From positions 1,178,001 to 1,242,000 of the forward strand of contig BPKI01000001.1 of NCBI GenBank assembly GCA_026005055.1: a stretch of 64,000 bases of DNA, written 5' to 3'. Positions 1-64,000 of this stretch are shown here, in pieces. The position numbers and the translations under genes were made by a program. How positions within the stretch are numbered: the stretch's first letter is position 1; each line of letters begins with the position of its first letter. This stretch comes from Lysobacterales bacterium (GTDB taxonomy: Bacteria > Pseudomonadota > Gammaproteobacteria > Xanthomonadales > BPKI01). The notes beneath the pieces were generated by a model, which was not told the origin of the DNA, did not search any database, and saw only the letters and a list, made by a program, of their open reading frames with translations.

Positions 1-670
1 GCAGCTCCCGCCAGGCGGTGCGGAATGCTTCGCTGCCCGAACCGGGCGGTAGCACCGCGTTGCGGGCGTTGTCGCTTCGAGGCTCGAGGCCGGTTCCGGG
101 ATAAAGCGGCCATTGATGGCTGGAAAGATAGAGCGCGCGCGGCTCTCCGGCGAGGATCGCTTCGCTGCCGTTGCCATGGTGCACGTCGAAATCGACCACC
201 GCCACGCGCTCGATCGCATGCGCGCTAAGCGCGTAACGCGCGGCGATGGCGATACCGTTGACCGGGCAAAAACCCATGGGACGATCGCGCGTGGCGTGGT
301 GGCCAGGCGGCCGGGTGGCACAGAAGGCGCGCCTCTGGGAGCCGGCGAGAGCCTCGTCGATCGCGGCGAGCAGGGCGCCGACCGTGCGCAGCACCGCCTC
401 TGCGCTGTGCTCCGAGAGAACCGTGTCGGGATCGAGCCGCAGGCGGAATCCGGTCGGCACCGGTTCGAGCACCCGTTCGATCAGCTCCGGCGCATGCGCG
501 AGCGCCAGCGCCTCGCGGGAGGCGAGCGGAGCCGCGCGCAGCACGATGCGGCCGGCGAACTCGGGCATCTCGAGCGCGGTGAGCACCGCCGCCAGCCGCT
601 TCGGGCTTTCCGGATGGCCGGGGCCGGGATCGTGGAGGGCGCAGGCCGGATGGGTCCAGACCGAGAGCAT
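1..670 (-). CDS. Histone deacetylase/acetoin utilization-like family protein (3' end outside the window)
   Basis: Manual reverse-strand translation from ATG at 670: MLSVWTHPACALHDPGPGHPESPKRLAAVL...RRAFCATRPPGHHATRDRPMGFCPVNGIAIAARYAL...VAVVDFDVHHGNGSEAI; RPPGHHA and DFDVHHGNG are HDAC-family motifs. Confidence 0.9.
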   Translation of the reverse strand, partial: MLSVWTHPACALHDPGPGHPESPKRLAAVLTALEMPEFAGRIVLRAAPLASREALALAHAPELIERVLEPVPTGFRLRLDPDTVLSEHSAEAVLRTVGALLAAIDEALAGSQRRAFCATRPPGHHATRDRPMGFCPVNGIAIAARYALSAHAIERVAVVDFDVHHGNGSEAILAGEPRALYLSSHQWPLYPGTGLEPRSDNARNAVLPPGSGSEAFRTAWREL

Positions 671-675
671 CGCCC

Positions 676-1227
676 TCAGCGCGTCCTCGCACTCTTCCAG
701 AGCGCCTCACCGCCTCCGCGATCGCGGGCGATCACCCGGCAGAGCACGAAGAGCAGATCGGAGAGGCGGTTGAGATAGCGCACCACCTCGGGTCGCACGC
801 TTTCATGGCGGGTGAGACGCACCACCTCGCGTTCGGCTCTGCGGCAGATGGTGCGGGCGAGATGGCAGGTGGCGGCCGCGCGCCCTCCGCCGGGGAGGAT
901 GAACTCGCGAAGCGGGGGCAGCTCGGCATTGAGTCGGTCGAGGGTGCGCTCGAGCGCCTCGACGTGCTCGTCGGCGATGGCGGCATGGCCCGGCACGGCG
1001 AGCTCGCCGCCGAGGTCGAAGAGCTGATGCTGGATCGGCTCGAGGGCTTCGCGCACCGCTTCGGGCAGCTCCTCGGCGAGCACCATCCCGAGCGCTGCGT
1101 TGAGCTCGTCCACCGTGCCGTAGGCGCAGACCCGAGGATGGTCCTTGGGCACGCGGGTACCATCCCCGAGACCGGTGCTGCCATCGTCGCCAGTGCGCGT
1201 ATAGATGCGGGAGAGGCGATGGCCCAT
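676..1227 (-). CDS. Cob(I)alamin adenosyltransferase (PduO type)
   Basis: MGHRLSRIYTRTGDDGSTGLGDGTRVPKDHPRVCAYGTVDELNAALG, internal start in ORF 676..1563. Confidence 0.93.
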   Translation of the reverse strand: MGHRLSRIYTRTGDDGSTGLGDGTRVPKDHPRVCAYGTVDELNAALGMVLAEELPEAVREALEPIQHQLFDLGGELAVPGHAAIADEHVEALERTLDRLNAELPPLREFILPGGGRAAATCHLARTICRRAEREVVRLTRHESVRPEVVRYLNRLSDLLFVLCRVIARDRGGGEALWKSARTR

Positions 1228-1814
1228 CAGGCCCCCCGGAGCCGGTGGACCGCAGCCAGGGCCCCGGCGAGGCCGATCGCGAGCGCGTGGAGGATGGCAA
1301 GAATGCCGACCCAGAGCGCGGTGGTGCCGAGGAAGGGCAGGAACCAGTGGCTCATGTTGAGCAGCCAGCCACCGAAGCTCGGCGAGGCGACCACCCCGCT
1401 GAGCCAGTAGAAGCTCCCGTTGGAGAGGAGGAAACAGACGGCGAACGAGGTCAGCAGGGCGAGCGGCAGGCGAGCGAGCGTTCGAGCCGGCTCGCCGCGA
1501 CCGGCCCGTGCGAGCCAAGCGCCTCCGGCGCTCAGGCTGGCGTAGGCCGGCAGCAGGAACCAATACGCCGGCGAGACGCAGTAATGCTCGAAGAAGCCGA
1601 GGCCCTGGGCCTCGATGACCCAGGCATCGACCAGAACCGCGGTGCCGAAAAGCAGCATGAAGCTGAGGAGGAGGTGAGCGCGCAGGTAGTAGCCGGCGGC
1701 GAAGAAGACCGCCCAGGAGGCGTCGGGCAGCGCCTCAAAGTGTCCGGCGCGGGTGCCGACCAAGAGGAGAACGAGCGGCAAGAGCAGCGCGAGACGCAAA
1801 CGGACAGTTCGCAT
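1227..1814 (-). CDS. Integral membrane protein, unknown function
   Basis: 195 aa with several hydrophobic segments; start/stop overlap with the adenosyltransferase gene. Confidence 0.7.
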   Translation of the reverse strand: MRTVRLRLALLLPLVLLLVGTRAGHFEALPDASWAVFFAAGYYLRAHLLLSFMLLFGTAVLVDAWVIEAQGLGFFEHYCVSPAYWFLLPAYASLSAGGAWLARAGRGEPARTLARLPLALLTSFAVCFLLSNGSFYWLSGVVASPSFGGWLLNMSHWFLPFLGTTALWVGILAILHALAIGLAGALAAVHRLRGA

Positions 1815-1888
1815 GTTGGGATTCCGACTCGCGGAGGACGACTCATTGTATCGGGCGAGAAAGCGCGCTCGCCGGCTATGATGCGCGG

Positions 1889-3076
1889 ATGCACGAGTGC
1901 TTCGACGTCGCGGTGGTCGGCGGCGGCCCGGTGGGCACGCTCGCCGCGCTCGCCTTCGCGCGCCTTGGGCTGCGAAGCGCGCTGGTGGAGGCCCGCGCGC
2001 CCGGCCCGCCGCTCGGCGATGGGCGGGTTTTCGCGCTCGCCGCAGGCAGCGTCGCCTTGCTTCAGGGGCTCGCGGTTTGGCCTCGCGTGGCGGCGGCCAG
2101 CACGGCGATTCGCAGCGTCCGGGTCAGCGCCGAGGGCGTCTTCGGGACCTTCCGTCTCGATGCCGAGGAGCTCGCGCTTCCGGCCCTGGGGGCGACCGTG
2201 CCGGCGGAGTCGCTTGCCTCGGCTTTGGAGGAATGCCAGAAGACCGCGCCGATCCGCGTCTTCCGCCCTTGCGCACTCCTCGGCATCGAGGCGCGAGATG
2301 CGCTCAGCGATCGGCTCACGCTCCGGCTGCGCGGGCCGGATGGGATGTCCTCGCTCGAGGCGCGACTGCTGCTCGGGGCCGATGGGGCGCAATCCTCCGT
2401 GCGTCGGCTCGCCGGCATCGGCGCATCGGCCTGCGGAAAGCCCGACCGACTGCTGCTTGCGAACCTCGCCGGCGCGCGCGCGCGGCCCCATACCGCCCAT
2501 CTACGTTTCGCGCGCGATGGAGCGGCCGCGCTGGTGCCGAGCGGAGGCGGGCGACTTGCGGGCGTGCTCTCCCTCGGGGGGGATGCGGATGCAGCCGTGG
2601 AAGATCCGGCCCGAGCCTTCCAGGCCCGCATCGGCTGGTCACTCGGTGCGCTGCGCCTGCTCTCCCCGCCGCGGATCCATGCCGTGGCCCCGGAGCAGGC
2701 CGAGCGTCTCGTCGGCTGGCGCGTGGTGCTGATCGGACAAGCGGCGATGAGCCTTCACCCCCTTGCGGCGCAAGGTCTCAACCTCGCACTGCGCGACCTG
2801 GCCGCGCTGGTGGAGGCGGTGGCCCAATCGGAGGATCCGGGGGCGGAAAGGATGCTCGCCGCCTACGAGGAGGCTCGACTGCCGGAGCATCGCCGGACCC
2901 TCGGCTTCGTCGAGGGCCTGAGGAGCTGGTTCGGTCCTCCTCGGGCGAGCTCGCTCGCGACCGCGGTCGGGATGCTGCTCTGCGATCGGCTGGGCGGCAT
3001 CAAGCATGCTCTGGCGGCGTGGGCGAGCGGTCTAAGGCCGCCGGTTCCTGCGCTGCTTCGGGGAGTCTTGCCCTGA
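1889..3076 (+). CDS. FAD-dependent ubiquinone biosynthesis hydroxylase, UbiH/Coq6 family
   Basis: N-terminal VAVVGGGPVGTLAALAFARLG; GADGAQSSVRR; LHPLAAQGLNLALRDLAAL. Confidence 0.87.
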   Translation: MHECFDVAVVGGGPVGTLAALAFARLGLRSALVEARAPGPPLGDGRVFALAAGSVALLQGLAVWPRVAAASTAIRSVRVSAEGVFGTFRLDAEELALPALGATVPAESLASALEECQKTAPIRVFRPCALLGIEARDALSDRLTLRLRGPDGMSSLEARLLLGADGAQSSVRRLAGIGASACGKPDRLLLANLAGARARPHTAHLRFARDGAAALVPSGGGRLAGVLSLGGDADAAVEDPARAFQARIGWSLGALRLLSPPRIHAVAPEQAERLVGWRVVLIGQAAMSLHPLAAQGLNLALRDLAALVEAVAQSEDPGAERMLAAYEEARLPEHRRTLGFVEGLRSWFGPPRASSLATAVGMLLCDRLGGIKHALAAWASGLRPPVPALLRGVLP

Positions 3077-4266
3077 TGCCGCGTCTGGATGCCGACATCG
3101 TGATCGGGGGCGAGGGGCTGCTCGCCGCCGTGAGCGCGGCCGCGCTCGCCGAGGAAGGCTTCGCGGTGTCATGGATCGGCGGGGAGGATCCGCCGCGATG
3201 GGGCGGACCCGGTCCGATCGCGATCGCGCCCGCCGGACGCGCGCTACTCGAGCGCTACCGCCTCTGGCCGGGATCGCCGCCCGAAGGACAAGCGGTACAG
3301 AGGATGCGCGTCTGGGATGCCGGCGGCCGCATCAGCTTTTCGGCCGCCGAGCTCGCAGTGCCCGAACTCGCCCGGATCGTGGACGGTGTTCGTTTATTCG
3401 AATGTGCGCTCGCGGCCGCCCGCGCGAGAGTCGTCGCCGAGGCCAACCGCATCGTCGCGGTCGAACCGGGTCCCGACGCCGTGCGGCTCGTTCTCGCCGA
3501 CGGGCGCAGCCGACTCGCCCGCTTGCTGCTCGCCTGCGACGGCGCCGACTCCCCCCTGCGCCGTCTGATCGGTATCCCGACGCTCGAGCGCGCTTACGGC
3601 GCGAGCGCGCTCAGCTTCCGCGTGCGGAGTCGTCTGCCGCACGATGCGACCGCCTTTCAGCGCTTCCTCCCCGGAGGGCCGATCGCGCTGCTGCCCCTCG
3701 CCGACGGCGCAAGTCAGGTGGTGTGGACCCGGCCCGAGCCCGTCGCGCGCGCCCTGAACGCGCTGAAGCCCGAGGCGCTGGCGAGAGCGGCGACCGAGGC
3801 CTCGGAGGAGTGCTTGGGCGCGCTCGAGATCGAGGGGGCTTGCCGTTTCCTGCCGCTGCGCATGAGGCTCGCCGAAGGTTTCGCAGCGGAAAGAGTGGCC
3901 CTGCTCGGCGATGCCGCTCACCAAGTCCATCCTCTGGCTGGTCAGGGCGCCAATCTGGGGCTTCTCGACCTCGCTTGGCTGATCGCCGTTCTGGCGCGTG
4001 CCCGTCGGCGCGGTCTCGATCTCGGGTCACGAGCGGTGCTCGCGCGATACGCGCAAAACCGACGCAGCGCTGCCGGTCTAGCTGCGCTTGCCTTCGACGG
4101 CCTGGAGCGGCTGTTCTCCTCTGCCGAGGGCCCGCTCGTCCAGTTGCGGCGCATGGGCCTATCGCTGGTCGATCGAATCCCTCCCCTCAAGCGTTGGCTT
4201 GCGCATGAGGCGATGGGCTGGTCGGCCTGGCCCGCAGAGCTGCCTGTCTCCGGCGGTGGCCCGTGA
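3076..4266 (+). CDS. FAD-dependent ubiquinone biosynthesis hydroxylase, UbiH/UbiF/Coq6 family (second copy)
   Basis: MPRLDADIVIGGEGLLAAVSAAAL; CDGADSPLRRLIGI; LLGDAAHQVHPLAGQGANLGLLD; start overlaps previous stop. Confidence 0.87.
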   Translation: MPRLDADIVIGGEGLLAAVSAAALAEEGFAVSWIGGEDPPRWGGPGPIAIAPAGRALLERYRLWPGSPPEGQAVQRMRVWDAGGRISFSAAELAVPELARIVDGVRLFECALAAARARVVAEANRIVAVEPGPDAVRLVLADGRSRLARLLLACDGADSPLRRLIGIPTLERAYGASALSFRVRSRLPHDATAFQRFLPGGPIALLPLADGASQVVWTRPEPVARALNALKPEALARAATEASEECLGALEIEGACRFLPLRMRLAEGFAAERVALLGDAAHQVHPLAGQGANLGLLDLAWLIAVLARARRRGLDLGSRAVLARYAQNRRSAAGLAALAFDGLERLFSSAEGPLVQLRRMGLSLVDRIPPLKRWLAHEAMGWSAWPAELPVSGGGP

Positions 4267-4736
4267 GCGGCCTGCACGACTTCGTCCTGCCCGCTCTCGA
4301 GGGCCCGCCGATCCGCTTCGGTGCTTGGGCGGGGGCGCCGGTGCTGCTCGTCGCGGTTCCCGACCGGGGGGCGCACGCGGAGCGCCACCGGGCGCTGGAA
4401 GCGCTGTGGCAGCGTTTCCACGGGCGTGGCTTGCGGATGGTGGGCTTGCTTTCACCTCCTCGGATACCCGTCGCTTGCGGCTCGCCGGCGGATCTCACGA
4501 GTGTGCGGCATGGTCCGAGTTTCCCCATCACCGCGCCCTTGGAGCTCGTCGGTCCGGCGCGGCACTCCTTGGCGCGTTGGTTGACCGGGCCGGGTTCGCC
4601 ATTCCCGGGCGAGCCTCGCGCCGACTTCGAGAAGTTCCTCTGCGATGGAGGCGGTCGGCTCGTCGGCCGCTATCCCGGTGCGCTCGAGGAGCTGGCGCCG
4701 GAGCTGCTCGCGGCGCTGGAGGTCTTCCTGCCCTGA
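4263..4736 (+). CDS. Glutathione peroxidase-fold protein, apparently lacking the peroxidatic Cys
   Basis: Starts GTG overlapping the upstream stop; RHRALEALWQRFHGRGLRMVGL, HSLARWL and FEKFLCDGGGRLVGRYPGALEEL align by eye with GPx; usual ASKCGFT motif replaced by AVPDRGAHAE. Confidence 0.7.
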   Translation: MSGLHDFVLPALEGPPIRFGAWAGAPVLLVAVPDRGAHAERHRALEALWQRFHGRGLRMVGLLSPPRIPVACGSPADLTSVRHGPSFPITAPLELVGPARHSLARWLTGPGSPFPGEPRADFEKFLCDGGGRLVGRYPGALEELAPELLAALEVFLP

Positions 4737-4948
4737 GCGCGGGATCGGGCTCGGATGGAGGCCCACAGCCGCACGCGGCTTCGGTCGAAGGGTTGGGCCT
4801 GCTCGCCCGAAGCCCAAGCCATCGCCGGAACGCCGCTCAATCCCCAGGCACGATCGCGGGCGAGCCTCGAAGCGCTGCTCGCAGGGACAACCGGGAACGG
4901 CGCCGCTCCGGCACACGGTGTCTTGAGCCGGCGGCGCCGAGGCTCCGC

Positions 4949-5647
4949 TCAGCCCTCGCCGCCCAACCAACGGGCGAGCTCGCTCAGGGACTCGAGGACA
5001 TGGTCCGCCCGGGCCTCGCTCGGGGGCACCGCGCCGGGACCGGATCGGCCGCGACGGATCCATACCGTGCGAAGTCCGGTGACACGCGCCGGAGCGATGT
5101 CGTGGAATCGGCTCTGCGCGCAGTGGAGGATCTCCTCGGGCGCGGCTTCCGTGGCCCGAAGCAGCGCCTCGAAACAGCGCGGGTCCGGCTTGTAGGCGCC
5201 GATCTCCTCGCTGGTGAGGACGCAGTCGAAAGGGTTTCCGAGTGACTGAAGCACCGGAGCGAGGAGATCGCGGTCGGTGTTCGAAAGCAGCGCAAGCCGG
5301 TAGCGGGAACGGAGTCGTGCGAGCGCCTCGCGGCTGTCCGGGAACAGCGGGAATCGGGGCAGCGCTCGCAGGAGTGCGTCTTCCTCTCCCGGTGCAAGCG
5401 GCAACGCGAAGTGCTCGCTCAGAGCGCGCATGCAAGCGCGAAGCACCTGGCGATAGGGGCGGAACGGCGGGCGCTCCAGGGCAGCCTCGAACGCCGCATA
5501 GGCGGAGAGCAGTGCCGGCTGGGGCAGGGTTCGTTCCTCGCGCAGGAAGAGCGGAGAGAACACGGCGATGATCCCCCGCTCCCAATCGACCAGAGTGCCG
5601 AAGCAATCGAAGCTCAGCCACCGCAACCCGGACGGCGCGGCGATCAT
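4949..5647 (-). CDS. HAD superfamily hydrolase (haloacid dehalogenase-like)
   Basis: LRWLSFDCFGTLVDWERGI; LALLSNTDRDLL; IGAYKPDPRCFEAL. Confidence 0.88.
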   Translation of the reverse strand: MIAAPSGLRWLSFDCFGTLVDWERGIIAVFSPLFLREERTLPQPALLSAYAAFEAALERPPFRPYRQVLRACMRALSEHFALPLAPGEEDALLRALPRFPLFPDSREALARLRSRYRLALLSNTDRDLLAPVLQSLGNPFDCVLTSEEIGAYKPDPRCFEALLRATEAAPEEILHCAQSRFHDIAPARVTGLRTVWIRRGRSGPGAVPPSEARADHVLESLSELARWLGGEG

Positions 5648-6657
5648 GCCCGCTCCACGGCGTAGCGAGCGAGATCGGCGAGGGCGTCGCGGTGGGGGCT
5701 CGCCGGTAAGGTGGTGAGCGCCGCGATCGCCTCTTCGGCGAGATTGCGGGCGCGGGCACGGCAGGATGCGAGCGCGCCGAGCCGATCGATGGTCGCCAGC
5801 ACGGAATCCAGTTCCTCGGTTCCACCCTCGGAGACGGCGCGCCGCAAGCGCTCGCGCTCGGCCCCCTCGGCGCGAGCGAGCGCGAGGATCAGCGGCAGGG
5901 TGACCTTGCCCTCGCGCAGATCCTCGCCGAGGTTTTTGCCCAGGGCTCCGGGCGCTGCGCAGTAGTCGAGCAGGTCGTCGGTGACCTGGAAGGCCAGGCC
6001 GAGAGCCAGACCGTAGCGGGCGAGGGCCTCGTACTCGCTCGGTTTCGCGCCCCCGACCAAGCCACCGAGCTCGGCTGCCGCCGCGAAGAGGATGGCCGTC
6101 TTACGGCGAATGATCTCGAAGTAGCGGGATTCGTCGAGGTCGGGATCGTGCAGAAAGCTGAGCTGGAGGACCTCGCCCTCGGCGATGGTGTTCGTGGTGT
6201 CGGCGAGCAGGCGCATCACGTCCATGCGGCCGACTCGCACCATCATCTGGAACGCGCGGGAGTAGAGGAAATCGCCGACCAGCACGCTCGCGGCGTTTCC
6301 CCACAGGGCATTGGCGGTACGCCGCCCGCGCCTGAGTTCGGATTCATCGACCACGTCGTCGTGCAGCAAGGTGGCGGTGTGGATGAACTCCACCACCGCG
6401 GCGAGCAGGCGCACATCCTGGCCCGCATGGCCGAAGAGTCCGGCGGCGTGCACCACCAAGGCGGGGCGCAGACGCTTGCCTCCGGCGAGGATCAGGTGCC
6501 GCGCCACCGTTCCCACCAAGGCGACCTCGCTGTCGAGGTGCTCGGCGATCAGCCGATCGATCGCCTCCATCTCCTGGGCGATGAGCGCCTGCGCCGCGGC
6601 GAGGGGGTTGCCGGACGGCTGGCCGCGGGCGCGATGGGGAAGGGCTTCGGGGCTCAT
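5644..6657 (-). CDS. ispB: Polyprenyl (octaprenyl) diphosphate synthase
   Basis: LILAGGKRLRPALVVHAAGLFG; LLHDDVVDESELRRGRRTANALWGN; LAFQVTDDLLDYCA; start chosen at MSPEALPHRARG. Confidence 0.9.
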   Translation of the reverse strand: MSPEALPHRARGQPSGNPLAAAQALIAQEMEAIDRLIAEHLDSEVALVGTVARHLILAGGKRLRPALVVHAAGLFGHAGQDVRLLAAVVEFIHTATLLHDDVVDESELRRGRRTANALWGNAASVLVGDFLYSRAFQMMVRVGRMDVMRLLADTTNTIAEGEVLQLSFLHDPDLDESRYFEIIRRKTAILFAAAAELGGLVGGAKPSEYEALARYGLALGLAFQVTDDLLDYCAAPGALGKNLGEDLREGKVTLPLILALARAEGAERERLRRAVSEGGTEELDSVLATIDRLGALASCRARARNLAEEAIAALTTLPASPHRDALADLARYAVERA

Positions 6658-6747
6658 CGCGGGCATTATACGAAGCCGGCCAGTGGCAACGGCTCGTTGT
6701 GCTAGAGTTTCGGGTTCGCGATACAAGGCGCGGGAGGCGCAAGGCCC

Positions 6748-7275
6748 ATGGCGAGAGGCATCAACAAAGTGATCCTGGTCGGCCATCTCGGTGCCGACCC
6801 GGAGATTCGCTACACCGCGGGCGGACAACCGGTCGCGACCTTGCGTGTCGCGACCAGCGAACAGTGGCGCGACCGCGACAGCGGGGAGTTGCAGGAGCGC
6901 ACGGAGTGGCACCGGGTCAAGCTCTTCGGGCGTCTCGCCGAAGTGGCCGGGGAATATCTCCGAAAAGGGCGCCAGGTGTACATCGAAGGCAGCTTGCGGA
7001 CGGATAAGTACACCGACCGCGACGGCGTGGAACGCTGGAGCACCGATATCATCGCGAGCGACATGCAGATGCTCGGTCGAGCCGGCGAAGGCGGCGAGGA
7101 GCCCAAGGCCCGCTCGGCGCGCAGCAGCGGCGAGGGCCGGAGTGCGCGCCGCGAGTCCGCGGAGGAACGGCGGGCTGCGACCGAGGATCGCGCTCCGCGT
7201 GCGAAGTCCAAGGGCGAGGAGCGATTCGTCGACGATCCTCCCGCCGGCGACGACGAGGACGAGCTGCCCTTCTGA
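6748..7275 (+). CDS. ssb: Single-stranded DNA-binding protein
   Basis: [38 protein letters not shown]; acidic C-terminal tip DDEDELPF. Confidence 0.97.
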
Positions 7276-7282
7276 ATCCTCC

Positions 7283-8350
7283 ATGCTGAGCGAAACCATC
7301 CTCGTCACCGGCGGTGCCGGTTTCATCGGCGGCAATTTCGTGCTTGGCTGGCGCCGGGATCGCCTCGGTCCGGTGCTCAACCTCGACAAGCTGACCTACG
7401 CCGGCAATCTCGAGACCCTCGCGGCCCTCAGGGAAGATCCTGAGCACCACTTCGTCCACGGCGACATCGCCGACCGCCCGCTGGTCGAGCGCTTGCTGAT
7501 GGAACACCGCCCGCGCGCGATCCTGCACTTCGCCGCCGAGAGCCACGTGGACCGCTCCATCGACGGCCCCGCCGCCTTCATCCAGACCAACGTGGTCGGC
7601 ACCCTCAATCTCCTCGAGTGCGCCCTGAATTACTGGCGGTCGCTGCCTTCCGCCGCTCGGGATCGATTCCGCTTCCTGCACGTCTCCACCGACGAGGTCT
7701 ATGGATCGCTCGGCCCCGAGGGGCGATTCACCGAAGAAAGCCGCTACGACCCGCGCTCCCCCTACGCCGCCTCCAAGGCCGCAGCCGATCACCTCGTGCG
7801 GGCTTTTCACCACACCTACGGCCTGCCCACCGTCATCACCAACTGCTCGAACAACTACGGTCCCTATCAGTTCCCGGAGAAGCTGATCCCGCTCGTGATC
7901 CAGCGGGCGCTGGCGGGCGAAGACATCCCCGTTTACGGCGATGGGCGCAATGTCCGCGACTGGCTCTACGTCGAGGATCATTGCATGGCCCTGCGCTTGG
8001 TGCTGAGGAAGGGGCGGGTGGGTGCCACTTACAACATCGGCGGCGATGCCGAGCGCGAGAACATCGTCGTCGTGCGGCGGATTTGCGCCTTGCTCGACGA
8101 GCGCCGACCGCGCTCGGACGGCCGTTCCTATGCGGAGCAGATTCGCTTCGTCCCCGATCGTCCGGGTCATGACCGGCGCTATGCGATCGATGCCAGTCGG
8201 ATTCGCGAGGAGCTCGGTTGGCGTCCCGAACACGACTTCGAGAGCGGGCTCGAGCGGACCGTGGATTGGTATCTCGCCCATCAAGGGTGGATCGAGCGCG
8301 TGCTCGACGGCAGCTACCGCCTCGAGCGCCTCGGGCTCGCGTTGGCATGA
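7283..8350 (+). CDS. rfbB: dTDP-glucose 4,6-dehydratase
   Basis: [66 protein letters not shown]. Confidence 0.95.
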
Positions 8351-9258
8351 GCGCCGAAAGCGGGCGGCTCGGCATCGTCCTCGCCGGCGGGGCGGGCACT
8401 CGTCTGCACCCGATCACGCTCGCGCAGAGCAAGCAGCTTCTGCCGGTGTACGACAAACCGATGGTGTACTACCCGCTCGCGACCCTGATGCTCGCGGGCA
8501 TTCGCCGGGTGCTGCTGATCACGACGCCTGAGGATCAACCCCAGTTCCGCCGCCTGCTCGGGGATGGGGCGCAGTGGGGGATGAGCATCGAATACGCGAT
8601 ACAGCCCCGACCGAACGGTTTGGCGGAGGCTTATCTGATCGGCCGCGATTTCATCGCCGGACGACCCTCTTGCCTGGTGCTCGGCGACAACATCTTCTTC
8701 GGACATGGGCTTACCTCCAGGCTGCGAGCGGCTGCCGCGCATGCCGATGGGGCGACGGTCTTCGCCTACTGGGTGAGCGATCCGGAACGGTATGGTGTGG
8801 TCGAGTTCGACGCTTCCGGGCGGGCGGTGTCGATCGAGGAGAAACCCGTTCGGCCGCGCTCGCACTGGGCGGTGACGGGGCTTTACTTCTACGACGGCCG
8901 CGCGAGCGATTTTGCGGCCAGCCTCAAGCCCTCGCCGCGGGGCGAGCTCGAGATCACCGACCTCAACCGCTGCTACCTCGAAGCGGGTGCGCTGAGGGTC
9001 GAGCGGCTAGGCCGCGGCTACGCTTGGCTCGATACCGGAACCCACGAATCGCTGCTCCAAGCCGCCACCTTCGTGCAGACCATCGAACAGCGCCAGGGTC
9101 TCAGGATCTGCTGTCCGGAAGAGATCGCCTGGCAAAACGGCTGGATCGACGATGAAAGGCTGCGCGACTTGGCGAGGCCCTTGGCGAAGACCGGCTACGG
9201 GCGCTATCTGTTGGAGCTCCTCGAGCGCGGCCGCCAGGCCGAGGAGTCGCCGGCATGA
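8347..9258 (+). CDS. rfbA: Glucose-1-phosphate thymidylyltransferase
   Basis: [45 protein letters not shown]. Confidence 0.96.
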
Positions 9259-9809
9259 GGTCGCGCGCGCTCATGCTTCCGGAGGTGGTTCTGCTCGAGC
9301 CGGAGCGCCACGAGGATCAGCGCGGATTCTTCATGGAGCTTTGGAACGCCGAGCGCTTCCGAGCCGCCGGCTTCGATTTCCCGGTGGTCCAGGTGAATCT
9401 CTCGCGCTCGCGCAAGGGCGTGATTCGCGGTCTGCACCACCAGTGGCCGGAGCCCCAGGGCAAGCTGGTGGCCTGCCTTCAAGGCGAGATCTACGACGTG
9501 GCCGTGGACATCCGCCGCGGCTCGCCGACCTTCGGTCGCTCCGTCGCCGCGATGCTCACCGAGGACAACGGGCGAATGCTCTGGATTCCGCCGGGCTTCG
9601 CCCACGGCTTCGCGGTGGTCTCGGAGTCGGCGCAGGTGCTTTATGCCTGCTCCGCGCCCTACCGCCGGGCCTACGACCGGGTCATTTGCTACGACGATCC
9701 AGAGTTCGCCATCGACTGGCCGGTGGCAGAGCCCATTCTTTCGGCGAAGGATGCCGCCGCACCCCGACTCGCCGAAGTTCCGCCGGAGGCGTTGCCCGAG
9801 CTGCTGTGA
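9255..9809 (+). CDS. rfbC: dTDP-4-dehydrorhamnose 3,5-epimerase
   Basis: [57 protein letters not shown]. Confidence 0.96.
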
Positions 9810-10780
9810 AGGCTCACCGCATTCTTCTCACTGGAGTGACGGGGCAGCTCGGCTTTGCGCTCTGGCCGAGGCTGCGCCTCTTTGGGGAGGTCTTGCCGGC
9901 GACGCGCCATGGCGCGCTACCGGGTGGCGGTCGCGGCCTTGCGCTCGATCTCGCTGCTGAGCCGAACATGCTCGCGCGAGACATCGCGCGCCTTGCGCCC
10001 TCGATCATCGTCAACGCCGCCGCCTACACCGCGGTGGACCGCGCCGAGGAGGAGCCGGAGCTCGCCTGGCGCGTGAATGCCGAGGCACCGGCCGTCTTCG
10101 CCGAGTACGCTGCGGCGCATGGCGCTTGGCTCATCCACTACTCGACCGATTACGTCTTCGACGGCCGACGCTCGGCGTTGCCCTGGCGGGAGGAGGATCC
10201 CACCGCGCCCCTCAATGCCTATGGCCGAAGCAAACTCGAGGGCGAGGAGGCGATTCGCCGCATCGCTCCGCGCCATCTGATTCTGCGCAGTAGCTGGCTT
10301 TATGGCCCCCGCGGCCGGAATTTCCTGCGCACCATCTTGGCGCGCGCTCGGCGCGGCGAGGCGCTTCGGGTGGTCGACGACCAGGTGGGGTCGCCCACAG
10401 CCGTGAGCGTGGTGGCCGAGGCAACGGTTTTCATTCTCGCCCGCGAGCTCGCTGGGGGTTCATTCGAGGGAGGGCTTTATCATCTCGCTTGCGCGGGTCA
10501 GGCGAGCTGGTTCGATTTCGCTTCGGCGATTCTCGAGGAGGCGATGGCGGCTGGCATCATCGCGCATCCGGTGGCGATCGAGCCGATCGCAAGCGACCAA
10601 TGGCCGGCCAAAGCCGTCCGACCGGCGTGGTCGGTGCTCGACAGCTCGCGGGCGGAACAGGTCTTCGCGCTGCGCTTGCCGCATTGGCGAGTGGCGCTTC
10701 GCGACACCATCGCCGAACTTGCGGAAGCCGTCCAGGCCAGCGGCCTCTTTATGGGAGCGTCCACATGCCCATCCCCGTGA
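9806..10780 (+). CDS. rfbD: dTDP-4-dehydrorhamnose reductase
   Basis: ILLTGVTGQLGFAL; VNAAAYTAVDRAEEEPELAWRVNAEAP; YSTDYVFDG; GTG start overlapping rfbC stop. Confidence 0.93.
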   Translation: MKAHRILLTGVTGQLGFALWPRLRLFGEVLPATRHGALPGGGRGLALDLAAEPNMLARDIARLAPSIIVNAAAYTAVDRAEEEPELAWRVNAEAPAVFAEYAAAHGAWLIHYSTDYVFDGRRSALPWREEDPTAPLNAYGRSKLEGEEAIRRIAPRHLILRSSWLYGPRGRNFLRTILARARRGEALRVVDDQVGSPTAVSVVAEATVFILARELAGGSFEGGLYHLACAGQASWFDFASAILEEAMAAGIIAHPVAIEPIASDQWPAKAVRPAWSVLDSSRAEQVFALRLPHWRVALRDTIAELAEAVQASGLFMGASTCPSP

Positions 10781-12162
10781 TTCTGGCAGGCGGTAGCGGC
10801 ACGCGGCTTTGGCCGCTCTCTCGCCGCCTCGACCCGAAGCCTTTCCTGATCTTGCCGGACGGCCAGCCGCTCATCGCCAATGCTTTGCGGCGGGCGCGCG
10901 CGCTTTCCGAGCAGGCGCTCGTGGTTTGCGGCAGCGAGCACGCGCATCGTATCGCCGACTTGGCGCCTAAAGGGCTCAGCTTGCGTTTTCTGCTCGAGCC
11001 GATGGGGCGCAACACCGCCCCGGCGGTGCTCGCAGCCGCCTTGCTCTTGAGCGAGCTTAGCGATGGCGAAGAGGAGCTTCTGATCTTGCCGGCGGATCAT
11101 TTCGTGAGCCCGCTCGAAGCCTTCCTCGCCGACGTGGAAAAGGCCAGCGAACTGGCCGCGGAGGGAGCGATCGTGGTTTTCGGCATCACCCCCGACCGGC
11201 CGGCGACGGGCTTTGGCTACATCGAGCTCGGGGCGTCCTGGCATCGGGGTCATCATCTCGCCGCTTTCGTGGAGAAGCCGGAGCGGGAGCGCGCCGAGCG
11301 GATGCTCGCGAGCGGTCGCTACCTCTGGAATGCCGGGATGTTCCAGGCGCGCATCGCCTCTCTCCTCGCCCAGGCCGAAGCCGTTGCCCCTGAGGTGCTG
11401 AGGCCCTGCCGCGAGGCGCTCGCCGAGCGGCGGCCGCACCTGCTCGGTTGGCAGCTGCCCGAGGCGCAATGGGGCGCGGTTCCGGAAATCGCTTTCGATT
11501 ACGCGGTCATGGAGCGCGGCGGGAAGCGGGCGGTGGTGCCGGCGAGCTTCCGCTGGAGCGACATCGGCGATTTCGCGGCCCTCGCCGCTCTCCTGCCGGC
11601 CGATGCCGAAGGCAATCGCTGCCAGGGTCGGGCCTATGCCATCGGGGCGCGGGATTGCACCGTCTTGGGCGGCGCGCGGCCGGTGGTGCTCATCGGTGCA
11701 GAGCGCATCACCGTGGCGGATACCGGTGATGCCGTGCTCGTCCTCGGCGCTGGGCAGGAGCAGCAGGTACGGGTGGCGGTCAGCGCCCTCAAGGCGGCCG
11801 GCGAAGAGGCGGCGGAAACCCCGCGCACCGTCCATCGGCCGTGGGGCAGCTATTCGGTCCTCGAAGATGCTCTGGACTGCAAGGTCAAGCGCTTGAGCGT
11901 GCGCCCGGGCGGCATCCTTTCGCTGCAACGCCATCGCTACCGCAGCGAGCATTGGACGGTGGTTCAGGGCGTCGCCAAGGTGCGAGTCGGAGAACGGGAG
12001 TTTGTGCTTCGTCGCAATGAGAGCATCGACATCCCTGCGGGCAGCCTGCACCGGCTCGAGAATCCGGGGCCGGAGCCTCTCGAGCTGATCGAGGTGCAAA
12101 CCGGCGATTACTTCGGCGAGGACGACATCGAGCGCTTCGAGGACGTTTACGGGCGTGTGTGA
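10765..12162 (+). CDS. manC: Mannose-1-phosphate guanylyltransferase/mannose-6-phosphate isomerase
   Basis: [30 protein letters not shown]; C-terminal cupin [26 protein letters not shown]. Confidence 0.94.
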   Translation: [465 protein letters not shown]

Positions 12163-12330
12163 TCGGCCGGCAGACCCGGGAAGCTCGGAGCGATTCGGGG
12201 GTTCCGTCGGCGATGGCGGGTCGGAGCGCGAGTCGAGCTCGCAGTTGCTCGATGGGTCGAAGCCGTGTCCGGACATGCCCCGGGCGCTGCGGCGGCCGGC
12301 GCGTCCGGGATGGACTCGTCCAGACCTTCC

Positions 12331-13131
12331 CTAGCGACCTCGCTCGAGGAGCAGGCGAGCCAACCACGCATCCCCTTTGGCCAGGAGTTCGACCGGGCTC
12401 ATCTCCCAGTTGGTGAGGGTCAAGGCTTCGCCGATCACCCAATCGCGCTGCGCATCGGAGAATCGAGCCCGATCGGCCGCGACCTGCTCGATCACCGCTC
12501 GGCTGGGCGCCGCCGAGGGCGCGGAACCGTCGTCGAGACCGCCACTGTGCCGCGCCCGATCGAGCTGCTCGCGAGCGTGGGAGATACGCAGCAGGGCGAG
12601 GCCCTGCGGATCCTCTCCGGTGAGCTCCGGGGCGAGATCGGCGATCGCCTGGTAGAGCGCCCCCAGGCGCTCTTCCCAGAAATGGCGCTCGGCGATCAGT
12701 CCGGACTTCGCGGTTTCGGCTTCCTCCAGCGCTTGCTCGAGCCGTGCGATGCGCTCGGCCTGCTCGGCCACGCGAGCGCGCTCGGCCTCGAGCTCGGCTT
12801 CCCGCTCCTTGAGTTCCTTCTCGAGCTGCCTGAGTCGCTTGTCGGGATCCTCGATGCCGCGCTGCTCGAGGATGGTCGAAACCTCTTCCTGGAGTTTGAA
12901 GAACGCCTCGGGGTGCGAGCGCCTGAGATTCTTCGCCGCCATCTGCCAGGCGATCGCGACCTGCGAGGGCGGAGCGTTGGACTGCGGCGCCTCGACTCCC
13001 TCGCGCGATGGCCGGCTCGCCCAGCTGATGGCCTCGTCGAGTTTGGCGATGAGCTCGGCCTTGTTGGGCGGATCCACGCCCGTCCGCAGGATCACGCGGA
13101 CGTCGAGCAGCAACTTCTTGAGCGCGATCAT
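12331..13131 (-). CDS. Hypothetical protein with long central coiled coil
   Basis: EKELKEREAELEAERARVAEQAERIARLEQALEEAETAK; start taken at MIALKKLLLDV. Confidence 0.65.
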   Translation of the reverse strand: MIALKKLLLDVRVILRTGVDPPNKAELIAKLDEAISWASRPSREGVEAPQSNAPPSQVAIAWQMAAKNLRRSHPEAFFKLQEEVSTILEQRGIEDPDKRLRQLEKELKEREAELEAERARVAEQAERIARLEQALEEAETAKSGLIAERHFWEERLGALYQAIADLAPELTGEDPQGLALLRISHAREQLDRARHSGGLDDGSAPSAAPSRAVIEQVAADRARFSDAQRDWVIGEALTLTNWEMSPVELLAKGDAWLARLLLERGR

Positions 13132-13212
13132 GTCGTCTAGTGTAGGGCGAAAGCGCGCGCGCGGAACCACTGGATTCGGCTCGAACCTCGACGGTCGCTA
13201 TACTCCCCGCAT

Positions 13213-14610
13213 TTGCCGGGAGGGGTCCCGATGTTCGCTTCGATGCGGGTACCGCACACGCTGGTCCTGCTCTTCCTCATCATGGCCATCGCCTGGGTCG
13301 CGACCCTCGCGCTCCCTCAGGGACGCTTCGCTCGCATGACGCCCGAGGGTGCCTCGCACGCGATGGTGGTGCCCGGTAGCTACGAGCGTCTCGAGGAGCG
13401 CGTGCGCCTCTCGCCGACGGTTCTGCTCACCTCCGTCCCCCGGGCGATGGCCGATGCCCGCGAGATCATCTTCTTCGTGCTGCTGGTCGGCGGGGCGATC
13501 GGGGTGCTGCGCGCCACCGGCGTGATCGATGCGGCTTTGGGAGCGCTCCTGCGTCGCCTCGAAAAACGACCCTTCTGGCTGATCGCCGGCGGGGTCACCG
13601 CCTTCGCCGCGGCCTCGAGCGCCATCGGGGTGGCCGAGGAGTACATCCCGCTGATGGTGATCTTGATGAGCCTGTGCGTCGCGATGCGGCTCGACACCGT
13701 GACCGCGGTCGCGATCGTGGTCGTGGGCTATGGGATCGGCTACGGGGTGGCGGCGCTCAACCCCTTCACCGTGCAGGTGGCGCAGAACGTCGCCGGGCTT
13801 CAGCCGGTCTCGGGCTGGGAGTTCCGCTTGGCCTTGTTTCTCCCTTTCGTCGCGATCGGCGTCCACCATGTGTGGTCTTACGCCCGGAGAGTGGCGCTCG
13901 ATCCTTCACGAAGCCTGCTCGCGGGCATCGAGGCCCGGATGCCCGATCCGCCGGCGCCGGTGCCGCTCGATGGGAGGCGCTGGCTGGTGCTGATCATCGC
14001 GCTCGCCGCTTTCGCTTTGATGGTCTGGGGGATCACGGCGAAAGGCTGGTATCTGGTCGAGCTTTCGGCGCTGTTCGTGGGTCTCGCGCTGATCGCAGGC
14101 CTCGCCGGGGGGCTCGGTGCCGACCGCACGGCGCGGCATTTCACCGAAGGCGCGGCGGAACTCGCCGGCACCGCTCTGCTCATCGGCTTCGCCCGGGCCA
14201 TCGCCCTGATCCTCGAAGAGGGGCAGGTGCTCGATACCATCGTCCATGGGCTCGCGCAGCCGCTCTCGGCATTGGGAAGTTACGGGGCGGCGGTGGGCAT
14301 GCTCCTGATCCAGACGGTGATCAACTTCTTCATTCCCTCCGGCAGCGGGCAGGCCTATGCGACCATGCCGATCATGGCCCCGCTCGCCGATGTGGTCGGG
14401 GTCGAGCGGCAGGTCGCGGTGCTCGCTTTTCAGTTCGGCGATGGCTTCGCGAACATGATCGTGCCGACCAACGTGGTCTTGATGAGCATCCTCGGCATCG
14501 CCGGTATCCCCTTCGATCGCTGGTTGCGCTTCGTGGCGCCGCTGATGCTCAAGCTCCTGATTGCTTCCGCGCTGGCGCTGATCGTGGCCATCGCGATCGG
14601 CTACCGCTGA
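13213..14610 (+). CDS. YfcC-type/C4-dicarboxylate-like membrane transporter
   Basis: MRVPHTLVLLFLIMAIAWVATLALPQGRF; about ten hydrophobic segments; NFFIPSGSGQAYATMPIMAPLADVVGV. Confidence 0.8.
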   Translation: MPGGVPMFASMRVPHTLVLLFLIMAIAWVATLALPQGRFARMTPEGASHAMVVPGSYERLEERVRLSPTVLLTSVPRAMADAREIIFFVLLVGGAIGVLRATGVIDAALGALLRRLEKRPFWLIAGGVTAFAAASSAIGVAEEYIPLMVILMSLCVAMRLDTVTAVAIVVVGYGIGYGVAALNPFTVQVAQNVAGLQPVSGWEFRLALFLPFVAIGVHHVWSYARRVALDPSRSLLAGIEARMPDPPAPVPLDGRRWLVLIIALAAFALMVWGITAKGWYLVELSALFVGLALIAGLAGGLGADRTARHFTEGAAELAGTALLIGFARAIALILEEGQVLDTIVHGLAQPLSALGSYGAAVGMLLIQTVINFFIPSGSGQAYATMPIMAPLADVVGVERQVAVLAFQFGDGFANMIVPTNVVLMSILGIAGIPFDRWLRFVAPLMLKLLIASALALIVAIAIGYR

Positions 14611-14843
14611 AGGTAAAAGGGTTTTCGGACGCGCGGGGAGGGCTCGCCGCGGTGAGGGGCGCCCGCAGGGAGCCTTTCCTTCGCTTCGCGCTCAGGCGGC
14701 GACCCTGTTCCTCGACACCCGCTCGTGGGGTGCTCGCGGGCCGTGCCACTCGAGGGGAGGTTCCGGCCAAGACGAGTGCCTCGAGACGGAGGGGATGGTG
14801 CGGCGGGCTATACTGCCCGGTGTCTTCCGGTCGGAGCCTCGCG

Positions 14844-16889
14844 ATGGCAAGAGCCTTGCTGTTGGTGCTCGCGGCGTGGGCGGTTCATGCCGCGGCCAAG
14901 CCTCTCGATGTGGAGATTTTGGTGCGCTTGGATCGGGTGAGCGAGCCCACGCTCTCGCCCGATGGTCGTCTCGTGGCCTACGCCCTGCGCGAGACCGACT
15001 TCGAGAACAACCGGGGAATCTCCTCGATCTGGCTCGTGCCTGCCGATGGCTCGCGCCCTGCTCGGCGCCTGACCGCCAAGGGTTCGAATGCCTCGCAACC
15101 CCGCTTTTCGCCGGACGGCAAAAGCCTTTATTTCCTGAGCAACCGCTCGGGCACTCAGCAGCTGTGGCGGCTTCCGCTCGATGGCGGAGAAGCGATTCAG
15201 CTCAGCGATTTTCCGCTCGATGTGGGGGTCTATGCGCTCTCGCCGAAAGGCGACGCCGTGGCCTTGTCTTTCGAGGTCTTCACCGCCTGCGACACCCTCG
15301 CTTGCAGCAAAGAGCGCCTCGATGCGCGCGCCAAGGAAAAAGCGAGCGGCGTGCTTTACGAGCAGCTTTTCGTCCGCCATTGGGACCGTTGGAAAGACGG
15401 GCGGCGCTCGCAGCTTTTCTTCGCCCGCATCGAGGGCGATCGCCTAAGCGAGCCGCGAAGGCTTTCGTCGGGCATCGAGGGCGACGTGCCGAGCAAGCCC
15501 TTCGGTGGCTCGGAAGAGATCGCCTTCGCGCCCGATGGCGAGAGCCTGGTGTTCGTCGCTCGGGTCGCCGGGCGCGAGGAAGCCTGGTCCACGAATCTCG
15601 ATCTTTGGCAGGTGAACCTGAGCGGAGAGCCAAAGCCCATCAACCTCACCGCCGACAATCCCGCCACCGACACCGCGCCGGTCTTCTCCCCCGATGGGCG
15701 TTACCTCGCCTGGACGGCGATGAGGCGGCCCGGCTACGAATCCGATCGCCTCGCGATCATGCTGCGCGATCTCAAGACGGGCCAAACGCGCGAGGTGGCG
15801 CCTGAATGGGATCGCTCCGCCCATGGTCTTGCTTTTTCGGGCGATGGTCGCCTGCTCTACACCTACAGCGAAGACCTCGGCCACCGGCGACTCTTCGCCA
15901 TCGAGGTCGGAAGCGGCAAGACTCGCGCAGTCAGCGGCGATGGCTCGGTGAGCGCTTTCGCCACCGCGGGCGCGAAGGTGGTCTTGACTCGCGATGATCT
16001 GGCAAGCCCTGCGCAGGTTTTCATCCTCGACCGACCGGACGGGCGCCCGCGCCGCCTCACCGATCACAATGCGGACAAACTGGCCGGTGTGCGATTCGGC
16101 GAGTACGAGCAATTCCGCTTCGAGGGCGCCGAGGGCCGCACGGTTTATGGCTGGGTGGTCAAGCCGGTGGACTTCGACCCCGCGCGCAAATACCCCATCG
16201 CCTTCCTCGTCCACGGCGGGCCGCAGGGCTCGATGGGCAATAGCTTTCACTACCGCTGGAATCCGCAGACCTATGCCGGCCAAGGCTTCGCGGCCGTGTT
16301 CATCGATTTCCATGGCTCCACCGGTTACGGCCAGGCCTTCACCGATGCGATCAACCGCGACTGGGGCGGCAAGCCGCTCGAAGACCTCAAGCGAGGGCTC
16401 GAGGCGGCGCTCGCGCGCTATCCCTTCCTCGATGGCGAGCGCGCCTGCGCCCTCGGCGCGAGCTACGGCGGCTACATGATCAACTGGATCGCGGGGGCCT
16501 GGCCCGATGGTTTTCGCTGCCTGGTCAATCACTGCGGAGTCTTCGATCTGCGCAGCATGTACTACTCGACCGAGGAACTGTGGTTCGTGGAGTGGGAGTT
16601 CGGTGCGCCGCAGTTCGCCGATCCCTCCGCCTTCGAGAAGCACAATCCGCTCAATCTCGTCTCGCGCTGGCAGACGCCGATGCTCGTGATTCACGGAGCG
16701 AACGACTTCCGGGTGCCGCTCGAGCAGGGCTTGGCCGCCTTCACCGCCCTTCAGCGCCGGGGTATCCCGAGCCAATTGCTCTATTTCCCTGACGAAAGCC
16801 ATTGGGTGCTCAAGCCGCACAACTCGATCCAATGGCACCGGACGGTGGAGGCCTGGCTCAAGCGCTGGACTCAGGACGCGGGTGAATGA
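14844..16889 (+). CDS. S9 family prolyl oligopeptidase-like serine peptidase with WD40-like propeller, signal peptide
   Basis: ERACALGASYGGYMINWIAG nucleophile region; LVHGGPQGSMGNSFHYRWNPQTYAGQGF; FSPDG repeats. Confidence 0.92.
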   Translation: MARALLLVLAAWAVHAAAKPLDVEILVRLDRVSEPTLSPDGRLVAYALRETDFENNRGISSIWLVPADGSRPARRLTAKGSNASQPRFSPDGKSLYFLSNRSGTQQLWRLPLDGGEAIQLSDFPLDVGVYALSPKGDAVALSFEVFTACDTLACSKERLDARAKEKASGVLYEQLFVRHWDRWKDGRRSQLFFARIEGDRLSEPRRLSSGIEGDVPSKPFGGSEEIAFAPDGESLVFVARVAGREEAWSTNLDLWQVNLSGEPKPINLTADNPATDTAPVFSPDGRYLAWTAMRRPGYESDRLAIMLRDLKTGQTREVAPEWDRSAHGLAFSGDGRLLYTYSEDLGHRRLFAIEVGSGKTRAVSGDGSVSAFATAGAKVVLTRDDLASPAQVFILDRPDGRPRRLTDHNADKLAGVRFGEYEQFRFEGAEGRTVYGWVVKPVDFDPARKYPIAFLVHGGPQGSMGNSFHYRWNPQTYAGQGFAAVFIDFHGSTGYGQAFTDAINRDWGGKPLEDLKRGLEAALARYPFLDGERACALGASYGGYMINWIAGAWPDGFRCLVNHCGVFDLRSMYYSTEELWFVEWEFGAPQFADPSAFEKHNPLNLVSRWQTPMLVIHGANDFRVPLEQGLAAFTALQRRGIPSQLLYFPDESHWVLKPHNSIQWHRTVEAWLKRWTQDAGE

Positions 16890-17650
16890 GCCAGATCCTC
16901 GATCTGCTCGCGCTCAAGCGCGGCTGCGCCACCTGTTCGCTCGGCGAGCTTTGCCTGCCGGCCACGGTCCAGAAAAGCGATCTCGAGCGGCTGGATCGGG
17001 TCGTCGCCGCCCGACGGCCCCTGCCGCGCGGGGCCTCGCTCTTTCGAGCCGGGGAGCCCTTGCGCGCGCTCTACGTCGCCCGCGAGGGCGCCTTCAAGAC
17101 CTACACCTACGACGAGCAGGGGAATCTCCAGATCCTCGGCTTTCATCTTCCCGGCGAGCTGATGGGCTTGGAGGCGCTCGCAGGCGATCGCCACCGCTGC
17201 TACGCCGAGGCCCTGCAGGCGAGTCGGGTATGCGAGATTCCGGTGGGGGAGCTCGAGCGCGTGGCGCGGGAGATTCCTGGGGTGCAGGCGCAGCTCATGC
17301 GCATTCTCGCGCGGGGTGCGGTGCGCGATCAGGAGCACGTGGAGATGATGGGCCGCCGTCAAGCGATCGCCCGCATCTCCGCCTTTCTCTCCTCGCTCGC
17401 TCGGCGCTATGGCGCCTTGGGGTTTTCGCCCCGGCGCATCCTGTTGCCGATGAGCCGCCACGACATCGCGAACTACCTCGGGCTCGTGATCGAGACCGTC
17501 AGCCGCGTTTTTGCGAGGCTACAAAGCGAGGGGGTCATCGCGGTGGACCGCCGGAGAGTGGAGATTCTCGATCCGCTGCGCCTCGAGGCCTTGTGCCATG
17601 AGAACGAGGCCTCGCCGCAGCAGGCGGCGGAGGGGCACCGAGTCGCTTGA
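16886..17650 (+). CDS. fnr: Crp/Fnr family regulator, FNR/ANR type with four cluster cysteines
   Basis: CATCSLGELC plus RHRCYAEAL, matching E. coli FNR spacing by eye; C-terminal HTH SRHDIANYLGLVIETVSRVFARLQ. Confidence 0.9.
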   Translation: MSQILDLLALKRGCATCSLGELCLPATVQKSDLERLDRVVAARRPLPRGASLFRAGEPLRALYVAREGAFKTYTYDEQGNLQILGFHLPGELMGLEALAGDRHRCYAEALQASRVCEIPVGELERVAREIPGVQAQLMRILARGAVRDQEHVEMMGRRQAIARISAFLSSLARRYGALGFSPRRILLPMSRHDIANYLGLVIETVSRVFARLQSEGVIAVDRRRVEILDPLRLEALCHENEASPQQAAEGHRVA

Positions 17651-17659
17651 GCCTCGACC

Positions 17660-18454
17660 TCAGCGCCTCCGGGCCAGCGACCAGGCGGCGATGCTGACCG
17701 CTAGCGCAGCGGTGAGCACGAGCAAGGTGGCGAGGGCGTTGATCTCGGGGCTCAAACCGAGCTTGAGCTTGGAGTAGATCGCCATCGGCAAGGTGGTGGC
17801 GCCCGGTCCGGCGGTGAAACTCGCGATCACCAGGTCATCGAGGGAGAGGGTGAAGGCGATGAGAAAGCCGGCGATCAGCGCCGGAGCGATGCTCGGCAGG
17901 GTGACGAGCAGGTAGGCGCGCAAGGGATCCGCGCCCAAGTCCATCGCCGCCTCTTCGAGCACGCGCTCGCGGCCTGCCAGGCGCGATTGCACGATCACCG
18001 TGACATAGGCGGCTGCAAGCAGCGTGTGGGCGAGGATGATCGTCATCATTCCCCGCCCGGCGGGCCAGCCGATCAGCCGCTCGAGGCTCACGAACAGGAT
18101 GAGGGCGCCGAATCCGAGCATGACTTCGGGCAGCACCAAGGGCGCGCTCGAGAGAAAAGCGAGCAGGGCGCGGCCGCGGAAGCGGGGAAAGCGCGCCAGG
18201 GCCGTGGCGGCGAGAGTGCCGATGATCACCGCGATCACCCCTGCGGCGAGCGCGATGAGCAGGCTACGGCCGAGCGCGGCAAGCAAGGCGGGATCACTGA
18301 ACAGCGCTTGATACCAACGCAACGAAAAGCCCTCGAAGCGGGTGAGCAGGCGCGATTCATTGAAGGAAAGGAGCACCACCCAAAGGATCGGGAGGTAGAG
18401 AAACAAGAGGCCGAGGATGAGCGCGGTCGCGGTGAAGGGCCTGATGCCTCTCAT
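17660..18454 (-). CDS. potI: Polyamine ABC transporter permease (PotI-like)
   Basis: ILWVVLLSFNESRLLTRFEGFSLRWYQALFSDPALLAALGRSL; gene order with potFGH. Confidence 0.88.
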   Translation of the reverse strand: MRGIRPFTATALILGLLFLYLPILWVVLLSFNESRLLTRFEGFSLRWYQALFSDPALLAALGRSLLIALAAGVIAVIIGTLAATALARFPRFRGRALLAFLSSAPLVLPEVMLGFGALILFVSLERLIGWPAGRGMMTIILAHTLLAAAYVTVIVQSRLAGRERVLEEAAMDLGADPLRAYLLVTLPSIAPALIAGFLIAFTLSLDDLVIASFTAGPGATTLPMAIYSKLKLGLSPEINALATLLVLTAALAVSIAAWSLARRR

Positions 18455-19350
18455 CCTCGTCCTCCCGGCGCCAAGCGCCCGAGCAGCCGGCTCAAGAACA
18501 GAAGCGGCAAGACCACCATCGCCAGAAGCATGAGGGTGATGGCTGCGGCGAGCGGCCAGTCGCGGGCCTGGAAGAACTCGTTCCACAGCAGCCTGCCGAG
18601 CATGAGGTTATCGGGGCCGCCCAGGAGGTCAGGGATCACGAATTCGCCGAGGGCGGGCACGAACACGAGCAGGAACGCTGCGGCGATCCCAGGCGCCGAG
18701 AGCGGCAGGGTGACCCGCAGAAAAGCGCTCATCGGGCGGGCGCCCAAGTCGGCGGCGGCATCGAGCAGGCGGGAATCGAGCGCCATGAGGTTGGCGGCAA
18801 GCGGCAGGATGGCGAAAGGCAGGTAGGAATAGACGATCCCGAGGTGGATGGCGAATTCACCGTAAAGCAGGGGCAGCGGCTGCTCGCTCAGACCGAGGGC
18901 GAGGAGCAGGGCGTTGATCGGGCCGTCGTGGCGCAAAAGACCGATCCATGCATACACCCTGACCAAGAAGCTCGTCCAGAAAGGCAGCACGGCGAGGGCG
19001 AGCAGCGGCAGGCGCAGCTTCTCCGGGGCGCGGGCGATGGCGAGGGCGAGGGGATAGCCGAGGAGCACGGCGAGGGAGGCGCTGGTCGCCGCGATGCGCA
19101 GAGAATCGAGCCAGGCGCGGGCGTAGATGCCCTCCTCGAGCACCAAGGCGTAGCTCTTGAGGCCGATGCCGCCATCTCCGGACCACCACGGGCGGAAAGG
19201 TGGGCTCAGCGCGGGGTCGCTCTCGGCGAGGCTGATCGCGCCGATCAGGCACAGGGGCAGAAGCAGCATCGCCGCGAAAAAGGCGAGCGGCAGGCCGGCG
19301 ACGGCAAGAGCGGCGCGTGTGCGCGGCTCAGTCGGGGAGGAGAAAGGCAT
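18451..19350 (-). CDS. potH: Polyamine ABC transporter permease (PotH-like)
   Basis: LPFWTSFLVRVYAWIGLLRHDGPINALL; VFVPALGEFVIPDLLGGPDNLMLGRLLWNEFF. Confidence 0.9.
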   Translation of the reverse strand: MPFSSPTEPRTRAALAVAGLPLAFFAAMLLLPLCLIGAISLAESDPALSPPFRPWWSGDGGIGLKSYALVLEEGIYARAWLDSLRIAATSASLAVLLGYPLALAIARAPEKLRLPLLALAVLPFWTSFLVRVYAWIGLLRHDGPINALLLALGLSEQPLPLLYGEFAIHLGIVYSYLPFAILPLAANLMALDSRLLDAAADLGARPMSAFLRVTLPLSAPGIAAAFLLVFVPALGEFVIPDLLGGPDNLMLGRLLWNEFFQARDWPLAAAITLMLLAMVVLPLLFLSRLLGRLAPGGRG

Positions 19351-20401
19351 CGGCGGGACCGAACTCGAGGCACACCTCGGCGCCGATCGGGGGATCCTCA
19401 TCGCCGCGGCGATCGCGGTGGACGTGCAGTGCAAGCAGCGAGAGCGCGCCTGCTTCGAGCCGGATGAGCGAGTTTTCGCCCCGGTATTCGATGCTTTCGA
19501 CGCGGGCGCGGAAGTGATTGGGAAGACGCGGCCCCGAAGGATCGGCCAGGCGCAGTTTTTCCGGACGGATGGCCAGCGTGCGCGCGCCGGGCAAAGGCTC
19601 GGCGATCTGAAAACAGGCACCCAAGGCGGGGCAATCGAAAAGCAGGCGGCCGCCATCGCTGCGGAAAGTGCCGGCGAGGACGTTCACCTGGCCGATAAAG
19701 CTCGCCACGAAGCGGTCGCGCGGTCGCTCGTAGAGCGCCTGCGGCCGATCCACCTGGAGGATGCGGCCTTTGTCCATCACCGCCACCCGGCTGGCGAGGC
19801 TCATCGCCTCTTCCTGGTCATGCGTGACGATGATGAAGGTGATTCCGACTTCGCGCTGAATGGCGGCGAGCTCGGTGCGCATGGCCTGGCGCAGCTTGCG
19901 ATCGAGCGCAGAGAGCGGCTCATCGAGCAGAACCAGGCGCGGGCGCGGGGCGAGGGCGCGGGCGAGCGCCACCCGCTGCTGCTGTCCGCCGGAAAGCTGA
20001 TGTGGCTTGCGCTGGGCAAGCTCCGTCAGATGAGTGAGGGCGAGCATTTCCTCGACCCGTGCCGCGATCGCAGGCGTGCGCCATCCTTGACGCCTCAGTC
20101 CGAAGGCGATGTTCTCCGCTACCGTCAGATGCGGAAACAGAGCGTAGTTCTGAAACATCATGTGCAGCGGTCGGCGGTAGGGCGGTTCGCGGGTGATGTC
20201 CCGCCCTTCGAGCAAAATCGCTCCGCCATCCGGTCGCTCGAGTCCCGCGATCAGGCGCAGCAAGGTGCTCTTGCCGCAGCCAGAGCCACCGAGCAGCGCG
20301 AAGAATTCTCCCGGCAGGATCTCGAGGTCCACCCCATCCACCGCCGCGGTCGCGCCGAAGCGCTTGCTCAGGCCGCGGAGAACGAGCAGGGCTTCGCTCA
20401 T
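19328..20401 (-). CDS. potG: Polyamine ABC transporter ATP-binding protein (PotG-like)
   Basis: Walker A GGSGCGKSTLLR; LSGGQQQRVALARALAPRPRLVLLDEPLSALD. Confidence 0.92.
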   Translation of the reverse strand: MSEALLVLRGLSKRFGATAAVDGVDLEILPGEFFALLGGSGCGKSTLLRLIAGLERPDGGAILLEGRDITREPPYRRPLHMMFQNYALFPHLTVAENIAFGLRRQGWRTPAIAARVEEMLALTHLTELAQRKPHQLSGGQQQRVALARALAPRPRLVLLDEPLSALDRKLRQAMRTELAAIQREVGITFIIVTHDQEEAMSLASRVAVMDKGRILQVDRPQALYERPRDRFVASFIGQVNVLAGTFRSDGGRLLFDCPALGACFQIAEPLPGARTLAIRPEKLRLADPSGPRLPNHFRARVESIEYRGENSLIRLEAGALSLLALHVHRDRRGDEDPPIGAEVCLEFGPADAFLLPD

Positions 20402-21495
20402 GAGCGGCTTGGCAGCGATCGTCCGGCTTTGATCGCGGTGAAAGCGCGCTGGCGCGCCCTTTCGCTTTCGGGCGCGAGGATGCGCGGATCGATCAGGCGC
20501 GCGCTCTCGGACGGATAAACCACCGGGTCGGCGCGGAGGGCCGGATCGAGCAGCGCTTTCGCGTCGCGGTTGCCGCTGGCGTAACCCACTTCGCGCGAGA
20601 TGGCCGCGATGACCTCCGGGCGCAGGAGGAAATCGATGAAGGCATGGGCGGCCTCGGGGTGGGGCGCGTCGCGGGGGATCGCAATCACATCGATCCAGCG
20701 CAAAGCGCCTTCCTGAGGCAGCAGAAAAACGATCTCATCACCCCTGCCCGCCTCGGCGGCGCGCCGCCGCGCTTGCAAGACATCGCCGGAATAGGCCATG
20801 GCTACGCACAAAGCGCCGCTCGCGAGGTCCTCGAGGTAGCGGCTCGAATGGAAGTAGCGGATGTGCGGACGGATGGCCGCATAGGCGGCGGCCACGGCGG
20901 CGATGGCCTCCTCGCTTTCCTCGTGCGGATCGCGACCGAGGTAAAGCAGGGCGGCGGCGAAGGCTTCTTGCTCCTCATCGAGCACCGAAATCCCGCAGTC
21001 CGAAAGCCGGGCTGCCTGGTTGGGATCGAAGAGCAACGCCCAGGAAGCCGGCGGATCCCCGCCGAGCCGCTCGCGCAGCAGGCGGAGATTCACCCCAAGC
21101 CCGGTGGTGCCCCAGAGATAGGGCACGAGATGGCGGTTGTCGGGATCGATGTCCTCGAGCGAGGCGAGGATCGCTTCGTCGAGATGCCGCCAATGGGGAA
21201 GCTCATCGCGCTCGAGCGCGCGATAGAGCCCGCCTTGGACGTGGCGAGCGGCATAGGGGCGGGCGGAGGGAAAGACGACGTCATAGCCCGAGCGGCCGGC
21301 GAGGAGCTTCGCCTCGAGCATCTCGTTGCCGTCGTAAAGGTCATAGACGACGCGAATGCCGGTCTCGCGCTCGAAATCGGCGAGGGTGGTCGAGCCGATG
21401 TAATCCGACCAGTTGTAGACGTGGACCACCCGTCCCTCCTGGCGGCTGCAGGCGGCGAGGATAAGCGCGAGCAGGAGGAGGACTTGCGGTCGCAT
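20398..21495 (-). CDS. potF: Polyamine ABC transporter substrate-binding protein (PotF-like), lipoprotein signal
   Basis: LLLALILAACSRQEGRVVHVYNWSDYIGSTTLADFERETGIRVVYDLYDGNE. Confidence 0.92.
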   Translation of the reverse strand: MRPQVLLLLALILAACSRQEGRVVHVYNWSDYIGSTTLADFERETGIRVVYDLYDGNEMLEAKLLAGRSGYDVVFPSARPYAARHVQGGLYRALERDELPHWRHLDEAILASLEDIDPDNRHLVPYLWGTTGLGVNLRLLRERLGGDPPASWALLFDPNQAARLSDCGISVLDEEQEAFAAALLYLGRDPHEESEEAIAAVAAAYAAIRPHIRYFHSSRYLEDLASGALCVAMAYSGDVLQARRRAAEAGRGDEIVFLLPQEGALRWIDVIAIPRDAPHPEAAHAFIDFLLRPEVIAAISREVGYASGNRDAKALLDPALRADPVVYPSESARLIDPRILAPESERARQRAFTAIKAGRSLPSRS

Positions 21496-21550
21496 CGGCG
21501 GAGGCGAGGAGCGATGGCGGCGAACATGGTCGGAAGCATGGCTCGGGCTG

Positions 21551-23149
21551 TCAATCGGCGTCGGCGCTCGCGCCGCCTCCCGCTTCGCTTCGCCGATCGA
21601 GGATGCGAGCGCTCTTGCCGAGATGCGCGAGGGCGCGGCGCAAGTGACTGGCGGCGGTGAGCAGCGCATCCATGCGCTCGAAGGAAAGCTCGCCGCGCGC
21701 GGCTGCGGCGAGCGCTTCACCCTTGAAGCGCTGGTAGCTCGTCTCGAAAGCCTCGCTTTCCTCAGGCTGCGCCGGCGCCTGGCTGAGGGAGGCGAGCAGT
21801 CTGTCCGCATGCTGCAGAAGGGCGGCGAGGGGTTCGGCGATCGCCGGGCTCGGCTCGGCGAGCTTGAGCTCGCGTTCGGCGAGCTCTCGGGCCAAGTCGA
21901 GGGCCGCGTCCAGATAGCGGTGCGCCCGCAAGAGCTGCGCCAAGCGCTGGCCGTCATCGGCGCTCATCGCGCTGCGATTGAGCTTGCCGAGAAAGCGCTG
22001 GATCTCGGCGATGAGGCGCTCGCCGGCGGCGAGCGTGTCCGGCCTCGGATTGCCTCGTAGCCAAGAATGCCAGGCATCGGCGCAAAGCCCTTGGATCCGC
22101 ACAAGCTCGCGCTCAAGCGCTGCGATCGCAAGCTGCGGCAGGGCGAGCAGGGTGTGATCGAGATGATGCGGCCGCCCGAGGCGCTCGGCGGGCGCCACGA
22201 AGCGCTCGGCGAGGAATGCGGCGAGCCGGTCGGCGAAGGGCGCGATCAGGAGCACCCCGAGCACGTTGAACAGGGTATGGAACAAAGCGAGCTTGGCGGC
22301 CGGGGCGTCTTCCAGCTGCAAGAGTTCGCGCAGGCGCTCGAGGAGATCGAGCAGCCAGGGCAGGAGGGCGAGGGCGACGAGCGCGGTCAGGGCATTGAAC
22401 AGAACATGCGCGGCGGCAGCGCGCTTGGCATCGGGCGTGGCGCCGATGGCGCCGATGACCGCCGTCACCGTCGTGCCGACGTTGGCGCCGATCACCACCG
22501 CGGCCGCGCCGCTCGTGGTGATGAGACCGCCCTGAGCGGCGGTCAGCGCCACCGCGATCGAGGCGCTCGAGCTTTGCATCAGCACCGTCATCGCCACCCC
22601 GATCAGGACCAAGGCCAGCACCTCGAGCCCGTCGTCGCCGTCGGGCAGGCTGATGCGAGCGGCCAGTTCGCCGAAGCTCTCGCGCAGCACGTCGATGCCG
22701 AGGAAGAGCAACCCGAAGCCGGCCAGCGCGAGCCCGAAGCCCATCCGCGGGCCGCGGCCGGCGGTGAGGCGCAGGATGGCGCCGATGCCGACCAGGGCCA
22801 AGGCATAGGCCTCGATCTTGAAGCGCAGGCCCACGAGCGCGACGATCCAGCCGGTGACGCTGGTGCCCACATTGGCGCCGAAGAGCACCCAGAGGGCTCC
22901 TGCGAGCGACATGAGACCGGCATTGACGAAGCCGATGGCGGCGAGGGTGACGGCGCTCGAGGACTGGACGATGGCGGTGATGGCGATGCCGGCGAAGAGC
23001 GCGCGCAGCCGCCCGGCGGTGGCGCGGGAGAGCAAGGCCGAAAGGGAGGGTCCCGCGGCGAGCTTGAGCCCCTCGGTGAGCAGGCTCATCCCGAGCAGGA
23101 AAAGCCCAAGTCCGCCGAGGAAGCCGGAAATCGTCGTGAGGAGCCCCAC
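21551..23149 (-). CDS. Na/Pi cotransporter family protein with C-terminal PhoU-like region
   Basis: GLFLLGMSLLTEGLKLAAG; IVQSSSAVTLAAIGFVNAG; VLMQSSSASIAVAL. Confidence 0.9.
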   Translation of the reverse strand: MGLLTTISGFLGGLGLFLLGMSLLTEGLKLAAGPSLSALLSRATAGRLRALFAGIAITAIVQSSSAVTLAAIGFVNAGLMSLAGALWVLFGANVGTSVTGWIVALVGLRFKIEAYALALVGIGAILRLTAGRGPRMGFGLALAGFGLLFLGIDVLRESFGELAARISLPDGDDGLEVLALVLIGVAMTVLMQSSSASIAVALTAAQGGLITTSGAAAVVIGANVGTTVTAVIGAIGATPDAKRAAAAHVLFNALTALVALALLPWLLDLLERLRELLQLEDAPAAKLALFHTLFNVLGVLLIAPFADRLAAFLAERFVAPAERLGRPHHLDHTLLALPQLAIAALERELVRIQGLCADAWHSWLRGNPRPDTLAAGERLIAEIQRFLGKLNRSAMSADDGQRLAQLLRAHRYLDAALDLARELAERELKLAEPSPAIAEPLAALLQHADRLLASLSQAPAQPEESEAFETSYQRFKGEALAAAARGELSFERMDALLTAASHLRRALAHLGKSARILDRRSEAGGGASADAD

Positions 23150-23228
23150 GCCCGAAGCTTAGCGGCTCTGCTCGGGCCTCGCTTCGGGCCGCCGGCCGGG
23201 CGGGCCGGCGGCCTCATCAGGGCGTCGT

Positions 23229-24767
23229 TCAGGAGGCGGCCGGGCGGCGCCGGGCGCGCAGGCCGATGAAGGCGATCAGCGCCGCCAAGGCCGCAAGCCC
23301 GATCACGCCGAGCGTCGGAATCGCCCGCGCGTCCGGAAGACCCGAGGGCGAGGCGATCACGGTGAGGGTGGCGGTGTCGCAGGCGGCCTGGTTCGGCGGA
23401 TCGGCGCAAAGCCGATAGTTCACCGTGCAGCTGCCGATGATCGGGACGTTGACCGTGACCACGCCCGCAGTCGAGATCGAGGCCGAGGGGCAGGTGCTGC
23501 CGAGCAGGGTGTAGTTGTACGTGAAACCGGTCGGCTGCCCATCGTTGGTGGCGACGTTGACCGTCTGCGTGGTATTGCCCGGAAGCGGCGCGGTCTCATC
23601 CACAGCATCGAGCACCGCCACGTTCTGCGACGTCTGATCGTTGGCAGGATTGTCATTGACCAGTGCGGCGGCGGTGACGGTGAGGGTGCCGGCGCTGAGC
23701 GTATTGCTGCCTCCGCCTGGAGTGTTGTTGTCGGTCAGCGTGAAGATGCAGACGATGCTCTGGCCCGGGTTGAGCAGCATCACGGGCGTTGGAGGCGCAC
23801 AGCTCAGGGCGCTGATCGTGCCGAGCGTCGTGCTGATCGCGCAATCGGCATTGGCCGCCGCGGCGGAGGGATGGACGTTGGTGCAGGTTGCCGTGACGCC
23901 GCTCACCGACTGGCCGGGGCCGAGGATGCCCGGCAGACCGGTGATGCTCACTGCCGCCATGTCCGAGGCGAGCTCGAAGTTGTGGAAGATCGAGGCGGCC
24001 CCGGGCGTGTTCGAGGTGATTCGCACGAGATCGACGGCGCCGCGGAAAGCAGGCGTACCGCCCCATCCCGAGCCGACGCCGAGACTGATGCCGATCACCC
24101 GGCTGTTCGGCCCGAGCTGCGCAAAACCTGGAGAGGGGGTGTAGGCCCCGCTCTGATAGGTGGCCAGGGTTCGGGTGTAGACCGTCTCGGCACCGACGCC
24201 GATCTGGAACCACCAGAGAATCGTCGAGGAGGTGATGCTGTCGGCGACCCAGGTGTTGGTCGGGACCGCCGGGCAGCCAGGGACGTTGTAGCAGCGCTCG
24301 AAGATGAGGTAACCGATGTCGTTGGTGGTGAGCGGATTGCCGTCGGCATCCACCACCAGCCGATAGGCCGGATGCAGCCAGGCACTGGCTTGGCTCGCGG
24401 CATCGCGGTACCACTCGTAGCTGATCGTTCCGAGGTCGGCGAGCCGTCCGAAGCTCGCCGTTGGGTAGTACTCGGCGTCCGCCTTGCCGATGTTGCCTGC
24501 ATTGGGTGCGCCAAGCTCCATGAACATCGAGGCGTTGCCGGCGCGCGGATACGTGGGATCGATGCCCACCGCTCCGCCCGAGCGAACGTTGCGCCGAAGC
24601 CAGGTATCGGCGGCGTTGGGATCGCTGAGCAGCGTCGGGTTGGGGTTGGTGAGCAGCCCCGCGGGCTGGGTGACCGGCGTCTGGGCGAGGGCCGGAGAGG
24701 CGAAGAGGACGAGGGCGAGGGTTGCCATCCAGTCGGCGCGACGGGTCTTCGAGAGCGGATTGGCCAT
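23229..24767 (-). CDS. Secreted protein with IPTL-CTERM-like sorting domain
   Basis: Signal peptide MATLALVLFASPALAQ; C-terminus RAIPTLGVIGLAALAALIAFIGLRARRRPAAS. Confidence 0.82.
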   Translation of the reverse strand: MANPLSKTRRADWMATLALVLFASPALAQTPVTQPAGLLTNPNPTLLSDPNAADTWLRRNVRSGGAVGIDPTYPRAGNASMFMELGAPNAGNIGKADAEYYPTASFGRLADLGTISYEWYRDAASQASAWLHPAYRLVVDADGNPLTTNDIGYLIFERCYNVPGCPAVPTNTWVADSITSSTILWWFQIGVGAETVYTRTLATYQSGAYTPSPGFAQLGPNSRVIGISLGVGSGWGGTPAFRGAVDLVRITSNTPGAASIFHNFELASDMAAVSITGLPGILGPGQSVSGVTATCTNVHPSAAAANADCAISTTLGTISALSCAPPTPVMLLNPGQSIVCIFTLTDNNTPGGGSNTLSAGTLTVTAAALVNDNPANDQTSQNVAVLDAVDETAPLPGNTTQTVNVATNDGQPTGFTYNYTLLGSTCPSASISTAGVVTVNVPIIGSCTVNYRLCADPPNQAACDTATLTVIASPSGLPDARAIPTLGVIGLAALAALIAFIGLRARRRPAAS

Positions 24768-24892
24768 GGCGCGGGTCTCCTTGCGTTCCTGAGTAGTCAG
24801 GATTTTTTCGAATCTTTTTGGAAAAAGTCAACAAGTTTTTTATGATCACATCATTAAGCTATGATTTCAAACAAAAAATCTCGAATCCTGTC

Positions 24893-25300
24893 ATGAAGAA
24901 GAACGCTGATAACGAGGAGGCGCTCGAGCGCGCACGGTGCCTTGTCCTGCGCCAGTGCGCGACGGAGCCCCCTTGGAGCTCGCCGCTGCTCGGGGAGAAG
25001 CGCGCTGGGATTTACATCTGCGCCGGTTGCCATCAGCCGCTGTTCCACTCCTCGGCGAAGTTCGACAGCGGCACCGGCTGGCCGAGTTTTTTCCAAGCGC
25101 TTCCGGGCGCCGTGGGCACGCGGCTCGATCTCTCCCACGGCATGATCCGCACGGAATACCACTGCGCCCGCTGCGGCGGGCATCAGGGTCATGTCTTCGA
25201 GGACGGCCCTGCGCCCACGGGGCTTCGCTACTGCAACAACGGTCTGGCCTTGATCTTCGTGCCCGAGGGCGAGCCGCTGCCGCCTCTGCGTGAGCTTTGA
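24893..25300 (+). CDS. msrB: Peptide-methionine (R)-S-oxide reductase
   Basis: ICAGCHQPLFHSSAKFDSGTGWPSFFQ; HCARCGGHQGHVFEDGP; GLRYCNNGLALIF. Confidence 0.93.
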   Translation: MKKNADNEEALERARCLVLRQCATEPPWSSPLLGEKRAGIYICAGCHQPLFHSSAKFDSGTGWPSFFQALPGAVGTRLDLSHGMIRTEYHCARCGGHQGHVFEDGPAPTGLRYCNNGLALIFVPEGEPLPPLREL

Positions 25301-25307
25301 TGGGCGC

Positions 25308-26024
25308 TCAGCGCCCGGCGCCGTGGCACATCGGCCCGATGAGGCCGCTTTCGGCGCTGGCCGGTGGCGGCATCCACCATGGCAGGATCAAGGCAAGCAG
25401 TCCCGCCAAGGCGAGCAGCAACGCGAGCCGACGCCGCTTTCCGCTCGGGTCGGGGCGATCCGCGAAGGAGAGGCCCAGGCTTGCCGGCAGAGTGGCCGCC
25501 AAGGTCCCGAGGCCGAAAGCGCTCATGAGCGCCGCCCCGGCGAGGGCGCTGCCGCTGGTGAAAGCCGCGAGCAGGGCAGCGAAGCTGAGGCCGCAAGGAA
25601 GAAGGCTCCAAGCGGCACCGAACGCCAGCGGGGAGAGCGATCGCAGGCGATGGACCGCCCGATGAAAAGGACGCGCCGCCCATTCCGCAAGCGGCATTTT
25701 GAGGCGCAAGCGGGGGAAGGCGATGGCGAGCGCGAGCAGGATGAGGGCGAAGGCGGTGAGGATCCTCGCGAGCAGGGCGGCGCGCTCGAGCGCGAGCTGG
25801 GCATAAAGGAGCTGACCGCTGCCGCCGGCGAGCATCCCGAGCAGCGCGTAGCCCGCGACGCGCCCGAGATTGAGCTTGAGGCTGACGAGGAGCGCGGCTC
25901 GCCCGGGCGCCGGCGCGAGCAGGGCGCAGAAGCCGGCGGCGAGCGCCCCGCACATCGCCAGACAATGCGGCACCGCGAGCATGCCCGCGAGGAAGGCGGC
26001 GAGCACGAAGGGCAGATCGCTCAT
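25308..26024 (-). CDS. TauE/SafE-like membrane protein next to cbb3 maturation genes
   Basis: MLAVPHCLAMCGALAAGF; hydrophobic; position downstream of ccoS. Confidence 0.8.
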   Translation of the reverse strand: MSDLPFVLAAFLAGMLAVPHCLAMCGALAAGFCALLAPAPGRAALLVSLKLNLGRVAGYALLGMLAGGSGQLLYAQLALERAALLARILTAFALILLALAIAFPRLRLKMPLAEWAARPFHRAVHRLRSLSPLAFGAAWSLLPCGLSFAALLAAFTSGSALAGAALMSAFGLGTLAATLPASLGLSFADRPDPSGKRRRLALLLALAGLLALILPWWMPPPASAESGLIGPMCHGAGR

Positions 26025-26191
26025 CGCGCCTCCTCCGATCGCTTCAAGGGTGCCTGCTCGTCCTCGAGCGGCTGAAAGGCAGGAGCATCGAGATCATCGA
26101 ACTGCCCGTCATCCACCGCCCAGAAGAAGGCCGCCAAGGCCACGACGAGCAAGGCGAGGCTGAGCGGAATCAGGACCAACAAAGCGTTCAT
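26021..26191 (-). CDS. ccoS: cbb3 oxidase maturation protein CcoS
   Basis: MNALLVLIPLSLALLVVALAAFFWAVDDGQFDDLDAPAFQPLEDE. Confidence 0.9.
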   Translation of the reverse strand: MNALLVLIPLSLALLVVALAAFFWAVDDGQFDDLDAPAFQPLEDEQAPLKRSEEAR

Positions 26192-28593
26192 CCGCGTCTT
26201 CCGCCCGCGCTCGCCGGCCGCTCGAGCAACCTCGCACTGTTCAGGGTCACCGTCAGCGAGGACAGCGCCATCCCGAGGGCGGCGAGCCAGGGCGCCACCA
26301 GCCCGAAGACGGCGAAGGGCAGAGCGATCAGGTTGTAGGCGATCGCCCATCCGAGATTCTGGCGAAGGATCCGCCGGTAGCGTCGCGCCAGCCGGATCGC
26401 TTCGGGAATGCGGTTGAGTCCTGCGCCGAGGAGGACGAAATCCGCCGAGCGCGAAGCCAAGGCAGCGCCCTCGGCGAGGGCGATCGAGACATCGGCGCCG
26501 GCGAGCAGGATGGCATCGTTGGTGCCATCGCCCACCGCGAGCACGCGGTGGCCTTCCTCGCGCCGCTGGCGCAGCAGTGCGAACTTCTCCTCAGCGCGCA
26601 ACGCGGCTTTCCAGCGATCGACGCCGAGCACGCCGGCCAGGGCTTTGACCCGGTCGGGTGCATCCCCGCTTGCGATTTCGATGCGAAGACCCAGCGCCTT
26701 GAGCGCCCTCAATGCCTCGACGGCATCGCGCCGCGGCCGATCCTCGATCGTGAACTCGGCGAGGGGCTCGAGCCCAGCCCTCACCCGCACGAGGCGAAGC
26801 GTGGTGCTGCCGAGTACGAAATCGCCGTGGCCGAGGCGATAGAGCTTTCCCTGGATCAATCCATCGACCCCGCGCCCGGGGAAATAACGGATCCTTTCGG
26901 CTTTGCGCCCGTTGCTCGGGCCGAAGGCGTTGCGTAGCGGATGCGTGGTGCTGCCCACCAAGGCGGCGGCGATGGCGACCGCCTCGTCGGGAGAGGTGTT
27001 ATCGAGCTTGCGCACCGAAATCAGCTGCGGCGCGCCATCGGTGAGCGTCCCGGTCTTGTCGAAGAGCGCATAGTCGGCGCGAGCGAGGTTCGTGAGCGCA
27101 CCCGGTCGGATGGCGATGATCCCGCGCCGGGCCAGGGTGGTGAGCACCGCCGAGCGGGCCGCGGGCATCGCCAGGCTCAAGGCGCAGGGGCAGGTCACGA
27201 CCAGTACCGCGAGGGTCACCTCGAAGGCGCGGCTTGGATCGATCAGGGCCCAGGCGAGGCTCGTGAGCAGGGCGATGAGCAGGATCGCGCTCACGAAGCC
27301 GACGGCGATGCGCTCGGCGCGCTCGCTTTCGGGGGTGCGCTGGGCGAGCGCGCGTTCGGCGAGATGCGCGAGCGTGGCCTGCGTGCTGAGATCGTGCGGT
27401 CGCTGGATCGCGATGCGAACCGAAGAGCCGACCGGCGCGCTGCCGCCATGAGCGAGTTCCCCGGCGCGGCGTTGCACCGGCAGGGATTCGCCGGTGAGCA
27501 GCGATTCATCCATGTCGGCGTCGGTGAGCAGGCTGCCATCGGCGGGCACGAGCTCGCCGATGGGCACCTCGACGATGTCGCCAGGAACGAGCTCGCGCGG
27601 ATCCACTGCCTCGAGCGTGCCATCGGGGCGCACCCGCAAGGCGGGCCGGCGCTCGGCGCCGGCGATCGCCTCGATCAGGCCGCGCGCTTGCTCGCGCTTG
27701 CGAAACTCGATGTAGCGCGCGATCAACAGGAAAAACACGAACATCGAGGCCGCGTCGTACCAGACGTGCGGTCCGCCGCGCAGGGTCTCGATCAGGCTGC
27801 CGACGTAGGCAGCGAGGGTGCCGCTTGCGATGAGCGTATCCATGCCCGGGGCGCCCAGGCGGAGCTCGCGCACCATGCCGGAGAGGAAAGGCGCGCCGGC
27901 GTAGAACACCACCGGCGTGGTCAGCAGGAAAGCCAGCCAGCGGAACACATCGCGGGTGGGAAGCGGCATGGTGCCGGCGAAGTCGAGGTAAAGCGCCTCG
28001 GTGAACATCATCGCCTGCAGGCTGCCGAGCGCGGCCACGGCGAGGCGCTTGAGGTAGCTTCGCCGCTCGGCGCGCGCCTGCTCGGCGGCTTTGGGGTCGC
28101 CCGGCAGAATCGGGGTATAGCCGAGCTCGGCGAGCGCGGTCAGGATCGTGCTCAGGCGCACCTTCGCCGGATCCCATACGAGGCGAAGCGCGCCGCTCAG
28201 CATGTCGAGCTCGGCGCGCTCGACGCCCGGGATGTTGAGCAGGCGCTGGCGGATCAGCCAGCCACAGGCGGCGCAACGCAGGCCGCCCACCCCCAAGCGC
28301 AGTCCCAGTCGGCCTTCCTCGACAGTGCGCAGGTACGGGACGAGCCAATCGGCGCCATCCCAGGCCGTGTAATCAGGCGGCGCCGAAGGCGGCCGCGGCG
28401 CGCCTTCCTGACCGCGCAGCCGGTAGAAATCGGCGAGGCCCTCGGCGTGGATCAGACGCGCGACCTCGGCGCAGCCTGAGCAGCAGAATTGCTTGATGTG
28501 GCCCGCGATGAGCTCGCTGATTGGGGTCGGAGGAAGCGGATCTCCGCAGTGGGCGCAGCGGAGGACCTCCGGTTCTTGCCGCTTCACGCCCAT
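26188..28593 (-). CDS. ccoI: Copper-translocating P-type ATPase for cbb3 maturation (CcoI/FixI)
   Basis: CCSGC; CAACGW; TCPCALSLAMPAA; FDKTGTLTDG; AVGDGTNDAILLAGADVSIAL. Confidence 0.95.
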   Translation of the reverse strand: MGVKRQEPEVLRCAHCGDPLPPTPISELIAGHIKQFCCSGCAEVARLIHAEGLADFYRLRGQEGAPRPPSAPPDYTAWDGADWLVPYLRTVEEGRLGLRLGVGGLRCAACGWLIRQRLLNIPGVERAELDMLSGALRLVWDPAKVRLSTILTALAELGYTPILPGDPKAAEQARAERRSYLKRLAVAALGSLQAMMFTEALYLDFAGTMPLPTRDVFRWLAFLLTTPVVFYAGAPFLSGMVRELRLGAPGMDTLIASGTLAAYVGSLIETLRGGPHVWYDAASMFVFFLLIARYIEFRKREQARGLIEAIAGAERRPALRVRPDGTLEAVDPRELVPGDIVEVPIGELVPADGSLLTDADMDESLLTGESLPVQRRAGELAHGGSAPVGSSVRIAIQRPHDLSTQATLAHLAERALAQRTPESERAERIAVGFVSAILLIALLTSLAWALIDPSRAFEVTLAVLVVTCPCALSLAMPAARSAVLTTLARRGIIAIRPGALTNLARADYALFDKTGTLTDGAPQLISVRKLDNTSPDEAVAIAAALVGSTTHPLRNAFGPSNGRKAERIRYFPGRGVDGLIQGKLYRLGHGDFVLGSTTLRLVRVRAGLEPLAEFTIEDRPRRDAVEALRALKALGLRIEIASGDAPDRVKALAGVLGVDRWKAALRAEEKFALLRQRREEGHRVLAVGDGTNDAILLAGADVSIALAEGAALASRSADFVLLGAGLNRIPEAIRLARRYRRILRQNLGWAIAYNLIALPFAVFGLVAPWLAALGMALSSLTVTLNSARLLERPASAGGRRG

Positions 28594-28603
28594 GGTTTCC
28601 TCC

Positions 28604-29092
28604 TCATTGAACGATGGGTTTGAGCAGCGCTTCGCCGATCGCGGGATCGAGGCGGCCGCTCAGCCGCCAGCTCCCATCGGCGCTCTCGAGGAGCACATTC
28701 CAGTGGTGCGCCGGAGGCATCGGGAGCCGCGCGTGGTAGCGTCCTCCCCCGGAGGGCGCGAGTTCGATGCGTCGATCGAGCGAGCGCCTCGTCGGATGCG
28801 CGAGCAGCGCGCGCAGCGGCTCCTCGCGCGCAGGGGTAAGCACCACGGTGAGCAGCCGACGCTCCTCATCGAGGATCAGGCGGGCGGAAAGTCCCAAAGC
28901 GGCGGCGCGGCGATCGGCCTCGTCGCGAAGGACTTGGATCGGTCCGGTGCGCTCCACCGGGAGGATCACCGCATCGGTGCTGCCGCTCAGGCTGGCGATC
29001 AGCACCGTCGCGATACCGGCAGCGACGGTGAGGGCAGGAATGCCGGCCACTAGCCACAACTCGGGGATTCGACAGGTCGAATGATCGCTCAT
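28604..29092 (-). CDS. ccoH: FixH/CcoH-like protein
   Basis: WLVAGIPALTVAAGIATVLIA; YHARLPMPPAHHWNVLLESADGSWRLSGRL; position between ccoG and ccoI. Confidence 0.85.
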   Translation of the reverse strand: MSDHSTCRIPELWLVAGIPALTVAAGIATVLIASLSGSTDAVILPVERTGPIQVLRDEADRRAAALGLSARLILDEERRLLTVVLTPAREEPLRALLAHPTRRSLDRRIELAPSGGGRYHARLPMPPAHHWNVLLESADGSWRLSGRLDPAIGEALLKPIVQ

Positions 29093-30627
29093 CGCAACGG
29101 TTCCTCCGGGGCGAAGAATCGCGTCTCACGCACGGCGCGATGCTCGGGCCGCTCGAGATCGGTGAGGACCAAGCGGATCTGCTGAACGCCGTGGAGCGTT
29201 CCGTGCGCGGCGCGCAGGGTGGCTGGCAAGCGCTCGACTCGATCCGGACCGACGGTGAATGCCTCCGCCGGCTCCACCACGATCACGCCTTCCGCCCCCT
29301 CGACGCTCAGGCGTAAGCGCCGGGGCTCTGTCAGGCGGTTCGAGATCTTGAGGGTGTAGCTGTTCTCGATGCCGGCCAGGGTCTCTCGGTAGAGGGCATT
29401 GCGGTCGCGCAGCACATCGAGCCCGAGGTCGCTGCGGTGGAAGACGCCATAGCTCCACAGGCCCGCGAGCGAAAGTAGGAGCGTCCCGTAGATCAGAACT
29501 CGGGGACGCAGGATGCGGGTCTTGCCGCCCTCGACCAGGTTCTGGGTGGTGTAGCGGATCAACCCCCGCGGGTAACCGAGCCGATCCATGACCCCATCGC
29601 AGGCATCGATGCAGGCGCCGCAGGCGATGCATTCGTATTGCAGGCCGTTGCGGATATCGATGCCGGTGGGGCAGACCTGGATGCAGATGGTGCAATCGAT
29701 GCAGTCGCCGAGTTCCTCGGGGCGGCTGGCCTTCGGCGCGGCGGGCGGGGGTTGATCGGCGAGGCCGGTCGTCACCCGTGCCGTGCCTTTCTGAGCCGTC
29801 TGCCAGGCATGGAAGGCGACCGCCGCCTGCGCCGCCGCGAGCGGCAGCAGGCCCCTTTCGCGCTCGAGCACGCTCGCGATCTCGCGGCGCCGCGGTCCGC
29901 GCGGCTCGCCGCGGCGGGGATCGTAGGCGATGATCAACGTGTCCCGGTCGAACATCGCCCCTTGGAAGCGCGCATAGGGGCACATGTACTTGCACACTTG
30001 CTCGCGCAGGAAGCCGGCGTTGCCCCAGGTCGCAAAGCCATAGAAAACCGCCCAGAAGCTCTCCCAGAATCCCCATTCCAAGCTGAACAGACGCCCTCCG
30101 AGCTCGCGGATGGGGGTGAAGAAGCCGACGAAGGTGAAACCGGTCCAAGCCGCGAAGAGCACCCACGCGAGGTGCTTGCCGCCTTTGCGCAGAAACTTCT
30201 TCCAGGTCCAGGGCGCGCGATCGAGTTTCATGCGCTGGTGCCGGTCGCCCTCGAAGAGCCTCTCGATCCAGAGGAACACCTCGGTCCACACGGTCTGCGG
30301 GCAGGCATAACCGCACCACAGCCGTCCGGCGAGGGCGGTGAAGAAAAACAGGGCAAGCCCGGCCATGATCAGCAGCAGGGCGAGGAAGATGAAGTCCTGC
30401 GGCCAGAAGGTGAGCCCGAAGATGTAAAAGCGCCTCGCCGGCAGATCGAAGAGCACGGCCTGGCGGCCATCCCAGCTGAGCCAGGGAAAGAGGTAGAACA
30501 TGCCAAGCAGCCAGAACACGGCGGCCGTGCGCAAGCGCTGGAAAGTGCCCGAGACCTCGCGCGGGTAAACCTTGCCCTCGCTTTTATAGATCGATTCGTA
30601 TTCGACGGTGCCTTGGGGAGCGGCCAT
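29089..30627 (-). CDS. ccoG: cbb3 oxidase accessory ferredoxin-like protein CcoG/RdxA
   Basis: CGYACPQTVWTEVFLWIERLFEGDR; CIDCTICIQVCPTGIDIRNGLQYECIACGACIDACD. Confidence 0.95.
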   Translation of the reverse strand: MAAPQGTVEYESIYKSEGKVYPREVSGTFQRLRTAAVFWLLGMFYLFPWLSWDGRQAVLFDLPARRFYIFGLTFWPQDFIFLALLLIMAGLALFFFTALAGRLWCGYACPQTVWTEVFLWIERLFEGDRHQRMKLDRAPWTWKKFLRKGGKHLAWVLFAAWTGFTFVGFFTPIRELGGRLFSLEWGFWESFWAVFYGFATWGNAGFLREQVCKYMCPYARFQGAMFDRDTLIIAYDPRRGEPRGPRRREIASVLERERGLLPLAAAQAAVAFHAWQTAQKGTARVTTGLADQPPPAAPKASRPEELGDCIDCTICIQVCPTGIDIRNGLQYECIACGACIDACDGVMDRLGYPRGLIRYTTQNLVEGGKTRILRPRVLIYGTLLLSLAGLWSYGVFHRSDLGLDVLRDRNALYRETLAGIENSYTLKISNRLTEPRRLRLSVEGAEGVIVVEPAEAFTVGPDRVERLPATLRAAHGTLHGVQQIRLVLTDLERPEHRAVRETRFFAPEEPLR

Positions 30628-30636
30628 GGCCCCTCC

Positions 30637-30915
30637 TCAGCCCGGGCGGCGATTGAAGCGGCTGGCCGGACGCAGCAGGATCCAGGTGAAGGTGCTCGAG
30701 GCCGCCGTCGCCGTCCAGAACAGTAGGAATCCGAGCGTATAACCGAGCTCCCGGCTCTCGGGCCAATAAGGCAGGGCGCTGATCTCGGCGAGCTCAGCAG
30801 GGTCGATGGCGGCGAAAAAGACCATGCTCGCCACGCCGGCGGCAAAGAAGCTCGGCCAGAGAATGGCGCCGAGGCGCTGGACGAGCGGGCGAGGCGGGTG
30901 GTCGAAATCGCTCAT
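30637..30915 (-). CDS. Small membrane protein of unknown function between ccoP and ccoG
   Basis: MSDFDHPPRPLVQRLGAILWPSFFAAGVASMVFFAAIDP...; two hydrophobic helices; start overlaps ccoP stop. Confidence 0.75.
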   Translation of the reverse strand: MSDFDHPPRPLVQRLGAILWPSFFAAGVASMVFFAAIDPAELAEISALPYWPESRELGYTLGFLLFWTATAASSTFTWILLRPASRFNRRPG

Positions 30916-31829
30916 GGCAAGGCCCCGGCCGCGACCCCGCCCGCCTCGGGCGGGTTGAGGCCCCAGACGTAGGCGGCGAGGATGCGCGCTCGAAGCTCGC
31001 CGAGCACCGGCCCTTGCGGCGGCATGATCCCATGCCGGCCCTCGGCGATGGTCTTGCGGATGGCATCGAAGCTTGCGCCGTGGGTGAAAGCGCCAGCAGT
31101 GAGATCGGGAGCACCGATCAGCGGGTTGCCGCGCCCTTCCGGCCCGTGGCAGGCGGCGCAGATGAGCTGATAGCGCTGGCGGCCGGCGGCGGCGAGCGCC
31201 GGATCGACTCTCAGACCGGCGAGACTTTGCACGTACACCGCCACCTCGCTCACCGCCGACTCCGAGCCGAGGGCAGCCGCGAAGCCCGGCATCAGCCCCT
31301 CGCGTCCGTGCACGATGGTGTGCAGAATCGCCTCGGGGCTTCCACCCCACTGCCAGTGCCCGTCGCGCAGATTGGGAAAGCCCGGGGCACCGCGCGCATC
31401 CGAGCCGTGGCACATCGCGCAGTGATTGGCGAAGAGCGCAGCGCCAAAACGCATCGCCTCGGGACTGCGCGCAATTTCCGGAATCGGCATCTCGGCGTAG
31501 CGTCCGAAACGCTCGAGGAAACGCGCTTCCTGACGGGCCCGCTCGGCCTCGTGTTCGGCGGCCGAGGTCCATCCGGAGAGACCCGCGAATCCGCCAACAC
31601 CTGGGTACCAGATCAAGTAACCGATGCTGAAAGCGATGGTGAGGTAAAAGAGGTTCACCCACCAGCGCGGCAGCGGCTTGTTGTACTCGCGGATGTCTTC
31701 ATCCCAGACGTGGCCGGTGGTCTCGGGCTCGTCCTTGCGCCGCCTGGAGGTGTACCAGATCAGCCAGACGCAGCCGAGGATGTTGAGGGCGGTGAGAAAA
31801 GCGATGAACAGGGTCCAACCGAGGCTCAT
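30912..31829 (-). CDS. ccoP: cbb3-type cytochrome c oxidase subunit III, diheme
   Basis: Two CxxCH motifs (CAMCH, CAACH); DEDIREYNKPLPRWWVNLFYLTIAF. Confidence 0.96.
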   Translation of the reverse strand: MSLGWTLFIAFLTALNILGCVWLIWYTSRRRKDEPETTGHVWDEDIREYNKPLPRWWVNLFYLTIAFSIGYLIWYPGVGGFAGLSGWTSAAEHEAERARQEARFLERFGRYAEMPIPEIARSPEAMRFGAALFANHCAMCHGSDARGAPGFPNLRDGHWQWGGSPEAILHTIVHGREGLMPGFAAALGSESAVSEVAVYVQSLAGLRVDPALAAAGRQRYQLICAACHGPEGRGNPLIGAPDLTAGAFTHGASFDAIRKTIAEGRHGIMPPQGPVLGELRARILAAYVWGLNPPEAGGVAAGALP

Positions 31830-31972
31830 GGCTTGTCCTCCTCCTCGAGCGGTCGCTTGGCGATCTCTTCGTAGCGGGCGCGGCGACGCGGCGAGTAGAC
31901 GTAGGCGACCATGCCGAGAAAGGCGAGCATCGCGATCAGGGTGATCAAGCCTTGGAGCGTGCCGCCGTCCAT
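31826..31972 (-). CDS. ccoQ: cbb3-type oxidase subunit CcoQ (48 aa)
   Basis: Manual translation MDGGTLQGLITLIAMLAFLGMVAYVYSPRRRARYEEIAKRPLEEEDKP; not in the ORF track. Confidence 0.9.
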   Translation of the reverse strand: MDGGTLQGLITLIAMLAFLGMVAYVYSPRRRARYEEIAKRPLEEEDKP

Positions 31973-31973
31973 C

Positions 31974-32594
31974 TCAGCCCCCTTTCGGCGCGTGCCGGCC
32001 AAGCCCCTGGAGATAAGCGATGAGCGCGTCCATCTCGGTCTTCCCGCTGAGCGCCTGAGCGGCCTGCTCGATGTCCTCCTCGCTGTAGGGATGGCCGAGG
32101 CGCTTGAGCACGCGCATCCGGCTTTGGATCGCCGCCGGATCGAGGAGGCGCTCGGCGAGCCAAGGGTAGCCGGGCATGTTCGACTCGGGGACGACGAGGC
32201 GCGGGTTGATGAGGTGCACGCGATGCCACTCGTCGCTGTAGCGCCCGCCGATGCGCGCCAAATCCGGACCGGTGCGTTTCGATCCCCATTGGAACGGGTG
32301 GTCGTAGACCGATTCCCCCGCCACTGAAAAGGCGCCGTAGCGCTCGGTCTCGAAGCGAAGCGTCCGCACCATCTGCGAGTGGCAGCCGTAGCAGCCCTCG
32401 CGCACGTAGATGTCCCGGCCGGCGAGCTCGAGTGCGGGGTAGGGCTTGAGCCCCGGCACCGGCTCCACCGCCTCGGCCTGATACATGAGCGGGATGATCT
32501 GCGCGAGCCCGCCGAAGCTCACCGCCACGGCGATGAGCACCCCCATCCAGCCGGCGTGCTTCTCGATCTTCTCGTGGGTCTTGAGCTGATCCAT
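31974..32594 (-). CDS. ccoO: cbb3-type cytochrome c oxidase subunit II
   Basis: [64 protein letters not shown]. Confidence 0.96.
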
Positions 32595-32604
32595 TGCGCC
32601 CTCC

Positions 32605-34038
32605 TCAGGCGTAGGCCGGCGCGGGAATGGCATGGCGCATGCGCTCGGGCGCGCGCGCGAGCCAGGTCTGCCAGACGTTGTAGGCCATGATCCCCATCCC
32701 CGCGACCACGAGGATTCCGCCGAGCAGGCGAAGCAAGTAGTAGGGATAGGTGGCGACCAGCGACTCGATGAAGGAGTAGGTGAGCGTGCCATCGGGGTTG
32801 GTGGCGCGCCACATCAGGCCCTGCATCACCCCGGCGATCCACATCGAGGCGGCGTAGAGCAGCACCCCGATGGTGTGCACCCAGAAATGCCACTCGATGA
32901 GCCGGGTCGAATACATCCCCGGGGTGCCGAAGAGCCGGGGGTAGAGCACATAAAGCCCCCCGAGCGAGATCATCGCCACCCAGCCAAGCGCGCCCGAGTG
33001 CACGTGGCCGATGGTCCAGTCGGTGTAATGCGAAAGCGCATTCACCGTCTTGATCGACATCATCGGCCCCTCGAAGGTGGACATCATGTAGAACGAGAGG
33101 CCGACGATCATGAACTTGACGATCGGATCGGTCCGGAGTTTGTGCCAGGCGCCGGAAAGGGTCATGATCCCGTTGATCGCCCCGCCCCAGGAGGGGGCGA
33201 TCAGGATCAGCGAGAAGACCATGCCAAGCGACTGTGCCCAGTCGGGCAGGGCGGTGTACTGCAAATGATGCGGACCTGCCCACATGTACACCGCGATCAG
33301 CGCCCAGAAATGGACGATGGAGAGGCGGTAGGAGTAGATCGGGCGTCCCACCTGCTTGGGCACGAAGTAGTACATGAGCCCGAGGAAGCCGGCGGTGAGG
33401 AAGAAGCCCACCGCGTTGTGCCCGTACCACCACTGCACCATCGCATCCACCGCCCCGCTCCAGACTTGGTAGCTCTTGGTGAGCGAAACCGGGATGGCGA
33501 TGTTGTTGACGATGTGCAGCAGGGCAATGGTGATGATGAAGGCGGCGTAGAACCAGTTCGCGACGTAGATGTGCGGAACCCGCCGCGTGGCCAAGGTGCC
33601 GAAGAAGACGATGGCGTAGGCCACCCACACCACGGCGATCAGGAGATCGATGAACCACTCGAGCTCGGCGTATTCCTTGCCCTGGGTGATCCCAAGCGGC
33701 AGGGTGATGGCGGCGAGCAGGATGACGAGCTGCCAGCCCCAGAAGGTGAACTCGGCGAGCGGTCCGCCGAAGAGGCGCACGTGGCAGGTGCGCTGCACCA
33801 CCCAATAACTGGTGGCGAAGAGCACGCTGCCGCCGAAGGCGAAGATCACCGCGTTGGTGTGCAGCGGCCGCAGTCGGCCGTAGCTCAGCCAGGGGATGTC
33901 GAAGTTGAGCGCCGGCCAGATCAGCTGAGCGGCGATGAAGACCCCCACCGCCATCCCGACGATGCCCCACACCAGGCTCATCACCGCGAACTGGCGGACG
34001 ACGCGGTCGTTGTAGGTCTCGGCAGAGGCGTTCGCCAT
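32605..34038 (-). CDS. ccoN: cbb3-type cytochrome c oxidase subunit I
   Basis: [54 protein letters not shown]; start taken at [12 protein letters not shown] instead of the longest ORF. Confidence 0.95.
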
Positions 34039-34096
34039 CGCTTCGGCTCCGCGCATGAGCTGAAGCGGATTTTCGAATGGCGGCTCGCCCCCTTTG

Positions 34097-34110
34097 TTGA
34101 CCTGGATCAA
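34097..34110. promoter_or_regulatory. Putative FNR/ANR box TTGACCTGGATCAA
   Basis: Matches TTGAY-N4-ATCAA; centre about 66 nt upstream of the chosen ccoN ATG. Confidence 0.75.
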
Positions 34111-34184
34111 ACCGCGCGGCGGCTTGTCCTGCCCTGGTGGTTCCGTGCTAATGTCGCCGCCCGCGAGCGAGGAGAGGAAAAACG

Positions 34185-35609
34185 GTGAGCGGGCCACGCC
34201 GGACCAAGATCATCGCCACTTTGGGACCGGCCACCGACCGGCCGGGGGTTCTCGAAGCGGTGATCGCTGCCGGCGCCGAGGTGCTGCGCATCAACTTCTC
34301 GCACGGCGAGCCCGATGATCATCGCCGGCGCGTGGCGGCGGCGCGAGCGGCGGCCTCGGCGCTCGGGCGCGAGATCGCGCTGATGGGCGATCTCCAGGGC
34401 GCGAAGGTCCGCATCGGCGACTTCGCCGCGGGTGCGGTCGAGCTTGCTTCTGGCTCGCGCTTGGTGATCGATGGCGGGCTTTCCGGGCCGAGCCACGACC
34501 CCGCGCGGGTCGGTGTCTCTTATCGCGAGCTCGCATGCGACGTGCGGGCGGGTGATGTGCTGCTCCTCGACGATGGCCTGATCGCGCTTCGCGTCGAGCG
34601 GATCGAGGATCTTGCCGTTCATACGGTGGTCGAGCAGGGCGGCGTGCTCGCCAGCCGCAAAGGCCTCAATCGCCTGGGCGGGGGCTTGCAGGTGCCTGCG
34701 CTCACCGAGAAGGATCGCGCCGATCTCAAGCTCGCCGCCGAGCTCGATCTCGATTTCCTGGCGCTTTCCTTCGTGCGGAATGCTGCGGAGGTCGAGGAGG
34801 GGCGGCGCCTGCTTCGCCAGGCCGGTGGCCATGCCGCGATCATCGCCAAGATCGAGCGGGCCGAGGCGATCGCCCATCTCGCCGAGATCATCGAGGCGAG
34901 CGAGGCGGTGCTGGTGGCGCGCGGGGATCTCGGCGTCGAGATCGGCGATGCCGAGCTTCCGGGCCTGCAGAAGAAGATCGTGCGCGAAGCCACACGCCGC
35001 TTCCGCGGCGTGATCGTGGCCACGCAGATGCTTCAGTCCATGGTGGTCTCACCGATTCCCACCCGCGCCGAGGTGCTCGATGTGGCTAATGCGGTGATCG
35101 ACGGGGCGGATGCGGTGATGCTCTCGGCGGAGACCGCTTCGGGGCGGCATCCGGAGAAGGCGGTGGCGGCGATGCGGCGGATCTGCGAGGCGGCGGAGCG
35201 GCAATTCGAGCCGCACGAGGACTTCCACCCCGATGACCCACCGAGCCGCGTCGATCAGGCCATCGCCCTCGCGGCCATGTACCTCGCCCACCGTGTGCCA
35301 GTGCGGGCGATCGTCGCCCTCACCGAATCGGGCGCCACTGCCCAGTGGCTGAGCCGCTTCCGCAGCAAGGTGCCGATCTATGCCCTCTCCGCCAACGCCC
35401 TGGCGAGGCGGCGGGTGGCGCTATGGAGCGACGTGCATCCGGTCGTGTTCGAGCCCTCCTGCGACGAGCCTTCGGTGGTCGCCGGCGAGGCCCTCGACCG
35501 CCTGCGCGCGCTCGGGCTGCTCGCTCCTGGTGACCGCGTGCTTCTCACCATCGGCGACCGCATGGGACAGCCTGGCGGAACCAATACCCTCAAGCTGCTC
35601 GTGGCCTGA
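34185..35609 (+). CDS. pyk: Pyruvate kinase
   Basis: [88 protein letters not shown]. Confidence 0.96.
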
Positions 35610-35659
35610 GGCTCTCCGCCGCCGCAGCGCGCATTGACAGGGCCGATCGGCGCTGCAAG

Positions 35660-38600
35660 ATGGAGCCCATGGTCCGGGCGATTCCAGGATGCGTTGCCGT
35701 CGTCGCCTTGCTGGCGACGAGCGCGATGGCGTCTGCCGGGCCCGGGTCGTGGCACGTGCTCTCCGGCGAGCACGAGCAAGCGAAGATCCCCACGCCCCTC
35801 GGCGTGTATCGCGACGCGCCGAGGGGCAGTGTTCTCTGGCTGCGCCGCGAGCACGGCAAGCGAACGGATGGCGCGTGGGCCATTCCCACACCCGGCGGTA
35901 CGCTCTCCGTCGTTGCCGCGCACCGCATCGAACATGCCAACGGCGATGTGACGTCGGTGGGCCATCTCGCCGGCTCCGGGGCGCGCTACCCGGTCCTCTG
36001 GACCGAAGGCCGCGAGGCGAGCTTCGCCACCGGCTGGTCGCCCGCGGGGCCGTTCCGCTTCGAGGCGCGCGGCGAGATCGGCGTGATCGTGGACCTCAGC
36101 CACCCGGCGATTCGCCTCGAGGGCGCCGGCGCGTCGCCGATTCCACCCTCGGGCTTCGTTCCGCCCTCGCCGCCGGCGAAAGGGAAGAACCTCGTCGTGG
36201 TGGATGTGGCGGTGCTTTATTCGCAGGGCATCGAGGAGCGCTACCCAGGAAGCGCCGTCGAGACCCGGATCAACCACCTCGTGGCGCTGGCCAACCAGGC
36301 GCTGGCCACGAGCGCCGTGCCGGTGGTGCTCAGACTCGTGGACACGCGGCCGAGCGCCTATCCCGACAACCTCGGGCCCAATGCCGATGCGCTCGATGCC
36401 CTGCGCCAGGGGCTGGCCAATCCGAGTGGCCACCCGAACGTCGGGAATCTTCGCCAGTACGCGCAGCAAACCGGCGCCGACCTGATCACCTTGCTTCGTC
36501 CGCATGACATCGAGACCCGCGGGAATTGCGGCATCGCCTACCTCTTCGCCAACGATGGCACCCGCGGCGTGAACGTCGTGAGCGACGGCTTCTCCTCCTG
36601 GTCTCTGTGCGCCGATGAGGTCTATGCCCACGAAGTGGGCCACAACTTCGGGGCCGAGCACCAGCTCGGACAGACCTCGGCCAATCCGGGCTACGGCACG
36701 GCCCTCGCCCGCGAGGGGCAGTTCCACACGGTGATGGGTTCCTTCGGCAGCGGCCATCCCGACCGTTACCGGCGCCTGCTGCGCTTTTCCAATCCCGATC
36801 AGTTCTGCGGCGGGATGCGCTGCGGCATCCCCAACGTGGCCGACAACGCGCGCCGGCTGCGCGACAACATGCAGGCAATCGCCAACTTCCGGGCGTCGGT
36901 GAGCATGCGGCCGGTGCCGACGCCCCCGCCGCCGCTCGATCCGGACGAAGACGGCGACGGGGTTCCCGAGAGCCAGGATGCCTTTCCCTTCGACTGGCGC
37001 TACGCGCGCGACGGCGACGAGGACGGGATCCCCGATCCGCTCGATGACTTTCCCGAGGATCGCCAGCACGATCGCGACACCGACCGCGATGGCATGCCCG
37101 ATGGGCTCGACCCCGACATCGACGGCGATGGTGTGGCCAACGAGCAGGATGCGTTTCCCTACGATCGCAGCGAGTCGCGGGACGGCGATAGCGATGGGGT
37201 GGGCGACAACGCCGATCGCTTCCCGAACGATCCGCGCGAATGGCGCGATACGGATGGGGATGGGGTGGGCGATCATGCCGACCCCGACCGCGATGGCGAT
37301 GGTGTTCCGGATTTTGCAGCCGGCGTCGAGGCGGGCGAGTTCGATCTTTTGGTGATCGACACCGCGCGCGATCGGGTGCTCCGCTTCGATCTGGCGAGCG
37401 GCCTGTTTTCGGGGATCGAGTTCGCGGAATGGCACCTGCCGCAGGCCCTCGGTCAGCAGGCGCAGCTTGCTTGGAATCCGCACCAGAAGCTGCTCTACGC
37501 GCTGGTGGCGGGCGAGATCCGCCGCTACGAGCGGGCGGCGAGAAGCCGCCACGACCGCTTCGTGACCACCTATCGCCATCCGCGCGATCCCGGCCCCAAG
37601 ATGCCATCGAGCTTTTCCGCGGGTCTTGCACTTGCGCCCGATGGCACGATCTTTCTCGCCGATGAGAGCACCCGCCGCTTGGAGCGGCGCGATGCGATCA
37701 CGGGCCGGCCGGCGCCTCTCGGCGCCTTCGGCCAGGCGGATTTCTTGGCCGCTGCGCCCCGCAGCATCAGGTTCCGCGATGGGCGGGTGTGGAGCCTCGA
37801 TCGCAACGGCCGGCTGCGCGCGGTGGATGCCGCAAGCGGCCAGATCGTCTTCGATCAGGCGCTCGGCACGATCGGCGGTTTTCCCGTCTCCCAGCCCGAG
37901 GACCTGGAACTCTCGCGCGATGGCCGATTCGTGTTCATCGCCGATACCCTGCAGCACCGCATCGTCCGCATCGAGACCCAGCCGCCCTTCAACCGAAGCG
38001 TCCACGTGCTGCCAGGCGGAGGCGGGCTTCTGTTCCTGCCGAGTGGTCTTCTCCTCGACCGCGACGGGCATCTTTTGGTCGCAAGCCGCGAGACCGGCGC
38101 GATCCTTCGCTATCACGGCGAGAGCGGCGCTTTCCTCGGTCGCTTCGATCGGGCGCCGCCGGGGCTGATGCGCGAGCCCAGGCGCATGCTGCTCGCGCCG
38201 AAGGTGCGCGACCGCTTCCCGCTCGATCGCGAACGCGCTTTTCGGCCGGTGAGCGGGGGCTGGTACAACCCGGCCCGCTCGGGACATGGTTTCGCCATCG
38301 AGGTCGCCGGCCCGGTGCTGCTGGCCATCTGGTACAGCTATCGCAGCGATGGCGAGCCCACGTGGTACCTGGCCCAAGGCGAGCTTCGAGGCTCTCGATT
38401 CGAGGCGCCGCTCCTTCGCTATCGCTGGCTCAACGGGGCGGCCGTCGGGCAGGCGGTGGGGCAGCTTCGGATCGATTTCGCAAGCGAGCGGCAAGCGGTG
38501 TTTTCTTGGCAACTTCCCGACAGTCAGGGCAGCGAGCCGCTGGTGCCCCTGGCGGTCGGAAGCGCCGAGGAGACCCAGTTCCCGACCGCCGCCTGGTACG

Positions 38601-38998
38601 ACCCGCGCGAATCCGGCTGGGGTCTGATCGTGGCGCGGCAGGGCGAGCGCGCCTACGTGATCGCCTTTCTCTACGATCGGGCCGGTGAGCCCACCTGGGC
38701 GCTCGGGACCGCCGATGCCGGCGCCTCCTTCAGCTTCCGCATGGATTACTTCCGCGCCCCTGGCCTTTGCCCCGGCTGTCCGGGGGGCACGGCGATCCCT
38801 CAGCCGGCAGGCCACATCGAGTTCCGCCCGCTCGATCGGAACCGGGCGCAGGTGCAAGTGGCCGTGGCCGCCGCTGTGCTCGACTGGTCGCGCGGACCGC
38901 TCGATCTCGAGCGGCTGACCGAAAGCCCGACCGAGCCGAATCTCGATCCGAAGCCGGCCGAACCGCTCGCCCCGGTCTATGGTTTCCCGCCGCGCTGA
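35660..38998 (+). CDS. Secreted zinc metalloprotease (reprolysin-like HEXXHXXGXXH) with DxDxDG Ca-binding repeats, propeller-like region and duplicated C-terminal domain
   Basis: HEVGHNFGAEH; HTVMGSF Met-turn-like; DEDGDGVPESQDAFPFD...DTDGDGVGDHADPDRDGDGVPDF; GGWYNPARSGHGFAIE...EPTWYL and AWYDPRESGWGLIVA...EPTWAL. Confidence 0.85.
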   Translation: MEPMVRAIPGCVAVVALLATSAMASAGPGSWHVLSGEHEQAKIPTPLGVYRDAPRGSVLWLRREHGKRTDGAWAIPTPGGTLSVVAAHRIEHANGDVTSVGHLAGSGARYPVLWTEGREASFATGWSPAGPFRFEARGEIGVIVDLSHPAIRLEGAGASPIPPSGFVPPSPPAKGKNLVVVDVAVLYSQGIEERYPGSAVETRINHLVALANQALATSAVPVVLRLVDTRPSAYPDNLGPNADALDALRQGLANPSGHPNVGNLRQYAQQTGADLITLLRPHDIETRGNCGIAYLFANDGTRGVNVVSDGFSSWSLCADEVYAHEVGHNFGAEHQLGQTSANPGYGTALAREGQFHTVMGSFGSGHPDRYRRLLRFSNPDQFCGGMRCGIPNVADNARRLRDNMQAIANFRASVSMRPVPTPPPPLDPDEDGDGVPESQDAFPFDWRYARDGDEDGIPDPLDDFPEDRQHDRDTDRDGMPDGLDPDIDGDGVANEQDAFPYDRSESRDGDSDGVGDNADRFPNDPREWRDTDGDGVGDHADPDRDGDGVPDFAAGVEAGEFDLLVIDTARDRVLRFDLASGLFSGIEFAEWHLPQALGQQAQLAWNPHQKLLYALVAGEIRRYERAARSRHDRFVTTYRHPRDPGPKMPSSFSAGLALAPDGTIFLADESTRRLERRDAITGRPAPLGAFGQADFLAAAPRSIRFRDGRVWSLDRNGRLRAVDAASGQIVFDQALGTIGGFPVSQPEDLELSRDGRFVFIADTLQHRIVRIETQPPFNRSVHVLPGGGGLLFLPSGLLLDRDGHLLVASRETGAILRYHGESGAFLGRFDRAPPGLMREPRRMLLAPKVRDRFPLDRERAFRPVSGGWYNPARSGHGFAIEVAGPVLLAIWYSYRSDGEPTWYLAQGELRGSRFEAPLLRYRWLNGAAVGQAVGQLRIDFASERQAVFSWQLPDSQGSEPLVPLAVGSAEETQFPTAAWYDPRESGWGLIVARQGERAYVIAFLYDRAGEPTWALGTADAGASFSFRMDYFRAPGLCPGCPGGTAIPQPAGHIEFRPLDRNRAQVQVAVAAAVLDWSRGPLDLERLTESPTEPNLDPKPAEPLAPVYGFPPR

Positions 38999-39082
38999 GC
39001 CTATCCGGCGCATCCGCCTCCGCCGGTTCGGAAGCGGCGCCTATAATCGCGCTCTCTTCGACGCCGTCACGCCGCAGCCGTC

Positions 39083-40093
39083 ATGAACATCGAAGTCCTC
39101 GAAGAAACTGCCCAAGCCATGGTCGCACCCGGCAAGGGGATCCTGGCCATGGACGAATCCCATTCCACGATCGGCAAGCGCTTCGCCGCGGTGGGGCTTG
39201 AGAACACGGAGGAGAACCGCCGCGCGTACCGCGAGATGCTGCTCACCACTCCAGGGCTCGGCGAGCACATTTCGGGGGCGATCCTGTTCGACGAGACCAT
39301 CCGCCAGAAAACCCGCGATGGGGTTCCCTTCACCGAGATCATGCAGAAGGCGGGCGTCGTCCCGGGGATCAAGGTGGACAAGGGCACGGTGCCGCTCGCC
39401 GGCTTTCCCGGAGAGCTCATCACCGAGGGGCTCGACGGCCTGCGCCAGCGGCTTCAGGAGTACGTCAAGCTGGGCGCGCGATTCGCGAAGTGGCGAGCCG
39501 TGATCACCATCGGCGAGGACATCCCGAGCGCCACCTGCATCGAAGCCAACGCCCATGCCCTCGCTCGCTACGCGGCTTTATGCCAGGAGCAGGACCTGGT
39601 GCCGATCGTGGAGCCTGAGGTGCTCATGGACGGCGAGCATGACATCGACACCTGCTACGACGTCACCGAAGCCACCTTGCGGGCGGTCTTCGAGGCGCTT
39701 TATCAGCACAACGTCCTGCTCGAGGGCACCATCCTCAAGGCCTCGATGGTTCTGCCCGGCAAGGATTGCCCCGAAAAGGCGAGCCCGGAGGAGGTGGCGG
39801 CGATGACCCTGCGCTGTCTCAAATCCAGTGTCCCGGCGGCGCTTCCCGGGATCGTGTTCCTTTCCGGCGGCCAGAGCGACGAGGACGCCACCCGTCACCT
39901 CGACCTGATGAACCGCATGGGCCCGCATCCCTGGCCGCTTTCCTTCAGCTACGGCCGGGCCATGCAGCAGGCCGCGCTCAAGCTCTGGGCGAAGGACCCG
40001 GCGGGTGCCTACGCCGAGGCGCAAGCGACCGTCGCCCGCCGCGCCCGCGAGAACGGCCTTGCCGCCCTCGGCCGCCTCGCCGAGGCGGCGTGA
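39083..40093 (+). CDS. Class I fructose-bisphosphate aldolase
   Basis: [79 protein letters not shown]. Confidence 0.95.
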
Positions 40094-40582
40094 GCGCTAT
40101 GGTGGGATAAGCGTTCGCGCGGATTCACCGTCTGATTGTCGGGTCGAATGAAGAAGGGAGAAGGGCCTGTCGCAGAGCCGCCTGAGCGACGAGCATCGTG
40201 GGTGAGCGCGAGGTTGAGCGAGTATGAGCTCGCGGGTGGCGCCATCCCACATGAGCGGATGCGGTATTTCTTGCTGAGGGCCTGGTACCGCCCGAGTGGA
40301 TGCCGCTCCTCACGACCGCGCCGGTCATGCGATCGAATGACCGGATCGCCTTTGCGCTTCGTCGCTAGAGGCCCATTTTGCCCGTATCCAATGCCCCCCG
40401 GTTTTCGACGCCCACGATCGACGGCGGAAGTCGAGGCCGAAAATTGGGGGCGGAGCCCCTCGGCGAGCGCAGTCGGCCGCGAAAGAAGCGAGGTCGCTGG
40501 GCGATCTCTACATCTTGACGGGCGACCGGATTTTATGGTACCGATCTGCCCCATCTGTCGGGGTCTCAAGGGGTATCGAGAG

Positions 40583-41320
40583 ATGGTCGGTAAAATGGGG
40601 GTTCAGGACCGGGTAGAGCGCTTCATCAGCGAGCATCCTCTTTGGGTCACGGTCGGTTTCGCTGCTTTCCTTTTCGTTTTCAGCGCGTTGCTGCTTGCAT
40701 TCTTTCCTTCGCTCGTCGCGATCCTGGGCTTGAGCTTGCAATCGCAAGCGGTCGCAGAGCCGGCGATCGGCACGCAGACTTTGCTCGTCGTGGTCGTGAC
40801 CGGCGCGGTGGCCCTGACGGGCTTGCTTCTCTCCATCTTCCAAATACGCCATCGCGATCAGGAAATTCTTCTCAGTCACGCTCAAAACCTCAATCGCGCG
40901 GCCAACGATGCGGCGCGGCGGATTTTTGGGCTTGCAAAATCTCTGATCAAGCTTCAGCAAAGTGTCCAGCTCCTTTATCAAAGTGTTACGGACAACTTGC
41001 GGTGCCAACTTTCGTCGACTCCTTCGTGTTGCGAGGAAAATCAAAGCGTCAAGTTACCACCGATGGTCGAAGCGGCCTGCCAAAAGCTTGAGCAGGCGCT
41101 CGTCGCCGTCATCGAGAGCGTCCATGAAATTCGTCGAGATCCGAATACCTTAAATCTGGCGCTCAAAATCGCGAGAGCGATGATTGAACGTTTTGGGCTG
41201 CCGGATTGGAGAGACCGTCTCGTCGCAAACCCTTTAACGAAGGAAGTTTATCATCCAAGAACCGCGGATCCATTTAGCCCTAGGGTTTTTTTTTTGACGC
41301 GCTTGAAGGACTTGAAGTAA
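40583..41320 (+). CDS. Hypothetical membrane protein, upstream part of a probably frameshifted gene
   Basis: MVGKMGVQDRVERFISEHPLWVTVGFAAFLFVFSALLLAFF; second TM LLVVVVTGAVALTGLLLSIF; frame closes 25 nt after T10 at 41286-41295. Confidence 0.65.
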   Translation: MVGKMGVQDRVERFISEHPLWVTVGFAAFLFVFSALLLAFFPSLVAILGLSLQSQAVAEPAIGTQTLLVVVVTGAVALTGLLLSIFQIRHRDQEILLSHAQNLNRAANDAARRIFGLAKSLIKLQQSVQLLYQSVTDNLRCQLSSTPSCCEENQSVKLPPMVEAACQKLEQALVAVIESVHEIRRDPNTLNLALKIARAMIERFGLPDWRDRLVANPLTKEVYHPRTADPFSPRVFFLTRLKDLK

Positions 41321-41940
41321 CTCTTTTTTGCTTGAAGGATAGAAGCAAAATTTTACTTTTCTTCGCGTTAGACAGGGGACATCCCGTGTTCCATGGGAAT
41401 CCAGCGAATGTCTTGCTTTTTTTTGGGTCGATATCGGTTCAGGCATTCGCAGTTTATGTGGCTGCTTGGTTGAGCTGTATGGTCCCTTGGGACGCTGAGG
41501 ATCCGAAAGCGGAATCTAAGGTGGAGTTGCAGGGCGATTCTACGGGCGAGGCGAAGGAAGGGGTGAGTAAAGTGCCCGGAGATCTGCATCCGGTTGATCA
41601 GATCTGGCGGAACGCGATCCAATCCACTTTCGTCGAACCTGCTGTGGCTGCATTGGCCGAAGACAAGAGTGAAAAGGAACGAGCAAAACTCACCGATTTT
41701 CTGCTCAGATTTCTCGATGTTTTGCGAGTACCAGCGGGTGGTGGATTCGCATTGTGTGGGATGGTAAGAGATTTTTATTTGATGGCAAACCTCTGGACAA
41801 AGGAGTTTCGAGATAGACGCCTAGATCCGTCGGATTCCAAAGACTTCTTCAACATTGCTAAGGAGTTCAGCGAAAAGTATTATGATTTTAAATGGCCTGA
41901 GCCGGGAGGAAATCCGGGGCGTCACAATGAAAAACCATGA
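41284..41940 (+). CDS. Downstream part of the same gene in the -1 frame
   Basis: Open from the T10 run: FFFDALEGLEVTLFCLKDRSKILLFFALDRGHPVFHGNP...; listed as ORF 41332..41940 from a TTG. Confidence 0.6.
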   Translation, partial: GFFFDALEGLEVTLFCLKDRSKILLFFALDRGHPVFHGNPANVLLFFGSISVQAFAVYVAAWLSCMVPWDAEDPKAESKVELQGDSTGEAKEGVSKVPGDLHPVDQIWRNAIQSTFVEPAVAALAEDKSEKERAKLTDFLLRFLDVLRVPAGGGFALCGMVRDFYLMANLWTKEFRDRRLDPSDSKDFFNIAKEFSEKYYDFKWPEPGGNPGRHNEKP

Positions 41941-42086
41941 GAGGAGGAGCCGCTAAGGAGAACGTGCTGCGAGCGAGAGGGAAGCGCTGCGATTGAAACG
42001 GACGTTTTCCGACGGAGCTGCATCGAAATCGCGCTTGCGGTAGGATCGCGCCGGTCTGTGGACTGTCGGATGAGGCAGAGCAGCCG

Positions 42087-43214
42087 ATGACGATCACGGT
42101 GGCCGCGGTGCGGGAGCGCGATCCGGGGGAACGACGGGTCGCGATCGTGCCCGAAGTGGCGAAGAAGCTTCAGCGCAAGGGCTGTCGGGTGCTGCTCGAG
42201 CGCGGGGCTGGGGAGGCGGCGGGCTTTCCCGACGAGGCCTACGGCGAGAGCGTCGTATTCGGGTCGAGCCGCGAGGCGGTGTTGGCCGAGGCGGAGGTGC
42301 TGTTCAAGGTGCGGCCGCCTTCGCTCGAGGAGATCGCGGCGCTGCGCTCGGGCGGGGTGCTGATCGGGCTGCTCGCGCCCCATGCCGATCAGGCGCGGGT
42401 GAAGGCGCTTCGCGATCGCGGGATCACGAGCTTCGCGATGGAGCTTCTGCCGCGCACCACCCGCGCGCAGGCGATGGACGTGCTCTCCTCGCAGGCGGCG
42501 GTGGCCGGCTACAAGGCGGTTCTGATCGCGGCCGAGCGCCTGGCCAAGTTCTTCCCGATGCTCACCACCGCCGCAGGGACGATCCGACCGGCGAAGGTGC
42601 TGGTGATCGGCGCGGGGGTCGCGGGGCTTCAGGCGATCGCGACGGCGCGGCGGCTCGGGGCTCAGGTCGAGGGTTTCGACGTGCGCCCGGAGACCAAGGA
42701 GCAGATCGAATCGCTCGGGGCCAAGTTTCTCGATCTCGGGGTGCAAGCGGCGGGAAGCGGCGGTTATGCGCGCGAGCTCAGCGCCGAAGAGCGCGCCGAG
42801 CAACAGCGACGGCTCGCCGAGCACGTGCGCAAGGTCGATGTGATCGTCACGACCGCCGCGGTGCCTGGCCGGCCGGCGCCGCGCATCATCACGGCGGGGA
42901 TGGTCGCGGGCATGCGCCCGGGCTCGGTCATCGTCGATCTCGCGGCCGAAACCGGAGGCAACTGCGAGCTCACGCGGCCCAGCGAGGAGCATGAGGTGCA
43001 AGGGGTGAGGATCGTCGGCTTCACCGACCTGCCTTCGCGCGGCGCCTTCCATGCGAGCGAGATGTACGCCCGCAACCTCGCCAACTTCCTTGATCTTCTG
43101 CTCAAGGACGGTCGGCTGAACCTCGATTTCGCAGACGATCTCGTGGCCGGAACCTGCCTGACCCACGCCGGCGAGATCCGCCACGCTCCCACCCGCGAGA
43201 GGATCGGCGCATGA
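42087..43214 (+). CDS. pntAA: NAD(P) transhydrogenase subunit alpha, part 1
   Basis: MTITVAAVRERDPGERRVAIVPEVAKKLQRKGCRVLLERGAG; VLVIGAGVAGLQAIATARRLGA. Confidence 0.94.
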   Translation: MTITVAAVRERDPGERRVAIVPEVAKKLQRKGCRVLLERGAGEAAGFPDEAYGESVVFGSSREAVLAEAEVLFKVRPPSLEEIAALRSGGVLIGLLAPHADQARVKALRDRGITSFAMELLPRTTRAQAMDVLSSQAAVAGYKAVLIAAERLAKFFPMLTTAAGTIRPAKVLVIGAGVAGLQAIATARRLGAQVEGFDVRPETKEQIESLGAKFLDLGVQAAGSGGYARELSAEERAEQQRRLAEHVRKVDVIVTTAAVPGRPAPRIITAGMVAGMRPGSVIVDLAAETGGNCELTRPSEEHEVQGVRIVGFTDLPSRGAFHASEMYARNLANFLDLLLKDGRLNLDFADDLVAGTCLTHAGEIRHAPTRERIGA

Positions 43215-43503
43215 GCGAGCTCTTCATCGCGCTCTACATCTTCGTCCTGGCCGCTTTCACCGGCCATGTGCTCATCTCGCGCGTGCCGGTGATCCTCCAT
43301 ACCCCGCTCATGTCGGGATCCAACTTCATCCACGGTATCGTGCTCGTCGGGGCGATGGTGGCGCTCGGGCACGCCGAGACCCCGCTCGAGCGGGCGATCG
43401 GTTTTCTCGCGGTGCTGCTTGGCGCCGGTAACGCCGTGGGCGGCTACGTGGTGACCGAGCGCATGCTCGATATGTTCAAGTCGAGCAAGCAGGGAGGCGG
43501 CTC

Positions 43504-43507
<4 letters not shown>
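43211..43507 (+). CDS. pntAB: NAD(P) transhydrogenase subunit alpha, part 2 (membrane)
   Basis: IALYIFVLAAFTGHVLISRVPVILHTPLMSGSNFIHGIVLVGAMV. Confidence 0.94.
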
Positions 43508-45013
<1,506 letters not shown>

Positions 45014-45033
<20 letters not shown>

Positions 45034-45433
45034 GATCGGCGCGAGCGATCAGCCCGGCGAGCAACGTGGCGGCAGGCACCATGGCCCGCGCGAGCGGGCT
45101 TCTTCGCTGCCACCAGAGCGCGAAGACGAGCTCGGTATCGAGCGCTGCCCCCATCTCCCCGGGCGTGAGCCCGAGCGCGCCGGAAAGGACGGCCATGGCC
45201 TCGAGCCAGGCTGCGATCGAGAAAACCGCAAGCGCGAGAAGCATGGCCGCAGACCCGGGCCATCGGCCCGGCCAAGACCGGACGATCGCCCCTGCGACGA
45301 TCCCGATCGCGAGGCTTGCCGGGACGAGCGAGATCCCGCGGATCGCCGCATAGGCCTGGAACAAGGTCAGGGTCGCGACGATGAGAGCGACGAAGACGAC
45401 CCGCCAGAAGAGCAAAGACTGGCCCACATCGGC
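45014..45433 (-). CDS. Hypothetical membrane protein; exact start uncertain
   Basis: VGQSLLFWRVVFVALIVATLTLFQAYAAIRGISLVPASLAIGIVAGAIV...; contained in ORF 45014..46180, whose upstream part is antisense to sufT. Confidence 0.55.
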
Positions 45434-45619
45434 AGCGATTCGAAGCGCGAGGCATCTTACCAGTCCGTCGCGGACCGGACCTTGGTCGGCTTCAAGCCAG
45501 CGCTTCGAGTGTGCCTCGCTGCCAATGCGCGGACATCCCGGCGAGGCAGCGGTAAGGTCGGTTCGGCGGACTGCCTCGATCGCGAAAATGGACCGCATTG
45601 GTCCGATATAATGCTGCGC

Positions 45620-46171
45620 ATGTACTTCGCGAGCAGCGAACCGGTCACGTTCAGCCGTGACTGCGAGGCCATCCTCGTGCCGCAAGGCGAGCGCGTGGTA
45701 CTGCCCGCAGGCAGCCAGGGTTACATCACCCAGGCCCTCGGCGGCAGCTACACGGTCTACGTCGAGGGCAATCTTTTCCGCATCCGCGGCGCCGATGCCG
45801 ATGCCATCGGCAAGGAGCCCACACCGCCCGTCCGGCTTCCCGAGAATGCCGGCGAGGCGGAGCTTAAGCAGGCGGTCTGGGACCAGCTTCGGCAATGCTA
45901 CGACCCCGAGATTCCGGTCAACATCGTCGATCTCGGCCTGGTGTACGAGTGCCGTCTCGGGAAGCGGGAAGAAGGCGGCTATCGGGTCGAGGTCAAGATG
46001 ACGCTGACGGCGCCCGGCTGCGGCATGGGCGAGGTGCTGGTCGAGGAGGTCCGCGACCGCCTCGAAGCCATTCCTGGCATCGCGGAAGCGGATGTCGAGC
46101 TCGTCTTCGACCCGCCCTGGAACCGCGAGATGATGAGCGAGGCGGCAAGACTCGAGCTCGGGGTGTTCTGA
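45620..46171 (+). CDS. sufT: Putative Fe-S cluster assembly protein SufT (DUF59/MIP18 family)
   Basis: LKQAVWDQLRQCYDPEIPVNIVDLGLVYECRL; MTLTAPGCGMGEVLVEEVRDRLEAIPGIAEADVELVFDPPWNREMMSEAARLELG; alternative in-frame ATG at 45611. Confidence 0.93.
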   Translation: MYFASSEPVTFSRDCEAILVPQGERVVLPAGSQGYITQALGGSYTVYVEGNLFRIRGADADAIGKEPTPPVRLPENAGEAELKQAVWDQLRQCYDPEIPVNIVDLGLVYECRLGKREEGGYRVEVKMTLTAPGCGMGEVLVEEVRDRLEAIPGIAEADVELVFDPPWNREMMSEAARLELGVF

Positions 46172-46182
46172 GGGCTCCATCC

Positions 46183-46605
46183 ATGCTTTGGCGCTGGTCT
46201 CCTTGGATTGCGCTGCTTGTGTCCGTGGCCCTGTTCGCGCACAACGTGGTTCTCCTCGGCGGGCTGGCGAGACACCCGACCTTGGGTCCGCCGGCAGCGG
46301 CGGCCGCGGAGCGCGAATCGCCGTGGCTTTCGGCGCAGATGCAGCTCGGGCGCTGGCTTGCCGAGCGCGGTCTCTTCGCGGAAAGCGGCCTCTCGGCGGC
46401 GCGGGAGATTTTCGCAGCCCGCGAACAGGCGGTCGGGGAGAACCCCGAGGCGGCGCTCGATCTGCTGCTTCGCCCGGGGCTTGGTTTTCGGCACACGCTG
46501 CTGCGCATCGGCCAGTGGCTGGCGCCGCTGGCCTTGCTGATCGCGGTTTTGCTCTTCCTCTTCGCGCCGCGGACCGTGCACTTGGTCGGCGGGCGGCGCG
46601 ACTGA
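46183..46605 (+). CDS. Hypothetical protein with N- and C-terminal TM segments
   Basis: MLWRWSPWIALLVSVALFAHNVVLLGGL...LLIAVLLFLFAPRTVHLVGGRRD. Confidence 0.6.
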   Translation: MLWRWSPWIALLVSVALFAHNVVLLGGLARHPTLGPPAAAAAERESPWLSAQMQLGRWLAERGLFAESGLSAAREIFAAREQAVGENPEAALDLLLRPGLGFRHTLLRIGQWLAPLALLIAVLLFLFAPRTVHLVGGRRD

Positions 46606-46608
46606 GCC

Positions 46609-47100
46609 TCAGGGCGACACCGCCTCGAAGCGATTGGCCTCGGGGTTCTTGCGCACCTTGAGCGGATCCCAGATCCGCCCGTTCATCGCGATGTACACCC
46701 CCTCCGGCAGCACCTGCACCGCCCCGACCGCGGTGCCGATGTTGAACACCGCATCCGAACCGCGGAACAAGGCCGGATTGAGCGCGCCGGTGAGCACGAT
46801 GACTTTGCCGGGAAGACCGAGCAAGCTGCGGGCGGTCTGCACCATGGTGTCGGTACCATGGGTGATGAGCACGTGCCGCTCCTCTTGCGCCTCGACCACG
46901 GCGCGGATCAGCGCCCGATCCTGGTCGGTGAGGTGCAAGCTGTCCTTGCGCAAGAGCGGAATCACCCGGTAACGGAAGGCCACCCCGATCTCGCCGAGAA
47001 TGCGTCCGATCTGCGGCTCGCCGACCTGGAAGTCGGATTTCTCATCGAAGTAGATCTTGTCGATGGTGCCGCCGGTGGTAACGATCAGGAGTTGCTCCAT
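46609..47100 (-). CDS. Asparaginase domain protein (N-terminal domain only, 163 aa)
   Basis: LLIVTTGGTIDKIYF; HVLITHGTDTMVQTARSL; VIVLTGALNPALFRGSDAVFNIG. Confidence 0.88.
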   Translation of the reverse strand: MEQLLIVTTGGTIDKIYFDEKSDFQVGEPQIGRILGEIGVAFRYRVIPLLRKDSLHLTDQDRALIRAVVEAQEERHVLITHGTDTMVQTARSLLGLPGKVIVLTGALNPALFRGSDAVFNIGTAVGAVQVLPEGVYIAMNGRIWDPLKVRKNPEANRFEAVSP

Positions 47101-47424
47101 GGTCTCGGCATCGGCTTGGGGGAAATCAGTCTAGCGGGCGTGCGCCGGGCGCGAGCGCGAGGGCGAGACCCTGGCGGGGGTGGGAAGCCATGCTCGGTTC
47201 GAGCGGAGCCGGCGGTGCCGCGATCGGGCAGCGGAGCTAGGTGATTGGGCCGCTCGCTGCGAGCATGGCGGGTGTCGGGGGAAGGGCCAGGCAGCGACCG
47301 TCTCCGGATGCGCCTGATCGCCGGCTCGACGAGGGCGGTTGCCTCCGTCGCCCGATGTGGATGTCAACCTTCGCCGCTCCCGTGCGTTTTGAATGATGAC
47401 GAAGCGGAGAAGGGAGACCCTCTG

Positions 47425-48027
47425 ATGCTGGTGGCGCTCGCCGTTGGCGAAGTTCCCCCCGAATCGGTGCAGGCCGACGCTCCAGCGCGCGCGCTCGACC
47501 GCAGCGGTGGACTCGATGGTTTTCTGCGCGGCATCGGGGGGCGCGCGCTGGTCGTGGCCGAGCTCACCACCCGCGACCGCGAGGAGGCGCTCGACTTGGT
47601 GCAGGAGGCGATGCTGCGTTTCGTGCGTCGGTACGCGCAGCGTCCGGCAGAGGAATGGCCGGCGCTGTTTCACCGGATTCTCAACCGTGCCCTGGTGGAC
47701 TGGACCCGGCGGGCGAAGGTGCGCGCCGCTTTTCGCTTCTTGATCGGACGGCGGCTCGAGGAGCAGGCAGCGGAGGATGTTGGGCTGCTGCCCGCCCCCC
47801 AGCGTGGGCCGGAGCAGGAGGCTCAGGCGGCGGAGCTCTCCCGTCGTCTCTGCCAGGCGCTCGCCGCATTGCCGCTCAGGCAGCGGCAGGTGTTCCTGCT
47901 CAGAGTCTGGGAAGGGCTTTCGGTGGAGGCAACCGCGCAAGCCCTCGCGATCGGCGAGGGCAGCGTGAAGACCCACCTGTTTCGGGCTTTGGCCCGTCTC
48001 AAGGAGCAACTCGATGGGCACCGATGA
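47425..48027 (+). CDS. RNA polymerase sigma factor, ECF/sigma-70 family
   Basis: EEALDLVQEAMLRFVRRYA region 2; LPLRQRQVFLLRVWEGLSVEATAQALAIGEGSVKTHLFRALARLK region 4; start uncertain. Confidence 0.88.
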   Translation: MLVALAVGEVPPESVQADAPARALDRSGGLDGFLRGIGGRALVVAELTTRDREEALDLVQEAMLRFVRRYAQRPAEEWPALFHRILNRALVDWTRRAKVRAAFRFLIGRRLEEQAAEDVGLLPAPQRGPEQEAQAAELSRRLCQALAALPLRQRQVFLLRVWEGLSVEATAQALAIGEGSVKTHLFRALARLKEQLDGHR

Positions 48028-48361
48028 TCGTGAGCTGCTCGAGGCCGTGCGCGCGACCCTTTCGCGACGCGCGGGGGAGTTGGATGCGTCCACTCGCGCG
48101 AGGCTCGCCGCGGCCCGCCGTCGGGCGCTCGAAGCGCATCGCGCTCCGCGCCTCGTGGGCTGGTGGCCGGCCTTGCCGGCCTTGGCGGCGGCGCTCGCCT
48201 TGCTCGTGTTCAAAGCGCCACGCCCCCCCGAGCCTGCTCCCCCCGTGCGCGCGGAAACCTTCGCTCTGCTCGGCGAGCCAGAGGGAGCCGAGCTGCTCGA
48301 ACTCGCCGAGTTCTACCGGCTGCTCGATGAGGAGACCTCCGATGTACCGCCGCCATCCTGA
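48014..48361 (+). CDS. Small single-TM protein, possible anti-sigma/DUF3619-like
   Basis: Overlaps sigma gene stop; TM WWPALPALAAALALLVF. Confidence 0.6.
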   Translation: MGTDDRELLEAVRATLSRRAGELDASTRARLAAARRRALEAHRAPRLVGWWPALPALAAALALLVFKAPRPPEPAPPVRAETFALLGEPEGAELLELAEFYRLLDEETSDVPPPS

Positions 48362-48896
48362 GCGTCGGTGGTGGCGCGCGCCTTGGCTCGCGCTCCTGCT
48401 GCTCGGACCGATCACTCTGGCCGCCGCCCCGCCGGCTCGTTTCGAAGAGCTGCCTGCGGAGGTCGGGCGCGTGCTCGAAGCGTTCCGCTCCGACTGGGGC
48501 CGGCTTTCTGCCCAGCGCCGCGAAGCGCTGGTGCGTGCCGCCGAAGTGTGGCTGGAACTCGGTCGCGAGCAGCGCCGACTCGCCCTGCGCCGCCTCGAGA
48601 TCTGGGAGAGCCTGACCCCCGAGGAGCGCGCTCGGCTTCGCGCCCATCTGCGCGCCGGTCATGGCGCCGGTCGGCGCGCGCCGCTCATGGCGCTCCTCGC
48701 CGAGCTCGATCGAGCCGAGCGCCAGGCGCTCCTCGCCCGACTACGCGGCCTGGAGCCGCCTGAGCGTCGGCGCCTGCGCCTGTACCTGATGGGGCTTTCG
48801 CGCGAGGAGCGCCTCGCCTGGATCCGCCGCTGGGTCGGCGGGGACGAGCGGGCGCTCGCCGAAGCCCTTGCCGCGCCCCTCGCGTCGCACCGTTGA
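48342..48896 (+). CDS. DUF3106-like secreted protein
   Basis: Signal peptide; SAQRREALVRAAEVWLELGREQRRLALRRLEIWESLTPEERARLRAHL. Confidence 0.7.
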   Translation: MYRRHPERRWWRAPWLALLLLGPITLAAAPPARFEELPAEVGRVLEAFRSDWGRLSAQRREALVRAAEVWLELGREQRRLALRRLEIWESLTPEERARLRAHLRAGHGAGRRAPLMALLAELDRAERQALLARLRGLEPPERRRLRLYLMGLSREERLAWIRRWVGGDERALAEALAAPLASHR

Positions 48897-48918
48897 TCCC
48901 ACCTCGACCGCCATTGCC

Positions 48919-50346
48919 ATGAACGCCGTCCTCGCACCGCCTCCGGTTCAGGCCAGCCAGGCCGCGAACGAGATCGACGTGCTGCTCGAGCGCACCACCT
49001 ACGGCGCCACCCGCGCCGAGCGGGCGCTCGCGCACAGCCTGGGCTACGAGGGCTGGATCGAGCACCAGCTCAACCTCGGTCCCGAGGCCGATGCCCCGCT
49101 CGAGCAGCAGCTACGCAGCTCCACCCCGCTGATTTTTGCGAGCGCCGCCGAGCTCGGCGCGATCGCGACCGGCGAGCAGCGCCAGCGGACCCAGGCCTAC
49201 AACGAACTCCTTGCCGCCACCCTCCTCCGCGGCTGGTTCGCGAAGCGCCAGCTGTTCGAGCGCATGGTCGAGTTCGTCGGGGATCTCTTGCACATCGGGG
49301 TGACCGATGCCCGCATGGGCACCCTCAAGATCCTCGATGATCGCGAGGTCGCTCGCGCCCACGCTTTCGGTCGCTTCCGCGAGCTGCTCGGGGCGAGCGC
49401 GCGCTCGCCGGCGATGCTCGATTATCTCGACAATGCCCTCAACGGCCGCGACGGCATCAACGACAACTACGCCCGCGAGCTGATGGAGCTTCACACCCTT
49501 GGGGTGGACGGCGGCTACACCGAGGAAGACGTGGTCGAGGTGGCGCGCTGCTTCAGCGGCTGGACCTATGAGCGGCGGACGCTACGCTTCCTCTTCCTCG
49601 CGAGCTGGCACGACAACGGTCCGAAGCGGGTGCTCGGCACCCCGATTCCCGCCGGCGGCGGTCAGCGTGACGGTGAAACCGTGCTCGATCTGCTCGCCCA
49701 GCATCCGAGCACGGCGCGCCACGTGGTCACGCGCCTCGCCCGCCGCTTCGTGAGCGATCAGCCGCCCCCGGCGCTGGTCAACGACGTCGCGGCGGTCTTC
49801 ACTGCAAGCGGCGGCGACTTGCGCAGCACCCTGCGGGCGCTGCTTCTGCATCCGCTCACCCGCCAATCGCCGCCGCTCAAGCTCAAGCGACCCTTCGAGC
49901 TCGTGGTCGGTTTGTTGCGAGGCCTCGAAATCCCCTACCGGGAGGGCGCGGCGCGGCTGCTGCTCGACTGGCTCGGTCGTCTCGGCCATCGTCCCTTCGC
50001 CTGGCCTCCGCCCAACGGCTACCCCGACACGGCCAGCTACTGGCAGAGCCCGAATGGTCTGCTCCAGCGCTGGAACTTCGGCTGGGAGGCCTTGTTCGGC
50101 ACCCTCGCCGCTCGGCTTCCGGTGAACTGGGGCGCGCTTCTCGGCGGCGCCCAACGTGCGGCGGCGGTGGCCGATGCCCTCGCCGCGGTCTTTCCCGTGG
50201 CGGCGGCGGTGCACGGTCAGGGCTATTTCCGAGAACTGGCGTTGAAGCTGGCCGGAGACGGGGTCCTGAGCGGTTCTGCCCGCGACCAGCTCGCGCGTCA
50301 GCTCGCCCTGGCGATGTTCACGAGTCCCGCCAACCAGCTGCGTTGA
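48919..50346 (+). CDS. DUF1800 domain protein
   Basis: LLERTTYGATRAERA; NYARELMELHTLGVDGGYTEEDVVEVARCFSGWTYE. Confidence 0.9.
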   Translation: MNAVLAPPPVQASQAANEIDVLLERTTYGATRAERALAHSLGYEGWIEHQLNLGPEADAPLEQQLRSSTPLIFASAAELGAIATGEQRQRTQAYNELLAATLLRGWFAKRQLFERMVEFVGDLLHIGVTDARMGTLKILDDREVARAHAFGRFRELLGASARSPAMLDYLDNALNGRDGINDNYARELMELHTLGVDGGYTEEDVVEVARCFSGWTYERRTLRFLFLASWHDNGPKRVLGTPIPAGGGQRDGETVLDLLAQHPSTARHVVTRLARRFVSDQPPPALVNDVAAVFTASGGDLRSTLRALLLHPLTRQSPPLKLKRPFELVVGLLRGLEIPYREGAARLLLDWLGRLGHRPFAWPPPNGYPDTASYWQSPNGLLQRWNFGWEALFGTLAARLPVNWGALLGGAQRAAAVADALAAVFPVAAAVHGQGYFRELALKLAGDGVLSGSARDQLARQLALAMFTSPANQLR

Positions 50347-50357
50347 GGAGGTCCCCC

Positions 50358-51569
50358 ATGAAACGGCGTGAGTTCCTCAAGCTTCCCCTCTGCGCCGGTG
50401 CGGCGCTGTGCTTGCCGCGGATGGCGCTGGCCTTCAGCGAGCGTTCGGCCGGTACGGCTCCGACCGTCATCGTGAGCCTCTTTCTTCGCGGTGGCGCCGA
50501 TGGGCTCAACATCGTCGTCCCCTACAGCGACCCCGATTACTACCGTCTTCGCCCGAGCCTCGCCGTCCCGCGTCCCGGTTCCGGAGACGGGGCGGCGATC
50601 GACCTCGACGGCCGGTTTGGCCTGCATCCTGCGGCCGCGCCGTTGCTGTCCCTCTACCGGGCAGGCGAACTGGCCATCCTGCATGCCTGCGGTGCGATCC
50701 ACGGTTCACGCTCGCACTTCGACGCGCAGGCACTGATGGAGCGCGGCGTGCAGGATCCAGCCCGGCCGCAGAGCGGCTGGCTGGGACGCCTGGTCGAGCA
50801 GCTGCCCGGGGCCGGCGGCGAGGCCTTCCTGGCCGTGGGCATCGGCAATGCGGTGGCGCGCTCGCTCATCGGCCCGGTTCCAGCGCTCAATCTGCAGTCG
50901 ATCGAAACCTTCAATCTCGGCGGGAGCCAGGGTGGCTGGCTGAAGAGCGTGCTCGCCGGGCTCTACCTCGAGCACGAACGCTTCGCCCACACCGCCACCC
51001 TCACCTTCGGGGCCCTCGAGAAGGTCGCTTCGCTCGACGTGCCGCGTCTCGATCCGCCGGCGGGGGTGAACTACCCGACCACCCCCTTCGGCAGCGCCCT
51101 GCGCGAATTGGGGCGCCTGATCCGCGCCGACATCGGGCTTCGCGCGGCGGCGGTGGACCTCGGCGGCTGGGATCATCACGCCAACGAAAACCAGGTGTTG
51201 CCCGGCCTGCTCCAAGAACTCGCGAATGCCCTGGTGGCCTTCCGCGGCCACCTCGGTGATGCGATGCAGCGCGTGGTGGTGCTGATCATGAGCGAGTTCG
51301 GGAGGCGCGCCGCCCAGAACGGCTCGGCCGGAACCGACCACGGCGCCGGCAACATCGTCATGGTGATCGGTGGTGGGGTGCGGGGTGGAAGGATCATCGC
51401 CGACTGGCCGGGGTTGCGCGACGCCGACCTCGATCGCGGCGATCTGCGCGTCACCATTGATTACCGGCAGGTCATCGAGGAGAGCGTGGCGGCGCGTTTC
51501 CCGGCGGTGGATGTGGACTACGTCGTGCAGGACGTGCGCCGCCGCCCGGGCGGACTTGGCTTGTTCTGA
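50358..51569 (+). CDS. DUF1501 domain protein with Tat-like signal
   Basis: MKRREFLKLPLCAGAALCLPRMALA; VSLFLRGGADGLNIVVPYSDPDYYRLRP; IMSEFGRRAAQNGSAGTDHGAGNIVMVIGGGVRGG. Confidence 0.92.
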   Translation: MKRREFLKLPLCAGAALCLPRMALAFSERSAGTAPTVIVSLFLRGGADGLNIVVPYSDPDYYRLRPSLAVPRPGSGDGAAIDLDGRFGLHPAAAPLLSLYRAGELAILHACGAIHGSRSHFDAQALMERGVQDPARPQSGWLGRLVEQLPGAGGEAFLAVGIGNAVARSLIGPVPALNLQSIETFNLGGSQGGWLKSVLAGLYLEHERFAHTATLTFGALEKVASLDVPRLDPPAGVNYPTTPFGSALRELGRLIRADIGLRAAAVDLGGWDHHANENQVLPGLLQELANALVAFRGHLGDAMQRVVVLIMSEFGRRAAQNGSAGTDHGAGNIVMVIGGGVRGGRIIADWPGLRDADLDRGDLRVTIDYRQVIEESVAARFPAVDVDYVVQDVRRRPGGLGLF

Positions 51570-51979
51570 ACGGCGGTCGAAGCGCGTTGAGGTGCCAAGC
51601 TCGTGAGCCAAGGGGGCTCCGCGCCGGAGCGCGACAGAACGCATGCCGAGGAGGCGAGGGTTTCCAACCGCAGGGCGTGGCCGATCGCGAGCGAGCGGGC
51701 GCTGGTCCGGCGATTCGCTAGGAGCGACGAAGCGAATACAGCGGTCTCATTCAGTACCGGCCCGAAGGGCGCCATCGGCCGACGGATGGCACTCCTCGTA
51801 TCTGGAGCCTCGATTGGAGGGACCGTGGCTCGCGATCGATGGGGAGCCGGTGATCGGGTGCGTGGCGTGGCGCATGCGTGGGCTTGCTCGGGAGGGGCGG
51901 GGGAGGCGAGGTCAGCGAAGGATGCTGCAAGCGTTGTTTGCAACGAAGAATGCTCTTCTGAACGAACGATGATGATCGT

Positions 51980-52020
51980 AATGCGATTGCATTGACGCAG
52001 TCATCGAGCTGCGTTAGTGT
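51980..52020 (+). promoter_or_regulatory. Putative prlF-yhaV promoter/operator with two inverted repeats
   Basis: AATGC-GATT-GCATT (51980-51993); TTGACG (51992-51997), 17-nt spacer, TAGTGT (52015-52020); ACGCAG-N8-CTGCGT (51995-52014) fills the spacer. Confidence 0.65.
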
Positions 52021-52048
52021 TTTTGCGCAACTTGCCCGGAGACCTGCC

Positions 52049-52378
52049 ATGTCTGCCGTGTTGGAAGCGGAATCGACGTTGACCGACCGCTACCAGACCA
52101 CCGTGCCAGAACCCGTGCGCCGGGCGCTTGCCCTGAGTAAACGCGACAAGATCCGCTATTCGATCCGCGCCAATGGCGAGGTCGTGCTCTCGCGTAGCGC
52201 TCCCGAAGAAGCCGCTGACCCGGCGCTGCTTCCGTTTCTCCGCTTGATCGAGCGTGACATCAGGAGACATCCAAAGCGTTTGCGGGCCATCGACGGGGGT
52301 CTGGCTGAGCGCATACAGGCGCTGGTCGCCGGCGTCGAGGTGGACCTTGAGGCGCCGCTTGCAGCCGAGGAGGCATGA
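52049..52378 (+). CDS. prlF: Type II antitoxin, PrlF family
   Basis: STLTDRYQTTVPEPVRRALALSKRDKIRYSIRANGEVVLSR (SpoVT/AbrB-like) followed by PrlF-like C-terminus; overlaps yhaV. Confidence 0.9.
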   Translation: MSAVLEAESTLTDRYQTTVPEPVRRALALSKRDKIRYSIRANGEVVLSRSAPEEAADPALLPFLRLIERDIRRHPKRLRAIDGGLAERIQALVAGVEVDLEAPLAAEEA

Positions 52379-52884
52379 GCGGCGGCGGGCCGCTGAGGGT
52401 CAATGGCTGGTCGCTCTTCGCTCATCCGGTTTTCCTCGATCAGCTGAGCGCCCTCCTTGCCGAGGTCGAGGCGCTCAAGGCCAAAGACCCAAGCAGCTAT
52501 CGGGCGAAAAATCCGACCAAGCGCCTCGCCGCCATCGCCAAGCTCGTGTTCGAGGTGATTCCCCAAGATCCCGGGCGGCGCGAGTACCGTCTCGGGGGCA
52601 CCCTCGGCGCTGAATACAAGCACTGGTTCCGGGCCAAGTTCTTCCAGCAGTACCGGCTGTTCTTTCGCTTTCACGGCAAGGGCCGGGTGATCGTTTACGC
52701 CTGGGTCAACGACGAGGCGACCAAGCGCGCTGTGGAAAGCGCGGATGACGCCTATCGCGTCTTTCGCCGCATGCTCGAACGTCGCCGTCCGCCGTCGGAC
52801 TGGGACCAGCTGCTCGCCGAAGCCAAAGCCGAAGCCGAGCGCTTGGCGCGCCTTGCCTCGGGCCGCTTGTTCCCCCTCGGTTGA
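52375..52884 (+). CDS. yhaV: Type II toxin, YhaV family
   Basis: VNGWSLFAHPVFLDQLSALLAEVEALKAKDP; LGAEYKHWFRAKFFQQYRLFFRFH; VIVYAWVNDEATKRAYES-like segment. Confidence 0.92.
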   Translation: MSGGGPLRVNGWSLFAHPVFLDQLSALLAEVEALKAKDPSSYRAKNPTKRLAAIAKLVFEVIPQDPGRREYRLGGTLGAEYKHWFRAKFFQQYRLFFRFHGKGRVIVYAWVNDEATKRAVESADDAYRVFRRMLERRRPPSDWDQLLAEAKAEAERLARLASGRLFPLG

Positions 52885-53190
52885 GGCGAACACGGTTGCC
52901 GACGACATGGCACGCTCTAGGCGTACGTAACCGGCGTCGTCTCCTCGTGCTGCGCTAGGAGGTGAATCCGAAAGACAATCGACCGAAGCAGTGGCGCCCG
53001 CGTCACCGGCCAGTGCGGAGCTTCGCTGTTGGTCGATCCTTCCGTTCAGGACAGTATGATCGCTGCGGATCCTGGAATACACCGCCACGGCAAATCCTCC
53101 TGCCGAACGAGAGGAGAATCGTGGGCATGATTTTCCACTCTGCACGCATCCCAAGAAAAACCAAATTATTCCAAGCACTCCCTCGAACAG

Positions 53191-53301
53191 TCAGACTGGA
53201 GCCACCGTGTTCGTATCGACCAACGCTTGCAGATGTTCGTGCAGTAACCTCGGTAACTGCCCACCCGTGAGAAGTACCCCAGCCTCCATGTTCCGGTCCA
53301 T
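53191..53301 (-). pseudogene. drmC: 3' end of DISARM drmC, separated from the rest by an IS
   Basis: Reverse-strand MDRNMEAGVLLTGGQLPRLLHEHLQALVDTNTVAPV* continues ...LTGHAMDRNM at 54755-54780. Confidence 0.8.
53286..53301. repeat. 16-bp direct repeat, left member
   Basis: CCATGTTCCGGTCCAT; second member at 54755-54770. Confidence 0.9.
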
Positions 53302-53327
53302 GTCGTTTCGTGTGGAAAGCAACACCG

Positions 53328-54623
53328 TCACTGGGGCATCGCCGGCGCGAACGGACTGGCCGGCAGGTGCTTGAGCTTGGACATGCGCAGGTAGGCGATG
53401 GCGATGAAGTTCTGGCTCGTCCTGAAGCCGCGCGCGGCGCGCTTGGCCTGCTGCAGCAGCCCGTTCATCGCCTCGACGAAGGCGTTGCTGCGGTGATCGA
53501 CCATGCCGCGCACCACCGCGTCGAACCGCTCCTTGAGCGTGGCGGCCAGCTTCTTGAACGGCTCGAGCCGACAGCGCCGCGCCCAGCTCAGCCAGGCCCT
53601 GAGGTCGGATGCGGCCTGTTCGATGCTGTTGTGCGCTGTGGCCCGTGCGTACACCGCGCGCAGCGCCATCTTCAGCCGCCACGCCCGCGCGCTCTTGAGC
53701 GTCGAGCGCTGCAGCCAGTGCATCGCCTGGAGCTGGCGGGCGCTCCAGGTGCTGGGGTTGCGCCGCATGCCCCACAGCAGCTGCCTGAGCGTCTTACGCT
53801 GGCCAGTGCCCAGCGCGGCTCGCACCGCCTGCGCGTCGGTGGCCATCTCCGCGCGGCGCACCTGGTCCATCGCCTCGATGGCCATCGAGACGACGTGGAA
53901 GCGGTCGTAGCTGATCTGCGCCTGGGGCAGCGCCAGCGCCACGCCCTTGGCGTAGGCCGCGCTCATGTCCATGCACACGTGCCGCACCTGGGCGGGATCG
54001 CCGCCATGGGCCTTCAGATCCTCGGCGAACTCCACCACCGTGCGGTGCTCGCGCCCCTCGGTGGCGAACAGCAGCCGCTTGCGATCCAGGTCGTGCACGA
54101 CGGTGATGTAGTGCTGCCCGCGCCGCAGGCTGGTCTCGTCGATGCCCACCGTGCGCACGCCGGCGAAGTCTTCCAGCGCACGCGCCTGCGCGACGTAGAA
54201 CTCGATGCGCCGCCACAGCCGCTTGTCCTTGCAGCGCAGCAACTCGGCGGCCTGGCGCACCGGCAGGTCCAGGCACAAGGTCAGCGCCAGCGCTTCGAAC
54301 GCCGCGGTGAAGCCCGAGCCCGGACGCGCCCAGGGCACGGCCACCTGCGTGGTCTTGCCGCAGGCACCGCAGGCCACGCGCGGCACGTCGCAATGCAGCC
54401 AGGCCTCGAACTGGAAGAAGTCCAGGTGCCGCCAGGATCGGCGCAGCCGGTCGTGCACCGGTTGCGTGGCCGCACCGCATGCCGGGCAGGCGAGCCTGCT
54501 GGTGTGGCAGCCGATCTCGAAGTCGATACGCCGCTTGGCGGTGTCGAGCCTGACGTCATCGACGACCCACGGCGGCTGCAAGCCCAGCGCGCTGGTGAAC
54601 AGAGCTTCTACGGCAATGCCCAT
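53328..54623 (-). CDS. ISL3 family transposase, copy 1
   Basis: RLACPACGAATQPVHDRLRRSWRHLDFF; GIDETSLRRGQHYITVVHDLD; FVEAMNGLLQQAKRAARGFRTSQNFIAIAYLRMSKL. Confidence 0.93.
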   Translation of the reverse strand: MGIAVEALFTSALGLQPPWVVDDVRLDTAKRRIDFEIGCHTSRLACPACGAATQPVHDRLRRSWRHLDFFQFEAWLHCDVPRVACGACGKTTQVAVPWARPGSGFTAAFEALALTLCLDLPVRQAAELLRCKDKRLWRRIEFYVAQARALEDFAGVRTVGIDETSLRRGQHYITVVHDLDRKRLLFATEGREHRTVVEFAEDLKAHGGDPAQVRHVCMDMSAAYAKGVALALPQAQISYDRFHVVSMAIEAMDQVRRAEMATDAQAVRAALGTGQRKTLRQLLWGMRRNPSTWSARQLQAMHWLQRSTLKSARAWRLKMALRAVYARATAHNSIEQAASDLRAWLSWARRCRLEPFKKLAATLKERFDAVVRGMVDHRSNAFVEAMNGLLQQAKRAARGFRTSQNFIAIAYLRMSKLKHLPASPFAPAMPQ

Positions 54624-54652
54624 GGACTCATCCTCCTGATCAAACACGCCTC

Positions 54653-54697
54653 GTGGACATGTGCACAGGCCGGCCAGCGGCCTGCACACATGCCCAC
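54653..54697 (-). other. IS 5'-region hairpin, copy 1
   Basis: 19-nt arms 54653-54671 and 54679-54697 with 7-nt loop. Confidence 0.75.
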
Positions 54698-54749
54698 CGG
54701 GCTCGACGACCAGGAGTCATTGTGACTGTTGGGTTCCACACGAAATGAC

Positions 54750-55421
54750 GAAGGCCATGTTCCGGTCCATGGCATGACCGGTCAGGTTGGCGCTGGTGAT
54801 GAAGCAGATGGCGCCGTCGGCGACGGCGACCTTGGCGTGGACTCTGCCATCCGCAAAAGGGGGCGCTCGTCTACGCCAGGCATAGAGCTTCGCGGAAGGC
54901 ACCAGCGTCTTCATCGTGCCGAAGACATCGAAGTTGATGCTGCCCCCGTGATCCTGTGACGACTCAAGCAGCATCGATATGCCCACCCCTCGAGAGCTCG
55001 CATCGTTCAATGCCTTGACGATGGTCGAGACGCCGTGTGCCACGAAACTGGTGATGAACAAGGTTTGTTTTGCTGTCTCGATGACTTGCAAAAGCACTTG
55101 CTCGGTTCGGCGGGTCGCTACGAAGGGTGTCGTCGGTCCCGTCCACACGAGCTCGATCGACTGCTGTTTCGATACTCTCTCGAATGCATGACCGGCGGCG
55201 AGCAGCATGGAAGCCAACTCGCCGGCAGGGATAGGCGTACTCCGCCAAGCCTCGATGAGCCGCTCTACGACGGCTTTGGCAGCTGAAGTAGCTACGACAT
55301 CGGACAGAGCGGCATCCGACCTTGCGGCCTCGATTTCCCGAATCGAACACGCGAGCGCTCGCAGTTTTTCCGGGGAAAGGAGACTGACTACGTCGGTGAT
55401 GGCTCCGAGGAGGCGCTCCAT
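54750..55421 (-). pseudogene. drmC: DISARM phospholipase D-like protein DrmC, 3' end displaced by an IS
   Basis: QTLFITSFVAHGVSTIVKALNDASSRGVGISMLLESS; HKD-like GRVHAKVAVADGAICFITSANLTGHAMDRNM. Confidence 0.83.
54755..54770. repeat. 16-bp direct repeat, right member
   Basis: CCATGTTCCGGTCCAT; identical to 53286-53301, 5 nt from the IS core end. Confidence 0.9.
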
Positions 55422-55422
55422 C

Positions 55423-56120
55423 TCAGAGTAGAGCAAAAAAGGATGCTTCTTCGCGACCCAGGACGGGCACCACCAGCGATCGGTCGAGATAGCGATTGCT
55501 CCGTTCGCAAGAGGTTTCCGGCACGAGGCTGCAAGCGTGGCATGCGGCGGCGTGGAGCGAGCGGTCCTTGCCTGGGTCGTGCTCCGAGCAGAGCGGGTCC
55601 GACGAGCAGACCTTCGCTCGGTTCAAGGCCTGTCGTAGCAGTCGCCCGAGGTTATCGGGTTTTCCCAGGTCGACGAGCCCCCCCAACGTCCCGTCCGAAT
55701 CGGCTGCCGCCGTGTAGATCAGGATGCCTGCATGTGGATTCGCGACATCGGCATAGATCCGTTCGCGGATGCTCGCCGCATTGTAGCCACATTCGAGCGC
55801 CAGCTCGCGGATGAGCAAGTGCGACAGCGTGTGGAGCATGGCATAGCGGATACCAGGATAGCCCTCCTTAGGATCGAGGCGGCGCGAGTCGCGCCAACCC
55901 CGATGTCCGGCCACGAGCATTCGATCGACCTCCCTGACTTTCGAGAGTGACTCCCAATTCTGTATCGCCTGCTCGCTGAACTGGATGAAGATGCCCTCAC
56001 CATGCACCTGGTTCGCCAGTACCCAATCGGGCTTACAACGAGCAAGCGGCGCCATCCGAGGGCGTTCGTCCGGATCGCTCGACTCCTCGGGCGCTTCCAC
56101 GCGAGTGAAACCGGCTCTTC
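55423..56120 (-). pseudogene. drmB: DISARM DrmB (DUF1998), C-terminal part only
   Basis: RAGFTRVEAPEESSDPDERPRMAPLARCKPDWVLANQVHGEGIFIQF; HTLSHLLIRELALECGYNAASIRERIYAD; CSSDPLCSEHDP...AACHACSLVPETSCERSNRYLDRSLVV; N-terminus lost at IS copy 2. Confidence 0.85.
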
Positions 56121-56172
56121 GTCATTTCGTGTGGAACCCAACAGTCACAATGACTCCTGGTCGTCGAGCCCG

Positions 56173-56217
56173 GTGGGCATGTGTGCAGGCCGCTGGCCGG
56201 CCTGTGCACATGTCCAC
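56173..56217 (+). other. IS 5'-region hairpin, copy 2
   Basis: GTGGGCATGTGTGCAGGCC (56173-56191), loop GCTGGCC, GGCCTGTGCACATGTCCAC (56199-56217); pairs fully with three G-U wobbles in the transposase-sense RNA. Confidence 0.75.
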
Positions 56218-56246
56218 GAGGCGTGTTTGATCAGGAGGATGAGTCC

Positions 56247-57542
56247 ATGGGCATTGCCGTAGAAGCTCTGTTCACCAGCGCGCTGGGCTTGCAGCCGCCG
56301 TGGGTCGTCGATGACGTCAGGCTCGACACCGCCAAGCGGCGTATCGACTTCGAGATCGGCTGCCACACCAGCAGGCTCGCCTGCCCGGCATGCGGTGCGG
56401 CCACGCAACCGGTGCACGACCGGCTGCGCCGATCCTGGCGGCACCTGGACTTCTTCCAGTTCGAGGCCTGGCTGCATTGCGACGTGCCGCGCGTGGCCTG
56501 CGGTGCCTGCGGCAAGACCACGCAGGTGGCCGTGCCCTGGGCGCGTCCGGGCTCGGGCTTCACCGCGGCGTTCGAAGCGCTGGCGCTGACCTTGTGCCTG
56601 GACCTGCCGGTGCGCCAGGCCGCCGAGTTGCTGCGCTGCAAGGACAAGCGGCTGTGGCGGCGCATCGAGTTCTACGTCGCGCAGGCGCGTGCGCTGGAAG
56701 ACTTCGCCGGCGTGCGCACGGTGGGCATCGACGAGACCAGCCTGCGGCGCGGGCAGCACTACATCACCGTCGTGCACGACCTGGATCGCAAGCGGCTGCT
56801 GTTCGCCACCGAGGGGCGCGAGCACCGCACGGTGGTGGAGTTCGCCGAGGATCTGAGGGCCCATGGCGGCGATCCCGCCCAGGTGCGGCACGTGTGCATG
56901 GACATGAGCGCGGCCTACGCCAAGGGCGTGGCGCTGGCGCTGCCCCAGGCGCAGATCAGCTACGACCGCTTCCACGTCGTCTCGATGGCCATCGAGGCGA
57001 TGGACCAGGTGCGCCGCGCGGAGATGGCCACCGACGCGCAGGCGGTGCGAGCCGCGCTGGGCACTGGCCAGCGTAAGACGCTCAGGCAGCTGCTGTGGGG
57101 CATGCGGCGCAACCCCAGCAGCTGGAGCGCCCGCCAGATCCAGGCGATGCACTGGCTGCAGCGCTCGACGCTCAAAAGCGCGCGGGCGTGGCGGCTGAAG
57201 ATGGCGCTGCGCGAGGTGTACGCGCGGGCCACAGCGCACAACAGCATCGAACAGGCCGCATCCGACCTCAGGGCCTGGCTGAGCTGGGCGCGGCGCTGTC
57301 GGCTCGAGCCGTTCAAGAAGCTGGCCGCCACGCTCAAGGAGCGGTTCGACGCGGTGGTGCGCGGCATGGTCGATCACCGCAGCAACGCCTTCGTCGAGGC
57401 GATGAACGGGCTGCTGCAGCAGGCCAAGCGCGCCGCGCGCGGCTTCAGGACGAGCCAGAACTTCATCGCCATCGCCTACCTGCGCATGTCCAAGCTCAAG
57501 CACCTGCCGGCCAGTCCGTTCGCGCCGGCGATGCCCCAGTGA
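56247..57542 (+). CDS. ISL3 family transposase, copy 2
   Basis: Near-identical to 53328..54623 (K/R, T/S, L/I and A/E differences). Confidence 0.93.
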   Translation: MGIAVEALFTSALGLQPPWVVDDVRLDTAKRRIDFEIGCHTSRLACPACGAATQPVHDRLRRSWRHLDFFQFEAWLHCDVPRVACGACGKTTQVAVPWARPGSGFTAAFEALALTLCLDLPVRQAAELLRCKDKRLWRRIEFYVAQARALEDFAGVRTVGIDETSLRRGQHYITVVHDLDRKRLLFATEGREHRTVVEFAEDLRAHGGDPAQVRHVCMDMSAAYAKGVALALPQAQISYDRFHVVSMAIEAMDQVRRAEMATDAQAVRAALGTGQRKTLRQLLWGMRRNPSSWSARQIQAMHWLQRSTLKSARAWRLKMALREVYARATAHNSIEQAASDLRAWLSWARRCRLEPFKKLAATLKERFDAVVRGMVDHRSNAFVEAMNGLLQQAKRAARGFRTSQNFIAIAYLRMSKLKHLPASPFAPAMPQ

Positions 57543-57684
57543 CAGTGTTGCTTTCCACACGAAACGACATGGAGCCCCATCGCCTACCTGCGCATGTCCA
57601 AGCTCAAGCACCTGCCGGCCAGTCCGTTCGCGCCGGCGATGCCCCAGTGACAGTGTTGCTTTCCACACGAAACGACATGGAGCC
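57469..57684. repeat. 108-bp tandem duplication of the IS copy 2 right end
   Basis: 57469-57576 and 57577-57684: ccatcgcctacctgcgcatg...gaaacgacatggagcc repeated with period 108. Confidence 0.9.
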
Positions 57685-57757
57685 ACGATGTAGCAGGCGA
57701 TCATTTGGATCGCTCTCCGCCGATTTCCTCGTGTCTTTGAAATCACTGGAGAATCGG

Positions 57758-59109
57758 ATGTTGAAGAGTATTCACAAGCAAAAACGACGGGCGTCACTTG
57801 CCGTTCATAGGGCTACAAAAAAGGCAACTGCAGCGGGCCTGCTTATTGCGCTCACCGCAGGAGTATCTTTTGCCCAATCGCTGCCTGCTGCCCAAGCCAA
57901 CCGCACAGCCCAATCTGAGTCGCAGGCCGATGTGGCGACGCCTCTGACGTTGCAGAGAGCCATCGCGTTGGCGCTCGACGGCAATCCAGACCTTACCGTC
58001 GCAAAACGTGAAATTGAGGCTACTGAAGGTCAGGTGCTTCAAGCGCAAGCGCGCCCTAACCCAGAGCTTGCCTATTTACTGGAAGACCAGCGCGCACAGA
58101 CCCGTACACAAAGCGTGCAGATCAACCTTCCCGTTGAAATGGGCGGCAAGCGCGCGGCCCGTATCGCGGCCGCCGAGCGAGGGCGCGACATCGCAGTGGA
58201 AGAACTGAATGTGCGGCGCATCGAAATCCGCGCCGCTGTGGTCGCCGCCTTCTTCGAAACGCTGGCAGCCCAGGAGCGTGTAGCACTGGCTCTTGACAGT
58301 GTCGATTTGGCGAGAAAAGTGACCGACGCGGTTGCCAAGCGCGTGGCAGCGGGTAAGGTTTCTCCCGTCGAAGAATCAAAGGCCCGGGTGGCTGAGGCCG
58401 GGGTGCGCGTTGAACTCGCCCAGGCGCAAAGCGAGCTGCGCAACGCTCGGGGACGTCTTGCCAGCTTGCTGGGTGCCAATCCACCTCGCTTCACCCTCGT
58501 CGCGGGCAATCTTGAAGCGCTCCCGCCCGTTCCAAGCTTCGACAGTGTCCAGCAACGCCTGTCTGTCTCGCCAATCTTGCGTCGTGCGCAGCTAGAGGTG
58601 GAACGCCGCAGATCACTGGTCGATTTGGAGCGCAGCAAGCGGGTACCCGATGTCACCTTCAGCCTGGGAGTGAAGCGCTCCAATGAGCTGCAGCGTGATC
58701 AGCTGCTGTTCGGCGTCTCCGTGCCGTTGCCGTTGTTTGATCGCAATCAGGGCAACTTGCTGGAAGCGCTGAAGCGCGAAGACAAAGCCCGGGACGAACT
58801 CCAGGCGTTGAACGTGCGAGTCGGCACTGAAGTGATGCAAGCCCGCGAGCGGCTGGACGCCATTCGCAGGGAAGTCGAGGTCTTGCAACGGGACGTACTC
58901 CCCGGGGCTAAGAGTGCCTACGACGCAGCCACCATCGGATTCGAGAACGGCAAGTTCAACTTTCTAGAAGTGCTAGACGCGCAGCGCACCTACTTCGCCG
59001 CCAAGTCCCAATACCTCAAGGCACTGGCCGAAGCGCATCGCGCGGCGGCGGACATTGACCGGGTGCTCGGCGACTCCACCCCGAATGCCGACAAGCCATC
59101 CAATCAGGA

Positions 59110-59113
<4 letters not shown>
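57758..59113 (+). CDS. czcC: TolC family outer membrane protein, CzcC-like
   Basis: LTLQRAIALALDGNPDLTVAKREIEATEGQVLQAQARPNPEL; VEMGGKRAARIAAAERG; upstream of CzcB/CzcA genes. Confidence 0.9.
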
Positions 59114-63943
<4,830 letters not shown>

Positions 63944-64000
63944 ATCCTGAGAAGATGGCTCCCGCTGACGCAGCGAGGAGCAGATGAAGAAGGCGCGGTT

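Follow-up and report, generated by a model that had tools for sequence, protein, structure and literature searches.

One gene or two at the longest T-run of a GC-rich genome: an AT-rich orphan locus for a predicted membrane protein in a Lysobacterales bacterium

In the genome of a Lysobacterales bacterium, two open reading frames meet at a run of ten T residues, between a gene that we take to encode class I fructose-bisphosphate aldolase (39083-40093) and one that we take to encode a pntA-like transhydrogenase alpha subunit (42087-43214). The locus raises the question of whether one gene has been interrupted at the T10 run or whether two ordinary genes lie side by side. In the former case, it has to be asked whether the interruption is a plain length change, an assembly error or a device with a function. 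The analysis was centred on a stretch of 64,000 nucleotides, here called the window, at positions 1,178,001-1,242,000 of a genome assembled as a single contig (2,441,650 bases; completeness 99.96%). The features concerned are as follows.

40480-41960 (limits approximate): AT-rich orphan stretch, flanked by the aldolase and pntA-like genes
40583-41320, plus strand: ORF1, 245 aa, ATG start preceded by AAGGGG at a distance of 9 nt, coding phase
41286-41295, plus strand: T10 homopolymer, longest A/T run of the genome, inside the segment where both frames are open
41287-41940, plus strand: -1 reading frame of 217 codons, open from T10, coding phase, one hydrophobic segment
41386-41940, plus strand: separate 184-aa ORF if there are two genes, GTG start with Shine-Dalgarno-like AGGGGA

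First, the reading frames on both sides of the run were characterized. ORF1 (MVGKMGVQ...SPRVFFLTRLKDLK*) ends with the TAA codon at 41318-41320, 25 nt past T10. The -1 frame, which reads FFFDALEGLEVTLFCLKDRSK... and stops at 41938-41940, has its nearest upstream stops at 41275 and 41281; it is open from 41284 onward, i.e., from 2 nt before the run. Both frames are open together only over the 34 nt from 41284 to 41317, and T10 lies within these. When the bases of the -1 frame were shuffled, none of 20,000 sequences remained open over the 217 codons. The dip in GC content at codon position 2 follows the phase of ORF1 at about 40.5-41.26 kb and the -1 phase at 41.29-41.95 kb. With a position-specific model from whose training the junction was excluded, a frame switch was better than any single frame by at least 46 bits, the optimal switch point falling within 2 bits anywhere from 41253 to 41334. 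In a separate comparison of codon likelihoods, treating the -1 stretch as non-coding was 46 bits worse than the fused model. The initial annotation had described a gene split at a T10 run, with a first ORF ending just after it and a coding-like -1 frame open to 41940; each of these statements was borne out. Apart from the shift, internal stops are absent from both frames. Since neither frame has decayed, a pseudogene, if this is one, would be recent, and a recent pseudogene with a single indel is possible.

Second, the run itself was compared with the rest of the genome. With both strands counted, no other T10 is present in the 2.44 Mb, and the remaining long runs comprise one T9 and some T8 and A8. 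Since even a T9 is expected only 0.03 times per shuffled window, the T10 run would not be expected by chance. A T8 run is located at 41417-41424 inside the -1 frame, 121 nt past T10, and both belong to the few T-runs of at least eight in the genome. T10 is not recognisable as part of an intrinsic terminator; the preceding CCCTAGGG can form only a weak stem.

Third, the composition and the relationships of the stretch were analyzed. About 1.5 kb with roughly 51% GC lie within a region of 67-70% GC (0.54 for ORF1 and 0.48 for the -1 frame, as compared to 0.67-0.70 for the neighbouring genes). The 3' half had been described as AT-rich, and its low GC content was confirmed; the AT-richness, however, spans the whole of 40.5-41.95 kb and rises along it. 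Both halves and the read-through protein were used as queries in homologue searches. Only sub-threshold matches were obtained with the Pfam, NCBIfam, PHROGs and PADLOC profiles, and no homologue was found among PDB sequences or in the plasmid, phage, viral-contig and GTDB genome collections. Likewise, there was none in the genomes of 61 relatives, or in 398 same-order, 369 same-class and 399 same-phylum genomes (about 1,160 same-phylum genomes sampled in all). A handful of matches with per-genome E values of 5e-4 to 0.01 were short and mostly covered membrane or helical segments; their number was about that expected for so many genomes, and they were set aside. Thus, the view that the protein belongs to no known family held for the fused protein as for its halves in all collections searched. 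In the relatives, the regions around pntA contained neither an aldolase gene nor the orphan gene within the 1.5 kb examined. Because of its low GC content, its lack of relatives and its site between two housekeeping genes, the orphan stretch appears to be horizontally acquired DNA, as had been proposed from its composition.

The hydrophobicity profiles indicate a membrane protein without assignable function, in agreement with the earlier description as a membrane gene. ORF1 has two strong hydrophobic segments (30-48 and 67-85 as the best windows of 19 residues), followed by mostly predicted helix, and the -1 frame has one (residues 42-60). Single-sequence structure predictions were poor, with mean pLDDT values of 58 and 47, and mostly helical between the hydrophobic segments.

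Several other features were observed in the window. At 35756-38998, a large metallopeptidase of the reprolysin-like (M12B) type is encoded, in which Asp-rich motifs of the DxDxDG type are repeated, and a pair of PrlF antitoxin and YhaV toxin genes is found at 52049-52884. Just downstream of this pair, at 53297-57573, two inverted copies of an ISL3-family IS element (1457 nt, reported as 100% complementary) surround a 1.36-kb DISARM remnant. The remnant is on the minus strand and comprises DrmB reduced to its C-terminal part (55423-56100) and a phospholipase-D-like DrmC lacking its C-terminal end (54717-55436), each with a strong PADLOC match; it looks like a DISARM locus trimmed by the IS copies. 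A 105-nt inverted copy of one ISL3 end (99%) follows at 57577-57681, 3 nt past the second full copy.

With regard to the number of genes, one gene interrupted at T10 is the more likely reading of the orphan stretch, if not a proven one, and its probability was judged to exceed that of two genes about three- to fourfold. It is favoured because the longest T-run of the genome sits in the 34-nt overlap of the frames, because the open part of the -1 frame reaches back as far as the run and because the 90 bases after the run are codon-like in this frame. If the two ORFs were unrelated, a T10 inside a 34-nt overlap of a 1.36-kb stretch would be a coincidence of about 2-3%, although this arithmetic is post hoc. 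In bases 41296-41385, the codon score of the -1 frame exceeded that of more than 99% of shuffles, and openness of this segment by chance amounts to 14%.

Two ordinary adjacent genes for membrane proteins of 245 and 184 aa, with the second starting at GTG 41386 or TTG 41332 and T10 being incidental, are the strongest of the alternatives, but an unlikely one. The downstream ORF had been thought to rely on a TTG codon. While the listed ORF does start with TTG 41332, GTG 41386 is the better start, with the Shine-Dalgarno-like AGGGGA 6 nt before it. With this GTG, the gap between the genes would be a normal 65 nt, each product would have a membrane segment of its own, and the codon likelihood is 3.5 bits above that of the fused model; with the TTG start, it is neutral. 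The proposal of one protein of about 450 aa stands as the more likely reading, but codon likelihood fails to separate it from two genes. Moreover, gene overlaps make up a third of orphan singletons according to the GeneTack authors (PMC3711429). On the other hand, a switch as late as 41386 costs 4 bits in the position-specific model with the junction excluded, and a start there costs 8.8 bits in a host-trained position model. The latter has its optimum at about 41331 and disfavours a switch at 41290 equally. Two genes would also leave the open, codon-like segment 41296-41385 and the position of T10 in the overlap to coincidence.

The reading preferred here, tentatively and at somewhat less than even probability, is that of an acquired orphan gene for a membrane protein, about 452 codons long, whose reading frame was shifted by a change of one base at T10. 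From its N-terminus, the encoded protein would have had two membrane segments and a helical middle part, followed by a third membrane segment and a C-terminal domain that is again helical. Replication slippage in the hypermutable homopolymer would most likely have changed the length of the run by one base, leaving a truncated product of 245 aa, and leaky transcriptional slippage on U10 may still yield a little full-length protein. For orphan singletons with a frame transition, the GeneTack authors expect 67% indels or sequencing errors versus 33% gene overlaps (PMC3711429). The locus belongs to the same class, being an orphan that lacks homologues and apparently changes its reading frame; it differs from other such singletons in its unusually clear candidate cause, i.e., the longest A/T run at the transition.

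Alternatively, the run length may have been misassembled or miscalled and the gene may be intact with its approximately 452 codons, a reading that is also unlikely and ranks just behind that of two genes. In a genome that forms a single contig, the break coincides exactly with the longest A/T homopolymer, a classic site of error, and both halves look undamaged. In general, many putative pseudogenes have been explained by assembly errors (PMC11017572). However, the completeness of the genome is high, the genes of the window fit together neatly, with overlaps of 4 bp, and other coding homopolymers of at least eight break no genes. The last point is based on inspection of all C/G and A/T runs of at least eight in the genome. 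Those located in genes are about a dozen runs of G/C and a single A8, all of them in ORFs without a break. The A/T runs of at least eight beyond the gene with T10 are, apart from that A8, apparently either intergenic or in the regions of terminators or starts; e.g., the T9 immediately precedes the probable start codon ATG of its gene (L047), and an evident terminator has one T8 as its tail (L050: GCCGGTGGC...GCCACCGGC, then T8). Since no break accompanies the coding runs, the assembly does not suffer widely from homopolymer errors, but these controls are all shorter than ten.

Programmed or functional slippage at T10, comparable to that in tssM1 of Citrobacter rodentium, was considered improbable. 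RNA polymerase of E. coli slips on runs of at least seven T, with T preferred over A (PMC6260861); some slipped transcripts are therefore expected at T10 whatever the status of the gene, but these need not be functional. The run is longer than the approximately nine A/T residues regarded as a minimum for transcriptional slippage in a coding region, the extended -1 frame of 217 codons is coding-like by its codon-position bias, and neither frame has decayed. In tssM1, a run of 11 A yields both length variants (PMC4256274). As in the present case, a membrane-protein gene is stopped just after a long homopolymer and the remainder is open in another frame. In contrast to tssM1, the run here is T10 instead of A11, the protein is unrelated and predicted from the sequence, and no homologue marks the full length as the ancestral form. 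Candidates for slippage at 9A/9T are mostly IS element genes (PMC1088944); the present locus shares with them a long T-run where coding regions avoid such runs, but has no transposase or IS similarity. For ribosomal -1 frameshifting, heptamers of the type X XXY YYZ are present in the zero frame (T TTT TTT and T TTT TTG), which is trivial for a T10 run. The predicted stem begins about 2 nt past the heptamer instead of about 5-9 nt, which would place it poorly for a -1 signal, and the hairpin after the run (z -2.5) is equalled in other windows along the gene. There was no sign of the short form being used. Similarly little credence was given to the idea that RNA polymerase slippage on T10 yields two functional forms of an orphan membrane protein, of 245 and about 452 aa; it is rated marginally below functional slippage in general.

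Phase variation, in which the length of T10 would vary in the population and switch the membrane protein on and off, is the least probable reading. A T10 within the coding sequence of an acquired gene for a membrane protein is a suitable contingency locus. However, it is located mid-gene past the first membrane segments and is the only A/T run of ten in the genome, whereas multiple genic runs of this kind would be expected in a phase-variable species.

Taken together, the locus most likely reflects an ordinary one-base length change (or an assembly error) with no demonstrated new mechanism, and nothing found separates functional slippage or phase variation from it. Orphan genes split at homopolymers are impossible to classify from one assembly. 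If slippage were true, the locus would be a further example of one gene giving two proteins by means of a homopolymer, in a GC-rich genome whose genes otherwise avoid long T-runs.
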